A stretch of DNA of 53,929 bases, from contig PESC01000031.1 in NCBI GenBank assembly GCA_002929135.1, forward strand, positions 1 through 53,929, given 5' to 3'. Below the pieces are notes generated by a model. The model was not told the origin of the DNA, searched no databases, and worked only from the letters and a program-made list of their open reading frames with translations. Made by a program: the position numbers and the translations under genes. The DNA comes from Methylomonas sp. (lineage in GTDB: Bacteria > Pseudomonadota > Gammaproteobacteria > Methylococcales > Methylomonadaceae). This document shows positions 1 to 53,929 of this stretch, piece after piece (within the stretch, counting starts at the first letter, position 1; each line of letters opens with the position of its first letter).

Positions 1-132
1 GACCCGAGCCGAGGGCTGTGCGAACAATCAGATAGGAATCCATGTGACAGTCCCTGTGAAATCGGTTGAAGTATTGCCGTTTCGAGCGCAAGTCACTGTA
101 AAGCGTTGTCGCGTTGAAATCTTTACCAAATC

Positions 133-483
133 TTGTGGCTCAGCAACTATTTCGCGTTCCTAAGCGCTGCGGGCATAAGTGTTCGGAACGCAGAGCGTGG
201 GAATGAGGAAATCGGACTGAACGAAATGGGTCTATTGATGGGGACACCCGTGAGCCTTGCGACTGCTCTGTCCAGTACCTCGCATCCCACGGCAGGCGAT
301 GTCATCCCTGGCGCGGATGGTGCGCGTAAAGTCCGTTGGTCGGTAGCGGGCAAAGGCAAGCGCGGCGGTGTCCGCGTGATTTATTTCAACTTGACTGAGC
401 AAGGCACTGTGGTACTGGTCACGCTGTACACGAAGGCGGATCAGGCCAACATCCAAGCCAGTAACATCAAAAAGGCGGTGTAA
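133..483 (+). pseudogene. Decayed RelE-type toxin gene
   Basis: The last ~65 codons (from about 289) read like the C-terminal half of a RelE-family mRNA interferase, with HPTAGDVIPG, RKVRW, GKGKRGGVRVIYF and the end LVTLYTKADQANI. The part before that does not look like the family. The expected preceding residues (VQYLASHP) appear in another frame at about 270-290, which implies a frameshift there. At 181-210 the sequence matches a dispersed hairpin repeat (AACGCAGAGCGTGGGAATGAGG) also found elsewhere in the window, so an inserted repeat probably disrupted the N-terminal half. The antitoxin remnant follows 2 nt later. The family assignment is fairly sure; an active toxin is unlikely. Confidence 0.6.
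181..210 (+). repeat. Fragment of GTTCCCACG-type hairpin repeat
   Basis: The bases around 187-207 (AACGCAGAGCGTGGGAATG) match one arm of the hairpin repeat copies at 6542-6569, 17204-17224 and 44886-44949. Only one arm is well preserved. It lies where the N-terminal half of the toxin gene should be. Confidence 0.4.
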
Positions 484-485
484 CA

Positions 486-721
486 ATGGACATTGAAAAA
501 ATAGCCCAGGCAATTGAAGCGGATGCGGGCATGACGCTGGACGACCTCCGGCAAAGTTTGACTGAAATGCAAACGGGCGTAGGCCGGGTAACGACGGCGG
601 AACAGCTTTTGGTGCGATCCACCCGCGCCAAAACCGGTTTGCGCCGCCGGGCGGCGTGTTGTGCCTGTTAAAGCTCATCGGCAACCACCCGGATTTGATC
701 GGCGAATTAGACGTTGCGTAG
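486..721 (+). pseudogene. Decayed HTH antitoxin with internal deletion
   Basis: The gene starts as MDIEKIAQAIEADAG and reads well to RSTRAKTG at about 638. This is the N-terminal part of the XRE-type antitoxins that accompany RelE toxins. The typical C-terminal end (FAPPGGVLCLLKLIGNHPDL...) follows at about 649-721 in a different frame and ends at a TAG. The stretch between, about 24 codons of helix-turn-helix, is missing, and the deletion is not a multiple of three. The uncorrected frame stops at 671 after 61 residues. Since the DNA-binding motif is the part lost, the product could not work as a normal antitoxin. Confidence 0.65.
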
Positions 722-853
722 CTTTGCCTGGTTGCCGTTGTCAGCCTGGTGCTGTCTCAGCCTAACGATCATGAAGCCAGTACGTGGTTCGCTAAGAATC
801 CCTGCGAAAAAACAAAAATGGGGCGGACACCATTAACCCCAAACCCGACGTCA

Positions 854-1543
854 TCAACACCCCTCCAGCCGCGACAGTTGCGGTTGCACGACAGCCGCCA
901 GGCGTTCGAAATCCGCATGGGCCACGAACGGCAACAGTCCGAGGAAAGGCGCGTCGATCCGGTTTTGCAGATAGTCCAGATTGCCTTCGAGCGCCTGCAT
1001 GGCGGGATCGATGCTGTTGGCGATCCAGCCCGCGCAAACCCGGCCCGAGGCGCGAATCGCCTGATAGCTCAGACAGGCATGATTGAGACAGCCCAGCCGC
1101 ATACCAACCACCAGAATCACCGGCAGATCAAGCGCCGTCGCCAATCCTTGATTGTTCAGGTGATCGGACAACGGCGACAGCCAACCGCCCGCGCCTTCCA
1201 CCAGCACCACATCGGCCTGCTGCTCAAGACTGGCGAACGCAGCCCGTATCACCGACAGGTCGATATCGACACCGTTGGCCGCCAGATGCGGCGAAATGGC
1301 GCGTTCGAAGGCATAAGGGTTCACCCAGTCGTAGGGCAGTTGCAGCGACGAATGCCGCTGCAACAACAAGGCATCGTCATTCTGCCAGCGACCGTCCAGC
1401 CACTGGCAACCGGCTGACACCGGTTTCATCGCCAGCGCACTCTTGCCTTGCTGCTGAAACGCCCGCAGCAAGGCTGCCGTCGACCAGGTCTTGCCGATTT
1501 CGGTGTCGGTACCGGTGATGAAGAACGCGGGTTTTGTGTTCAT
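854..1543 (-). CDS. bioD: Dethiobiotin synthetase
   Basis: ATP-dependent closure of the ureido ring of 7,8-diaminopelargonate to dethiobiotin, the penultimate step of biotin synthesis in the cytoplasm. The 229-residue product has the P-loop GTDTEIGKT at residues 11-19, the KPVSAG segment and the VEGAGGWLSPL motif typical of BioD. The frame is open further upstream, but the ATG at 1543 is preferred: it forms an ATGA overlap with the bioC stop and gives the family's usual length. It is the last gene of bioBFHCD. No clear intrinsic terminator is seen after it. Confidence 0.95.
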   Translation of the reverse strand: MNTKPAFFITGTDTEIGKTWSTAALLRAFQQQGKSALAMKPVSAGCQWLDGRWQNDDALLLQRHSSLQLPYDWVNPYAFERAISPHLAANGVDIDLSVIRAAFASLEQQADVVLVEGAGGWLSPLSDHLNNQGLATALDLPVILVVGMRLGCLNHACLSYQAIRASGRVCAGWIANSIDPAMQALEGNLDYLQNRIDAPFLGLLPFVAHADFERLAAVVQPQLSRLEGC

Positions 1544-2322
1544 GTCGTGGCCTCGATCAGTAAAACGTCGTAGGTGGCAATGATGCTGCCGTCGGCATTG
1601 GCCGGGTAATGCTGGATCATGCGCTGCAACTGGCTTGGTGTGGTAGTGCTGCGCTTGCGGGCCTGGTTGACGTTGTGGGCACCGATGGCTTTCAGTTCCT
1701 GCATCAAGGCCAGCACCGAGGGGTAGCTGCAACAATAGGTTTGCTGTTGCAGTGTGTGACCGTGAAAACCGGTTTTTTCCAGCACGGCTGAAATCTCGTC
1801 CGCCGATAAAAACCGGTTGACGTGAGTATGGCCATCGACCGCTGCCCACGCCGCCTTCAGTTCACACAAGGTGTGCAAGCCGAAGGTGGAAAACACCAGC
1901 CGCCCGCCGGGACGCAATACCCGACGGCATTCGGCCAGGGCGTGATCGAGCCGCTCGACCCACTGCATGGCCAGATTGGAATAAACATGGCTGACGACAT
2001 CAGCAGCCAGCGGCAGCGATTCGGCATCGGCGCAGACATAGGCCACGGCGTCCGTATTCAACCGGCGATTGGCCTGCAACATGGCCAGCGCAATGTCGAG
2101 CGCAACGACATCGGCAGCGCCGGGCATAGCCATCAGCCGCCGCGCCAGAAAGCCGGTGCCGCTGCCCAGGTCGAGCACACGGCCTGGTTGGCCGCGCGGC
2201 GGAAACCGGGCCAGCAATACATCACCCACCTGACGCTGCAAATGGGCAAAACGATCGTAATCGGCGGCGGCGGCGCTGAACGATCGTTTGATTTTGCCTT
2301 TGTCGAATAACAAAGCCTGCAT
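1540..2322 (-). CDS. bioC: Malonyl-ACP O-methyltransferase
   Basis: SAM-dependent methylation of the malonyl-ACP carboxyl group, which lets fatty acid synthase build the pimeloyl chain. The 260-residue protein has methyltransferase motif I (DLGSGTG, residues 51-57), an acidic residue after the second strand (VVALDIA) and the RVLRPGGRLVFSTFG segment. The start abuts the bioH stop (TGAATG) and the end overlaps bioD by ATGA, so translation is probably coupled. Length and order fit BioC of bioBFHCD operons. Confidence 0.93.
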   Translation of the reverse strand: MQALLFDKGKIKRSFSAAAADYDRFAHLQRQVGDVLLARFPPRGQPGRVLDLGSGTGFLARRLMAMPGAADVVALDIALAMLQANRRLNTDAVAYVCADAESLPLAADVVSHVYSNLAMQWVERLDHALAECRRVLRPGGRLVFSTFGLHTLCELKAAWAAVDGHTHVNRFLSADEISAVLEKTGFHGHTLQQQTYCCSYPSVLALMQELKAIGAHNVNQARKRSTTTPSQLQRMIQHYPANADGSIIATYDVLLIEATT

Positions 2323-3087
2323 TCACAGCCTGCCGCTAATCAGTGGCCGCAAGGTGGCGGTGTGTGACAAAAACGGCGCATGGCTGGCATCGGGCAGGAT
2401 GTCCAGCGTCATCGAGCGCTTGAGTCTGTGCAGACGCTCACCGGCTTCGACCGGCACCAGCGCGTCGCGCCCGCCCAGTATCCAGTGCATGGGCAAGGTG
2501 GCGCGGATGACGGTATCGCGCAAGTCGCTGGTTTTGAGTATGTCGATACCGGCCTGCAACACGGCCTGGGTTGGTGGCGGGCGCTGGCGCACTCCCTGTT
2601 TCAGGGCCTGCAACACGCGGCGCCCGTGCGGCTGGCCGTTGATCTGTAACGCCAGGAAGCGGGTCAGGCTTTGTTCGGTATCCGTCTGCAACAGGTCGGC
2701 GAAGCGATCCAGTATTTCCGGCTTGACGCCCGGCCAGTCGACGCTCTGAATGAAATGCGGATTACCGGCCAGCACGAACAGGCGCTGGATGCGCTCTGGC
2801 GCCCGTTCGATCATGGCCATGGCCACGGTGGCACCCAGCGACCAGCCCAGCACGGAGAATACCGGTTCATCGATGGTATCGAGCACGGCAGCAGCGACAT
2901 GATCAAGGTCGTAGGGCTGCACAGTCTGGCTCAGGCCGTGGCCCGGCAAATCGACACAGATGATGCGGGCATCCTGCGCCAGGATTTGGGCAAAGTCGCA
3001 CCAGACGGCGCTGTGCATGGCCCAGCCGTGCAGCAATACCAGCGGCTTGCCGTCGCCGAACACGGTTTGGTGCAGACAGGCCGTCAT
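2323..3087 (-). CDS. bioH: Pimeloyl-ACP methyl ester carboxylesterase
   Basis: Alpha/beta hydrolase that removes the BioC methyl group from pimeloyl-ACP methyl ester, ending chain elongation. The 254-residue protein shows the oxyanion region LLHGWAMH, the nucleophile elbow GWSLGA (Ser83), the acid GGRDALVP and the catalytic His in DASHAPF. The start at 3087 overlaps the bioF stop by ATGA; the longer in-frame extension lies inside bioF and is not used. Motifs and position between bioF and bioC make the call firm. Confidence 0.93.
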
Positions 3088-4244
3088 GTCATCGCCGCCG
3101 CCAGCGCGGTGAGTAAAGCATCCACCTGCCGTGGCTGGTGTGCTGCGCTCAGGGTGATGCGCAAACGCGCCGTTGCTGCCGGCACCGTGGGCGGGCGTAT
3201 GGCGCTGACCCAGAAACCGGCGGCCAGCAAGCGCTGGCTGATAGTGACTGCGCGGTCGCGGTCGCCGACGACGATGGGCTGGATGGGGGTCGGCGACGCC
3301 ATCAGCGGCAAACCATAATGCCGGGCACCGTCCTGAAATTGGGCAATCAGCGCTTGCAGTTTGTCGCGTCGCCAATGTTCGCGTCGCAACAAGGCCAGGC
3401 TGGTACGCGTGGCTTCGGCAACCGCCGGTGGCAGGGCCGTGGTGTACACATAGCTGCGGGCTTTCTGGATCAGGTATTCAATCAAGGCCGCCGAACCCGC
3501 GACAAAGGCGCCGAAGGTGCCGAAAGCCTTGCCCAGTGTGCCGACCAGAATCGGTACGCTGTCCTGGTTCAAGCCAAAATGCTCGACGATGCCGCCACCG
3601 TGCTGGCCGAGCACACCGAAGCCATGAGCGTCGTCTATCATCAGGCCCGCCTGAAAACGCCGGGCCAGCACCGCCATTTCCGGCAGCGGCGCCAGATCGC
3701 CATCCATGCTGAATACGCCGTCACTGACGATCAGCGTCCGCTGCCCGGTCTGCGCCAGACGCGCCGACAAATCCTGACTGTCGCCGTGTCGGTAACGAGC
3801 CAGTTTGGCGCGCGACAGCACGGCGGCGTCGATCAGCGAAGCGTGGTTCAGCCTGTCCTGTAACACGCAATCGCCGCGCCCTGCCAAGGCCGACACCACG
3901 CCCAGGTTCGCCATGTAGCCGGTCGAAAACAGCAATGCCCGTTCGCGGCCAGTAAATGCGGCCAATTCCTGTTCCAGTGCGTGGTGCGCAGTGCTGTGGC
4001 CGCAAATCAGATGGGCGGAACCGCTGCCGACACCGTAATGCTCGCAGCCTTGCTTGAAGGCCTGAACCACTGCCGGATGGTTGGCCAATCCCAGATAATC
4101 GTTGCTGCAAAAGTTGACGACCGGGCGGCCATCCAGATTCAACACGCCCTGTTGCGGCCCGTCGATCTGCCGCCGCCTGCGGTACAGATTGTGTTGGGTC
4201 AGGCGTTCGAGTTCGGCGTCGAAAGCGTAAAAAGCGTTGCTCAT
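3084..4244 (-). CDS. bioF: 8-amino-7-oxononanoate synthase
   Basis: PLP enzyme that condenses pimeloyl-ACP with L-alanine to give 8-amino-7-oxononanoate. The 386-residue product has [14 protein letters not shown] near the start, the [10 protein letters not shown] region, [10 protein letters not shown] and the PLP lysine in GTLGKAFG (Lys239). The ATG at 4244 forms an ATGA overlap with the bioB stop. The frame is open upstream into bioB, but that extension is only a shadow. Confidence 0.95.
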
Positions 4245-5233
4245 CCGGCGTAGCGGGAACCACCCATGCGCATACCCAGACGGTCGAACAAGCGCTTGTC
4301 GCGCTGCGTCATCGGGTTGTCGGTGGTCAGCAGTTTGTCGCCGTAGAACAGCGAATTGGCACCGGCCAGAAAACACAAGGCCTGCATTTCGTCGCTCATG
4401 CTGGCGCGGCCAGCGGACAAACGCACACGCGATCGCGGCATCATGATGCGGGCCACAGCAATGGTGCGGACGAAGACCAGCGGGTCGAGTGCCTCGGTGC
4501 CGTGCAACGGTGTACCCTCGACCTGCACCAGCAGGTTGATCGGCACACTTTCCGGATGCTTGGGCAGGTTCGCCAGTTGCATCAGCAGTTTGGCCCGGTC
4601 GGTCTGAGATTCGCCCATGCCGACGATGCCGCCGCAACAGACATTGATACCGGCATCACGCACCCGCTCCAGGGTGTCGAGCCTGTCCTGGTAACTGCGG
4701 GTACTGATGATTTCCGAGTAGTAATCTTCCGAGGTGTCGAGATTGTGGTTGTAATAATCAAGGCCACCGTCTTTCAGCGCCTGGGTTTGTTTGTCGGTCA
4801 ACATGCCGAGCGTCACACAGGTTTCCAGCCCCAAGGCCTTGACGCCCTTGACCATGTCTACCACGCGCTCTATGTCCTTATCTTTCGGGCTGCGCCAGGC
4901 CGCGCCCATGCAGAAACGCGAGGCGCCCTCGGCCTTGGCCCGTTCGGCGGCTTTGATGACGGCATCGACCGGCATCAAAGCTTCTGGTACCAGATCGGCG
5001 GCGTGGCGTGCGCTTTGTGGGCAGTAGCCGCAATCTTCCGAGCACGAGCCGGTCTTGATGCTCAACAAGCTGCTAATCTGGATTTCGTTGGCATCGAAAT
5101 GGTCGCGATGCAGCGTCTGCGCCTGAAACAGCAGATCGTTGAACGGCAAATCGAACAAGGCCTCGACTGCGTTCAATGACCAGTCGTGGCGCAGGGCGGG
5201 GTTGAGCTGGAACGGTTGCGGGTTGACAGACAT
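4241..5233 (-). CDS. bioB: Biotin synthase (radical SAM)
   Basis: Inserts sulfur into dethiobiotin by radical SAM chemistry to form biotin. The 330-residue protein carries the [4Fe-4S] motif CSEDCGYC (Cys64, Cys68, Cys71), the SIKTG lead-in and the [12 protein letters not shown] segment that supplies a ligand to the auxiliary cluster. The ATG at 5233 has a good ribosome site, AGGAGA at 5243-5248. This is the first gene of bioBFHCD. bioA is not in the window, so the pathway depends on a copy elsewhere. Confidence 0.96.
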
Positions 5234-5304
5234 ACGGGCGATTCTCCTGATGCACCGCAGGCAGCGCCCATACGGCACTCATCAACCTACGGCAGGGTAT
5301 TTTA
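5234..5304. promoter_or_regulatory. Divergent bioB/comF intergenic region
   Basis: This 71-bp gap separates two divergent genes and must hold both promoters. I see the bioB ribosome site (5243-5248, minus strand) but no strong -10/-35 pair, and no inverted repeat resembling the BirA operator. Biotin control of this operon is therefore not visible here. Confidence 0.3.
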
Positions 5305-6003
5305 GTGAACAACTGGCCAAACATTATACAGAACAACTTGCTACCGCCGCGCTGCCTGTTGTGCGAACGCCCGGGGTTTGACGGTATGGATTTATGTCTT
5401 GCCTGTTATCAGGACTTGCACCGCAACCTGGCCTGTTGCTACCGCTGCGCGGAACCTTTCGAAACCGCGTTGCCGTCACCGCAACTGTGTGGCCGCTGCC
5501 TGAGCAAGGCACCCGCCTTCGAGGAAACCCATGCCCCTTTTCTCTACGACGCCGGGATGCGGTATTTGATTGGTCAACTGAAATTCGGCCACCGCCAGCG
5601 TAACGCCCGCCTGCTGGGGCAGTTATTGGCGCACGAGCTGCAAGGCAACGCCGAACGCCCGCAATGCCTGATCCCGATGCCTTTGCATCGCCAGCGTTAT
5701 GTGGAACGCGGCTTCAACCAGTCGCTGGAAATCGCCCGTCATGTTTCGCGAATACTGGCAGTGCCGCTGGCGCTGAACGCCTGTTCGCGCATACGCGACA
5801 CGCCGCACCAGGCCAATCTGCCCGCCCGCCAGCGCCGTAAAAACATGACGCGGGCCTTTGCCGCGTCGGCCCTGCCTGATTACCGCCATGTTGCCATCCT
5901 CGACGACGTCATGACCACCGGCTCCACCGTCAATGCGCTGGCAATGGCGCTGAGGAAAGCCGGTGCCGAACGGGTGGATGTCTGGGTTTGTGCGCGGGCA
6001 TGA
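5305..6003 (+). CDS. comF: ComF-family phosphoribosyltransferase-like protein
   Basis: Protein of 232 residues with the ComF layout: an N-terminal zinc-ribbon-like region with several CxxC pairs (CLLC, CLAC, CYRC, CGRC), then a phosphoribosyltransferase fold with the PRPP loop ILDDVMTTGSTVNA near the C-terminus. Family members are linked to natural DNA uptake. The ERGFNQSLEIA segment is also typical. The GTG start at 5305 places it 71 bp from divergent bioB, an arrangement common in gammaproteobacteria. Confidence 0.9.
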   Translation: MNNWPNIIQNNLLPPRCLLCERPGFDGMDLCLACYQDLHRNLACCYRCAEPFETALPSPQLCGRCLSKAPAFEETHAPFLYDAGMRYLIGQLKFGHRQRNARLLGQLLAHELQGNAERPQCLIPMPLHRQRYVERGFNQSLEIARHVSRILAVPLALNACSRIRDTPHQANLPARQRRKNMTRAFAASALPDYRHVAILDDVMTTGSTVNALAMALRKAGAERVDVWVCARA

Positions 6004-6167
6004 TGCGCAACAATGCCCGCAACACCCATAACGCAGATGGCCCTGCCCATGCAGGCAACGGTCGGCAGCCAAATTTGCAGTGCTATGGGTATAGAATGCC
6101 CGCTCCACCGCCACGCATGACGGGCGACGACTATCCACGACACAATACGATACGATACGAGGTAATC

Positions 6168-6497
6168 ATGACTTCAACCACGCGAGGTTTGGCGGCAAGC
6201 GGTTTTCTGGTGATGTTGGCGCTATTGCGCCCGGCATCCGCCGACATCGACACGCCGGATATCGACAGGCGGCAGACCGCCCAGCAATTGCGCATCGAGC
6301 AGGGTATTCAAACCGGCGACCTGACCGGGCGCGAATCAACCCGTCTGCAACATCAGCAAAACCGCATCGACCAGATGAAAGACCAGGCCCAAGCCGATGG
6401 CGTGGTCACCGAGCGCGAGCGCGTCCGACTGAAAGACAAGCAAAACAAGGCCAGCCGCGCGATCACCCGCAAGAAACGCAATGCACGACGCCAATGA
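6168..6497 (+). CDS. Small periplasmic helical protein of unknown function
   Basis: A 109-residue protein with a signal peptide (hydrophobic stretch at residues 9-21, likely cleavage after PASA). The mature part is charged and helical, with two related segments: GIQTGDLTGRESTRLQHQQ and AQADGVVTERERVRLKDKQ. Each pairs an Asp/Gly turn with a helix, reminiscent of EF-hand-like repeats. Similar small exported proteins occur widely in beta- and gammaproteobacteria without a known role. The ATG at 6168 has GAGG upstream. A short TACGA tandem repeat (about 6147-6160) precedes it. The basic C-terminus (RKKRNARRQ) is notable. Confidence 0.7.
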   Translation: MTSTTRGLAASGFLVMLALLRPASADIDTPDIDRRQTAQQLRIEQGIQTGDLTGRESTRLQHQQNRIDQMKDQAQADGVVTERERVRLKDKQNKASRAITRKKRNARRQ

Positions 6498-6523
6498 GGC
6501 GCAGGCTTGAATACTGGCAGCAG

Positions 6524-7111
6524 TCAGGCTTCAAGCCCTCCCGGGTTCCCACGGCTCCGTGGGAACCCGACCGTCTTTTTCTGCTCAATGCCTTCAAGCA
6601 CCGAGCGAATGGCGCGAATCTGATAGTCACGACCGGCAATCGAGGTGTTGATGAACTCTTGCGTCAGCGGCTTGCGATTGCGGCGGATGTAGGCGCAGCG
6701 TTCCAAATCGTCGCGTGTAGGAAAACCGATAACCTTGCGTGGCGGCGCGTTTTCCAGATCCCAGAAATAGAGTTGGTGGCCGTTGGTGTAGAAGCAGAAC
6801 GGCAACTCGCCACCCAATTGCTTCTGGATGTTGTAGCAATACTGTTTGGCTTGCTCGCGGCCCATGGCGGCATCGCGGCTGGCTTTTTTGGCTTCAATCA
6901 CCGCCAGCGGCTTGCGGTCTTTACCGAGCAAGACGTAATCACTGAACTGGTGGCCTTCATATGGGGTGCGAAGATCGACAACTCCTTCGGGCTGGTCGGT
7001 GAGGATGTCGAATTCCTCGACAACCTGGGAGGGGTCTTTGACATTCCAGCCTGCCTGAGCGAGTTGCTGGTCGATCAGCTCTGACCGGGGTTGTGCCTCG
7101 GATTGGGTCAT
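6524..7111 (-). pseudogene. hsdR: Truncated type I restriction HsdR, N-terminal nuclease domain only
   Basis: The 195-residue frame matches the N-terminal region of type I restriction R subunits. It has a PD-(D/E)xK nuclease site (Asp58, then Glu73-Ala-Lys75 in LAVIEAKKA) and the Q-motif-like GRDYQIRAIRSVLEGI that precedes the helicase Walker A. Homology stops at EQKK (residue 179). The last ~16 residues are read from a perfect palindrome at 6542-6569 and the following bases, and the whole helicase part (>600 residues) is missing. No hsdM or hsdS is present, only a 17-codon open tail just upstream. It cannot encode a working restriction enzyme. Confidence 0.8.
6542..6569. repeat. Perfect 13-bp palindrome, GTTCCCACG hairpin family
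   Basis: Arms 6542-6554 (CGGGTTCCCACGG) and 6557-6569 are exact complements around a 2-nt centre. CCGTCTTTTT follows on the plus strand, so it may also terminate transcription from the gene at 6168. Related copies lie at 17204-17224, 44886-44949 and 181-210. Confidence 0.8.
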
Positions 7112-7308
7112 GCGTTACCGTCCCTCGGTCGCCTGCTCAGTGCGTGTGGCATTGCTATCGACCACCCTCTACCGCCGATATGACGCACGTTGTCCGATAG
7201 CCTATGCGGCATGCTCGGACAGCCTCCTGGCCCGACAGCGGCTATTGGTCATAACCCAATACAAACCGTTTTTCGCAGCTTTACCTTGCGGGAGATCGAT
7301 TGCGCCTG
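7112..7308. other. Non-coding gap between hsdR fragment and lipA
   Basis: About 200 bp with no convincing gene. On the minus strand, a short open tail of 17 codons ending in TAA lies just before the hsdR start, perhaps the remains of a neighbouring restriction gene. I see no strong promoter or terminator. Confidence 0.4.
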
Positions 7309-8271
7309 CTATCGGGCGATGATAGACGCCGCCTGCAAGTCGGCGTGATACGACGAGCGCACCAGCGGTGCGCTGGCGACTTGTCCAAACCCCAGTGACC
7401 GTGCAATCTCGCCGTAGCGTTTGAACTGTTCGGGGTGGATGTAGGCCTTGACTGCCAGGTGAGCCTTGCTGGGCTGCAAGTACTGACCCAGCGTCAACAT
7501 GCTGCAACCGTGGGCCAGCAGGTCGCGCATGACGTCAACCACCTCGTCTTCCGTTTCGCCCAATCCCAGCATCAGCCCCGATTTGGTTGGCACCTGCGGT
7601 AGCCGCGCCTTGTGTTGTTGCAACAACCGCAACGATGCCTGGTAATCGGCACCGGGACGTGCCTCACGATACAGCCGGGGCACGGTTTCCAGGTTGTGGT
7701 TGAACACGTCGCAGGGTTGAGATGCCAGGATTTCGATTGCTACCTCCATGCGACCGCGAAAATCCGGCGTCAGGATTTCAAGGGTGGTGTCGGGCGTCTT
7801 GGCACGGATCGCCGCGATGCAGGCGGCGAAATGGCTGGCGCCGCCGTCGCGCAAATCGTCGCGGTTGACCGATGTCACCACCACATATTTCAGCGCCATG
7901 TCGAAGACGGTATCGGCCAGATTGCTCGGCTCGTCCGCATCCAGCGCCTTGGGTTTGCCGTGGGCGACATCGCAGAACGGGCAGCGCCGGGTGCACAGGT
8001 CACCCATAATCATGAAGGTGGCGGTGCCGTGACTGAAGCATTCGCCCAGATTGGGGCAGGCGGCTTCCTCGCAGACGCTATGCAGGCGCTTGTCGCGCAA
8101 GGTTTGCTTGATTTGATTGACCTTGTCGCCACTCGGCAATTTGATGCGTATCCAGTCCGGCTTGCGCAACACGGTTTCAGGCGTTTCGACTTTGATCGGG
8201 ATGCGCGACAGCTTGTCGGCGTTGCGTTGGTGAGTTTGCGGGGTCGAGCGCGACGGTGCATTCGGTTTCAT
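7309..8271 (-). CDS. lipA: Lipoyl synthase (radical SAM)
   Basis: Inserts two sulfur atoms into protein-bound octanoyl groups to form lipoyl cofactors. The 320-residue protein has both cluster motifs: the auxiliary [12 protein letters not shown] and the radical [37 protein letters not shown] and the C-terminal RSSYHA serine ligand are also present. The ATG at 8271 overlaps the lipB stop (ATGA), giving the usual length; a longer in-frame start inside lipB is not favoured. It works with LipB and ends the dacA-dat-ybeD-lipB-lipA run. Confidence 0.95.
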
Positions 8272-8882
8272 GATTCGATGGCCCTGACGAGATGATGTAC
8301 GAGCGGAACGGCCAGCTCGTGGTTGTGAATGTTCACACCGCAATCGGCAAGCTGGGTGACCTGCATATCGGCGTAACCGCATGGGTTGATATTGCGGAAC
8401 GGCGTCAAATCCATGGCGTTGTTCAGGCTGAGGCCGTGGTAGCAGCAGCCGTGACGAATGCGCAGACCCAAAGCGCCGATCTTGCGCTCACCAACGTAAA
8501 CCCCCGGCGCATCGCCACGCGCCCTGGCAGCCAGGCCGTACAGCGCCAGAGTGTCGATCATGGCGGCCTCCAGCAAGCTGACGACCTGGCGCGGTCCCAG
8601 CGCCAGGCGCTTCAAGTCGACCAGCAGATAAACCACGAGCTGACCCGGCCCGTGATACGTCACCTGGCCACCCCGATCGGTTGCAACGACCGCAATAGCG
8701 CCAGCATTCAGAATATGTTCGCGCTGGCCGTTCAAGCCCAGGGTGTAGACCGGTGCATGTTCGGTGATCCAGATTTCATCGGCTGTTTCGGGGGTGCGCC
8801 CGGCGGTGAAACTCTGCATCGCCCGCCAGACCTCGACATAATCCGACAAACCCAATCGTCGGATGACAGTTTCCGGTTTCAC
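8268..8882 (-). CDS. lipB: Lipoyl(octanoyl) transferase
   Basis: Transfers octanoate from octanoyl-ACP to the lipoyl domains of 2-oxoacid dehydrogenases and GcvH. The 204-residue protein has the signature [12 protein letters not shown] (residues 70-81), catalytic Lys134 in [11 protein letters not shown] and catalytic Cys168 in [13 protein letters not shown]. It lies directly upstream of lipA with an ATGA overlap, the order found in many gammaproteobacteria. Confidence 0.95.
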
Positions 8883-8909
8883 GCTGGGCCAGAGTGAGTT
8901 GACGGCAGG

Positions 8910-9176
8910 CTAAAGCGCCATCAGCACGTCGGGATGATCGGTCAGGCCCTGATAAATCGCATCGAGCTGTTGGCGGCTGGTGGCTTCTATCATCACTGTC
9001 ACCGACAGATAGGCGCCGGTTCGGCTGGGGCGGCAGCTCACGGCACCTTCGCGGATGTCGGCACAATGGCGGCGGACGATCTCGATGACGATTGCATCGA
9101 AATCGGCGCGATGATGGCCCATGGCCTTGATGGCGAACTGACAGGGAAATTGCAGCAAGCTTTCGGTTTCGCTCAT
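8910..9176 (-). CDS. ybeD: YbeD-family (DUF493) protein
   Basis: An 88-residue protein matching the YbeD/DUF493 family by the opening LLQFPCQFAIKAMG, the FDAIVIEIVRRH helix and the end YQGLTDHPDVLMAL. The fold is ACT-like; the function is unknown, and the gene's steady place beside lipB suggests a link to lipoate or envelope metabolism. The start at 9176 forms an ATGA overlap with dat; a longer upstream frame is not used. A 27-bp gap separates it from lipB. Confidence 0.88.
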   Translation of the reverse strand: MSETESLLQFPCQFAIKAMGHHRADFDAIVIEIVRRHCADIREGAVSCRPSRTGAYLSVTVMIEATSRQQLDAIYQGLTDHPDVLMAL

Positions 9177-10012
9177 GCCAGCGATTGCTTGTAGGCTTGA
9201 AACAAGGCATCCATGCGCTGGAATACCGGCCCCGGTTTGCCATCGCCCACGGCTTTGCCATCGATTTCGATGACGGGGACGATTTCGCGCGTTGAACTGG
9301 TCACCCAAATTTCGCTGGCATCCGCCAAGGCTTCCTCGGCGATGATACCTTCCCGGCAGGCGATGGCATGAGCTTGCGCCAGTTCCAGGATGACATCGCG
9401 GGTGATGCCGGCCAGTATGTCTGCATTCCTGGGCGGCGTAATCAATTCACCGTCTATCACGGCAAACACATTGCTGGCGGCACCTTCGGTTACATAGCCG
9501 TTACGCAGCAGAATGGCTTCGGCGCAGTCCTGATCCAGCGCTTCCTGGCGCAGCAACACAGGCGCCAGCAAGGCGGTAGCCTTGATGTCGCAACGCGCCC
9601 AGCGGGTATCGTTCAACGTGAGGGCCTTGATGCCGGTGATGCGGCCTGCGAAGGGTTTGATATCGGAACACATCGCAAACACGGTGGGTTCGACAGGGTC
9701 GGGGAAGCCATGGTCGCGCTTGGCCGCATAGCCCCGGCTGATTTGCAGATAAATGTACTGATCCTTGTCGCTGGCCAGCAGTGGCATGAAGATGGCCTGC
9801 CATTCGGCAACGGTTTTGTCGAGCAGCAAACGTATGCCCGCCAGGCTGACATTGAGGCGCACGATGTGGTCTTCCAGCCGGAACAAACGGCCACTGTAAA
9901 CCGGGATGACTTCGTAAACGCCGTCACCAAACAGAAATCCCCGATCCAGCACCGAAACATTGGCCTCTGCCAGCGGCAGATAGCGACCATTCAAATAGAC
10001 TTGCTCGCTCAT
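9173..10012 (-). CDS. dat: D-amino acid aminotransferase (class IV)
   Basis: PLP-dependent fold-type IV enzyme, probably making D-alanine or D-glutamate for peptidoglycan. The 279-residue protein has VLDRGFLFGDGVYEVIPVY near the N-terminus, the PLP lysine in CDIKATALLAPVLL (Lys144), the glutamate in YVTEGAASNVF and the cofactor region LAGITRDVILELA. ATGA overlaps at both ends tie it to dacA and ybeD. Branched-chain aminotransferase is an alternative within the fold, but the envelope context favours D-amino acids. Confidence 0.88.
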   Translation of the reverse strand: MSEQVYLNGRYLPLAEANVSVLDRGFLFGDGVYEVIPVYSGRLFRLEDHIVRLNVSLAGIRLLLDKTVAEWQAIFMPLLASDKDQYIYLQISRGYAAKRDHGFPDPVEPTVFAMCSDIKPFAGRITGIKALTLNDTRWARCDIKATALLAPVLLRQEALDQDCAEAILLRNGYVTEGAASNVFAVIDGELITPPRNADILAGITRDVILELAQAHAIACREGIIAEEALADASEIWVTSSTREIVPVIEIDGKAVGDGKPGPVFQRMDALFQAYKQSLA

Positions 10013-11172
10013 TTGCGCTCCAGCATGACGATGACGGCGTCGTACAACCGACGGAAAAAGCCACCTTCGGCTACATCGACCATCGCCACCAGCGGTTTGC
10101 TGAGGATAGTTTCGCCTGCCAGCGTGACGTTCAGCGTACCCACGGTATCGCCTTTTTTGACCGGTGCGACGAGGGCTTTGTCGATCTGGGATTCGGCCTT
10201 GAGTTCGCTGTAATGCTTGCGCGGTGCTGTGACATAAACCTCATCCAGCACACCCACCGCCAATGTCGAGGCCGCACCCTTGCGAATACGGGCCTCGGTC
10301 AGCGTCGTACCGGCATCGTAGAGTTTGTGGGTTTCGAAGAAGCGAAAGCCGTAATTCAGCAACGACTGGCTTTCGTTGGCGCGGGCATTGGGACTGGCAG
10401 TACCCATCACCACGGAAATCAGCCGCATGTCGTCGCGCTTGGCCGAGGCCACCATGCAATAACCGGCATCGTCGGTAAAACCGGTTTTCAGACCATCGAC
10501 CGAAGGGTCGCGCCACAACAACAGATTGCGGTTCTGCTGGGTGATGCCGTTGAAGGTGAATTCTTTTTGCGAATCCCAACGGTAATATTCCGGAAATTCG
10601 GCAATCACCGCCTGCGCCAGCAAAGCCAGATCGCGCGCCGAACTGTAATGGTTCTGGCTGGGCAGGCCGGTGGTATTTTCAAAATGACTGTTGACCATGC
10701 CCAAACGGCTGGCCTGTTCGTTCATCATCGTGGCGAAGGTTTCCTCGCTACCGGCGATGTGTTCGGCCAGCGCTACGCTGGCATCGTTACCCGACTGGAT
10801 GATGACACCCTTCAGCAAATCTTCGACCGCAACCTGTTTGTTGACTTCGACAAACATCTTGGAGCCGCCGGTTTGCCAGGCGTTCTGGCTGATGGTGACG
10901 TTATCGGTCAGCGTCAAATGACCCGCCTTCAGCTCGCGAAACACCACGTAAACCGTCATGATCTTGGTCAAACTGGCCGGTGATACCCGCTTGTCGGCGT
11001 CTTTCTCGGCCAGAACGCGGCTGCTGTTGAAATCCATCAGAAAATAACTGGTAGCCGCAACGCTGGGCGGTGCGGGCGTGAAAACAGGCCCGGCGGCGAA
11101 AACCGCCTGCCCCCCCAGCATCAGTAACAAACCGAAGAACAAACCAGGGATAAAACGCAGAGATAACATCAT
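10009..11172 (-). CDS. dacA: D-alanyl-D-alanine carboxypeptidase (PBP5/6 type)
   Basis: Trims the terminal D-Ala from peptidoglycan pentapeptides in the periplasm. The 387-residue protein has a signal peptide (hydrophobic to about residue 26), the SxxK box SLTK (Ser67, Lys70), the SGN box in IIQSGNDAS and the KTG box in DGLKTGFTD. A C-terminal beta domain follows and ends in an amphipathic segment (FFRRLYDAVIVMLERK) that would bind the inner membrane. First gene of the run toward lipA; the 148-bp gap upstream should hold the promoter. Confidence 0.94.
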   Translation of the reverse strand: MMLSLRFIPGLFFGLLLMLGGQAVFAAGPVFTPAPPSVAATSYFLMDFNSSRVLAEKDADKRVSPASLTKIMTVYVVFRELKAGHLTLTDNVTISQNAWQTGGSKMFVEVNKQVAVEDLLKGVIIQSGNDASVALAEHIAGSEETFATMMNEQASRLGMVNSHFENTTGLPSQNHYSSARDLALLAQAVIAEFPEYYRWDSQKEFTFNGITQQNRNLLLWRDPSVDGLKTGFTDDAGYCMVASAKRDDMRLISVVMGTASPNARANESQSLLNYGFRFFETHKLYDAGTTLTEARIRKGAASTLAVGVLDEVYVTAPRKHYSELKAESQIDKALVAPVKKGDTVGTLNVTLAGETILSKPLVAMVDVAEGGFFRRLYDAVIVMLERK

Positions 11173-11320
11173 GATGTCGCTATAAAACTAATCGATACGG
11201 AAGGTGTGCATTGTAACACCGTCGCCTTGTGGTAAACGCACATCACCGTAGGCATCAGCCACACCACGGCGCCTGTAGGTTTGAGGGTCGGATGCACAGG
11301 CCAGCGCATGATGAGCACCT

Positions 11321-12643
11321 TTAGCGCAGCCTCTGTCCGATTGCCGCAAGCAACCCAGCCATGCGGCGGCGCACGATGGGGTAAACCCGGTAACGGACGA
11401 ATAGCATCAGCCGCAGCATGACGCTTTCCAGCCAGTGCGCCAGACGCTTGCCGGTGCGGCGCCAGTCGATTGCCCGATCCTGAAGCCAGCCTTTGCGATG
11501 CAGCCAGTGGCAAACGCCGCTGACCAACAGCAGCAAAGGCGCAAACCCTGTCAGCAACCAGAGGGCTTTGGCACCATTGCCAAGCGCCTCGCCGGTATGC
11601 AGCGGCCACTGCCACGTCGTAAAGGTCTGGCCAGGGGTGAAGCGGCCCGGATTGTTGACGGCGCGTATTTGTCCGCTCCAGCGATCGATCCACACCGTGG
11701 TGAACGGGTGTTGCTGGTTCAATTCCCCGGCCTGCCGCAGATTGATGCGATAAGTGCCCAGATCGCCCTGCGGTGTCGAAATGCGTCTGACTTCGGAACG
11801 GGGAAACAAACCCCGTGCAACCACGACCGCTTCGGCCAGGCTGACCGGGCGATCGTTGGGTATGGCCGTGCTGCGGACGTTAGGCCCGGCATCGCCATGC
11901 GCCATGCCTTCGGCAGCGGTGAGTGATTCCAGCACCTCGGGATAACTGAGATGGAATCCGGTGAATGCCAGCAACAGCAAAAAACCGGCACTGACCAGCC
12001 CCAGCAGGCGATGGCTGTCCATCAGCAAACGCATCAGACCGCTATTCACGCGTAGGGCGAATGCCGACTTGAGCGGCTTGTCCGTCGGCCACCACAGCGA
12101 CAGGCCACTCAAGGTCAGCACGGCCAAGGCAAGGGCCAGCCCGGCCATGACTTTGCCGCCTGCGTCATCCAGCAGCAAGCGGCTGTGCAAATCCAGCAGC
12201 CAGGTGGCGAAGGTGTCGCCCCAGAAGCGGCTGGCGACGACCTTGCCTGTGTAAGGATCGACCGAGACCATCAACGGCGCGTAAAACTGGCCGACCGATT
12301 CCTTGGGTTTTTCGAACCAGGCGGTGATCGTGCCATGCGGCGACCTTGGCATTTCCAGCGTCCAGCTGCCGTGGCGGTTGGGATGGGTTTTGCGAATCTC
12401 GCTCATGATGCTGTCGAGCGATTGCAACGGCTGATCGCTGGCCTCGATGTACAACGCCGGGTTCAGCCACAGATCGATGCTGTCGCGATAGACGCTCAAA
12501 CCGCCGCTGAGGCCGATGACGACCAGCGGCAACCCGGTCAGCAAGGCCAGCAGACGGTGGCCATTGCGCCACAGGTTGCGACTCAGCCACCGTCGCCGGT
12601 AGCGAACCAGCGCCTTGCCGCTGTGACCGTCCGGCTGTTGCAT
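11321..12643 (-). CDS. PepSY-associated transmembrane protein
   Basis: A 440-residue inner-membrane protein with the PepSY_TM layout: an N-terminal helix after WRNGHRLLALLTGLP, a large periplasmic PepSY region, a central pair of helices (LALALAVLTLSGLSLWW; LLGLVSAGFLLLLAFTGF), a second PepSY-like region and a C-terminal helix before a basic tail. Relatives are often called iron-uptake or siderophore-reductase-like proteins; the function here is unproven. The ATG at 12643 overlaps the rodA stop by one base (TGATG), so translation may be coupled to the rod-shape operon, an unusual partner. Confidence 0.8.
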   Translation of the reverse strand: MQQPDGHSGKALVRYRRRWLSRNLWRNGHRLLALLTGLPLVVIGLSGGLSVYRDSIDLWLNPALYIEASDQPLQSLDSIMSEIRKTHPNRHGSWTLEMPRSPHGTITAWFEKPKESVGQFYAPLMVSVDPYTGKVVASRFWGDTFATWLLDLHSRLLLDDAGGKVMAGLALALAVLTLSGLSLWWPTDKPLKSAFALRVNSGLMRLLMDSHRLLGLVSAGFLLLLAFTGFHLSYPEVLESLTAAEGMAHGDAGPNVRSTAIPNDRPVSLAEAVVVARGLFPRSEVRRISTPQGDLGTYRINLRQAGELNQQHPFTTVWIDRWSGQIRAVNNPGRFTPGQTFTTWQWPLHTGEALGNGAKALWLLTGFAPLLLLVSGVCHWLHRKGWLQDRAIDWRRTGKRLAHWLESVMLRLMLFVRYRVYPIVRRRMAGLLAAIGQRLR

Positions 12644-13779
12644 CAAACCGGCAGCAATTTGCGGTGGGTTTGTATCGACATCAAAATGCCGAAGCCCGCC
12701 ATCAGCGTCACCATCGAGGTGCCGCCATAACTCACCAGCGGCAGCGGCACGCCGACCACGGGCAAAATGCCGATCACCATGCCGATATTGACGAAAACGT
12801 AGACGAAAAAGGTAAAGGCCAGGCTGCCTGCCAGCAAACGGCAGTAGGTGTCCTGGGCTTGCACCGCGATGTAAAAGCAGCGGCTGATGACCAGCAGGTA
12901 AAGCAGCAACAGGCCGACACAACCGAACAGACCGAATTCTTCGGCGAATACGGCAAAGATGAAATCGGTCGAGCTTTCGGGCAGAAAGTCCAGCTTGGCC
13001 TGGGTACTGCCCAGCCAGCCCTTGCCGTTGATGCCGCCGGAACCGATGGCGATTTTCGACTGGATGATGTGATAACCGGTGCCCATCGGGTCGGCCTCCG
13101 GGTTGATGAAGGTCAGTACGCGGTTACGCTGGTATTCCCGCAGAAAATGCCACAGCACCGGCATCAGTGCCGCCAGCACCACGCCCGCGCCCAGCATGAA
13201 CCACCACGACAGCCCGGCGAAAAACAACACCGCCGCCCCGGAACTGGCCACCAGCAGCGCGGTGCCGAGGTCGGGCTGCTTGGCAATCAGCAATACCGGT
13301 ACGATCAGCAGCACCAGAGCGGTTACCACATGGCGGGGTTTGGGCGGCAGCGCATGTTCCGACAAATACCAAGCCACCATCATCGGCGCGGCGATTTTGG
13401 TGAATTCCGACGGCTGGAAGCGAAACAGGCCGAGATCAAGCCAGCGTTGTGCGCCCATGCTAATTTGCCCCATCGCCATTACCGCCAGCAGCAGCAGCAC
13501 ACAAACCCCGAACAGCGCCACGGAAAAACTCTGCAACTGCCGGGGGTTGACATGGGCCAGAACAATCATCACCACCAGCGCCAGCGCCATGCGGCTGGCA
13601 TGGCGAATCAGAAGCTGGATGTTCTGGCCACCGGCGCTGTACAGAATGACGAAACTCAAAGAGCAGATCAGCAGCAGACACAGAAACAGCGGAATATCGA
13701 TGTGCAATCGGCGCAGCAGATTGCCCAGCAACGAGGGCGACTGAAAGCTTTCATTGCGGAATTCGGTTTTCATGTGCAT
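12643..13779 (-). CDS. rodA: Peptidoglycan glycosyltransferase RodA (SEDS)
   Basis: SEDS-family polymerase that extends glycan strands for cell elongation in partnership with PBP2. The 378-residue protein has about ten membrane segments and the SEDS hallmarks FQPSEFTKI, AKQPDLGTALL, the catalytic-region Asp in LPESSTDFIFAVFAEEFG and the C-terminal PLPLVSYGGTS. Two ATGs are possible, at 13779 and 13773; both lie inside the end of mrdA (29 or 23 bp overlap). It is the fifth gene of mreB-mreC-mreD-mrdA-rodA. Confidence 0.94.
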   Translation of the reverse strand: MHMKTEFRNESFQSPSLLGNLLRRLHIDIPLFLCLLLICSLSFVILYSAGGQNIQLLIRHASRMALALVVMIVLAHVNPRQLQSFSVALFGVCVLLLLAVMAMGQISMGAQRWLDLGLFRFQPSEFTKIAAPMMVAWYLSEHALPPKPRHVVTALVLLIVPVLLIAKQPDLGTALLVASSGAAVLFFAGLSWWFMLGAGVVLAALMPVLWHFLREYQRNRVLTFINPEADPMGTGYHIIQSKIAIGSGGINGKGWLGSTQAKLDFLPESSTDFIFAVFAEEFGLFGCVGLLLLYLLVISRCFYIAVQAQDTYCRLLAGSLAFTFFVYVFVNIGMVIGILPVVGVPLPLVSYGGTSMVTLMAGFGILMSIQTHRKLLPV

Positions 13780-15619
13780 CGGTGTTTTTGGGTTTCAGAT
13801 AGGCGTCGATGATCTCGCCCGCGATGGGCGCGGCCACCGAACCGCCATGGCCGCCATGCTCGGCAACCACGGCAACCGCGATTTTCGGATCGTGCACCGG
13901 GGCGAAGGCGATGAATAGCGCGTGGTCGCGCATTTTGAAGGCAATGGCGTCTTCGCTGTATTTTTCGTCCTGTTTGACGGTAAAAACCTGAGCAGTTCCG
14001 GTCTTGCCGGCAATCTGGTAATCGATGGCCTTGGCCAGCCGCCCTGCCGTGCCGCGAGCACCGTGCACCACGTTGGTCATGGCGTGAATGATGTTGTCGA
14101 CATGCTGCTTTTTCAGTGGAATCTGCGATGCCGGGTCGAGTTCCGGCGCTTTGGCGTAATCGGGCGTAATGATTTGATGCACCAGATGCGGATTGACCAC
14201 CTTGCCGTAATGGGCCAACGTTGCCGTTGCCCGCGCCAGTTGCAGCGGTGTGACCTGCATGTAACCCTGACCGATGCCGGTAATGACGGTTTCTCCGGGG
14301 AACCAGGCCTGCTTGCGCTGCCTGCGCTTCCAGGCCTTGGAAGGCATCAGGCCGTCGACCTCGCCGACCAGATCGATACCGCTCTTCTCGCCGAAACCGA
14401 ATTGGTGCATGAAATCCGTCATGCGGTCTATGCCCAGCGCCATGGCCAGGTCGTAGAAGTACACGTCGCAGGATTGGGTGATGGCCTCGTTCATGTCGAC
14501 GGCGCCATGCCCCCACTTCTTCCAGTCGCGGTATTTGTGCTCGACGCCTGGCAGCCGGTAGTAGCCGGGGCAAAACGACCGATGGCCGAAATCGGTCACG
14601 CCGTATTCCAGGCCCGCCAGCCCATAAAACGGCTTGACGGTGGAACCGGGCGGGTACAGGCCACGCAGGGCACGGTTGTACAAGGGCTGGCTTTCCGAAT
14701 CTTGCAAGGCTTTGTAATCCTTGGCGGAAATACCGGTGACGAAGGGGTTGGGGTCGTAACCGGGCTTGCTGACGAACACCAGTACGCCGCCGGTTTTGAT
14801 GTCGATGGCAACGGCGGCACCATCGTATTCAGCCAGGGCCTCGTGCGCGATTTTTTGCAGCTCGATGTCCAGCGTCAGGTAAATGTTGGAACCGGCGATG
14901 GGCTCGACCGTGGCAACGGTGTTGACCGCACGCGCCTGGGCGTTGGTTTCGATTTCCTCGTAACCGGCGGTGCCGAGCAACTGTGATTCGTAGGTTTTTT
15001 CGATGCCGGTCTTGCCAATATGGTCGGTGCCACGATAGTCGTTGACCGGCAGATTTTTCAGTTCCTGTTCGTTGATGCGGCCAACGTAACCGATGACATG
15101 CGAAGTTAGTTCACCGTAAGGGTAATGCCTGACCAGACGGGCATAGACGTCTACACCGGGAAAATAGGGCCTGACCACGGCGAATCTGGCCACGTCTTCG
15201 TCGCTCAGGTTTTGCAGCAATGGCGTCGAATTGAAGGCTTTGTTGCGTTTGCGCAGCTTGTGGAACTGTTCGATCTTTTCGTCGGGCACATTCAGCAGTT
15301 GCTGCAATTTTGCCAGCGTGTCGTCGAGATTATCGATTTGTTCAGGAATCAGCTCCAGGCTGTAGGTCGGCACGTTCTCGGCCAGCATCCGGCCCTGACG
15401 ATCGTAGATGATGCCGCGCGTCGGCGGCAGCGGTGAAATTTTGATGCGGTTGTCTTTCGACAAGGTGGCGTAGTGCTCGTGACCTACGACCTGAAGATAA
15501 GCCAGCCGCGTCACCAGACCGACGCTCATCAACAGAATCAACACGAAAGCCGCGACGACACGGCTCAGGAAAATACGGTTTTCCGCCAGCGTATCCTTGA
15601 TCGCAAACCTCCAATCCAT
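13751..15619 (-). CDS. mrdA: Penicillin-binding protein 2
   Basis: Class B transpeptidase that cross-links elongation peptidoglycan with RodA. The 622-residue protein has one N-terminal membrane helix (VVAAFVLILLMSVGLV), the pedestal with LPPTRGIIYDRQGRMLAENVP, and transpeptidase boxes SxxK in YPPGSTVKPF, SxN-like SCD in ITQSCDVYFYD and KTG in IAGKTGTAQ. The ATG at 15619 is chosen for the usual PBP2 N-terminus; an upstream extension runs through mreD. It overlaps rodA and lies 5 bp after mreD. Confidence 0.95.
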   Translation of the reverse strand: MDWRFAIKDTLAENRIFLSRVVAAFVLILLMSVGLVTRLAYLQVVGHEHYATLSKDNRIKISPLPPTRGIIYDRQGRMLAENVPTYSLELIPEQIDNLDDTLAKLQQLLNVPDEKIEQFHKLRKRNKAFNSTPLLQNLSDEDVARFAVVRPYFPGVDVYARLVRHYPYGELTSHVIGYVGRINEQELKNLPVNDYRGTDHIGKTGIEKTYESQLLGTAGYEEIETNAQARAVNTVATVEPIAGSNIYLTLDIELQKIAHEALAEYDGAAVAIDIKTGGVLVFVSKPGYDPNPFVTGISAKDYKALQDSESQPLYNRALRGLYPPGSTVKPFYGLAGLEYGVTDFGHRSFCPGYYRLPGVEHKYRDWKKWGHGAVDMNEAITQSCDVYFYDLAMALGIDRMTDFMHQFGFGEKSGIDLVGEVDGLMPSKAWKRRQRKQAWFPGETVITGIGQGYMQVTPLQLARATATLAHYGKVVNPHLVHQIITPDYAKAPELDPASQIPLKKQHVDNIIHAMTNVVHGARGTAGRLAKAIDYQIAGKTGTAQVFTVKQDEKYSEDAIAFKMRDHALFIAFAPVHDPKIAVAVVAEHGGHGGSVAAPIAGEIIDAYLKPKNTDAHENRIPQ

Positions 15620-15624
15620 GGCGT

Positions 15625-16116
15625 TCAATTGATTCGGGCCAGCACACGAATTTTGCGCAGCAGCAGAAATACCGCAGGCCACAGCAGCGTGCCGGACAAC
15701 ACGGGATACCAGAACGACGGCGGCAGATGATGGGCGGTGGCTTTCATGCTTTCGATGCCAAACACGATGCTGCGGCTGGCCAACAGACAAAACAGCACGA
15801 ACAGGCATTGCTGGGCCAACGGAAACTGGCGCAAGCGGCGATGTTCCTTGACGCAGAAATAACAGATCAGCGCATGAATCAAGGCATTCTGCCCCAGCAA
15901 TTGCCCCGCCAGCACGTCGATCAACAGACCGACCAACCAGCCAGTGAAGACACCGAAGCGCTCCGGCAGCGCAATACACCAGTAGATCAGCAGCAGACTG
16001 ACCCAGTCGGGATTGAACAGGTCGACAGCCGGGGAAATAGCCATGGCCTTGAGCACCATGGCACCGCCCAGCGTGGCCAGGAAGGTGAGTGTTGCCGATG
16101 GATCAGGGTTGTTCAT
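15625..16116 (-). CDS. mreD: Rod shape-determining protein MreD
   Basis: Integral membrane protein of the elongasome. The 163-residue product has five or six hydrophobic segments and the family segments NPDWVSLLLIYW, FGVFTGWLVGLLIDVLAGQLLGQ and ALIHALICYF. The ATG at 16116 overlaps the 3' end of mreC by 14 bp, and the upstream frame continues only as an overlap with mreC's proline-rich tail. Order and hydropathy make the call firm. Confidence 0.92.
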   Translation of the reverse strand: MNNPDPSATLTFLATLGGAMVLKAMAISPAVDLFNPDWVSLLLIYWCIALPERFGVFTGWLVGLLIDVLAGQLLGQNALIHALICYFCVKEHRRLRQFPLAQQCLFVLFCLLASRSIVFGIESMKATAHHLPPSFWYPVLSGTLLWPAVFLLLRKIRVLARIN

Positions 16117-17032
16117 GTGGCTTGTCTTGGGGACTATCTTGGGGTTTATCCTGGGGTTTGTCTTGATCCGCATTGGGCTTGGCTGCGGGTTTTTCGCCCA
16201 ATACCACCGGGGCACTGTCGCTCCAGACGATCAGGAATTCGCGACTGGTTTCCAGGTTGGCTTTGGGAGTGGCGTAAATGTTGGCGAAGGATTTGTCGGG
16301 CCGGGTTTCGAATTTGTCGACCACCGCAACCGGATAGCCCGCAGGAAACACGCCACCCAGCCCGGAGGTCACCAGCAAATCGCCCGGCACGATGTCGGCA
16401 TTCTTGGCCAGAAACGGCAGATGCAGCCGATTGGCCTGACCGGTGCCGAAGGCGATGGTGCGCAGGCCGTTGCGGTTGACTTCGACCGGAATGGCATGGT
16501 TGGGGTCGGTAATCATCATGACTTCGGAGCTGGACGGCAAGGCGCGTACCACCTGGCCGACGATGCCATGTGCATCCAGCACTGGCTGTTGGGGATGGAC
16601 ACCGAATCGTGCGCCCTTGTTCACCAGCACGGTGTGGGCGTAAGGTTCGAGCTTGACCGACACCAGTTCGGCCACCAGAACCTGCTCACCCAACTGGAAC
16701 GAATTCTCCAGCAGCACCCGCAGCCGGATATTCTCTTTCTCCAGTGCATCGAGTTTCAGCAACCTGGCATCGTTGACCAGCTGGTCTTGCCTGAGCCTAT
16801 GGTTTTCCTGTTGCAGCTCGGAATAGGAAATCACCGTTTCTGAAAACGATTTGACGGTGTCTGCCGGAAAACTGGCCAGCAATTGCAGCGGATAAACCAC
16901 CAACGACAACGCTGCCCGCACGGCGTGAAGATGCGGGGTGCGAATATCGGTGACGATGAGTGCAAGCGCTGCGATGACGGCAACCAGCAAACGGGTATTC
17001 AGCGAAGGGCCTTGGGCGAATAGCAGTTTTAT
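16103..17032 (-). CDS. mreC: Rod shape-determining protein MreC, apparent AUA start
   Basis: Periplasmic scaffold of the elongasome: one N-terminal membrane helix, a coiled coil (about SELQQENHRLRQDQL) and beta domains (VNKGARFGVHPQQPVLD; VPGDLLVTSGLGGVFPAGYPV). The first in-frame usual start is the TTG at 16990, but it removes the family's opening KLLFAQGPSLNTR, which is intact upstream. That opening begins with ATA at 17032-17030, placed 6 nt after a good GAGGT ribosome site (17043-17039). An in-frame ATG is absent. Either AUA initiates or this is an ATG-to-ATA change. The acidic tail carries repeats of the type DKPQ. Confidence 0.88.
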   Translation of the reverse strand: MKLLFAQGPSLNTRLLVAVIAALALIVTDIRTPHLHAVRAALSLVVYPLQLLASFPADTVKSFSETVISYSELQQENHRLRQDQLVNDARLLKLDALEKENIRLRVLLENSFQLGEQVLVAELVSVKLEPYAHTVLVNKGARFGVHPQQPVLDAHGIVGQVVRALPSSSEVMMITDPNHAIPVEVNRNGLRTIAFGTGQANRLHLPFLAKNADIVPGDLLVTSGLGGVFPAGYPVAVVDKFETRPDKSFANIYATPKANLETSREFLIVWSDSAPVVLGEKPAAKPNADQDKPQDKPQDSPQDKPHEQP

Positions 17033-17124
17033 GGTGGAACCTCGAAGAAATGTAGCGGGGACGTTGGGCTGGGCTGCTAGGTGCCAGAGGCAATGCCGTT
17101 AAGGATACGGTAAACAACGCGCAG

Positions 17125-17146
17125 CGCATCCAGCGCGATGGATGCG
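17125..17146. other. Hairpin in mreB-mreC gap
   Basis: CGCATCCA (17125-17132) and TGGATGCG (17139-17146) form a perfect 8-bp stem around a 6-nt loop. No T-run follows on either strand, so it is not a normal intrinsic terminator. It may set mreB against mreC levels, but that is a guess. Confidence 0.4.
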
Positions 17147-17203
17147 ATTCTGAACTTGCCCGTTCATCCTGCGCTGTTCTGTGAAAACGGGCTTGGTAAT
17201 GGG

Positions 17204-17224
17204 TTCCCACGGAGACCGTGGGAA
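17204..17224. repeat. GTTCCCACG hairpin repeat in mreB-mreC gap
   Basis: TTCCCACGG (17204-17212) pairs exactly with CCGTGGGAA (17216-17224) around AGA. The core matches the palindrome at 6542-6569 inside the hsdR fragment and the repeat at 44886. Lying between two operon genes, it would be transcribed as a hairpin. Confidence 0.7.
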
Positions 17225-17292
17225 GCAGAAACGAGGGCACCCAGACAAAATACCGAAGGTCGATACGCCAGCCAACGTTAAAGTGTGGGCCT

Positions 17293-18442
<1,150 letters not shown>

Positions 18443-18730
18443 ATGTCCTTAACGACTGATGACGTTAAAAAAATCGCTCACCTTGCCCGATTGGGCATCG
18501 TCGACCAGCAAATGAACGACTATGCCCGGGACTTATCCGCCATGCTGGATTTGATGGCGCAAATGGATAACCTCGATACCACCGGCATCCTGCCGATGGC
18601 CCACCCCATGGACCAGACCCAACGGCTACGCCCGGACAGCGTCACCGAAACCAATCAACGCGAAGCCTTTCAAGCTATTGCTCCACAGACCGAAGCCGGT
18701 CTTTATCTGGTTCCCAAAGTCATCGAATAA
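18443..18730 (+). CDS. gatC: Asp-tRNA(Asn)/Glu-tRNA(Gln) amidotransferase subunit C
   Basis: Small subunit that stabilises the GatA-GatB contact in tRNA-dependent amidation. The 95-residue protein opens with [17 protein letters not shown] and has the [20 protein letters not shown] segment and the RLRPDSV motif of the family. GGAG lies about 10 nt before the ATG. gatA follows after 9 bp. Confidence 0.93.
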
Positions 18731-18739
18731 GGACGACCC

Positions 18740-20203
18740 ATGCACGACAAAACACTGGCCGAGTTGGCTACAGGCCTGAAAACCCGGGAATTTTCCAGCG
18801 TCGAACTGACACACGCCTACCTGAACCGTATCCAACGCCACCAGGCGCTCAACGCCTACATCACCGTCACCGAAGAACGGGCACTGGCGCAGGCGCAAGC
18901 CGCCGATGACAGGCTGGCCAAGGGCGAAGGCACCGCGCTGACCGGCATTCCGCTTGCCCACAAAGACATTTTCTGCACCTTGGGCATCAAAACCAGTTGT
19001 GGCTCGAAAATGCTCGACACCTTCACCGCACCTTACGATGCCACTGTCGTTGAACGCCTCGATCAAGCGGGCGCCGTCATGCTGGGCAAACTCAACATGG
19101 ATGAATTTGCCATGGGCTCGTCGAACGAAACCAGCTTTTACGGCCCGGCGCACAACCCCTGGAATAGCGAATGTGTACCGGGCGGCTCGTCCGGCGGATC
19201 GGCTGTGGCTGTGGCCGCACGTCTGGCCGCAGCAGCCACCGGCACCGACACCGGCGGCTCGATACGCCAACCGGCGGCGTTCTGCGGCATCACAGGACTG
19301 AAACCAACCTATGGCCGAGTGTCACGTTACGGCATGATCGCCTATGCCTCCAGCCTGGATCAGGGCGGGCCGATGACACGCAGCGCCGAAGATGCCGCTG
19401 TGTTGATGCAAGTCATGGCGGGCTTCGACCCCAAAGACTCGACCAGCGTCGCCCTGCCCGTGCCGGATTACCGGGCCAGTCTCGACGACAGCCTGGCGGG
19501 TCTGAAAATCGGCTTGCCGAAACAGTTTTTCAGCGACCAGCTCGACAGCCGCATAGCCAAAGTCATTCAGGATGCCATCGCCGACTACCAAAAATTGGGC
19601 GCGACGATCCATGACGTTTCGCTACCCAGCCTGAATCTTGCCATCCCGGCTTATTACGTCATCGCCTCGGCCGAATGCTCATCCAACCTGTCGCGCTACG
19701 ACGGCGTGCGTTTTGGTTATCGCTGCCAGAACCCGGCCGACCTGACAGACCTCTACACCCGCTCACGCGGTGAAGCCTTTGGCGCCGAAGTCAAGCGGCG
19801 GATCCTGATGGGGACTTACGCCTTGTCGGCGGGCTATTACGACGCCTATTACCTGAAAGCCCAGCAGGTGCGCCGGTTAATCCGTGACGATTTCAAGCGT
19901 GCGCTGACCGAAGTGGACGTATTGATGGGGCCTGTCACACCCGGCACCGCCTTCAAAATAGGCGCGAAAACCGCCGACCCGCTACAGATGTATCTGGAAG
20001 ATATTTACACCATCGCCATCAACCTGGCGGGGCTACCCGCACTATCGCTTCCCGCCGGTTTCGTCGAAGGCCTGCCGGTTGGGTTGCAGGTGATTGGCGA
20101 CTATTTCGCTGAAGCCAGGCTGCTGAACATCGGCCACGGCTATCAGCAACTCACCGACTGGCACTTGCAGGCACCGGTACAGCCTACCCAGGAAGACCTG
20201 TAA
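18740..20203 (+). CDS. gatA: Glutamyl-tRNA(Gln) amidotransferase subunit A
   Basis: Glutaminase subunit that supplies ammonia for converting mischarged Glu-tRNA(Gln) or Asp-tRNA(Asn). The 487-residue protein has the amidase-signature triad: Lys in [10 protein letters not shown], and the two serines in the [13 protein letters not shown]...[12 protein letters not shown] region. [21 protein letters not shown] is also characteristic. The expected partner gatB does not follow: the next gene starts at the base after the TAA and encodes an unrelated outer-membrane protein. Confidence 0.95.
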
Positions 20204-20899
20204 ATGCTGAAGCGCATAACACTCATATCGACAGGTTTATGCGTCTCAGCTGCGGCAATAGCCGAATACCGGGATGATTGGTCGATATGGTTGAGCAATA
20301 CCTACCAAACCGATTTCGGTGGCAGCTCCTATCTGGCATTTCTCGAATTGGCGCCACGAACCCGAAACGATAACGGTGAATTTAGCCAGATAATCGCGCG
20401 CCCCTTGCTGGGCTATAAGATCACGCCCAAATTTCAAATCTGGGCCGGTTACACCTGGCAGGGCGAATACAGCAAGCAACACGATTTCAACAGGGCGACG
20501 CACGACGCCATGCAGCAATTGCAATGGGCCGATAACTGGACTCCGCAACTTGACTTCCAGTATCGGTTTCGTCTGGAGCAACGCTTTTTTGCCGATGAAG
20601 CCAGTGTTGGCCATCGGATGCGTCACCGGGTTCGGTGGATCTATTCCTTAACCGACAGCCAAGCCTATTTGATCGCAGCGGATGAGCTGTTCATCCATCT
20701 CAATGCCTTCGATGACGGCCCCAGGGCGCATTCGGTACAGACCGGCATCAATCAGAATCGTAGTTATATTGGCGTGGGGTATAGAGTAACGCCCAAAATG
20801 AATGTCGATACCGGTTATCAATTGCAGTATGTGAATAATTTCGGTGTACCGGATTTGCTGAATCACATCTGGATGACCCATTTCAACTTCAATTTTTAA
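20204..20899 (+). CDS. DUF2490-family outer membrane protein
   Basis: A 231-residue protein with an N-terminal signal (cleavage near AAAIA-EYRDD) and alternating aromatic/polar strands typical of an outer-membrane beta-barrel, ending in HFNFNF, whose terminal Phe fits the barrel-assembly signal. Motifs WSIWLSNTYQTDF, PLLGYKITPKFQIWAGYTW and RFRLEQRFF match the DUF2490 family, whose role is unknown. Its ATG directly follows the gatA stop, so it is probably in the same transcript, although no functional link to tRNA amidation is known. Confidence 0.78.
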   Translation: MLKRITLISTGLCVSAAAIAEYRDDWSIWLSNTYQTDFGGSSYLAFLELAPRTRNDNGEFSQIIARPLLGYKITPKFQIWAGYTWQGEYSKQHDFNRATHDAMQQLQWADNWTPQLDFQYRFRLEQRFFADEASVGHRMRHRVRWIYSLTDSQAYLIAADELFIHLNAFDDGPRAHSVQTGINQNRSYIGVGYRVTPKMNVDTGYQLQYVNNFGVPDLLNHIWMTHFNFNF

Positions 20900-20973
20900 C
20901 TGCACCGGGACATTGCCGCCAAACACTCCCTGAAACAGGGCTTGGGCGTTGCCGAGCACAAGTCGCTGCCGAA

Positions 20974-21006
20974 TGCAGCTTACGCTGCACAGTTACATTG
21001 CAATGT
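20974..21006. other. Short hairpin and palindrome between convergent genes
   Basis: TGCAGC (20974-20979) pairs with GCTGCA (20984-20989) around TTAC, and ACATTGCAATGT (20995-21006) is a perfect 12-bp palindrome. They lie between the convergent DUF2490 and DUF2797 genes, where a shared terminator would be expected, but neither has a T-run. Confidence 0.3.
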
Positions 21007-21075
21007 TTGATTCTGCCGCTGTGTTTTCGCATTCCCACTGAGATCGCAGGAATCAGGCACATCCACTGCGCCGCA

Positions 21076-21891
21076 TCAAACCCTCACCTCCACGTCATAG
21101 CCCGTGTATTTGCGAACATTGATGACGCCGGTATCGAGCAATAGATACTGACCTTTGATGCCTTGCAGCACACCGGCAACAACGGGGTCTTTGTCGAGAT
21201 TGAACGATTTGACCTTGGCCGGGTAGATCAAAACCGGGTAGACGATGGTTTGCGGTTGCACGTCGGCAATCGGTACCAGGGCGTCATCACCAAAACGGTT
21301 GCGAATCGCGGCGAAATCGTCAGCGCATGTTTGCAGCAACTCATCACGCAATTGCGGCAAATCCAGGGTCTGGACATGGTTTTTCAACATGGCCTGCCAA
21401 CTGGTTTTGTCGCTGACATGTTTGGCCAGCGCGACCTCGGCCAAGCCGGATACCTGACGGGAACTGGCCTCGAATATCGGCAACGCCTGCACCGCGCCTT
21501 GGTCTATCCAGCGCGTCGGCACCTGCGAACGGCGGGTAATGCCTACCTTGATGCCGGAAGAATTGGCCAGGTAAACCACATGCGGCTGAAAACAGAACGT
21601 CAACCCCCAGTCCGGTTCGCGGCAGGTACCGGCAGCGTAATGGCAGGTTTCCGGCTTGAGGATGCATAAATCGCATTGCGCCAAACGCATGAAACAAGGG
21701 TAGCAATAGCCTTGATTAAAGCTTTTCGACGTTTTGTTGCCGCAATGAACACAAACGATGCGGCTGCTGTAACGCAACTCGATGTGCTGCCCAATGTAAC
21801 TATTCAGCATCAACACCTCGTCGCCGACAGGCAAGCCGTAGCTGACAGGTTCCGTCAGATCCGATGTCATTTTCTGTAAACAGCCTTTCAC
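21076..21891 (-). CDS. DUF2797-family cysteine-rich protein
   Basis: A 271-residue protein with GCLQKM at the start, then a cysteine-rich region (CVHCGNK, GYCYPCF, CDLCILKPETC, GTCREPDWG) that looks zinc-binding. A segment VYLANSSGIKVGITRRSQVPTRWIDQGA (shown here in part: VYLANSSGIKVGITR) resembles the GIY-YIG nuclease fold. This matches DUF2797. The GTG at 21891 is preferred over the ATG at 21870, because the seven extra residues are family-like and GGGGGT lies upstream. Function unknown; a nucleic-acid role is a guess from the fold. Confidence 0.75.
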   Translation of the reverse strand: MKGCLQKMTSDLTEPVSYGLPVGDEVLMLNSYIGQHIELRYSSRIVCVHCGNKTSKSFNQGYCYPCFMRLAQCDLCILKPETCHYAAGTCREPDWGLTFCFQPHVVYLANSSGIKVGITRRSQVPTRWIDQGAVQALPIFEASSRQVSGLAEVALAKHVSDKTSWQAMLKNHVQTLDLPQLRDELLQTCADDFAAIRNRFGDDALVPIADVQPQTIVYPVLIYPAKVKSFNLDKDPVVAGVLQGIKGQYLLLDTGVINVRKYTGYDVEVRV

Positions 21892-22011
21892 CCCGTTACC
21901 CCCGGTGTCGTTTGAAGGACCACTATAATGACAGCACTGGCCTTGCCGCGTCGAGACGGGTAACGCTTGCCACGCTTGCAACCTGACCCGCATCGCCACC
22001 ACACACTCATC

Positions 22012-23097
22012 ATGCCTCGCGCCCAATCACCGGCTCAATCACGAACGCCCGCACAACCGGCATCGCGCCCCAAACAACCAAAGCGCCGCACAGCGCGGCC
22101 CAAGCGCCGTAGACCAAACCGGCTGCGCAGCCCGTTGAGCCTGCTGGTCATGGAATGGCTGGGCGTGGGCATCAGCATCACCCTGCTGACCATGGCAGCC
22201 CTGGGCGAAGCGGCAAAACGCTTTGCTGGCCTGACGTTCTGGAACCATTTATTACCGTTTGCCGTGGGCGTTGTCGGCCTGATCATCGGCGTTGCCGCTG
22301 CCTTGCTGTTCTGGCTGAAAATCCGGCAATGGCTGGTGAACCGCATGGCGATGGCGCCGACCGTGCTGGCGATGACCATAGCGCTGATCTCGGCCTGGCT
22401 GGCTTTGCAACCGGAGCATCCGGCGATATTCGGCAACTTCAGAACGCTGGTGGGCGGCAAGGCGCAGGCCGAGCGTCTGACGCTGGCGCATCAGGTTTAT
22501 GCTGCTTATCGTCGGCAAGACCTGCATCAACTCGGCATCCTGATTCAGCGCGCAACCCCCTTCAATCTGGCTATTGCCGACGCCGCTGCGGCCTTTGATC
22601 TGGATCAACACCTGCTGCAAGGCGTCGCGGCGACCGAATCGTCATTCCTGCCGCGCGACAGTCACGATGGCGGCCACGGTCTGTTTCAAATCACCGCCGT
22701 ACCAGACGCCATCATCCGCAGTGCCTGTAAGGCGCTGGGAAAAGCCAAGGCGGATTTGAACGAGCCACGCGACAACGCCTACATCGCCGCCGCCACACTG
22801 AAACATTACCTGGCCGAGATGAAGGGCGATTTGTTTCTGGGGCTTTTGGCCTACAACATCGGCCCGAAAAATGGCGGACTGCGCTTCATCATGGAGCAGT
22901 ACGGTGCCCGCGATTTCGTCACCCTGCAACCCTATTTGCAGCAATTGCCGCGCGATTACCCCATTCGGGTGTTGTCCCACGCGCTGGCATTCAAAATCTG
23001 GCAGCACCATCAAGGGCAATTGCTGGCTTACGAAGAGGGCCGCAATGCCCGTGCAATTCAACGCTTGGGCATACCCGGCATGACGGACGATTTTTGA
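22012..23097 (+). CDS. Membrane-anchored lytic transglycosylase (SLT domain)
   Basis: A 361-residue protein. A basic, proline-rich cytoplasmic N-terminus (residues 1-40) leads into three hydrophobic segments (to about residue 130), then a C-terminal SLT domain with the catalytic glutamate in AATESSFLPRD, the motif GHGLFQI and YNIGPKNGG. It would cleave peptidoglycan glycan strands from the outer face of the inner membrane. The ATG at 22012 is chosen because the 15 residues upstream look non-coding. The membrane helices before the SLT domain are unusual compared with soluble or lipoprotein Slt/Mlt enzymes. Confidence 0.82.
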   Translation: MPRAQSPAQSRTPAQPASRPKQPKRRTARPKRRRPNRLRSPLSLLVMEWLGVGISITLLTMAALGEAAKRFAGLTFWNHLLPFAVGVVGLIIGVAAALLFWLKIRQWLVNRMAMAPTVLAMTIALISAWLALQPEHPAIFGNFRTLVGGKAQAERLTLAHQVYAAYRRQDLHQLGILIQRATPFNLAIADAAAAFDLDQHLLQGVAATESSFLPRDSHDGGHGLFQITAVPDAIIRSACKALGKAKADLNEPRDNAYIAAATLKHYLAEMKGDLFLGLLAYNIGPKNGGLRFIMEQYGARDFVTLQPYLQQLPRDYPIRVLSHALAFKIWQHHQGQLLAYEEGRNARAIQRLGIPGMTDDF

Positions 23098-23212
23098 GGC
23101 GGCGATTGATGGGGTGGGGGCGCCTATTTGAGAGCCAGGTGGCAGAGGAAATGTTTGTTTCAGCAAACCCGCATCCGGGTTTCTAAACGTGCTGACAACA
23201 ACTCGCCAGCGC

Positions 23213-23241
23213 GCCCCTTACCCCAACGGGCTTCGCCCCGA
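23213..23241. repeat. Partial copy of the CCCTCACCCCAAC palindromic element
   Basis: GCCCCTTACCCCAACGGGCTTCGCCCC matches, with few changes, the left end of the element at 27208-27332 and of the copy inside mfd at 39448. Only the first ~28 bp are present. It lies just beyond the bfr stop. Confidence 0.5.
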
Positions 23242-23249
23242 AGAAAAAC

Positions 23250-23717
23250 TTACATCTGCGATTGCAGATAATTCTGTAGGCCAATCCGCTCGATCAAGCC
23301 CAACTGCTGTTCCAGCCAGAGGGTGTGGTCGTGTTCGGTGTCTTCCAGCATGACGTGCAAAATATCCCGCGTTACATAATCCTGTACCGATTCACAGAAC
23401 GCCATCACTTGGCGCAAATGACCAATGACCTGCATTTCCAGCGCCAGATCGTTGTTCAGCATGTCGACGACATTAGCACCCACCTTGAGCGGATCGCGTC
23501 TGGATAAATCGGGTACGCCATCCAGAAACAGAATCCGCTTGATTAGCGCATCGGCATGTTGGGTTTCATCCTGCATTTCGTGCGCGACACGTTCATACAG
23601 CTTGCCGTAACCCCAGTTTTGATACATGCGCGAATGGATGAAATACTGATCGATGGCGGTCAGTTCGCCCGCCAATAAATCGTTCAAATGTGCGATGACT
23701 TGTGCGTTGCCTTTCAT
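23250..23717 (-). CDS. bfr: Bacterioferritin-like protein lacking the haem-ligand methionine
   Basis: Iron-storage ferritin of the 24-mer bacterioferritin family. The 155-residue protein keeps the ferroxidase ligands Glu18, Glu51, His54, Glu94, Glu127 and His130, and the end GLQNYLQSQM. At position 52, where the haem-bridging Met is normally found (E-M-x-H), it has Thr (EMQDETQHAD). It may therefore be the haem-free partner of a two-subunit bacterioferritin, or a haem-free homomer. A good ribosome site (GGGAGA) precedes the ATG. Confidence 0.9.
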   Translation of the reverse strand: MKGNAQVIAHLNDLLAGELTAIDQYFIHSRMYQNWGYGKLYERVAHEMQDETQHADALIKRILFLDGVPDLSRRDPLKVGANVVDMLNNDLALEMQVIGHLRQVMAFCESVQDYVTRDILHVMLEDTEHDHTLWLEQQLGLIERIGLQNYLQSQM

Positions 23718-23830
23718 GATGATTCTCCCGTTATATTCAAAGCGTTAAATTCAAAACATTGAAACCGGCGGCCAGTGTAGCACCGGGTAACGGCAAATCG
23801 TCCCGGAAATGGCCGCGGCAGACTGACTCC

Positions 23831-24307
23831 CTAACTGTCTCGATGCGCTGCCTTGCCAACGCCGAAACCGTCCAGCAGCATCAAGCCCACGCCAATACAG
23901 ATGGCCGAGTCGGCAATGTTGAAGGCGGGCCAGTGCCAGGTGCCGTAATAGACATCGATGAAGTCGATGACATAGCCATAGGCAACGCGATCGATCAGAT
24001 TGCCGATGGCGCCGCCCAGAATCAGGCTCAAGGCCACGGCCATCAGGGTTTCATGCGGTTTCAAGCGCGCCAGCCAAACGGTAATCACTGTGCTCATGAC
24101 GACGGCCAGGCCAGCAAACAACCAGCGCTGCCAGCCACCGGCGTCGGCCAGCAGGCTGAATGCGGCACCGGTGTTGTGAACGTACGTCAGGTTGACATGC
24201 GGCATGATCGCCTGCGATTCGTACAAGGTGAAATGCGCGGCAACCGCCAGTTTACTGGCCTGATCCAGCATCAGCGTCAGCGCCGCAAGCCATAGCCACT
24301 TAAGCAT
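23831..24307 (-). CDS. lspA: Lipoprotein signal peptidase
   Basis: Aspartic protease that cleaves signal peptides from prolipoproteins in the inner membrane. The 158-residue protein has four membrane segments and both catalytic regions: [19 protein letters not shown] (first Asp) and [13 protein letters not shown] (second Asp), with [11 protein letters not shown] between. The ATG at 24307 overlaps the ileS stop by 8 bp, the usual ileS-lspA pairing. fkpB and ispH, which often follow, are absent; bfr comes next. Confidence 0.94.
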
Positions 24308-27131
24308 AACGGCGTGTCTCGCCAGAGCCGACCACGTTTTCGACGCAGCGACCACACAATTCCGGGTGATCGGCATGTTCGCCAATGTCGTAACGCTGAT
24401 GCCAGCAGCGCACGCATTTCTCGTGCTCGGATACGCTGACTCTCAGCTTGACACCGTTCAGCTCGGTGGCAACCGCATCGTCCGGGCAAAACTGCATATC
24501 GGCCACGCCCGCATTGGAGGTGATGAACACGAAATGCAGTTCGTTGCCGAGCTTGTTGAGTTCGTTGGCGTAGGCGGCATCGCAATACAACTCGACTTCG
24601 GCATTCAACGACGCCCCAATTTCGCCATCCTTGCGCAAGCGTTCCAGCTCCTTGCTGACCGCAGCCCGTACGGCCATGACGCTGTCCCAGGTATCTCGAT
24701 CGATCTCGGCATCGCTGTCGATGGGAAACAGACCGCCGTACCAGGTTTCCAGAAACACCGATTCAGCGCGTTTGCCGGGGATGAAGGGCCAGATTTCGTC
24801 GGCGGTGTAGCTGATGATGGGTGCCAGCCAACGCACCAAGGCCTCGATGACGTGATACATCGCCGTCTGAGCAGAACGCCGCGCCAGGCTATCCTCCTTG
24901 GCGGTGTACTGCCTGTCCTTGACGATGTCGAGATAAAAGCCGCCGAGGTCTATGCTGCAAAAATTCAGCACTTTCTGATAGATGACCTGGAATTGATAAG
25001 TGTCGTAAGCCGCCTTGATTTCGGCCTGCAACTGCCAGGCCTTGTCGACCACCCAGCGATCCAGTGCCAGCAAATCGTCCTTGCCGACGCTATGCCGGGC
25101 AGGGTCGAAACCGTCCAGATTGGCCAGCAGAAAACGCGCGGTATTGCGCAAACGGCGGTAGGCGTCGGCGGTGCGCTTGAGAATTTCATCGGACACCGAC
25201 ATTTCGTAGCGGTAATCGGTACTGGCAACCCACAGCCGCAACACGTCGGCACCCAGCGATTTCATTACCGTTTGCGGCAGCACCACGTTGCCTTTGGATT
25301 TGGACATTTTCTTCCCCTCGGCATCGACGGTGAAGCCGTGGGTCAGCACCGCCTTGTACGGCGCAACGTCGTTGATTGCCACCGAGGCCAGCAATGACGA
25401 CTGAAACCAGCCGCGATGCTGGTCAGAGCCTTCCAGATACAAATCGGCCGGGAAATGCAGTTGTTCACGGCGATCCAGCACGGCAGCGTGGGTGACGCCG
25501 GAATCGAACCAGACATCGAGGGTATCGGTCATTTTTTGGTATTCAGCCGCCTCGTCGCCCAGCAGTTCTTTGGGATCGAGGTCAAACCAGGCATCGATAC
25601 CCTGGCGTTCGATACGTTGTGCCACCTGCTCGATCAGCTCGGCGCTGCGCGGATGCAGTTCGCCAGTGTCTTTGTGCACGAAGAACGCGATCGGCACACC
25701 CCAGGTACGCTGACGCGAGATGCACCAGTCCGGGCGCCCCCCTATCATGGCTTCGATGCGCCCCTGGCCCCAGTCGGGCACCCAGGCCACACGCTGGACT
25801 TCGAGCATCGCCGTATCGCGCAAGCCTTGCTTGTCCATGGCAATGAACCACTGCGGCGTGGCGCGGAAAATAATCGGCGTCTTGTGGCGCCAGCAGTGCG
25901 GGTAGCTGTGCAAAAGGGCATGATGATGCAGCAGCCTGCCACGTTCGCGCAGCACATCAAGCACCTTGTTGTTGGCGGTGAATACGTGCAGACCGGCAAA
26001 CAGCTCGGTGTCCGGCAGAAACACGCCGTTGCTGCCGACCGGATTATCCACCGGCAAGCCGTATTTCATGCCAACCACGTAGTCGTCCTGACCGTGACCC
26101 GGTGCCGTGTGCACGGCGCCGGTGCCGGCATCGGTAGTGACGTGTTCACCCAGAATGATCGGCACCTGGCGATCATAAAACGGATGTTGCAGCGCCTGGC
26201 CTTCCAGCGCACTGCCCTTGCAGTAACCAACGATGTGATGCTCGCCGATGCCGTATCGAAGCACGGCATCTTTCAGCAAGGCTTCGGCCAGCACCAGGCG
26301 TTCGGTCTGGCCGTCGATCTCGCATTGCACTACGGCATATTCCAGCTCAGGATTCAGCGCCACGGCCTGGTTGGCGGGCAGCGTCCACGGCGTTGTCGTC
26401 CAGATCACCACCGACAACGGCCCCTGGCCTTCGCGCTCACCGGCGTGGTGGCAACAGGCCATGAAGGCACGCTCGTCGACCACCGTAAAGCGCACGTCTA
26501 TGGCTGGCGAATGCTTGTCTTCGTACTCGACTTCGGCTTCCGCCAGCGCCGAGCCGCAATCGGTACACCAGTGCACCGGCTTGAAGCCCTGGCTGAGGTG
26601 GCCTTTGGCGGCAATGCGGCCCAGGGCGCGAACGCTATCGGCCTCGAAGGCGAAATCCATGGTCAGATAGGGGTTGTCCCAATCGCCCAGCACACCCAGG
26701 CGAATGAATTCGTCTTTCTGAATGCCGACCTGCTTGGCGGCGTAAGCGCGGCAATGCTTACGGAACTCGGCGGCACTGAGTTTGACACCGGCCTTACCGA
26801 CCGTCTTTTCCACCTGCAACTCGATCGGCAAACCGTGGCAATCCCAGCCCGGCACGTAGGGCGCATCGAAACCGGCCAGGGTTTTGGATTTGACGATGAT
26901 GTCTTTCAACACCTTGTTGACCGCGTGACCGATGTGGATCGCGCCATTGGCATACGGCGGGCCGTCGTGCAGCACGAATTTCGGTCGACCGCTGCACACC
27001 TCGCGTATCGATTGATACAGCCGGTTTTCAGTCCACTTTTGCAGCATTTCCGGTTCGCGTTGCGCCAGATTGGCCTTCATCGCGAAATCGGTACGGGGAA
27101 GATTGAGGGTGTGTTTGTAGTCCGTCGTCAT
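24300..27131 (-). CDS. ileS: Isoleucyl-tRNA synthetase
   Basis: Class I synthetase that charges tRNA(Ile) and edits valine. The 943-residue protein has the HIGH box region [16 protein letters not shown], the CP1 editing domain ([32 protein letters not shown]), the KMSKS box in [12 protein letters not shown] and a C-terminal zinc finger (CVRCWHQR and CGRCVENV). The ATG at 27131 gives the standard [14 protein letters not shown] opening; an ATG eight codons earlier is less typical. No T-box or ribF is seen upstream. Confidence 0.97.
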
Positions 27132-27207
27132 GGTGTGTTTGGGTGTTGCATGCAAGCTAGAGTTTGAGTAACTATGGATTTGGTCATTGATAACGTCCCT
27201 ATTGATA

Positions 27208-27332
27208 CCCTCACCCCAACCGGCTTCGCCCCCTCGCTACGCTCTCCCCGGAGGGAGAGGGGCTTTACCTTCCCTTTTCCCTAAGGGAGAGCGTAGCGAG
27301 GGTAGGCGTAGCCAGGGTCGGGGATGAGGGGC
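27208..27332. repeat. Long palindromic repeat element (about 125 bp)
   Basis: The left arm (from 27208: CCCTCACCCCAACCGGC, later CTCGCTACGCTCTCCC) is an imperfect inverted copy of the right arm ending at 27332 (GGGAGAGCGTAGCGAGGG, later GGGGATGAGGGG). A smaller hairpin (CTCTCCC/GGGAGAG) lies inside the left arm. The left half matches the insert in mfd (39448-39510) over about 60 bp, and a short piece lies at 23213. It occupies the gap upstream of ileS and looks like a non-autonomous dispersed element. Confidence 0.8.
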
Positions 27333-27630
27333 TGAAGCGTTGCGGATTTGCAGCTAGCTGCCAAATTCAGGTTACGCCGAACAGTTACGGGTTTGATGGC
27401 GACCGGTCTGCCGAACCAGACGCTTCGCTGCCGAATGCGTGGTTTGCCGACCCGTTCCCGGTTTTTTCAAACGCGCGATTCTATCACCATCCGCCCATTA
27501 GCTCGAACTCGTGCAGACATTGCAAATCCGTTTACCATAACCGCTTCGCTGCTCATCCGGCCTGGGTGCGACACCCGCCAGCCGGGCGGGCATCCTGAGT
27601 CGGCCCTGAACCAAACCTAAAGAGATTGCC
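27333..27630. other. Non-coding stretch upstream of DUF4124 gene
   Basis: About 300 bp with no family-like reading frame; a 90-codon frame at 27348-27620 has a composition unlike the neighbouring genes. AGAG lies about 10 nt before the ATG at 27631. I see no strong promoter. Together with the repeat at 27208 it makes a gap of about 500 bp between ileS and the next gene. Confidence 0.4.
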
Positions 27631-28218
27631 ATGAACAAATGCTTGATTTTATTGAGCCTTTGCGTGTCGCTGGAATGCGCCGCCGACGTTTACAAATGCA
27701 CCGACGCCCAAGGCCAGACTCACTACCAATCGCTGCCCTGCGCCGAGTCGCGTCAGGCTATTGAAATGAACACCAAAACCGGTGGCAGTATCGACATTAC
27801 CGCACAGGAAAAACAAAAAGCCGCCCAGACCGAAGCGCAAAAGCAGCAGCAACTGCAACAACAGGCGGAAGAGCAGGCCAAACTCGACGCCATCGCCCAG
27901 CGCCACCGACTGACACGCGAGGAAAGCGCGATCACCCAAGCCTGGATCAAGGCCCACCCTGCGCAATTTTCCGCGTTCGCGATTCCAGCCTACGACCCGG
28001 AAAAACTGCCCAGCCATATCAAACCGTTCGAAACCCGGCTGCCAGACATCGAAAAATTCCGCCGCCTGGCTGCCCAGAAAGCCTTGGACAGCGGCCAGTG
28101 CCAGCGGGTGGAATCCAACGAAATCGGCGCCAAGGCCACACTGGAACGCCTGGCGTTTCTCATCAACTGTAGCTCCGGCACCAGCTTCACCTACACCGAA
28201 ACCGAACTCACACCATGA
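27631..28218 (+). CDS. Exported DUF4124-domain protein
   Basis: A 195-residue protein with a signal peptide (CLILLSLCVSLECAA) followed by the DUF4124 core VYKCTDAQGQTHYQSLPC, in which two cysteines could pair. A Gln/Lys-rich coiled-coil-like segment follows (about residues 65-90), then a C-terminal region with two further cysteines. DUF4124 proteins are periplasmic or envelope proteins of unknown role. It overlaps the next gene by ATGA. Confidence 0.75.
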   Translation: MNKCLILLSLCVSLECAADVYKCTDAQGQTHYQSLPCAESRQAIEMNTKTGGSIDITAQEKQKAAQTEAQKQQQLQQQAEEQAKLDAIAQRHRLTREESAITQAWIKAHPAQFSAFAIPAYDPEKLPSHIKPFETRLPDIEKFRRLAAQKALDSGQCQRVESNEIGAKATLERLAFLINCSSGTSFTYTETELTP

Positions 28219-29060
28219 CTGCATCTAAAACCGAAAGTAAAACCCTGCTGATTACCGGCTGTTCGTCCGGTATTGGTTACACCACCGCCGTCGAATTGCG
28301 CCAACGCGGCCACCGGGTGATTTGCTCGGCACGTCAACCGGCTGATGTCGAACGCCTGCAAGCCGAGGGTTTCGACTGCCTGCCGCTCGACTTGGCCGAC
28401 TCGGCCAGCATTCATCACGCTGTCGAGCGTCTGATCGCCATGACCGGGGGGCGCATCGATGCGCTGTTCAACAACGGCGCATTCGGCCAGCCCGGCGCGG
28501 TCGAAGACTTGAGCCGCGATGTCTTGCGCAACCAGTTCGAAACCAATTTCTTTGGCACCCATGAACTGACCAACGCCATACTGCCGCTGATGCGTGCGCA
28601 AGGCCATGGCCGCATCATCTACAACAGCTCGGTGCTGGGTTTCGTGGCGATGAAGTTTCGCGGCGCCTACAACGCCAGCAAGTTTGCGCTGGAAGGACTG
28701 GCCGATACCTTGCGACTGGAATTGCGCGGCACTGGCATCCACATCGTGCTGATAGAACCTGGCCCGATCGAAAGCCGTTTTCGGCAGAATGCCTTGGACA
28801 TGTACCGCAAACACATCGACAAACACAAAAGCCCCCACCGCGTCACCTACGAAGCCATGGAAACCCGGTTGCAAAAAGTTGGCCCGGCTGCACCATTCAC
28901 CCTGCCTGCCACCGCCGTGGCGGAAAAAGTCATCCACGCTCTGGAAAGCGCAAACCCCAGGGCACGCTACGCCGTCACCGTACCCACCCATTTGTTTGCC
29001 TGGCTCAAGCGCTTGTTGCCGACGCGCTGGCTGGATCGCATCCTGGTCAGCGTCGAATAA
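28215..29060 (+). CDS. Short-chain dehydrogenase/reductase
   Basis: A 281-residue NAD(P)-dependent oxidoreductase of the classical SDR type. It has the cofactor motif TGCSSGIG (residues 14-21), NNGAFG (the NNAG position), catalytic Ser in YNSSVLG and the YNASK active site, then a PGPIESRF segment. The substrate cannot be named from sequence. ARQPADVERLQ after the second strand hints at an NADP-type pocket. It sits in a run with an HAD phosphatase and dhaK. Confidence 0.85.
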   Translation: MTASKTESKTLLITGCSSGIGYTTAVELRQRGHRVICSARQPADVERLQAEGFDCLPLDLADSASIHHAVERLIAMTGGRIDALFNNGAFGQPGAVEDLSRDVLRNQFETNFFGTHELTNAILPLMRAQGHGRIIYNSSVLGFVAMKFRGAYNASKFALEGLADTLRLELRGTGIHIVLIEPGPIESRFRQNALDMYRKHIDKHKSPHRVTYEAMETRLQKVGPAAPFTLPATAVAEKVIHALESANPRARYAVTVPTHLFAWLKRLLPTRWLDRILVSVE

Positions 29061-29112
29061 GCATGAGCCGCTTGCCCCCTGTTTCAACATTAATAGCCAG
29101 CGACTTTTCATC

Positions 29113-29946
29113 ATGAATTTACCGAACGACGTGCGCGGTTTCATCATCGACATGGATGGCGTGCTCTGGCACGGCGATAAAGCGCAACCCGGTCTTCAGG
29201 CGTTTTTCCAGACCCTGCGCGATTTGAACATGGCTTTCATCCTGGCCACCAACAATGCGATGGCAACTGCCGGGCAATACCAAAGCAAACTGGCCGCCAT
29301 GGGGGTTGCCGTCGAACCGGCGGAAATTCTGACCTCGGGCATGGCGACAGCCATTTACCTGGCCAGACACTACCCACCCCAAACGACGCGCGTATTCGTG
29401 ATCGGCGATGTCGGCCTGAAGCAGCCGCTGCTCGAACAAGGCTTCAGCTTGACCGGACTCGACTCGATAGACGACGAAACCGGCGCCCATATCGTCGTCT
29501 GCGGCCTGGATAAAGCCTTGTCGTGGGACAAGCTGGCAACCGCGACGCTCAACATCCGGCGCGGCGCGGCATTCTATGCCAGTAATGGCGATACCACGCT
29601 GCCGAGCGAGCGCGGCCTGCTACCCGGCAACGGGGCGACCCTGGCGGCGCTGCACGCCGCCACCGGCGTAACACCGGTCATTCTCGGCAAGCCGGAGCCG
29701 GTGCTATATCAACGGGCGCTGGAATTGCTCGCCATGGATGTCGGCGGTATCGTGGCCATTGGTGACAGGCTGGATACCGACATTCTGGGCGCGGTGCGCA
29801 CCGGTATGCGCAGCCTGATGGTGTTGAGTGGTGTTTCCCGCCGTGACGATCTGGCCGGGCTGGACTACGCGCCCACCTGGATCGTGCAGGACATTCAGGA
29901 CATTACGCAAGCTTTGCAAAAACGTCATTCGGAGCACTCATCATGA
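29113..29946 (+). CDS. HAD-IIA family phosphatase (NagD/AraL-like)
   Basis: A 277-residue hydrolase with HAD motif I DMDGVLWHG (Asp13, Asp15), motif II ATNNA, motif III lysine in GKPEPVLY and motif IV GDRLDTDI. The cap lies between motifs II and III, as in the IIA group (NagD, phosphoglycolate or 4-nitrophenyl phosphatases). The ATG at 29113 gives the standard start; an upstream frame lies within the SDR gene. Its stop overlaps the dhaK start by ATGA, which suggests a three-carbon phosphate substrate, but that is inference. Confidence 0.85.
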   Translation: MNLPNDVRGFIIDMDGVLWHGDKAQPGLQAFFQTLRDLNMAFILATNNAMATAGQYQSKLAAMGVAVEPAEILTSGMATAIYLARHYPPQTTRVFVIGDVGLKQPLLEQGFSLTGLDSIDDETGAHIVVCGLDKALSWDKLATATLNIRRGAAFYASNGDTTLPSERGLLPGNGATLAALHAATGVTPVILGKPEPVLYQRALELLAMDVGGIVAIGDRLDTDILGAVRTGMRSLMVLSGVSRRDDLAGLDYAPTWIVQDIQDITQALQKRHSEHSS

Positions 29947-30929
29947 AAAAATTCATCGACAGCCCGTCTACCCTGCTGGCCACCAGCCTGCAAGGTTTTG
30001 CCCGCGCCCATGCCGACATCGTGCACCTGCATACGCAACCCTGTTTCATCTGTCGCAACGAACGCAAGCAGGGCAAGGTGGCGGTCATCTCCGGCGGTGG
30101 CTCGGGGCACGAACCGTTGCACGCTGGCTTCGTCGGTTATGGCATGCTGGATGCGGCCTGCCCCGGCCAGATATTCACCTCGCCAACGCCGGATCAGATG
30201 CTGGCCGCCGCCGAAGCCGTCGAGGGCAGCGGCGGTGTGTTGTTCATCGTCAAGAACTATGCCGGTGATGTGATGAATTTTGAAATGGCAGCGGAAATGC
30301 TGGACAAACCCAATGCCAGCGTACTGGTTGATGACGACGTATCGCTGCCGAAAACCCACGACATAGGCCGTCGCGGTGTTGCCGGCACCACGATCGTCGA
30401 GAAAATCGTCGGTGCTGCCGCCGAAGCCGGTTACGACCTGGCCGCTTGCAAGGCGCTGGGCGAACGCGTGGTTGCTGCCACGGCATCGATGGGCGTGGCA
30501 TTGACCAGTTGCACCGTACCGGCCCTGGGCAAACCCACATTCACTCTCGCCGACGATGAAATGGAAATGGGCGTCGGCATACACGGTGAGCGCGGACGGC
30601 AGACCAGCCGACTACTCGGCGCAACGGCGATTGTCGAGCAACTGGCCGACCAGGTGCTCGACGAACTCAAACCAGCATCGGGGCAAGCGGTTTTGCTCCA
30701 CATCAACGGTTTCGGCGGCACGCCGCTGGTTGAACTGCATTTGATGTACGAACTGGCCTGGCAGTATTGCCAGCAGCACGGACTAGAAGTTCGCCGGTCG
30801 TTGGTTGGCAGCTTTACCACCTCGCTCGACATGGCGGGCTGCTCGCTGACCCTGACCTTGCTGGATGATGAATTGCTGTCATTGTGGGATGCACCGGTCA
30901 ATACGGCTGCATTGCGCTGGGGGTGTTAA
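29943..30929 (+). CDS. dhaK: Dihydroxyacetone kinase, substrate-binding subunit
   Basis: Binds dihydroxyacetone covalently through a histidine so that DhaL can phosphorylate it to DHAP. The 328-residue protein has SGGGSGHEPLHAGFVG (residues 50-65), NYAGDVMNFEMA and the hemiaminal histidine in GVGIHGERG (His214). The gene is coupled to the HAD phosphatase by ATGA. Its partner dhaL lies 0.9 kb away on the opposite strand beyond fic, so the usual dhaKL order is broken. Confidence 0.93.
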   Translation: MKKFIDSPSTLLATSLQGFARAHADIVHLHTQPCFICRNERKQGKVAVISGGGSGHEPLHAGFVGYGMLDAACPGQIFTSPTPDQMLAAAEAVEGSGGVLFIVKNYAGDVMNFEMAAEMLDKPNASVLVDDDVSLPKTHDIGRRGVAGTTIVEKIVGAAAEAGYDLAACKALGERVVAATASMGVALTSCTVPALGKPTFTLADDEMEMGVGIHGERGRQTSRLLGATAIVEQLADQVLDELKPASGQAVLLHINGFGGTPLVELHLMYELAWQYCQQHGLEVRRSLVGSFTTSLDMAGCSLTLTLLDDELLSLWDAPVNTAALRWGC

Positions 30930-30988
30930 GGCTATATGTCGCATCTCCGGCGGCAATACACCAAGACGTGACATCCAATCGTTCACGC

Positions 30989-31807
30989 TCAAGCGCTCAA
31001 GCGCTTTTTTTGCATGGCATTCGCTTGATCCAGCAGCACAGTGGTTTGTGCCCAGTAACTTTGGCACACACCAGTAAAGTGTTGCTTTTGCGGGTTATCC
31101 GGTAATTGCGACAGGTTGTGTAAGTCTGGCAAGTTTTCAACGGTACTTTGATAATTCGACAAGCAGCGTTTGTAGCGATACCTGTCTTCTTGCGGCACCA
31201 CGATTGGCGGCAAGCCCGCATTGAGAACCGGCAGATTAGCCAGCAAGCGTGCCATACGGCCATTGCCATCGAAGAACGGGTGAATGGTGACGAAACTCAA
31301 ATGTAAATCGGCATACGCCTCGGCAGCGGTTTGCGGGTCGAGATTAGACGAGAAACAACCATTCAAGCACTCCAGCCATTGCGTCATTAAGCCGTCGATA
31401 TGGCGGGGTGCAGGATACTCCCGCCACACCTGTCTATTATCATCATCGACATAACTGGTGTAATTGCTTTGTGTCTTCCATTGTCCCACCGGCTGATCGA
31501 TGTCCATGATGCGCTCGGTTAATACCGTTTCGTGCAACTGAAACAGGTCTTGCTTATCGATAGCTTCAGTGGCGTTTAACAAGCCGTAAATTCGCTCGAT
31601 GGCTTTGGCATGACCATAAACCTCGTTGTGATCTTTTAATGGCTTGCCTTGAATGGTCAGGCCTTCCTGCAGGATGAAATCGGTTTCGCCCAGTGTCAGG
31701 CTATTGCCTTCCAGCGACGTGGAGTGATGTGTCCACGCATTACGAATTTGCGTGAGCAGAATCGCTTTAATGTCCGCATCGAGATGGTCGTAGAATTTAA
31801 CCGTCAT
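30989..31807 (-). CDS. fic: Fic-domain protein (putative AMP transferase)
   Basis: A 272-residue protein with the full Fic motif HPFFDGNGRMAR (residues 176-187), including catalytic His176. Near the N-terminus it has the inhibitory motif STSLEGN (Ser29, Glu33, Gly34) of the self-inhibited class II Fic proteins, so it would be regulated intramolecularly and need no antitoxin. Family members transfer AMP to target proteins. It lies 30 bp after dhaL on the same strand. Targets are unknown. Confidence 0.9.
   Translation of the reverse strand: MTVKFYDHLDADIKAILLTQIRNAWTHHSTSLEGNSLTLGETDFILQEGLTIQGKPLKDHNEVYGHAKAIERIYGLLNATEAIDKQDLFQLHETVLTERIMDIDQPVGQWKTQSNYTSYVDDDNRQVWREYPAPRHIDGLMTQWLECLNGCFSSNLDPQTAAEAYADLHLSFVTIHPFFDGNGRMARLLANLPVLNAGLPPIVVPQEDRYRYKRCLSNYQSTVENLPDLHNLSQLPDNPQKQHFTGVCQSYWAQTTVLLDQANAMQKKRLSA
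30992..31011 (+). terminator. Possible dhaK terminator inside fic 3' end
   Basis: AGCGCT (30992-30997) can pair with AGCGCT (31000-31005) and is followed by a run of seven T. It lies 60 bp after the dhaK stop but within the last codons of fic. The stem is short and the loop is only 2 nt, so the call is weak. Confidence 0.35.
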
Positions 31808-31837
31808 GGCTGGCTCTGATGGACTTTCGGCAGGTCA

Positions 31838-32470
31838 TCAGCCACCTCTCAGCACAGAGGCAATCGCCTCCAGCATCAATTGCGCGGTTTTGGCACCGGC
31901 GTCGATATGACCTTTGCTGCGTTCACCCAGAAACGAGGCCCGGCCTTTGGTGGCCAGCATGTCGCGTGTCGATTCGACACCGGCGTCCGCCGCGCAGCAA
32001 ACCTCATCCAGCAAATCGGCCAAGGCTTTTCCGGCCTCGGCGCTTTGGTGCAGGCTGATTGCCACAGGAACCAAGACATCCAGCAGGGTTTTCTCGCCGA
32101 CATCGGCTTTGCCGCGCTGCTTGACGGCCTCTACCGCCTGCTGGAATGCCTGGACAAAGTGCGTGACGTCTGCGGGCTGATCGCGGGTGTGTTTGGCCAG
32201 GCTGATGAACAGTGTCGCGTACAGCGAACCCGATGCGCCGCCGACCGCCGACATGACGGTCATGCCTATGACTTGCCAGGCTGCGCTCCAGTCCAGTATG
32301 GCAATCTCGGCTTTCTTGGCCTGTAAGGCTTCGATGCCGCGTTGCAGATTGAAGACATGGTCACCGTCACCTATGGTCTGATCCAGTTCGGTGATGCTGG
32401 CGGCGTTATCGGCTATGGCTTGGGCGACGGCGTCGATGATGAGCGGAAATTGCGCGGGGCTTATGGGCAT
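31838..32470 (-). CDS. dhaL: Dihydroxyacetone kinase, ADP/ATP-binding subunit
   Basis: Phosphoryl-donor subunit of dihydroxyacetone kinase. The 210-residue protein has the nucleotide/Mg motif TIGDGDHVFNLQRG, GGASGSLYATLF and GERSKGHIDAGA, all close to DhaL. The ATG at 32470 gives the standard start; the longer frame is not family-like. No dhaM or PTS gene is nearby, so an ATP-dependent enzyme is more likely. It is separated from dhaK by fic and reads toward it. Confidence 0.92.
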   Translation of the reverse strand: MPISPAQFPLIIDAVAQAIADNAASITELDQTIGDGDHVFNLQRGIEALQAKKAEIAILDWSAAWQVIGMTVMSAVGGASGSLYATLFISLAKHTRDQPADVTHFVQAFQQAVEAVKQRGKADVGEKTLLDVLVPVAISLHQSAEAGKALADLLDEVCCAADAGVESTRDMLATKGRASFLGERSKGHIDAGAKTAQLMLEAIASVLRGG

Positions 32471-32588
32471 GACGGACTCCTGACAGCAAGACGAGGCGCG
32501 AGAATAACGACTGAATTCCGGAGTGTCCAGCCGGTTACGCCATCGCGACATGAAGTAGATCCTCTGCGACATCTTGCCGCACCGTATC

Positions 32589-32641
32589 GAATTAAAACCA
32601 TGGCGTAATGGCTTTAATTCAAATGTCATCTTTTGGCCAAA
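32589..32641. promoter_or_regulatory. Inverted repeats in dhaL/TPR-lipoprotein divergent gap
   Basis: GAATTAAAACC (32589-32599) and GGCTTTAATTC (32610-32620) form an 11-bp inverted repeat with one mismatch, and TTTGGCCAAA (32632-32641) is a perfect palindrome. Both lie in the 254-bp gap between divergent genes and look like operator sites. No regulator can be named. Confidence 0.4.
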
Positions 32642-32724
32642 TACAAATACGATAGAATCGACCGACAGTTGGCTATCCAGCCAATTTCAAGGTCGCGACG
32701 CTCAACAAAGGAATCGAGAACAAA

Positions 32725-35124
32725 ATGACAACCAAACAAGCAATTTTAAGAAACGTGGGTATCGCCATTCTGGCAACCAGCCTGCTGGCATGTAACGGTG
32801 CCGAGGAACGCAAAATCAAATACATGGCGGAAGGCCAGAAGTTATTCGATGCAGGCGATTACGAAAAAGCCCAGATCGCCCTCAAAAACGTACTGCAAAT
32901 CGATCCCAAACACTGGGAAAGCCGTTTCCTTATTGCCGAATCTCTCAGCAAACAGGGCAAGATCGAAAACGCCTTCCGTGAATACAACACCATCGTCGCC
33001 AACGACGAAAACCACGTCATGGCGCGGGTTCGCGTCGGCCAGTTGCTGCTACTGAACCGGGCGGTCGATGATGCACAGAAAATGGCTGCCGAAGCGCTGG
33101 CCAAGGCGCCGGACAATGTCGAGGCGCTGATTTTGATGGCAGGCGTGCAAATGAGCCAAAAAGACAGCGCTGGCGCATTGGTATCGGTGCAAAAAGCCCG
33201 GCAGCTTGCGCCTGAAGACGTGTCCGCCATGCTGATGCTGTCATCCATCCATTTGAAAGACAACCAGGTCGACGAGGCCGTGGCCTTGCTGAAACAAGGC
33301 ATAGAGAAAAAACCGGACAGCATTCCGCTACACACCATGCTGACCGGCGTTTACGCTAAAACCGGACGCGGCGCCGAAGCCGAACAGTTGCTCAGAGCCA
33401 TCATCCAGATTCAACCGAACGAAGCCCAGCACTACAGAAACCTGGCCTTGTTCCAACTGGCCGACAATCAAACCGACAAGGCGGAAGCCACCTTGCGTGA
33501 TGCCGTTGCCAAGCTGCCCGACAACGAAATCGCGCAAAGCCAGTTGATCGACTTTCTGGTGGAAAAACGCAGTGTGGAAGTCGCAATTGCCGAATTGTTG
33601 CCGCTGATCGAGCAAAAGCCCGAGGCTTACCCGCTGCAGTTCAAACTGGCGTCACTGCATCTGGCCAACAAGCAAATCGACAAAGCCGAAGAAACCCTGA
33701 AAGCCGTCGTCGACCGGGACAAACTGGGGCCGAGCGGCATCTCGGCGCGCAACAAGCTGGCGTCTATCTATGCCGCCACCCAGCGCCCCGATCAGTCCAA
33801 ATCGCTGATCGACGAGGTGCTGAAAGCCAACCCGCGCGATGCCGAAGCCCTGACCCTGCGCGGCCAGTTCGCACTGGCGGAAAACAAGATACCGGAAGCC
33901 ATTGGTGATTTCCGCTCGGTGCTGGTCGATCAACCCAACAATGCCAACGTCTTGAAATTGCTGGCTGCCAGCCACTTGCGTAACAGCGAGCCGGAACTGG
34001 CCCGCGAAACCATGGAAAAAGTGGTTGCCCAGGCACCCGCCGACGAAACCGCCCGCATGGATCTGGTGGCCTTGCTGCTCAAGGATGGTCATGAAGACCG
34101 CGCCAGACAGCAAATCGAGGACTTGCTGAAAGCCAACCCCAAGAGCCAGAAAGGCCTGGAAGCCTTGTTCCGACTGGAAATGGCCAAAAAACAGTGGGGT
34201 AAGGCACAAGAGGTTGCCATACGGGTGCAACAAGCTTTCCCCGATGACGCCGCCGGATTCCACATCGCCGGTTTGGCCTACCAGGCCGACAACAAGCTCG
34301 ATAACGCCGTAGCCGCCTTCAAGCAGGCTTTGGCCAAAAAGCCCGACGCCATAGAGCCGCTAACCGAACTGGTCAGAACCCTGATGGTGCAAAAGCAGGC
34401 GGCAAAAGCCATTGCCCTGTTGCAAGACACCGCCAAACGCCAGCCCACGCATTTCGTGGCTTACAACCTGCTTGGCGGCGTTTACCTGAGCGAACAAAAA
34501 TTGCCGGAAGCCAAAGCAGCATTCAGCAAGGCCAAAGAACTCAAACCCGACTGGTTCAGCCCTTACCGCAACCTGGCGTTGATGGCCCTGTTGCAAAAAA
34601 ACCGGGCGGAAGCCATCGACATTTACACCCAGGGCCTGGAAAAAACCCAATGGGCCTTCGAATTGGTTGAGGATTTGGCGCGTCTGCATCATGCCGCAGG
34701 CGAGCATGACAAGGTGTTGGCGTTGTACGAAGAATTTCACAAACGCTACCCGGATTCGCCCGTTGCCATCAACAACCTTGCCAGCTACCTGTCGGACTAC
34801 GCAGCCACACCGGAAAACCTGGAACGGGCCGCCAAACTGGCGGAACCTTTGGCGCAGTCGAACAATGCCAGCTTCCTCGATACCATGGGCTGGATAGCCT
34901 ACCAGCAGGGCAATCTGGATAAAGCCAAAACCTTTCTGACCAAGGCGCTGGAAATCGACGACAAGGTCGCCGTCACCCACTATCACTTAGGCCTGGTGTA
35001 CTTCAAGCTCAATGACAAAGCCAAAGCCACCGAGCATCTGCAACGGGCGGTCGACAGCAACATACCATTCGACGGACTCGACCAAGCCAAGAAAACCCTG
35101 GAAACGCTCAAAGCCGGTGGTTGA
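32725..35124 (+). CDS. Large TPR-repeat lipoprotein, PrsT-like
   Basis: A 799-residue protein with a lipobox (TSLLAC, Cys23) and tetratricopeptide repeats along nearly its whole length, each about 34 residues with the usual small and aromatic positions (for example DAGDYEKAQIALKNVLQIDP). Architecture and length match the TPR lipoprotein PrsT of PEP-CTERM/exosortase-linked exopolysaccharide loci, though none of those partner genes is here. It probably assembles envelope complexes. It stands alone, between a regulatory gap and a strong terminator. Confidence 0.78.
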   Translation: MTTKQAILRNVGIAILATSLLACNGAEERKIKYMAEGQKLFDAGDYEKAQIALKNVLQIDPKHWESRFLIAESLSKQGKIENAFREYNTIVANDENHVMARVRVGQLLLLNRAVDDAQKMAAEALAKAPDNVEALILMAGVQMSQKDSAGALVSVQKARQLAPEDVSAMLMLSSIHLKDNQVDEAVALLKQGIEKKPDSIPLHTMLTGVYAKTGRGAEAEQLLRAIIQIQPNEAQHYRNLALFQLADNQTDKAEATLRDAVAKLPDNEIAQSQLIDFLVEKRSVEVAIAELLPLIEQKPEAYPLQFKLASLHLANKQIDKAEETLKAVVDRDKLGPSGISARNKLASIYAATQRPDQSKSLIDEVLKANPRDAEALTLRGQFALAENKIPEAIGDFRSVLVDQPNNANVLKLLAASHLRNSEPELARETMEKVVAQAPADETARMDLVALLLKDGHEDRARQQIEDLLKANPKSQKGLEALFRLEMAKKQWGKAQEVAIRVQQAFPDDAAGFHIAGLAYQADNKLDNAVAAFKQALAKKPDAIEPLTELVRTLMVQKQAAKAIALLQDTAKRQPTHFVAYNLLGGVYLSEQKLPEAKAAFSKAKELKPDWFSPYRNLALMALLQKNRAEAIDIYTQGLEKTQWAFELVEDLARLHHAAGEHDKVLALYEEFHKRYPDSPVAINNLASYLSDYAATPENLERAAKLAEPLAQSNNASFLDTMGWIAYQQGNLDKAKTFLTKALEIDDKVAVTHYHLGLVYFKLNDKAKATEHLQRAVDSNIPFDGLDQAKKTLETLKAGG

Positions 35125-35155
35125 TGTCTGTTTGAATCGGCACTGAAATGAAAAA

Positions 35156-35189
35156 GGCCGCGATGCTCTAACATCGCGGCCTTTTTTTT
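35156..35189 (+). terminator. Strong intrinsic terminator
   Basis: GGCCGCGATG (35156-35165) pairs perfectly with CATCGCGGCC (35172-35181), followed by eight T. Five A precede the stem, so it can also stop rimO transcripts arriving from the other strand. It ends the TPR lipoprotein gene. Confidence 0.95.
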
Positions 35190-35215
35190 ATGGCGTAGTG
35201 AGGCCAGCATCGTAT

Positions 35216-36526
35216 TTACAGCAGCCGCCCCCAAACATCGTACTCGTCGGCGTCTTCAATTTCCACCTGCACGAAATCGCCAACCTTGAGATGGGTTGCG
35301 CCATCGATGAACACCTGGCCATCGATTTCCGGCGCATCACTCTTGCTGCGCGCCACCGCGCCTTCCTCGACCACTTCGTCGATCAGCACGGTTTCGACGC
35401 GACCGATGCGGCGTTGCAGGCGTTCGGCGCTGATCGCCGCCTGATGCGCCATGAAACGCGCCAACCGCGCCTGTTTGACCGCTTCGGGAATGGCGTCTGG
35501 CAAAGCATTGGCGGCGGCGCCTTTGACTGGCGAATAGGCAAAGCAGCCGACGCGATCCATCTGCGCTTCACTGAGAAATTCCAGCAATGCTTCGAACTCC
35601 TGCTCGGTTTCGCCGGGAAAACCGACGATGAAGGTGCTGCGTATCGTCAGATCAGGGCATATCGCCCGCCAAGCCTTGATACGTTCGAGGTTGTTTTCGG
35701 CGGCAGCGGGGCGCTTCATCAGTTTGAGGATACGACGGCTGGCGTGTTGAAAAGGAATGTCGAGATAGGGCAGAATTTTACCGTCGGCCATCAGCGGCAC
35801 CACATCATCGACATGTGGATAGGGATAAACGTAATGCATGCGCACCCAAATCCCCAGTTCACCCAGTGCGACGGCCAAATCCTGGAAGCGGGTTGCATAA
35901 GACTGGCCACGCCAGGTGCGGCCCGTGTATTTCAAATCCAGCCCATAGGCGCTGGTATCTTGCGAGACGACCAGTAATTCCCTGACACCGGCAGCGGCCA
36001 GTTTTTCGGCTTCTATCATCACCTCATCGATAGGGCGGCTGACCAGATCGCCGCGCATGGACGGAATGATGCAGAAGGTGCAGCGATGATTGCAGCCTTC
36101 GGCAATTTTCAGGTAGGCGTAATGGCCAGGCGTCAGCTTGATGCCTTGCGGCGGCAGCAAGTCCAGAAACGGATGGTGTGCGGGCGGTAAGTGCTCATGC
36201 ACGGCATCCAGCACTTCGTCGGTGGCGTGGGCACCGGTAATTTTCAAAACCTGGGGGTGGCGGGCCAGAATCTCGTCCTGGCGCGCCCCCAGGCAGCCGG
36301 TGACGATGACTCTGCCGTTCTCGGCCAGGGCTTCGCCTATGCTGTCCAGCGACTCCTCGACGGCAGCATCGATGAAGCCGCAGGTGTTGACGATGACTAG
36401 ATCGGAGTCTTTGTAATTCGGCGACACCTGATAACCCTCACTGCGCAGCCGGGTCAGAATGCGTTCGCTGTCGACCAGCGCCTTGGGGCAGCCTAAGCTG
36501 ATGAAACCGACACGGGGATTGCTCAT
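35216..36526 (-). CDS. rimO: Ribosomal protein S12 methylthiotransferase
   Basis: Radical SAM enzyme that adds a methylthio group to an aspartate of ribosomal protein S12. The 436-residue protein has the N-terminal cluster cysteines ([22 protein letters not shown]), the radical SAM motif CNHRCTFC and a C-terminal TRAM domain. [15 protein letters not shown] distinguishes RimO from MiaB. The 28-bp gap from the dsrC-like gene suggests one transcript. The terminator at 35156 closes it. Confidence 0.95.
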
Positions 36527-36554
36527 GGAAAGGTACTCGAATGACGAAAAAGGG

Positions 36555-36887
36555 TTACAGACAGGTAGGGGGCTTGGGCAGGCCGGCCAGTTTGCAGGCG
36601 TATTTCAAGGGGCCTTGCGGAAACAAGGTGTGCAGGTAGCGGCTTTGGGCTTTATCCTCGCCCAGCCGCTTTCTGATGGCGGCGGCAAACATGCGGGCGT
36701 TGGGCAGGTGTTTGAATTCCCGGTAGTAATCGCGGATGAAGTGCAAGATTTCCCAGTGGGCTTCATTCAACTTGATGCCTTCGGCCCGCGCCAGGGCAAT
36801 GGCAACCGATTCGTTCCATTGCCTGTGATCCAGTAGGAAACCCTCGGCACTGGTAGCCTGTACAACACCGTCCACAGTCAAGCCCAT
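36555..36887 (-). CDS. DsrC/TusE-family sulfur carrier with two C-terminal cysteines
   Basis: Small sulfur-relay protein on a flexible C-terminal arm. The 110-residue product has the family segments [24 protein letters not shown] and [19 protein letters not shown]. It keeps both cysteines (Cys98 and Cys109, CX10C), as in DsrC; TusE of E. coli keeps only the last. In this setting it may serve tRNA thiolation or another trisulfide relay. It overlaps tusB by 10 bp and precedes rimO. Confidence 0.9.
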
Positions 36888-37174
36888 GTATGGATCAGCG
36901 GGTGTTTGACGGTCAGTTCGACCAGGGCGTCGTAGTCGATGGCGGCAACGCCCGCCAGCATGGCCGACGGTGCAATACCGAAGGCTTGCAGCCTATCGGC
37001 CATGGCATGAAGGCCGCAGCGATCATCGACAAGCGCCGTCAGAACGCTGTTTTGCCGATGCCCCCGACGTGCGGCACTAACGGCGCTGCCTTGCAGCACG
37101 ATGTCGTCGCCTTGGCTGATACGGCCGCCCGGCAGCGCATCGAGCACGGCTATCGTGGTGACCAGATGGAGCAT
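36878..37174 (-). CDS. tusB: TusB/DsrH-like sulfur relay protein
   Basis: A 98-residue protein whose MLHLVTT opening, DDIVLQGSAV strand and end [20 protein letters not shown] match TusB/DsrH, the small member of the TusBCD/DsrEFH heterohexamer. Its partners tusC and tusD are not next to it. A cysteine occurs in VDDRCGLHAM. It shares TGATG with sugE and overlaps the dsrC-like gene, so the three are probably translated together. A single TusB without CD is unusual. Confidence 0.8.
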   Translation of the reverse strand: MLHLVTTIAVLDALPGGRISQGDDIVLQGSAVSAARRGHRQNSVLTALVDDRCGLHAMADRLQAFGIAPSAMLAGVAAIDYDALVELTVKHPLIHTWA

Positions 37175-37494
37175 CAATCGATGTGCGTCAGCTTCAGGCC
37201 GACAATACCAATGACGATCATGGTGATGGAACCCAGACGAAGCCAGTCGGACGATTCCTCGAACAGGAAGATGCCGACGATCGCAATACCCACCGCGCTC
37301 ATACCGGTCCAAACGGCATAAGCCGTACCCAGCGGCAGGGTTTTCAGCGCCCACATCAACAGGATGACACTGGCAGCGCCCGAGATGCAGGTGGCGATAC
37401 TGGGCCAGAGCCGACTGAAGCCTTCACTGAGTTTGAGACTCAAGGCAAAGATGATTTCGGAAAACCCTGCGGCGAACAAAAGCAGCCAACCCAT
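37174..37494 (-). CDS. sugE: SMR-family transporter, SugE/Gdx type
   Basis: A four-helix small multidrug resistance protein of 106 residues. It has the conserved Glu13 in GFSEIIFALSLK, LPLGTAYAVWTGMSAVG and the closing IVGLKL. The AYAVWTG segment and the KLSEGFSR loop fit the Gdx (guanidinium exporter) branch rather than EmrE. It starts a short operon with tusB and the dsrC-like gene, an odd pairing. Confidence 0.88.
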   Translation of the reverse strand: MGWLLLFAAGFSEIIFALSLKLSEGFSRLWPSIATCISGAASVILLMWALKTLPLGTAYAVWTGMSAVGIAIVGIFLFEESSDWLRLGSITMIVIGIVGLKLTHID

Positions 37495-37525
37495 TCGATG
37501 TATCCTTTTTCAACTGAAAATAAGC

Positions 37526-37545
37526 GGGCTATTTTACAATAGCCC
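37526..37545. promoter_or_regulatory. Hairpin between sugE and YcgR gene
   Basis: GGGCTATT (37526-37533) pairs perfectly with AATAGCCC (37538-37545) around TTAC. It lies in the 90-bp gap between divergent genes, where it could be an operator or a leader hairpin for sugE. It lacks the ACGR loops of the guanidine-II riboswitch. Confidence 0.45.
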
Positions 37546-37584
37546 CCCATGTATGACAGAAATCCTATCCTTGGTGCCTGAATA

Positions 37585-38319
37585 ATGGCTGCGGAATCCG
37601 ACTTCATCGTCTCCAATCCCAGGCTGGTGTTCAGCCATTTGAGCGAAATTTTGAGCAAGAAATGCGTCATATCGGCACATTTTGGCGAGAACGCTTCGTT
37701 TTTGACCGCGATTTTGCAGCTCGACCAAAAAACCAAGCGGATCACCCTGGATTGCGCACCGTCCGAATCGCTCAACGATCAATTACTCAACAGCGGCAAC
37801 GTGCTGTTCCGCGCCGAGGTCGATGGCGTCAAAGCCTCGTTCGCGGGCCGCGCACTGAAAAAAGTCAAAAACGGTGATGGCTGGATGTTCACCATGCCGC
37901 TGCCCGATGCCATTTTCTGGCTGCAACGGCGGGAATACTTTCGCGTCAAGGTACCCCTGTTTCATAGCGGAAGCCACTGCCGCCTGACTTACAAAGCACG
38001 TAATCCAAGCGAACAGGATGAAACGATGGTATTTCAGCTTGCCGACCTCAGCGTATCGGGGTTGGCGTTTCTGAATCCGCTGGAAGAATGGGATGAGCGG
38101 TTTGCAGACGATGCCGAATGGCCTCAATGCCTGCTGTACTTGCACGCCGGGCAGAGCGCCGAAGTCGCCTTCGTCATCAAAGACCTGACCCGCGTCAAAG
38201 CCAGTCCGACGACCACCCAGCTACGCATAGGCTGCAAATTTCTTTACCTGCCGCCCGGATTTGAATCCCAGCTTCAACGGTACATCCAGGACATCGAGTT
38301 ACTGAAGAAAAATCTCTGA
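37585..38319 (+). CDS. YcgR-like flagellar brake/PilZ protein
   Basis: A 244-residue protein with an N-terminal YcgR-type domain and a C-terminal PilZ domain. The PilZ domain has the c-di-GMP contact RREYFRV (the RxxxR box) and the second motif DLSVSGLAF (DxSxxG). YcgR proteins bind c-di-GMP and slow the flagellar motor or act on other surface machinery. No flagellar gene is present in the window, so the target is open. Confidence 0.85.
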   Translation: MAAESDFIVSNPRLVFSHLSEILSKKCVISAHFGENASFLTAILQLDQKTKRITLDCAPSESLNDQLLNSGNVLFRAEVDGVKASFAGRALKKVKNGDGWMFTMPLPDAIFWLQRREYFRVKVPLFHSGSHCRLTYKARNPSEQDETMVFQLADLSVSGLAFLNPLEEWDERFADDAEWPQCLLYLHAGQSAEVAFVIKDLTRVKASPTTTQLRIGCKFLYLPPGFESQLQRYIQDIELLKKNL

Positions 38320-38391
38320 ACATTGACGGGTTCACGGTCAGGACGATACCTGCCGGATCGATGCCAAGCCGCCCCTCCCGAATCACACGCC

Positions 38392-41300
38392 ATGACATCC
38401 AGCCCTATCTTCAATACCCCTCTGCCCCAGCGTAACGACCAAGCCGTCTATTGGTCGGGCCTGCCCGGATGCGCCGACTCACTGGCGCTGGCTGAAATCG
38501 TCAACCGCGAAAAACGCCTGTTGGTCGTCGTCACCGCCGACAGCCAGACGGCACTACGCATCGAGCATGAACTCGGGTTTTTCCTGGAAGGTGCGCACCC
38601 GATTCTGCAATTTCCCGACTGGGAAACCCTGCCCTACGACATATTCTCACCGCTGCCGGAAATCATCTCGGAACGGCTGCGCACCTTGGTGCTGCTGCCC
38701 GAAATCCGACAAGGCGTACTGATTGTGCCGGTTTCCACCCTGATGTACCGGCTGGCACCGCGTGAACACATTCTGGCGCACAGTTTCTCCATCGAAGTGG
38801 GCGGCACGCTGAATCTGGAACTGACCCGCATCAAACTGGAAGCCGTCGGTTATCAATGCGTGTCGCAGGTTTATCAGCACGGCGAATTCGCCGTGCGCGG
38901 CTCGATACTGGACTTGTTCCCGATGGGTTCGAAGCAACCGTATCGGATCGAACTGTTCGATGACGACATCGAATCGATCCGCAGCTTCGACCCCGACACC
39001 CAAATGTCGCAAGACAAAATGCCCAAGGTCGAACTGTTTCCGGCCCGGGAATTTCCGTTCACCGACGACGCCATCAAACGCTTCCGCCAGGCCTTCCGCG
39101 AGCAGTTCCCGGATGCCTCGCCAAAGAACACGCTGTACCTGGACGTTTCCAGGCAAATCGCTCCGGCAGGCATCGAGTATTACCTGCCGCTGTTCGTCGA
39201 ACGCACCGAATCCCTGTTCGCCTATCTGCCCGACACCGCACTGCTGGCGCTGCCAGCAGGCTTTGCCGACAGCGCCGAACGTTTTTTTCGCGAAGCCGAC
39301 GAGCGTTACCAGCAACGCAAATACGACAGCGAGCGGCCACTACTGCCACCGGAGCGGCTGTTTTTGTTGGCGGATGAACTGATTCGGCTTACGGCGGGAT
39401 TTGGGCGCATCGTGCTGGAAAACAGCGCATCCCCAACCAGTACCGCGCCCCTCACCCCAACCGGCTTCGCCCCCCTCGCTGCGCTCTCCCCCAAGGGAGA
39501 GGGGCTTTTTCGCTCCGGCTGCCACCACCTCCCCAACCTCGCCATCGATAACCGCCTGAAACAACCGGCGCAGGCTTTACGCCAGTTCATCGACGGTTTT
39601 GGCGGCAAAATCCTGTTCGTTGCCGAAACCGCTGGCCACCGCGAAGGCCTGATCGAAAAACTGAAAAGCGTCAAACTCAGCGTCAAGCAAGTACAAAGCT
39701 GGTCTGAATTCCTGCAAAGCGAACACTCGCCATGTATCGTCGTTGCGCCTATGGATCAGGGTCTTTGGCTGGAAGACTCCAGACTGAGTGACCTCGGGCT
39801 GGCCATCATCACCGAAAGCCAGCTCAGCGGCGAGAAAGCACAGCAGCGCCGTCGCCGCGCCAAGTCGACCGCCCGTGCACTGGAAAACATCTTCAACAAT
39901 CTGAACGAACTCGGCATCGGTTCGCCGGTGGTGCATCAGGAGCACGGCGTTGGCCGCTACCAGGGCTTGCAAACCCTGACCGTCGGCGGCATGGCAGCCG
40001 AGTTTCTGATGCTGGAATATGCCGGTGGCGACAAAATTTACGTGCCAGTAGCGTCGTTACATCTGATAGGCCGTTACAGCGGCGTCAGTGCCGAAAACGC
40101 GCCGCTGCACAAACTGGGTAGCGAGCAATGGAGCAAGGCCAAACAAAAAGCCATGGAACGCGCCCGTGACGTGGCCGCCGAATTGCTGGACATCCACGCC
40201 AAACGTGCCGCCCGTGCAGGCTTTGCCTTCAACATCGACGACAGCGATTACGCTGCTTTTGCCGCTGCCTTCCCGTTCGAAGAAACCCCGGATCAACTCA
40301 GCGCCATCGAGGCCATTCTGCAAGACATGACGGCGCCGCAACCCATGGACCGCGTGGTGTGCGGCGATGTCGGCTTCGGCAAGACCGAAGTGGCGATGCG
40401 TGCCGCCTTCGTTGCGGTGCAAAGCGGCAAACAGGTGGCGGTACTGGTGCCGACCACGCTGCTGGCGCAACAGCATTACCAGAACTTCCGTGACCGCTTC
40501 GCCGACTGGCCCATCCGTGTCGAAGTGATGTCGCGCTTCGTCAGCGCCAAACAGCAGAAAGCCATCAGCGACGATCTGGCCGACGGCAAGGTCGACATCG
40601 TCATCGGCACCCACAAGCTGCTGGCCAAAGACATGCGTTACCAAGCCCTGGGCCTGGTCATCATCGATGAAGAACATCGTTTCGGTGTCAGCCAGAAAGA
40701 GCATTTCAAGAAACTGCGCTACGAACTGGATTTGCTGACGCTGACCGCAACGCCGATTCCGCGCACCCTGAACATGGCCATGGCCGGGCTGCGTGACATT
40801 GCCATCATCGCCACGCCGCCACCCAATCGTCATGCCATCAAAACCTTCGTCAGCGAATGGATAGATTCACAAGTCCAGGAAGCCTGTCAGCGCGAAATCA
40901 AGCGCGGCGGTCAGGTGTTCTTTTTGCACAACGATGTCAAGACCATGGACAAAATGGCTCGCGAGCTGGAAGCCTTGGTGCCGGAAGCGCGGATTCAGAT
41001 CGCCCACGGCCAAATGGCCGAGCGCGAGCTGGAGCAGATCATGCTGGATTTCTACCACCAGCGTTTCAACCTGCTGATTGCCTCCACCATCATCGAAAGC
41101 GGCATCGACATACCCAGCGCCAACACCATCGTCATCAACCGCGCCGACAAGCTGGGCCTGGCGCAGTTGCACCAGTTGCGCGGTCGGGTTGGCCGCTCGC
41201 ATCACCGCGCCTATTGCTACTGCATCGTGCCGCCGAAAACCCTGATGACCAAAGACGCCATCAAGCGGCTGGAGGCCTTCGCAAGCTCTGGCGAACTCGG

Positions 41301-41922
41301 CGCCGGTTTCATGCTGTCATCGCACGACATGGAGATACGCGGCGCCGGTGAACTGCTGGGTGATGAACAAAGCGGCCAGATTCAGGAAATCGGCTTCACC
41401 CTGTACACCGAATTGCTGGAACGCGCGGTGAAGGCGCTGAAATCCGGCAAACAGCCCGAGCTGGATGCGCCGCTGGATACCGGCCCGGAGGTGGATTTAC
41501 AAGTTGCCGCGCTAATTCCGGAAGATTATCTGCCCGACATCCACGCCCGCCTGGTGCTGTACAAACGCATCGCCAGCGCCGAAACCGAAGACGATTTGCG
41601 CAAGTTGAAAATCGAAATGATCGATCGCTTCGGCCTGCTGCCGGATCAGACCAAGGCCTTGTTCGCCATCACCGAACTCAAGCAGCAGGCCGGGCACCTG
41701 GGCATCCGCAAAATCGAGGCGCACGCCACGGGTGGTCGCATCGTGTTCAGCACCACGCCCGACATCGACACCGGCGAGTTGATCGCCATGATGCAAAACC
41801 AAGCAGCGATGTATAAATTCGACGGCGACGATAAACTGCGGTTTAACCAGCCGTTCAACAGCCTGGATGACAAAGTAACGTTTCTACAGACACTGCTGAC
41901 ACGATTGCGGCCCAAAACCTGA
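38392..41922 (+). CDS. mfd: Transcription-repair coupling factor with repeat-derived insert
   Basis: Removes RNA polymerase stalled at lesions and recruits UvrA. The 1176-residue protein has UvrB-like domains, the RNAP-interaction region (VVHQEHGVGRYQGL), Walker A GDVGFGKTE, DEEH in IIDEEHRFG, the RGRVGRSHHRAYCY region and a TRCF domain. The ATG at 38392 is chosen for family fit. Residues 353-373 ([21 protein letters not shown]) are translated from a palindromic repeat element inserted in frame in a loop between LENSAS and HLPNLAI. The reading frame stays intact, so the protein is probably functional. Confidence 0.96.
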   Translation: MTSSPIFNTPLPQRNDQAVYWSGLPGCADSLALAEIVNREKRLLVVVTADSQTALRIEHELGFFLEGAHPILQFPDWETLPYDIFSPLPEIISERLRTLVLLPEIRQGVLIVPVSTLMYRLAPREHILAHSFSIEVGGTLNLELTRIKLEAVGYQCVSQVYQHGEFAVRGSILDLFPMGSKQPYRIELFDDDIESIRSFDPDTQMSQDKMPKVELFPAREFPFTDDAIKRFRQAFREQFPDASPKNTLYLDVSRQIAPAGIEYYLPLFVERTESLFAYLPDTALLALPAGFADSAERFFREADERYQQRKYDSERPLLPPERLFLLADELIRLTAGFGRIVLENSASPTSTAPLTPTGFAPLAALSPKGEGLFRSGCHHLPNLAIDNRLKQPAQALRQFIDGFGGKILFVAETAGHREGLIEKLKSVKLSVKQVQSWSEFLQSEHSPCIVVAPMDQGLWLEDSRLSDLGLAIITESQLSGEKAQQRRRRAKSTARALENIFNNLNELGIGSPVVHQEHGVGRYQGLQTLTVGGMAAEFLMLEYAGGDKIYVPVASLHLIGRYSGVSAENAPLHKLGSEQWSKAKQKAMERARDVAAELLDIHAKRAARAGFAFNIDDSDYAAFAAAFPFEETPDQLSAIEAILQDMTAPQPMDRVVCGDVGFGKTEVAMRAAFVAVQSGKQVAVLVPTTLLAQQHYQNFRDRFADWPIRVEVMSRFVSAKQQKAISDDLADGKVDIVIGTHKLLAKDMRYQALGLVIIDEEHRFGVSQKEHFKKLRYELDLLTLTATPIPRTLNMAMAGLRDIAIIATPPPNRHAIKTFVSEWIDSQVQEACQREIKRGGQVFFLHNDVKTMDKMARELEALVPEARIQIAHGQMAERELEQIMLDFYHQRFNLLIASTIIESGIDIPSANTIVINRADKLGLAQLHQLRGRVGRSHHRAYCYCIVPPKTLMTKDAIKRLEAFASSGELGAGFMLSSHDMEIRGAGELLGDEQSGQIQEIGFTLYTELLERAVKALKSGKQPELDAPLDTGPEVDLQVAALIPEDYLPDIHARLVLYKRIASAETEDDLRKLKIEMIDRFGLLPDQTKALFAITELKQQAGHLGIRKIEAHATGGRIVFSTTPDIDTGELIAMMQNQAAMYKFDGDDKLRFNQPFNSLDDKVTFLQTLLTRLRPKT
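39448..39510. repeat. Palindromic element copy inside mfd coding sequence
   Basis: About 60 bp starting CCCCTCACCCCAACCGGC and ending AAGGGAGAGGGGCTT match the left half of the element at 27208-27332 with few changes. The insertion keeps the reading frame and adds about 20 residues rich in Pro, Ala, Gly and Thr. The hairpin CTCTCCC/GGGAGAG is kept. Confidence 0.85.
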
Positions 41923-42003
41923 CGTATCGTCGCTCCTGCGGCATTGGTTCCTGGCTTCGCTCAGGCGTGTTCGCCGCGTAACGCCCCGGCTGGGAACTTC
42001 TTC

Positions 42004-42009
42004 TATAAT
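42004..42009 (+). promoter_or_regulatory. Candidate -10 box for ppk
   Basis: TATAAT lies 41 nt before the ppk ATG, in the gap after mfd. I see no good -35 at the usual distance, and no clear ribosome site before the ATG. Confidence 0.4.
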
Positions 42010-42049
42010 CCAGCTTCCCATTTGCTCCCCCCCATCTCATTCACGCACC

Positions 42050-44119
42050 ATGGAAACCGTCGATCTCACCAGTCCTGAGCTGTACATCAATCGCGAACGC
42101 AGCCTGCTGGAGTTCAACCTTCGTGTGCTGGCCCAGGCCCTGGATGACACACTGCCCTTGCTGGAACGCCTGAATTACCTCTGCATTTCCTGTTCCAACC
42201 TCGACGAGTTTTACGAGGTTCGGGTAGCCAGCCTGCTGCAAATGGCCGAAATCGACGCCCACGCCGTCAGCCCGGATGGTTTGGGCATACAGGAACAATT
42301 CGAGAACATTTCCGCCAAGGCGCATGAACTGGTTGCCGAACAGTACCGGGTGCTGAGCGATGTCCTGTTTCCGGCGCTGGAAACCGAGGCTATCCGCTTC
42401 CTCAAGCGTGAGCGCTGGACGCCATCGCAAAGGGCCTGGCTGGAAAAGTATTTCAACGAGGAGTTGTTGCCGATTCTGACGCCGGTGGGTCTGGATTCTG
42501 CCCATCCTTTTCCGCGCATACTCAACAAAAGCCTGAATTTCATCATTTCGCTGACCGGCAAGGATGCTTTCGGTCGCAACAGTGGTCGTGCGGTGTTGCA
42601 GGCACCGCGTGCCCTGCCGCGCATCATTCAGTTGCCGCCAGCGGAAACCGACGGCGGCCCGCATGATTTCGTGTTTTTGTCGTCCATCATTCACGCATTC
42701 GTCAACGAATTGTTCAACGGCATGACGGTGCAGGGCTGCTATCAATTCCGGGTGACCCGCAACAGCGATTTCTTCGTCGACGACGATGCCATCGACGATT
42801 TGCTGCTGGCCGTCGAGGGCGAGCTGGCCATGCGCAACTATGGCGATGAGGTTCGCCTGGAAATCGATGCCTATTGCCCGGAAGAAACCGTCAGTTTTCT
42901 GCTGGCGCGCTTCGATCTGACACGGGATCGGCTGTTTCTGGTCAACGGCCCGGTCAATCTCAGCCGGATTCAGGCCATTTACGCGGCAATCGAACGGCCC
43001 GATCTCAAGTTTCCACCGTTCAAACCCGGCGTTCCCTCCGCATTGGCCAGAAACAAGGATTTTTTCGCCAGCATACGCAAGCAGGACATCCTGCTGCATC
43101 ATCCTTACGAATCGTTCATGCCGGTGGTCGATTTCATCCGCCAGGCCGCCGCCGACCCGGATGTTCTGGCCATCAAGCAGACGCTGTACCGAACCGGCGT
43201 CGATTCACCCATCGTCGCCGCGCTGATAAAAGCAGCGCGAGCCGGCAAGGAAGTCACCGTGGTCATCGAGTTGCGCGCCCGTTTCGATGAAAAAGACAAT
43301 ATTGGCCTGGCGGCCAAGTTGCAGGAAGCCGCCGCCCATGTGGTGTATGGTGTGGTGGGTTACAAAACCCATGCCAAGATGTGCATGGTGTTGCGCAAAG
43401 AAGGCAATGCTTTAAGAAACTACGTGCATCTCGGTACGGGTAACTACCATCCGAAAACGGCGCGGCTCTACACCGATTACGGCCTGTTTTCGTGCGAAAA
43501 GGAGCTGGCGGAAGATGTGCGCCGGGTGTTCATGCAACTGACCAGCCTGGGCAAGGTCAACAAACTCAACAAGTTGCTGCAATCACCGTTCACGGTACAT
43601 GCCGGTTTGCTGAAAATGATCGAAAAGGAAATCGAACAGGCCAAAAAAGGCAAAGCGGCCAAAATCATCATCAAGGTCAATGCTGTCGTGGAAGATCAGG
43701 CGATTCGCGCCTTGTACCGGGCCTCGCAGGCCGGTGTCGAAATCAAATTGATCGTGCGCGGTATGTGTTGCCTGAAACCCGGCATTCCCGGCGTATCCGA
43801 TCGCATCGAAGTGCGGTCTATCGTAGGTCGCTTTTTGGAGCATACCCGGGTCTACGCCTTTCACAATGGCGGTGACTGGGCGGTGTATTGTTCCAGTGCC
43901 GATTTGATGAACCGCAACATGTTCCGCCGGGTCGAGGTGTGCTTCCCCATCACCGACAAGAAAATCGCCGACCGCATCCTGGCCGACCTGGCTAAATACC
44001 TCAAGGACAACTCGCAGGCCTGGCTGTTGCAGCCGGATGGTCAGTACCAGCGGCTCAAGCCGGGTAGCGCGCCTGTTTATCAGGTGCAGAGCGAGTTGCT
44101 CAAGTCATTTTGTCAGTAG
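42050..44119 (+). CDS. ppk: Polyphosphate kinase 1
   Basis: Polymerises ATP gamma-phosphates into polyphosphate, reversibly. The 689-residue protein has the N-terminal region (NRERSLLEFNLRVLAQA; ISCSNLDEFYEVR), the catalytic phospholipase-D-like domains with the phosphorylated histidine in GYKTHAKMCMV, and the second histidine region HTRVYAFHNGG. It follows mfd by 127 bp. No ppx lies alongside, which is often its partner. Confidence 0.95.
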   Translation: METVDLTSPELYINRERSLLEFNLRVLAQALDDTLPLLERLNYLCISCSNLDEFYEVRVASLLQMAEIDAHAVSPDGLGIQEQFENISAKAHELVAEQYRVLSDVLFPALETEAIRFLKRERWTPSQRAWLEKYFNEELLPILTPVGLDSAHPFPRILNKSLNFIISLTGKDAFGRNSGRAVLQAPRALPRIIQLPPAETDGGPHDFVFLSSIIHAFVNELFNGMTVQGCYQFRVTRNSDFFVDDDAIDDLLLAVEGELAMRNYGDEVRLEIDAYCPEETVSFLLARFDLTRDRLFLVNGPVNLSRIQAIYAAIERPDLKFPPFKPGVPSALARNKDFFASIRKQDILLHHPYESFMPVVDFIRQAAADPDVLAIKQTLYRTGVDSPIVAALIKAARAGKEVTVVIELRARFDEKDNIGLAAKLQEAAAHVVYGVVGYKTHAKMCMVLRKEGNALRNYVHLGTGNYHPKTARLYTDYGLFSCEKELAEDVRRVFMQLTSLGKVNKLNKLLQSPFTVHAGLLKMIEKEIEQAKKGKAAKIIIKVNAVVEDQAIRALYRASQAGVEIKLIVRGMCCLKPGIPGVSDRIEVRSIVGRFLEHTRVYAFHNGGDWAVYCSSADLMNRNMFRRVEVCFPITDKKIADRILADLAKYLKDNSQAWLLQPDGQYQRLKPGSAPVYQVQSELLKSFCQ

Positions 44120-44147
44120 TAATACCCATTCAATAAATTAGCCGCCC

Positions 44148-44864
44148 ATGCAAGCGTCGACACCGACCAGACAAATCGTCCTCGATACCGAAACCACCGG
44201 TATCAACCCGAAAGAAGGCCATAAAATCATCGAGATAGGTTGCGTCGAGCTGGTCGAGCGCCGATTGACGCATAACCGCTTCCACGTTTACCTGAACCCC
44301 GATCGTGCCATCGATGCCGGTGCCATCGAGGTTCATGGCATCACCAACGAGTTTTTGAGCGACAAGCCCCGCTTTGCCGATGTGGCGCGGGATTTCGTCG
44401 AATTCGTCAAAGGTGCCGAACTCATCATTCACAACGCGGCGTTCGACGTTGGTTTTTTGAATCATGAATTATCCAGCCTGAATGCTGCGCTTGCCGACAG
44501 TGTCGAATCCATCTGCACCGTGTTCGATACGCTGGCCTTCGCCCGCAAAAAACATCCGGGTGCCCGCAACAACCTCGATGCCTTGTGCAAACGCTATGGC
44601 ATAGACAACAGCCACCGGGAACTGCACGGCGCCTTGCTGGACGCCGAGATTCTGGCCGACGTTTATCTCATCATGACGGGCGGACAGTCATCCCTCATCG
44701 AAGAGCATGAAACTGCGGTGGTCGAAGACCGTCGCCCGCTGGCAAAAACAGCCAGCAACCGACCCGGGCTGAAAGTGATCTTGTGCAACGAGGAGGAAAC
44801 CCTGCAACATCAGCAGCGGTTGAACAACATGGGCAACAGCCTGTGGCAAAAGGCTTCTGTCTGA
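44148..44864 (+). CDS. dnaQ: DNA polymerase III epsilon subunit (3'-5' exonuclease)
   Basis: Proofreading subunit of the replicative polymerase. The 238-residue protein has ExoI VLDTETTGI (Asp, Glu), ExoII region HNAAFDVGFLNHEL and ExoIII HGALLDAEILADVY, the DEDDh arrangement. EVHGITNEFL is also typical. Its end, after a low-complexity linker, would contact the alpha subunit. rnhA, often beside dnaQ, is not here. Confidence 0.95.
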   Translation: MQASTPTRQIVLDTETTGINPKEGHKIIEIGCVELVERRLTHNRFHVYLNPDRAIDAGAIEVHGITNEFLSDKPRFADVARDFVEFVKGAELIIHNAAFDVGFLNHELSSLNAALADSVESICTVFDTLAFARKKHPGARNNLDALCKRYGIDNSHRELHGALLDAEILADVYLIMTGGQSSLIEEHETAVVEDRRPLAKTASNRPGLKVILCNEEETLQHQQRLNNMGNSLWQKASV

Positions 44865-44885
44865 TGGTTTGTTTTGGAAACGTCT

Positions 44886-44949
44886 GGTTCCCACTGCGTG
44901 GGAATGCAGACCGGGACGCTCTGCGTACCGAATTTACGCCACGCAGAGC
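44886..44949. repeat. Two-hairpin copy of the GTTCCCACG repeat
   Basis: TTCCCAC (44888-44894) pairs with GTGGGAA (44898-44904), and GCTCTGCGT (44918-44926) pairs exactly with ACGCAGAGC (44941-44949). This is the fullest copy of the family also at 181, 6542 and 17204. It lies between convergent dnaQ and bcp. A third small hairpin (TGCCCT 44979-44984, AGGGCA 44990-44995) follows, without a strong T-run. Confidence 0.7.
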
Positions 44950-44998
44950 CAACTGAACGCTGAATAGTTGCAAAGACCTGCCCTTCGGGAGGGCACGG

Positions 44999-45439
44999 TT
45001 AAAACCAGGCCAGCACCTCGTCAACGTGGCCTTTGACCTTGACCTTGCGCCATTCTTTCAGCAGTACGCCGTTTTCGTCGATCACAAACGTGCTGCGTTC
45101 TATGCCTTGCACCTGTTTGCCGTACATCGATTTCATTTTTATGACATCAAAGGCACGGCACAGGCTTTCGTTGGGGTCGGACAGCAAATCGAACGGCAGC
45201 GCGTGTTTGGCTTTGAAGCCTTCATGAACCTTGACGCTGTCGCGCGACACGCCGACGATCACCGCATTTTTGGCATCGAATTCGGCCACGCGATCACGAA
45301 AGGCGATGCCTTCTTCCGTGCAACCGGGCGTGTTGTCTTTCGGATAAAAATACAGCACCAGTTTTTTGCCGCGATAATCCGACAGCTTGACGGTTTTGCC
45401 GCCGGTGGCGGCTAATTCGAAGTCGACAATGGTATTCAT
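44999..45439 (-). CDS. bcp: Peroxiredoxin, Bcp/PrxQ type
   Basis: Thiol peroxidase for hydrogen peroxide and organic peroxides. The 146-residue protein has the peroxidatic Cys40 in NTPGCTEEGIAFRD. The resolving cysteine found five residues later in many Bcp proteins is Ile45 here, so it may work as a 1-Cys enzyme or use Cys94 or an outside thiol. The gene overlaps the gcvR stop by ATGA, a common gammaproteobacterial pairing. Confidence 0.92.
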   Translation of the reverse strand: MNTIVDFELAATGGKTVKLSDYRGKKLVLYFYPKDNTPGCTEEGIAFRDRVAEFDAKNAVIVGVSRDSVKVHEGFKAKHALPFDLLSDPNESLCRAFDVIKMKSMYGKQVQGIERSTFVIDENGVLLKEWRKVKVKGHVDEVLAWF

Positions 45440-45969
45440 CGTTTGATCGGCTCAAGAATGGCATCGATATTGAGGCTATCGCAGAAATCGAGAAATTCCT
45501 CGCGCAATGACAGTATTCCCACATGGGGTGGTACCAGCAACAGGAACTTACTCGAAAAAATCGGATTGCCGAACACACCGTCGTTGTGGCGACTGGCCGC
45601 CACCTCTTCCACCAAAATGCCACGCTCGGTCAAAAACGAGGTCACGGCAAACAGCAAATCCTTTTTTTCGACCGAAATGGTTTCCAGCGTATAAGGCACG
45701 CCGGTGAGCGGCTTTCGCCCGGCTTCATCGTCATTTGGCCTCAACAGGCTGATTTGCATCTGAAACCGGGTTTTGACGGTTTCGAGCATACCTTCGAGCT
45801 TGGCCACATGATTCCAGTTGCCATCCACCAACAAATAAATCGATGTCATGCGAGTGAGATTGGCCGTGCGCAATTCCAGCACACTGCAATGACAGAGGCT
45901 GATCATCGACAGGATTTCGACGACAAATTCGTCGGATTTTTGACCCAGAGCGGAAATGGCGAGTTGCAT
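45436..45969 (-). CDS. gcvR: Glycine cleavage system repressor-like ACT protein
   Basis: A 177-residue protein with two ACT domains: an N-terminal one (MQLAISALGQKSDEFVVEIL...) and a C-terminal one (VSFLTERGILVEEVAASRHN, in part). GcvR binds GcvA and glycine to control the gcv operon. The ATG at 45969 gives the usual start; a longer frame enters a repeat-rich gap. Members of this family next to bcp are often called GcvR, but whether it controls glycine cleavage here is unproven. Confidence 0.82.
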   Translation of the reverse strand: MQLAISALGQKSDEFVVEILSMISLCHCSVLELRTANLTRMTSIYLLVDGNWNHVAKLEGMLETVKTRFQMQISLLRPNDDEAGRKPLTGVPYTLETISVEKKDLLFAVTSFLTERGILVEEVAASRHNDGVFGNPIFSSKFLLLVPPHVGILSLREEFLDFCDSLNIDAILEPIKR

Positions 45970-46005
45970 GAGGGGAACCTTATGGATGTGAGGCAAAAGT
46001 TTATC

Positions 46006-46141
46006 ATCAATATCATGGCCTTGGCATCGATACGCCAAGTTGGCCAGCGATATTGATCCGACGCTGTCTGGTAGCCCGCCGGTGCGGGAAGCCTGTCCGC
46101 ATCCCCACGCAGGAGCGAGGAAATGCGGATATGCCAAGGCC
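46006..46141. repeat. Nested inverted-repeat element in gcvR-wbpM gap
   Basis: GGCCTTGGCAT (46017-46027) and ATGCCAAGGCC (46131-46141) are perfect 11-bp inverted repeats bounding about 125 bp. Nested inside or overlapping are ATCAATATC/GATATTGAT (46006-46014, 46049-46057), TTGGC/GCCAA (46021-46025, 46034-46038), CCCGC/GCGGG (46075-46079, 46084-46088) and TCCGCAT/ATGCGGA (46096-46102, 46123-46129). It could be a small non-autonomous mobile element or a structured leader/terminator. The right end touches the wbpM stop. Confidence 0.6.
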
Positions 46142-46142
46142 C

Positions 46143-47969
46143 TCAGCTAGCCGACGCCTTGAACTCCGGCACCAGCGTTTTCAGCAATGTCAGAATGGCC
46201 GCCTGATCGTCACCGGCGCAGGCCTGCTGAAGCCGGTCGATCTGCTTTGCCCAGGCATCGTGTTGGTAGCGCCGTGCGCTGGCCAGTCGCAGCTTGTCGT
46301 AACCCGTTGCCAGCAAGGGTTCGTCATCGTGGAACAGTTCTTCGTAAAGTTTTTCACCAGGGCGCAGGCCGACGTATTCGATGGCGATGTCGCGGCCCGG
46401 CAGTTGGCCGCTCAGCCGTATCATTTGCTCGGCCAGATAGCTGATTTTGACCGGCTCGCCCATGTCGAGCACAAACACCTCGCCGCCCTGTCCAGCGGCT
46501 TCCGCCTGCATGATGAGCTGGCAGGCTTCCGGGATGGTCATGAAATAGCGGGTGATGTCGGGATGGGTCACCGTCACTGGGCCACCGGCCTTGATCTGCT
46601 CGCGGAACAACGGCACCACGCTGCCGGCCGAGTCGAGCACATTGCCGAAGCGTACCGTAGTAAAGCGCGTACCTCCTGCATGGTCGAGGTTCTGGCACAG
46701 GATTTCGGCGGCGCGTTTGGTGGCGCCCATGACATTGGCCGGGTTGACCGCCTTGTCGGTGGAAATCAGCACGAAGCGGCCAATACCGGCTTTGACGGCG
46801 GTTTCGGCCAGTATTTTGGTGCCTATCAGGTTGTTGTGCACGGCCTCGCGTACCTGGTTTTCCAACAAGGGTACGTGCTTGTAGGCTGCCGCGTGGAAGA
46901 TGATTTCGGGGCTATGATCGCGAATCACCCGCTCGACGGCGCGATGATCGGCGACATCGCCCAACACCGCATGTGTAGTCAGGTCGGGAAACAACAGGCG
47001 CAAGTCGGCATCGATCCGGTAGAGGTTGTATTCACACTGATCGAACACGATCAACCGCGCAGGCTGAACCCTGGCAAGCTGTTTGCATAATTCCGAACCA
47101 ATGGAGCCGCCGCCGCCCGTCACCAGAATAGCTTTGTCATGCAAACGGGCCTGAATGCCAGGCCAGTCCAGCTTGACCGGTGCGCGACCCAGAATGTCGG
47201 TGATCGATACCTCACGCAGATTGCCCGTGCCCACCGTGCCATTGAGCAACTCACCGACCGAAGGCAGGGTCTGGAACGGTACACCGCAGATTTCGCACAG
47301 TTCGACGATGCGCCGCATCTGGGCTTCGTTTGCCGACGGCACGGCTATCAGGATGATCTCGACATCCCACTGTTCGATGAGCTGCGGCAACTGGTCTATC
47401 GTGCCGCCGACCCGTATGCCGCGAATCTCGCGGCGGAATTTGTCGCGCTGGTCGTCGGCGAATACCACCGGCACATAACCGCTGTGCGGATTCGACAACA
47501 AATCCCTGACCAGCATGTCGCCCGCCGCCCCCGCGCCGACGATCAGGGCGCGCAATCCTTGCCGCTGCACAAAGGTTTTCTCGCTCCAGAAACGGTAGAT
47601 GAAACGTGGCACGCACAGCAGCAGCAGCAACAACAGTGCATACAGAGGCACGACAGAGCGCGGCACGCCGTCGAGGCGGTTGTAGATGAACAACACACTG
47701 GCAATGATGATGGTGCCGCTGCACACCGCTTTGGTGATGCGCAGCAGATCGGGCAAGGAGGAAAAACGCCAAACGCCCCGGTAAAGGCCAAAAAACCAGA
47801 ACGCCGCAACCTGTATCGCAACGACCAAGGGCGAAAACAACAGCCCCGGGTAAAAGAATAGATCGGGGATGGTTTCCAGATTGAAGCGCAACCAATAGGC
47901 CCCGAACCAGGCCAAGGGAATCATGCACACATCGTGCAGGAATATCGAGGTGCGCGAACGCAAGCTCAT
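46143..47969 (-). CDS. WbpM/CapD-like UDP-HexNAc 4,6-dehydratase
   Basis: A 608-residue inner-membrane protein: four N-terminal membrane helices, a first Rossmann-like domain (LIVGAGAAGDMLVRDLL) and a C-terminal SDR dehydratase with TGGGGSIGSELC and the Ser-Met-Lys active site in STDKAVNPANVMGATKR. It would convert UDP-GlcNAc to the 4-keto-6-deoxy sugar, the first step to UDP-D-FucNAc or UDP-QuiNAc. ATGA overlap with the wbpL-like gene upstream. Order matches wbpK-wbpL-wbpM of Pseudomonas. Confidence 0.92.
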   Translation of the reverse strand: MSLRSRTSIFLHDVCMIPLAWFGAYWLRFNLETIPDLFFYPGLLFSPLVVAIQVAAFWFFGLYRGVWRFSSLPDLLRITKAVCSGTIIIASVLFIYNRLDGVPRSVVPLYALLLLLLLCVPRFIYRFWSEKTFVQRQGLRALIVGAGAAGDMLVRDLLSNPHSGYVPVVFADDQRDKFRREIRGIRVGGTIDQLPQLIEQWDVEIILIAVPSANEAQMRRIVELCEICGVPFQTLPSVGELLNGTVGTGNLREVSITDILGRAPVKLDWPGIQARLHDKAILVTGGGGSIGSELCKQLARVQPARLIVFDQCEYNLYRIDADLRLLFPDLTTHAVLGDVADHRAVERVIRDHSPEIIFHAAAYKHVPLLENQVREAVHNNLIGTKILAETAVKAGIGRFVLISTDKAVNPANVMGATKRAAEILCQNLDHAGGTRFTTVRFGNVLDSAGSVVPLFREQIKAGGPVTVTHPDITRYFMTIPEACQLIMQAEAAGQGGEVFVLDMGEPVKISYLAEQMIRLSGQLPGRDIAIEYVGLRPGEKLYEELFHDDEPLLATGYDKLRLASARRYQHDAWAKQIDRLQQACAGDDQAAILTLLKTLVPEFKASAS

Positions 47970-48997
47970 GATGCCGCAGGCTCGGCGACGCCCGCCTGGA
48001 AAAACCAGGCCAGAACAATGAGTGGAACATAGGCCACGATCAAACCATAGCAGGCATAATCCGGCTGTTTGAATACCAGCAGCGACAGCGGCAACAGCCA
48101 GAACACATCGATGGCCCAGACAGCCAGCAAAACCGCACGATGCCCGAAACGTTTGGCGGCGCGTTGATAGGCATGGCAGCAATGGGCCTGGTACCACTGT
48201 TGTTTGGTCGCAACACGCATCAGCAAGGTGTAACTGGCATCGACGATAAACACGCCAAACAGTATCAAACCACAGTAGAGCAAAATCATCGCTTGTTCCG
48301 CGGCCAGCACCATCAGCACACCCAGCAGCAAGCCCAGAAAGCCGCTGCCGACATCGCCCATGAAAATACGCGCCGGTGGCCAGTTCCAGATCAAAAAACC
48401 CATGGTCGCTGCCGCCAGAAACACGGCAACGGTAAACAACGGCGAGTCTAGGTAATAGCTGTAAGCCGCCAGGCTACCGCTGACGAACAGCGCCTGCGAA
48501 GCGGCAATGCCGTCGATGCCATCCATGAAGTTGAACAGATTGATGCACCAGACCAGCGCCAGCACGGCCAGAGGATAGCCCAGCCAGCCCAGGTCTATGC
48601 TGAAGCGCCCGAACACAAGGTTGAAGGGGTGGCCCAGCCATAACGGCGGCAGATGCGACAACACAGCGACGATCAGAACGGCAGTGAGCACATGCACGGC
48701 GAATCGCCAACGCATGGCCAGGGAAGCTACATCATCGGCATGACCCACTGCGACAACCAGCACGGGCAGCGACAAAGCGGCAAAGCGCCTGTCATCCAGC
48801 ACACCGGCAACATAAAGCCACAATAGCCCGGCATAAAAGGCAACAACGATACCCCAGCCGCCACCTCGCGGCGTGGGTACGCTGTGTGAACTGCGATGGT
48901 TGGGGATGTCCAGCCGATTGCGTTTGATTGCGTAATAGCGAAAGGCGCCGGTCGTTAGCCAGGCAAGCAGCAAAACTGCCGAATAATGAAACAACAC
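47966..48997 (-). CDS. WbpL/WecA-family undecaprenyl-phosphate sugar-1-phosphate transferase
   Basis: Polytopic enzyme that starts glycan synthesis by moving sugar-1-phosphate onto undecaprenyl phosphate. The 343-residue protein has about ten membrane segments and the family motifs SSHSVPTPRGGG, HADDVAS, NLFNFMDGIDGIA and FMGDVGSGFLG. In Pseudomonas the WbpL homologue uses UDP-D-FucNAc. One base separates it from the epimerase gene, and it overlaps the wbpM-like gene. Confidence 0.92.
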   Translation of the reverse strand: MLFHYSAVLLLAWLTTGAFRYYAIKRNRLDIPNHRSSHSVPTPRGGGWGIVVAFYAGLLWLYVAGVLDDRRFAALSLPVLVVAVGHADDVASLAMRWRFAVHVLTAVLIVAVLSHLPPLWLGHPFNLVFGRFSIDLGWLGYPLAVLALVWCINLFNFMDGIDGIAASQALFVSGSLAAYSYYLDSPLFTVAVFLAAATMGFLIWNWPPARIFMGDVGSGFLGLLLGVLMVLAAEQAMILLYCGLILFGVFIVDASYTLLMRVATKQQWYQAHCCHAYQRAAKRFGHRAVLLAVWAIDVFWLLPLSLLVFKQPDYACYGLIVAYVPLIVLAWFFQAGVAEPAAS

Positions 48998-48998
48998 G

Positions 48999-49952
48999 TC
49001 ATTTTGGATGCAGAAAACGCACGATCTCAGGTAAAGCGTCTTTGAGAGTGTGCCGGGGGCGAAAGCCCAGTTCGCGCTCGATTTTAGCAGACGAGTACCA
49101 GGCCGAACCCAGCAATTTCTCCAGGCTGTCGCTGTCGAGCGGAAAACGCCGGTTGCGCAAGCGGCTTATCACATCGCCGCCCTGGGCTGCCAGCGTCAAA
49201 ACAGCCTGCGGCACCGACCAGGTGACAGGCTGCTTTCCCAGCGCCTCGCGGATCCAGTCATAAATCTGCCGGGTCGAATAGGCCTGGCCATCGGTCACGA
49301 TGTAAATCTGACCCGCCGCCTTGGGATTTTTCGCCGCCAATAGCGCAGCAGCCACCACATCATCGACATGCACCATGGATCGCCGATTGTGCATCTCGGG
49401 CAGCGGCGGGAACACGCCCTTGGCAACGGCTTTAATCATCTGCGGCAGATTGCCTTTTTCAGTATTGCCATACACCATGCTGGGCCGGATCACCACAGGA
49501 TGCGGCACATAACCGCCGTGCAACACCCGTTGTTCGGCAGCGTATTTGGACTGGCCATAAGGCGTGTCGGCAGGTGTTTCGACCGATTCATCCATAGGCT
49601 GGCCATCACCATCGCCCACGGCTTTGACGCTGCTGAAAAAAATGAAACGCTGCACGCCTGCCTGCCTGGCCGCTTCCAGCAACTTGCGGGTACCTTCGGT
49701 GTTGATTTGGCCGTATTCATCCGCAGACTGGCGGGTCTCGGCCAGCGCGTGGGCTTTACCGGCAAGATGGAAGACGGTGTCGATGCCACTGCAAAAGCCG
49801 GGTTCCAGCTCGGCTGTCAAATCCAGGCATTGCGCATACGGCAAAGGCGTTTTTCCGGCATAAGCCCGCACATCATGGCCCAGTGACAGCAACCGGGTTC
49901 GTAACAAGCATCCAATAAAGCCACTGCTGCCCGTAAGCAGAACATTAGTCAT
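48999..49952 (-). CDS. NAD-dependent epimerase/reductase (WbpK-like)
   Basis: A 317-residue extended SDR with TGSSGFIG at the N-terminus, HLAGKAHA, FFSSVKAVG and the YGQSK active site. Its place before wbpL- and wbpM-like genes suggests it reduces the 4-keto intermediate to UDP-D-FucNAc or UDP-QuiNAc; plain 4-epimerase is the alternative. The ATG at 49952 overlaps the glycosyltransferase stop by 8 bp. Confidence 0.88.
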   Translation of the reverse strand: MTNVLLTGSSGFIGCLLRTRLLSLGHDVRAYAGKTPLPYAQCLDLTAELEPGFCSGIDTVFHLAGKAHALAETRQSADEYGQINTEGTRKLLEAARQAGVQRFIFFSSVKAVGDGDGQPMDESVETPADTPYGQSKYAAEQRVLHGGYVPHPVVIRPSMVYGNTEKGNLPQMIKAVAKGVFPPLPEMHNRRSMVHVDDVVAAALLAAKNPKAAGQIYIVTDGQAYSTRQIYDWIREALGKQPVTWSVPQAVLTLAAQGGDVISRLRNRRFPLDSDSLEKLLGSAWYSSAKIERELGFRPRHTLKDALPEIVRFLHPK

Positions 49953-51072
49953 TAAAAAGCTCTCGATATACGGCCAATGTTTGTGCAAAAACCAGCGCAT
50001 TGGCAAATTCCGTTTCGACTTTCGTGCGTCCGGCCTTGCCCATTTGCGCGCACAAAGCCGGATTCGACACTAAACGCTCCAGGGCATCAGCCAGGGGCGG
50101 AACCGAGCGCACCGGCACCAGCAGACCGTTGACCTCATGCTCAACGATTTCGTTGCAACCCGCCGTATCGGTGGTGATGATGGGACGACCGCTGGCGGCG
50201 GCTTCCAGCAATGTTTTCGGCAAGCCTTCTCGATAGGAAGGCAGCACCGCGATATGTACGCTTCGCCAAAAAGCCGCCACATCATCGATGCGTCCAACGC
50301 AGTCGACAACACCTTCGTCTTGCCAATCCTTTAATTGTTCAACACCAATGGAACGGATGTTTTCCTCATCCGGCTCGCCAACCAGCAAGGCCTGGAACTG
50401 CAAACCCTTTTGTTTCAGCAACCTCGCGGCCGCAACGAACTCGGCTATGCCTTTATCCCACAGCAACCGGCTTACCAGGGCAAGCCGTAATGGCGGGGGC
50501 GGCATGGCGGAATAGCCAAACTGCTCGATGTCTACGCCAGAGCCTTTGATCAATCGCACCTGTTGCGGCAGCAAACCCAATTGCTCCGTCAACACCGCGT
50601 AATCTTGCCGGTTTTGTACCACGGTAATGACATGCGGTTGCCGCAATAACCAGCGAAACAGGCGCTTCAACAAAAATTTGAGTACAGACGTTTTCCAGTG
50701 GCGCGCCGAAAATACCGTACCCAAACCAGCAAGCAGATTCACCTGTTTGATTGTCGGCAAAAACCAGGCAGCCAAGCTGCCGTAAACCACAGGCTTGACG
50801 GCAACCTGATGAACCAGATCGGGTTTCAAGCGCCGATAAACCTGCCAGATCCGAACCAGTGTCATCCATTCCCTGGCAGGATTCAGGCCGCCACGCCGCA
50901 TCGGCAAATCAATGAGTTCAAAGCCAGCATCACGGATGACGTCGCCATGATGCTTCACACGACACAACACGCTCACGGCATAACCACTGGCCTGCGCCGC
51001 TTGCGCCAATGCCATGCGGTGCGAACAGAAATACCAGTCTTCGGTGACAAGAAAAAGCAGTTTCATGGTCAT
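49945..51072 (-). CDS. Glycosyltransferase family 4 (GT-B)
   Basis: A 375-residue retaining glycosyltransferase of the RfaB/PglA type. LFLVTEDWYFCSHRMALAQ near the N-terminus and the C-terminal acceptor/donor motif LPSYREGLPKTLLEAAASG (the EGLPKTLLEA glutamate) match family 4. It probably adds a sugar to the lipid-linked glycan. The ATG at 51072 overlaps the PIN gene stop by ATGA; a second ATG two codons later is possible. Confidence 0.9.
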   Translation of the reverse strand: MTMKLLFLVTEDWYFCSHRMALAQAAQASGYAVSVLCRVKHHGDVIRDAGFELIDLPMRRGGLNPAREWMTLVRIWQVYRRLKPDLVHQVAVKPVVYGSLAAWFLPTIKQVNLLAGLGTVFSARHWKTSVLKFLLKRLFRWLLRQPHVITVVQNRQDYAVLTEQLGLLPQQVRLIKGSGVDIEQFGYSAMPPPPLRLALVSRLLWDKGIAEFVAAARLLKQKGLQFQALLVGEPDEENIRSIGVEQLKDWQDEGVVDCVGRIDDVAAFWRSVHIAVLPSYREGLPKTLLEAAASGRPIITTDTAGCNEIVEHEVNGLLVPVRSVPPLADALERLVSNPALCAQMGKAGRTKVETEFANALVFAQTLAVYRELFND

Positions 51073-51500
51073 GGCAAATCAAGCATACGCACTGCATCGC
51101 CTGGCATCAGCACCCGCCGATTTGCAGGCGGCTGCTGAAGCAGCAGGTGATCGCCGGTAATCAAACCGGCATCGGCAGCATCGAACAGCAAAGCCCACAG
51201 ATGATCGCCGCCCGAATCAGGCGCAGTGTACGCCGCATCGGCGGCGGGTTCGCGCCAGAGTGCATTGGCGACCAGTGCTTCCAGCAAGCTATCCACCTCG
51301 TTCGTACTCAAGCCATGCAGTCGTACCAGTTTGGGTCTGAGCAACACGGCTCGATACTCCGCCAGCAGGGCGGCCGAAAGCAGAAACAACACCCGCCCCG
51401 TTAGCATGGCATCAAGCAGTCGTGCCGTCGGGCTTTGTGCATCGACGGTCAACAATCCCGCCACCAGCACATTGGTATCAATGACGAAAATTTGCGGCAT
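51069..51500 (-). CDS. PIN-domain toxin (COG1569-like)
   Basis: A 143-residue PIN-domain protein with the four acidic active-site positions Asp8 (VIDTNVLVAG), Glu48 (LLAEYRAVL), Asp99 (GGDHLWALLFD) and Asp117 (LITGDHLL). Such proteins are usually RNases in VapBC-like modules. It shares TAATG with the RHH antitoxin gene and ATGA with the glycosyltransferase, so it is placed inside the polysaccharide operon. Confidence 0.88.
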   Translation of the reverse strand: MPQIFVIDTNVLVAGLLTVDAQSPTARLLDAMLTGRVLFLLSAALLAEYRAVLLRPKLVRLHGLSTNEVDSLLEALVANALWREPAADAAYTAPDSGGDHLWALLFDAADAGLITGDHLLLQQPPANRRVLMPGDAVRMLDLP

Positions 51501-51736
51501 TACTTTGTGCGTTCCGCTCGCGTTTCGGTCAGCGCCAGTTCAAGCGCTTCGGTTGGCATCAATCCGGCATGCTGGCGCGCTTGTTCCACCAGGGCGCGCG
51601 CACTTTGCTGTGGTTTGATGCCGCGCAATAACAAACTCTCTTCGATGATTTGTCTGATGGGTCTGCCTTGTCGGGCCGCTGCCTCCTTCAAGGCACGGTG
51701 AAGGTCGTCGTTCAATGTAATCGTCAAGCGTGTCAT
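51500..51736 (-). CDS. Ribbon-helix-helix antitoxin
   Basis: A 78-residue protein opening with the RHH pattern RLTITLNDDLHRALKEAA and GRPIRQIIEESLL, then a C-terminal toxin-binding tail. It would pair with the PIN protein and bind its own promoter. The ATG at 51736 gives the standard start; the upstream frame runs into the end of asnB. A gap of 77 bp separates it from asnB. Confidence 0.85.
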   Translation of the reverse strand: MTRLTITLNDDLHRALKEAAARQGRPIRQIIEESLLLRGIKPQQSARALVEQARQHAGLMPTEALELALTETRAERTK

Positions 51737-51813
51737 GGCTACTACTCGCGCAGTTTCAGTGTGCAGGCACTTTAACACCAAAACACCATGACTTGCAGAA
51801 CACCAACCAGCAA

Positions 51814-53790
51814 TCATCGGCTTGCGGCGTCTTGTTCCAACCACGCCTGAAACATCAACACATCCCATAAATAGTACGACCAGTTACGCTGGCCGCTCAA
51901 ATGTTCGGCCCATTTTTGACGAATGGGAGCGGGGTCAAAATAGCCTTCGCGTTTGAGCCGGTCTTGGGTCAGCAGATCGTCGGCCCAAACGCGCAGCGGC
52001 CCACGCAGCCAGACATCGATGGGCACACCAAAGCCCATTTTGGGCCGTTCGACCAGGTTTTTCGGCACATGCCGGTAAAGCACCTGGCGTAGCGCCCATT
52101 TGCCGACACCCTCACGCAGTTTTAGTGCCTGTGGCAACTGCCAGGCAAATTCGACCACGCGATGATCCAGAAACGGTACCCGCGTCTCCAGCGATACGCC
52201 CATGGCCGCACGATCGACCTTGGTCAAAATATCATCGGGCAAATAGGTCAGGGTATCCAGCGCCATCATGCGTTGAACGGCATCCAGGCCATCAAGCAAT
52301 GACTCGGCATCGGTCAGCAAGGTAGCGGGTTCCTTGGCATTCAACACCCATTGGGCGGGATCATGCCAATGCGATACCAGCCTCAAATACAGGGCATCGA
52401 CACTCGGTACGGCCAGAACACCTGCGCCTTTGTGCAATTTATCGCCCATATTGGTCTGTCTGAGCTTCTGCGGGAGAAACGATTGCATCGGCCCCAGCAT
52501 GGCATTCCAGGTGGCTGGCGCAACCGCTGTCAACGCCTGCGCAACGGCTTGCCGTAACCCTAGCGGCAAACGCGACAACTTGGCCCACAGTCGGTTGGCC
52601 AATACATAGCGGTTATAGCCACAAAACAGTTCATCGCCGGCATCGCCCGACAACGACACCGTTACCTGCTGCTTCGCCAATTGCGATACCAGAAATGTCG
52701 GAATTTGCGATGAATCAGCAAATGGCTCGCAGTACAGCGATGGCAACAATGGGATGACAGCCATGGCCTGCTGTGGCGACACGTATAGCTCGGTATGCTC
52801 GGTGCCCAGGTGTTTGGCTACTGCACTGGCGTGTACGGCTTCGTTATAACCTGCCTCGTCGAAACCTATGGTAAAGGTTTTGACCGGGCGTTCCGACTGG
52901 GCCTGCATCAGCGCGACAATGGTCGAGGAATCGATGCCACCCGACAAAAACGCACCCAGCGGCACATCGGCCATCATTTGCTGGGCAACCGCCGACTTCA
53001 ACAATTGCTCCAGTTGATCGACCGCTTGTTTGGGGTTGCCATTAAAAGGCGAGGCCACACCGGCCCGGGCGACATCCACCATCGACCAGTAGCACGTCTC
53101 TCTAAGTTCAGGCTTCTGCAAGCTGACTTGCAAAAAACAACCGGGCGATAACTTGGCGATGCCGCGATAGATCGAGTACGGCGCGGGTATGTAATTGTGG
53201 CGCATCAACAAGCACAAAGCGTCGCGATCGATGCTGGCGGAAAAAGCCGGATGTGCTCTCAAGGCCTTCAGCTCCGAACCGAACAAAAAGGTATCGCCCT
53301 GCCAGCCGTAGTACAGCGGTTTTTCCCCCAGCCGGTCGCGGGCCAGGGTAAGAACGCGCGTTTGCCTGTCCCAGCAAGCTAAGGCAAACATGCCGATGCA
53401 CTTTTTAAGTGCGCCTTCTATGCCCCAGGCGGTAAACGCCGCCAGCAGGGTTTCCGTGTCGGAATGACCACGCCATGACTCTCTGCCCCCATGCGAAAAA
53501 AGGTCAGGCAGGCTGTGTTCCAGTTCGCGCCGAAGTGCCAGATGGTTGTAAATCTCACCATTGAAGGCGATCACAAACCGCCCGCAAGCCGAAACCATCG
53601 GCTGATGACCCGCCGCAGACAAGTCGACAATGGCCAGGCGGCGATGTGAAAGCCCCATACCAGCATCGGCATCCCACCACTGTCCGCCATCATCCGGGCC
53701 ACGGTGCAAAATCGTGTAACCCATCGCCTGTAGCAACGGCTCTGGGTGTTCGGGAAAGTGATTACTTAAAAATCCGGCGAATCCGCACAT
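51814..53790 (-). CDS. asnB: Asparagine synthase (glutamine-hydrolysing), polysaccharide-cluster type
   Basis: A 658-residue amidotransferase with an N-terminal class II glutaminase (Cys2 nucleophile; MCGFAGFLS, RGPDDGGQW, AFNGEIYNH) and a C-terminal synthetase with the SGGIDSS P-loop and LSGDAGDELFCGYNRY. Members in exopolysaccharide clusters may modify sugar carboxyls or act as true asparagine synthases. The start at 53790 makes the N-terminal Met removal expose the catalytic Cys. The 139 bp beyond it are A+T-rich and should hold the promoter. Confidence 0.93.
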   Translation of the reverse strand: MCGFAGFLSNHFPEHPEPLLQAMGYTILHRGPDDGGQWWDADAGMGLSHRRLAIVDLSAAGHQPMVSACGRFVIAFNGEIYNHLALRRELEHSLPDLFSHGGRESWRGHSDTETLLAAFTAWGIEGALKKCIGMFALACWDRQTRVLTLARDRLGEKPLYYGWQGDTFLFGSELKALRAHPAFSASIDRDALCLLMRHNYIPAPYSIYRGIAKLSPGCFLQVSLQKPELRETCYWSMVDVARAGVASPFNGNPKQAVDQLEQLLKSAVAQQMMADVPLGAFLSGGIDSSTIVALMQAQSERPVKTFTIGFDEAGYNEAVHASAVAKHLGTEHTELYVSPQQAMAVIPLLPSLYCEPFADSSQIPTFLVSQLAKQQVTVSLSGDAGDELFCGYNRYVLANRLWAKLSRLPLGLRQAVAQALTAVAPATWNAMLGPMQSFLPQKLRQTNMGDKLHKGAGVLAVPSVDALYLRLVSHWHDPAQWVLNAKEPATLLTDAESLLDGLDAVQRMMALDTLTYLPDDILTKVDRAAMGVSLETRVPFLDHRVVEFAWQLPQALKLREGVGKWALRQVLYRHVPKNLVERPKMGFGVPIDVWLRGPLRVWADDLLTQDRLKREGYFDPAPIRQKWAEHLSGQRNWSYYLWDVLMFQAWLEQDAASR

Positions 53791-53929
53791 GCTTGAGTTT
53801 TGTTGTTTTATGACTGGCTTTTGCTTTGAGAGTCGTTTGACAGAAACGGCGGATTCCCCACGAGGCAATCACACACCGACATCTATCTCATTGATTTAAT
53901 CCAACTTCGATGTCGATCTTTACCCCATC

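Follow-up and report, generated by a model that had tools for sequence, protein, structure and literature searches.

The window, the whole stretch of 53,929 nucleotides that was analysed, is contig 22 of a Methylomonas draft genome (2.57 Mb, 63 contigs, 95.86% complete), which was placed in one genus with genomes G001 to G024. Its mfd gene lies in a frame that is open and stop-free throughout from 38323 to 41922, with TTG 38323 as the first codon; the gene itself probably starts at ATG 38392. The features relevant here are as follows.

38392 to 41922, forward strand: mfd (transcription-repair coupling factor), 1176 aa from ATG 38392, from the open reading frame and family models
39424 to 39522, forward strand: the entire variable loop of Mfd, bounded by RIVLEN and HHLPNLAIDN and 33 residues long, from alignments and AlphaFold
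39449 to 39508, forward strand: left-half copy of a palindromic element in mfd, 60 bp, 20 codons, in frame, within the codons of residues 353 to 373
27208 to 27332, forward strand: complete copy of the element, made up of two inverted halves with ends CCCTCACCCC...GGGGATGAGGGG, between reading frames with no long frame across it (inverted repeat I5)
23210 to 23239, forward strand: fragment of 30 bp from the element's left end, matching the mfd copy at 93% identity (repeat family D7; E 6.4e-6)

The mfd product scored 1029 bits against TIGR00580 (cut-off, 800) and 1415 bits against NF007966 (cut-off, 1329) in NCBIfam, and the six Pfam domains expected of Mfd (UvrB_inter, MFD_D3, CarD_TRCF_RID, DEAD, Helicase_C, and TRCF) are all present; an earlier note on this DNA had described the protein as family-like on both sides of the insert. 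The repeat that the note placed at 39448 to 39510 is real, with a core match at 39449 to 39508, so that its ends shift by 1 to 2 bases, and the span does correspond to residues 353 to 373 when counted from ATG 38392. The core is 93% identical to the element query (27205 to 27332) over query positions 4 to 62; the closest other copy, C4:68605-68666, is 95% identical, and the mfd copy is therefore probably young. The note also gave this region about 20 residues more than in E. coli Mfd, in keeping with the 19-residue gap that phmmer leaves in the E. coli protein here, and its impression that the element can be read without stops is borne out by five of the six frames of the 66-bp copy. The net gain of mfd over its relatives is 69 bp, compared with 60 bp for the element core; among the relatives compared, none had an empty mfd or ygiQ site near enough to fix the ends of the insert. 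There is good support for the in-frame insertion of a palindromic repeat into an mfd that remains intact.

We collected 123 Mfd sequences, giving 109 alignment rows, of which 106 differ from one another in the compared region. None of the 105 other distinct proteins carries the element residues, nor do 20 further Mfd regions compared over the loop alone; distant Mfd proteins with the same residues, which the note had named as evidence against its reading, did not appear. At the class level, Mfd was compared by match length among the matches listed, a measure that may miss inserts. In the alignments the loop has 33 residues here versus 10 in most Methylomonas; across the 106 distinct proteins the window loop counts 34 residues, the median is 13, and 100 of the 106 fall between 7 and 23, the six longer ones being the window, L032, L055, L036, and two Methylobacter genes. 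This drift in length and composition would suit a low-complexity stretch that is ancestral to Mfd or arose by convergence, but such an origin is very improbable, given DNA that is 93 to 95% identical to copies outside mfd and residues confined to this one protein. Outside three Psychrobacter proteins, internal insertions of at least 12 residues are confined to this loop and the vicinity of residue 485, as found by a script that counts minority columns and thus undercounts insert lengths. The extra loop residues of L032, L035, and L074 were considered as repeats as well and are at most candidates; L035 scored 25 against the ygiQ copy described below (the top of 200 shuffles was 19) and not above shuffles against the 27208 copy (21 pairs).

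An AlphaFold model of Mfd residues 1 to 497, built with 46 of 62 available relatives and with both Methylobacter inserts left out, had a mean pLDDT of 86. Values fell below 50 at residues 347 to 368, between strands at 338 to 342 and 372 to 374, although low pLDDT is expected anyway for residues without aligned relatives. Since MFD_D3 begins only after the insert, at residue 399, the model places the insert in a predicted disordered loop between two strands and ahead of domain D3, which supports a tolerated loop.

The element itself is palindromic. The full copy at 27208 to 27332 folds into one hairpin of -96 kcal/mol (z -9.2, 200 shuffles), is of the roughly 100 to 150 bp that also characterizes Rickettsia palindromic elements, and, as expected of a MITE, has terminal inverted repeats, here imperfect (CCCTCACCCC / GGGGATGAGGGG), and multiple dispersed copies. 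A 66-base query returned 56 matches in its own genome at E <= 10 and 13 at E <= 1e-10, self included, and a 128-base query returned 28 at E <= 1e-5; counts for a palindrome take in both strands, and the 28 matches therefore merge to fewer places, 21. Copies outside the window thus exist, in numbers above chance, contrary to the other outcome that the note had said would speak against it. The element is absent at E <= 1e-5 from the 36 other genus genomes (37 searched, own included), and 0 matches came up when the window was scanned with Rfam at its gathering thresholds. A shortened core of the element was also seen adjacent to inverted repeats like GGTCATAAATAACATC...GATGTTATTTATGACC or enclosed by them, with both arms at L014, L015, L018, and L022 and with the left arm only at L016 and L017, an arrangement that looks like a composite MITE; a further palindromic repeat like TTCCCACGCAGAGCGTGGGAACGAG recurs near element copies at L008, L017, L019, L021, and L024 (all in the window's genome).

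The half copy in mfd behaves differently from the full copy when folded: a hairpin in it was considered and is not significant against shuffles (z -0.23). We therefore regard as improbable a role for the insert as nucleic acid, namely in terminating or attenuating transcription within mfd; a 7-bp stem-loop at 39484 to 39501 is indeed followed by GGGCTTTTT, but the mfd frame as a whole has 4 terminator-like sites against a shuffled mean of 4.4 (sd 2.2).

Two of the 21 element places lie within homology-supported genes, mfd and ygiQ. The second is on another contig.

G000:C20:39169-41433: ygiQ (L012 / L267), with the element in the opposite orientation; TIGR03904, 846 bits against a cut-off of 462

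The ygiQ copy is nearly whole (80% identity over query positions 1 to 87) and is translated as SPHPSPLPEGEGAKKPSPFGESEARGAKPQGEG; it and the mfd copy are on opposite strands and in different frames, and both are in-frame insertions. The mfd insertion is therefore not a single accident. In the ygiQ search, 22 of 25 genomes matched at E <= 1e-100, own included, with one locus per genome aligned, and the element segment is absent in all 21 relatives; L281 is short in the insert region, and L268, L269, L273, and L276 have different extra residues there. The same pattern in ygiQ bears on whether the mfd locus could be an assembly chimera joined at the repeat, an explanation that a draft of 63 contigs and a repeated element might invite; both mfd flanks belong to one gene in one frame, and we give a chimera hardly any credence. 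Two scripts with different cut-offs looked for open frames across all 21 places: the element places at L003/L300 and L019 have candidate open frames of 191 and 283 codons, and at the other 17 no long frame was seen that extends 20 codons or more beyond the match on each side. Element-like segments were also observed in frame near the N terminus of a CbiE/CbiT-type protein (L026; G000:C12, match 8129-8150, E 0.04), directly after a CbiD-like frame; they may be intergenic, since it is not certain where the protein begins.

Other repeats are found in this same loop of Mfd elsewhere in Methylococcales. In G017 (MAG OWC_0100) it carries a 94-bp palindrome (z -5.9) that begins with GTAG, as GTAG REPs do, and has 16 matches (13 places) in its own genome, self included, most of them partial. 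In G034, from another family of the order, it carries a CCCTC-type palindrome (z -3.7) with 68 matches (40 places) in its own genome; this one is related to the window element and sits some residues away in the loop. Because the Methylomonas relatives aligned are without the G034 palindrome and its position is offset, it would represent an event separate from the window insertion. A third repeat, which folds weakly better than shuffles (z -2.0), is shared by the Methylobacter MAGs G187 and G171 (25 and 23 matches, 20 and 19 places), and the two Mfd inserts would go back to one ancestral event; over the empty sites of L137 and L126, the filled sites are longer by 96 bp in L150 and 84 bp in L133, both multiples of 3. 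We infer four insertion events in this loop of Mfd, with repeats of three kinds. The second loop, near residue 485, has an insert of 17 to 34 residues in five Methylomonas (L032, L036, L110, L112, and L115). A search with the DNA of this insert returned 11 matches (9 places) from G017, no copy other than itself from G018, and nothing from G006; the insert is thus repeated in one of two carriers tested, G006 not being among the five carriers, and it resembles the Methylobacter repeat slightly above shuffles.

The Methylobacter repeat also reaches into other genes. Of 30 loci fetched, two short ones were left out; in 16 of the 28 examined, the repeat lies within a frame of 230 codons or more and has no fewer than 30 codons to its left and to its right, and 3 of these 16 (L259, L263, and L265) use another frame or strand. 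At L237, L238, L241, and L250 (G187 and G171) the repeat is read much like DDCMDAGGTTPRMEEVEQRREQLPRAMQGAIAED, on the same strand and in the same frame, in Mfd, PurL, and ValS. About 30 residues of PurL (L241) are unaligned where a solved structure has two, and in ValS (L250) the repeat is flanked on both sides by sequence aligned to structure residues 605 to 619, implying additional residues. The repeat at L252 and L253 is probably upstream of the true start, and the remaining in-frame loci are suggestive only. Two further proteins look element-derived, LeuS-like L227 and DnaE2-like L208 (751 residues over 734 positions of the NCBIfam error-prone polymerase model), but neither shows a clear length gain over solved structures and they were not counted; the alignment around the repeat in LigA-like L239 was too weak.

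Several known systems resemble what we describe. Ogata and colleagues reportedly described, in 2000 and 2002, Rickettsia palindromic elements inserted in frame in protein genes. Those elements are palindromic, roughly 100 to 150 bp long, and have in-frame copies in conserved genes. The likeness drawn by the note fits this behavior, given the in-frame copies in mfd and ygiQ; it is a likeness in behavior, drawn without sequence comparison, to elements of another lineage, and the window element differs in having no long spanning frame at 17 of its 21 places. X. campestris, X. oryzae, and Thioalkalivibrio are gammaproteobacteria. The note further called an insertion in a gammaproteobacterial repair gene unusual, which stands only in part: the available portion of PMC3733652 already reports REPs inside uvrA, recBCD, DnaE2, DNA ligase, and tRNA synthetase genes, with hosts that include these three. 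According to the same portion, GTAG/CGTC REPs are, like the element here, short palindromes that are mostly intergenic and sometimes in frame within genes, where the inserts are often of 20 to 30 residues and many are in DNA repair genes; flexible linkers or loops are proposed there as neutral sites. Unlike them, the window element ends in CCCTCACC and GATGAGGGG, with neither GTAG nor CGTC at the foot of the palindrome, and no match to the Y1 (RAYT-type) transposase PF01797 was found in the host genome, where at 95.86% completeness the gene could lie in the missing part. The words "mfd" and "transcription-repair" are absent from the main text of PMC3733652, and a literature search for repeats in Mfd, with most subscription papers outside its reach, found nothing. 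RU-1, RU-2, and RU-3, enterobacterial MITE-like repeats of 103 to 168 bp, are also translated in some annotated genes, but the examples in amidase and threonine dehydrogenase are C-terminal rather than in an internal loop (PMC2759123, as far as available). Coxiella QMITE1 and QMITE2 are gammaproteobacterial MITEs that sometimes lie mid-frame and in frame; the mid-frame cases named in the accessible part of PMC5896051 are hypothetical proteins, and both sequence and host differ from those of the window element. The kind of event is already known; this analysis adds its host, its gene, and the repeated use of a single loop in Mfd.

We consider it highly probable that a palindromic repeat of MITE- or REP-like type, lineage-specific and non-autonomous, left a half-length copy at 39449 to 39508, and that purifying selection confined this copy to a tolerant Mfd loop. 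A half copy would have entered mfd within this Methylomonas lineage and landed in an exposed, disordered loop of no fixed length; as it adds 60 bp of stop-free frame to a loop of variable length, the Mfd frame would be kept, and very probably its function too, judging from the intact frame and the domains. Insertions elsewhere in mfd, or out of frame, would have been lost to purifying selection, and the same selective filter would account for the other repeats in this loop and in the second loop of other Methylococcales, the inserts presumably being neutral and the events independent. It is possible, though we think it unlikely, that the loop is instead a true hotspot, through a target preference of the element or through inserts favored for changing transcription-coupled repair and mutation rate. 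At least four apparent events in a single loop, involving repeats of three kinds, together with another repeat in the second loop, would be consistent with this, as would the argument in the available part of PMC3733652 that repair genes are targeted more than fortuitously and its example of different REPs at about the same site in recB of X. campestris and X. oryzae. However, the loop appears disordered and is variable in length, so survivorship alone predicts clustering, and ygiQ, no known repair gene, was also hit in the same genome. We hold it equally doubtful that exposed Mfd loops across Methylococcales are hit by different repeat families beyond neutral tolerance, whether by targeting or by selfish DNA retuning transcription-coupled repair, an effect already speculated on for REPs in different repair genes.

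These observations extend protein-coding palindromic repeats to free-living methanotrophs. They offer clean cases, with a disordered loop and with empty and filled sites, of selfish DNA giving conserved enzymes new segments, and since a single loop of Mfd has received repeats of several kinds, the older speculation that repair genes are targets more often than by chance becomes countable and testable.
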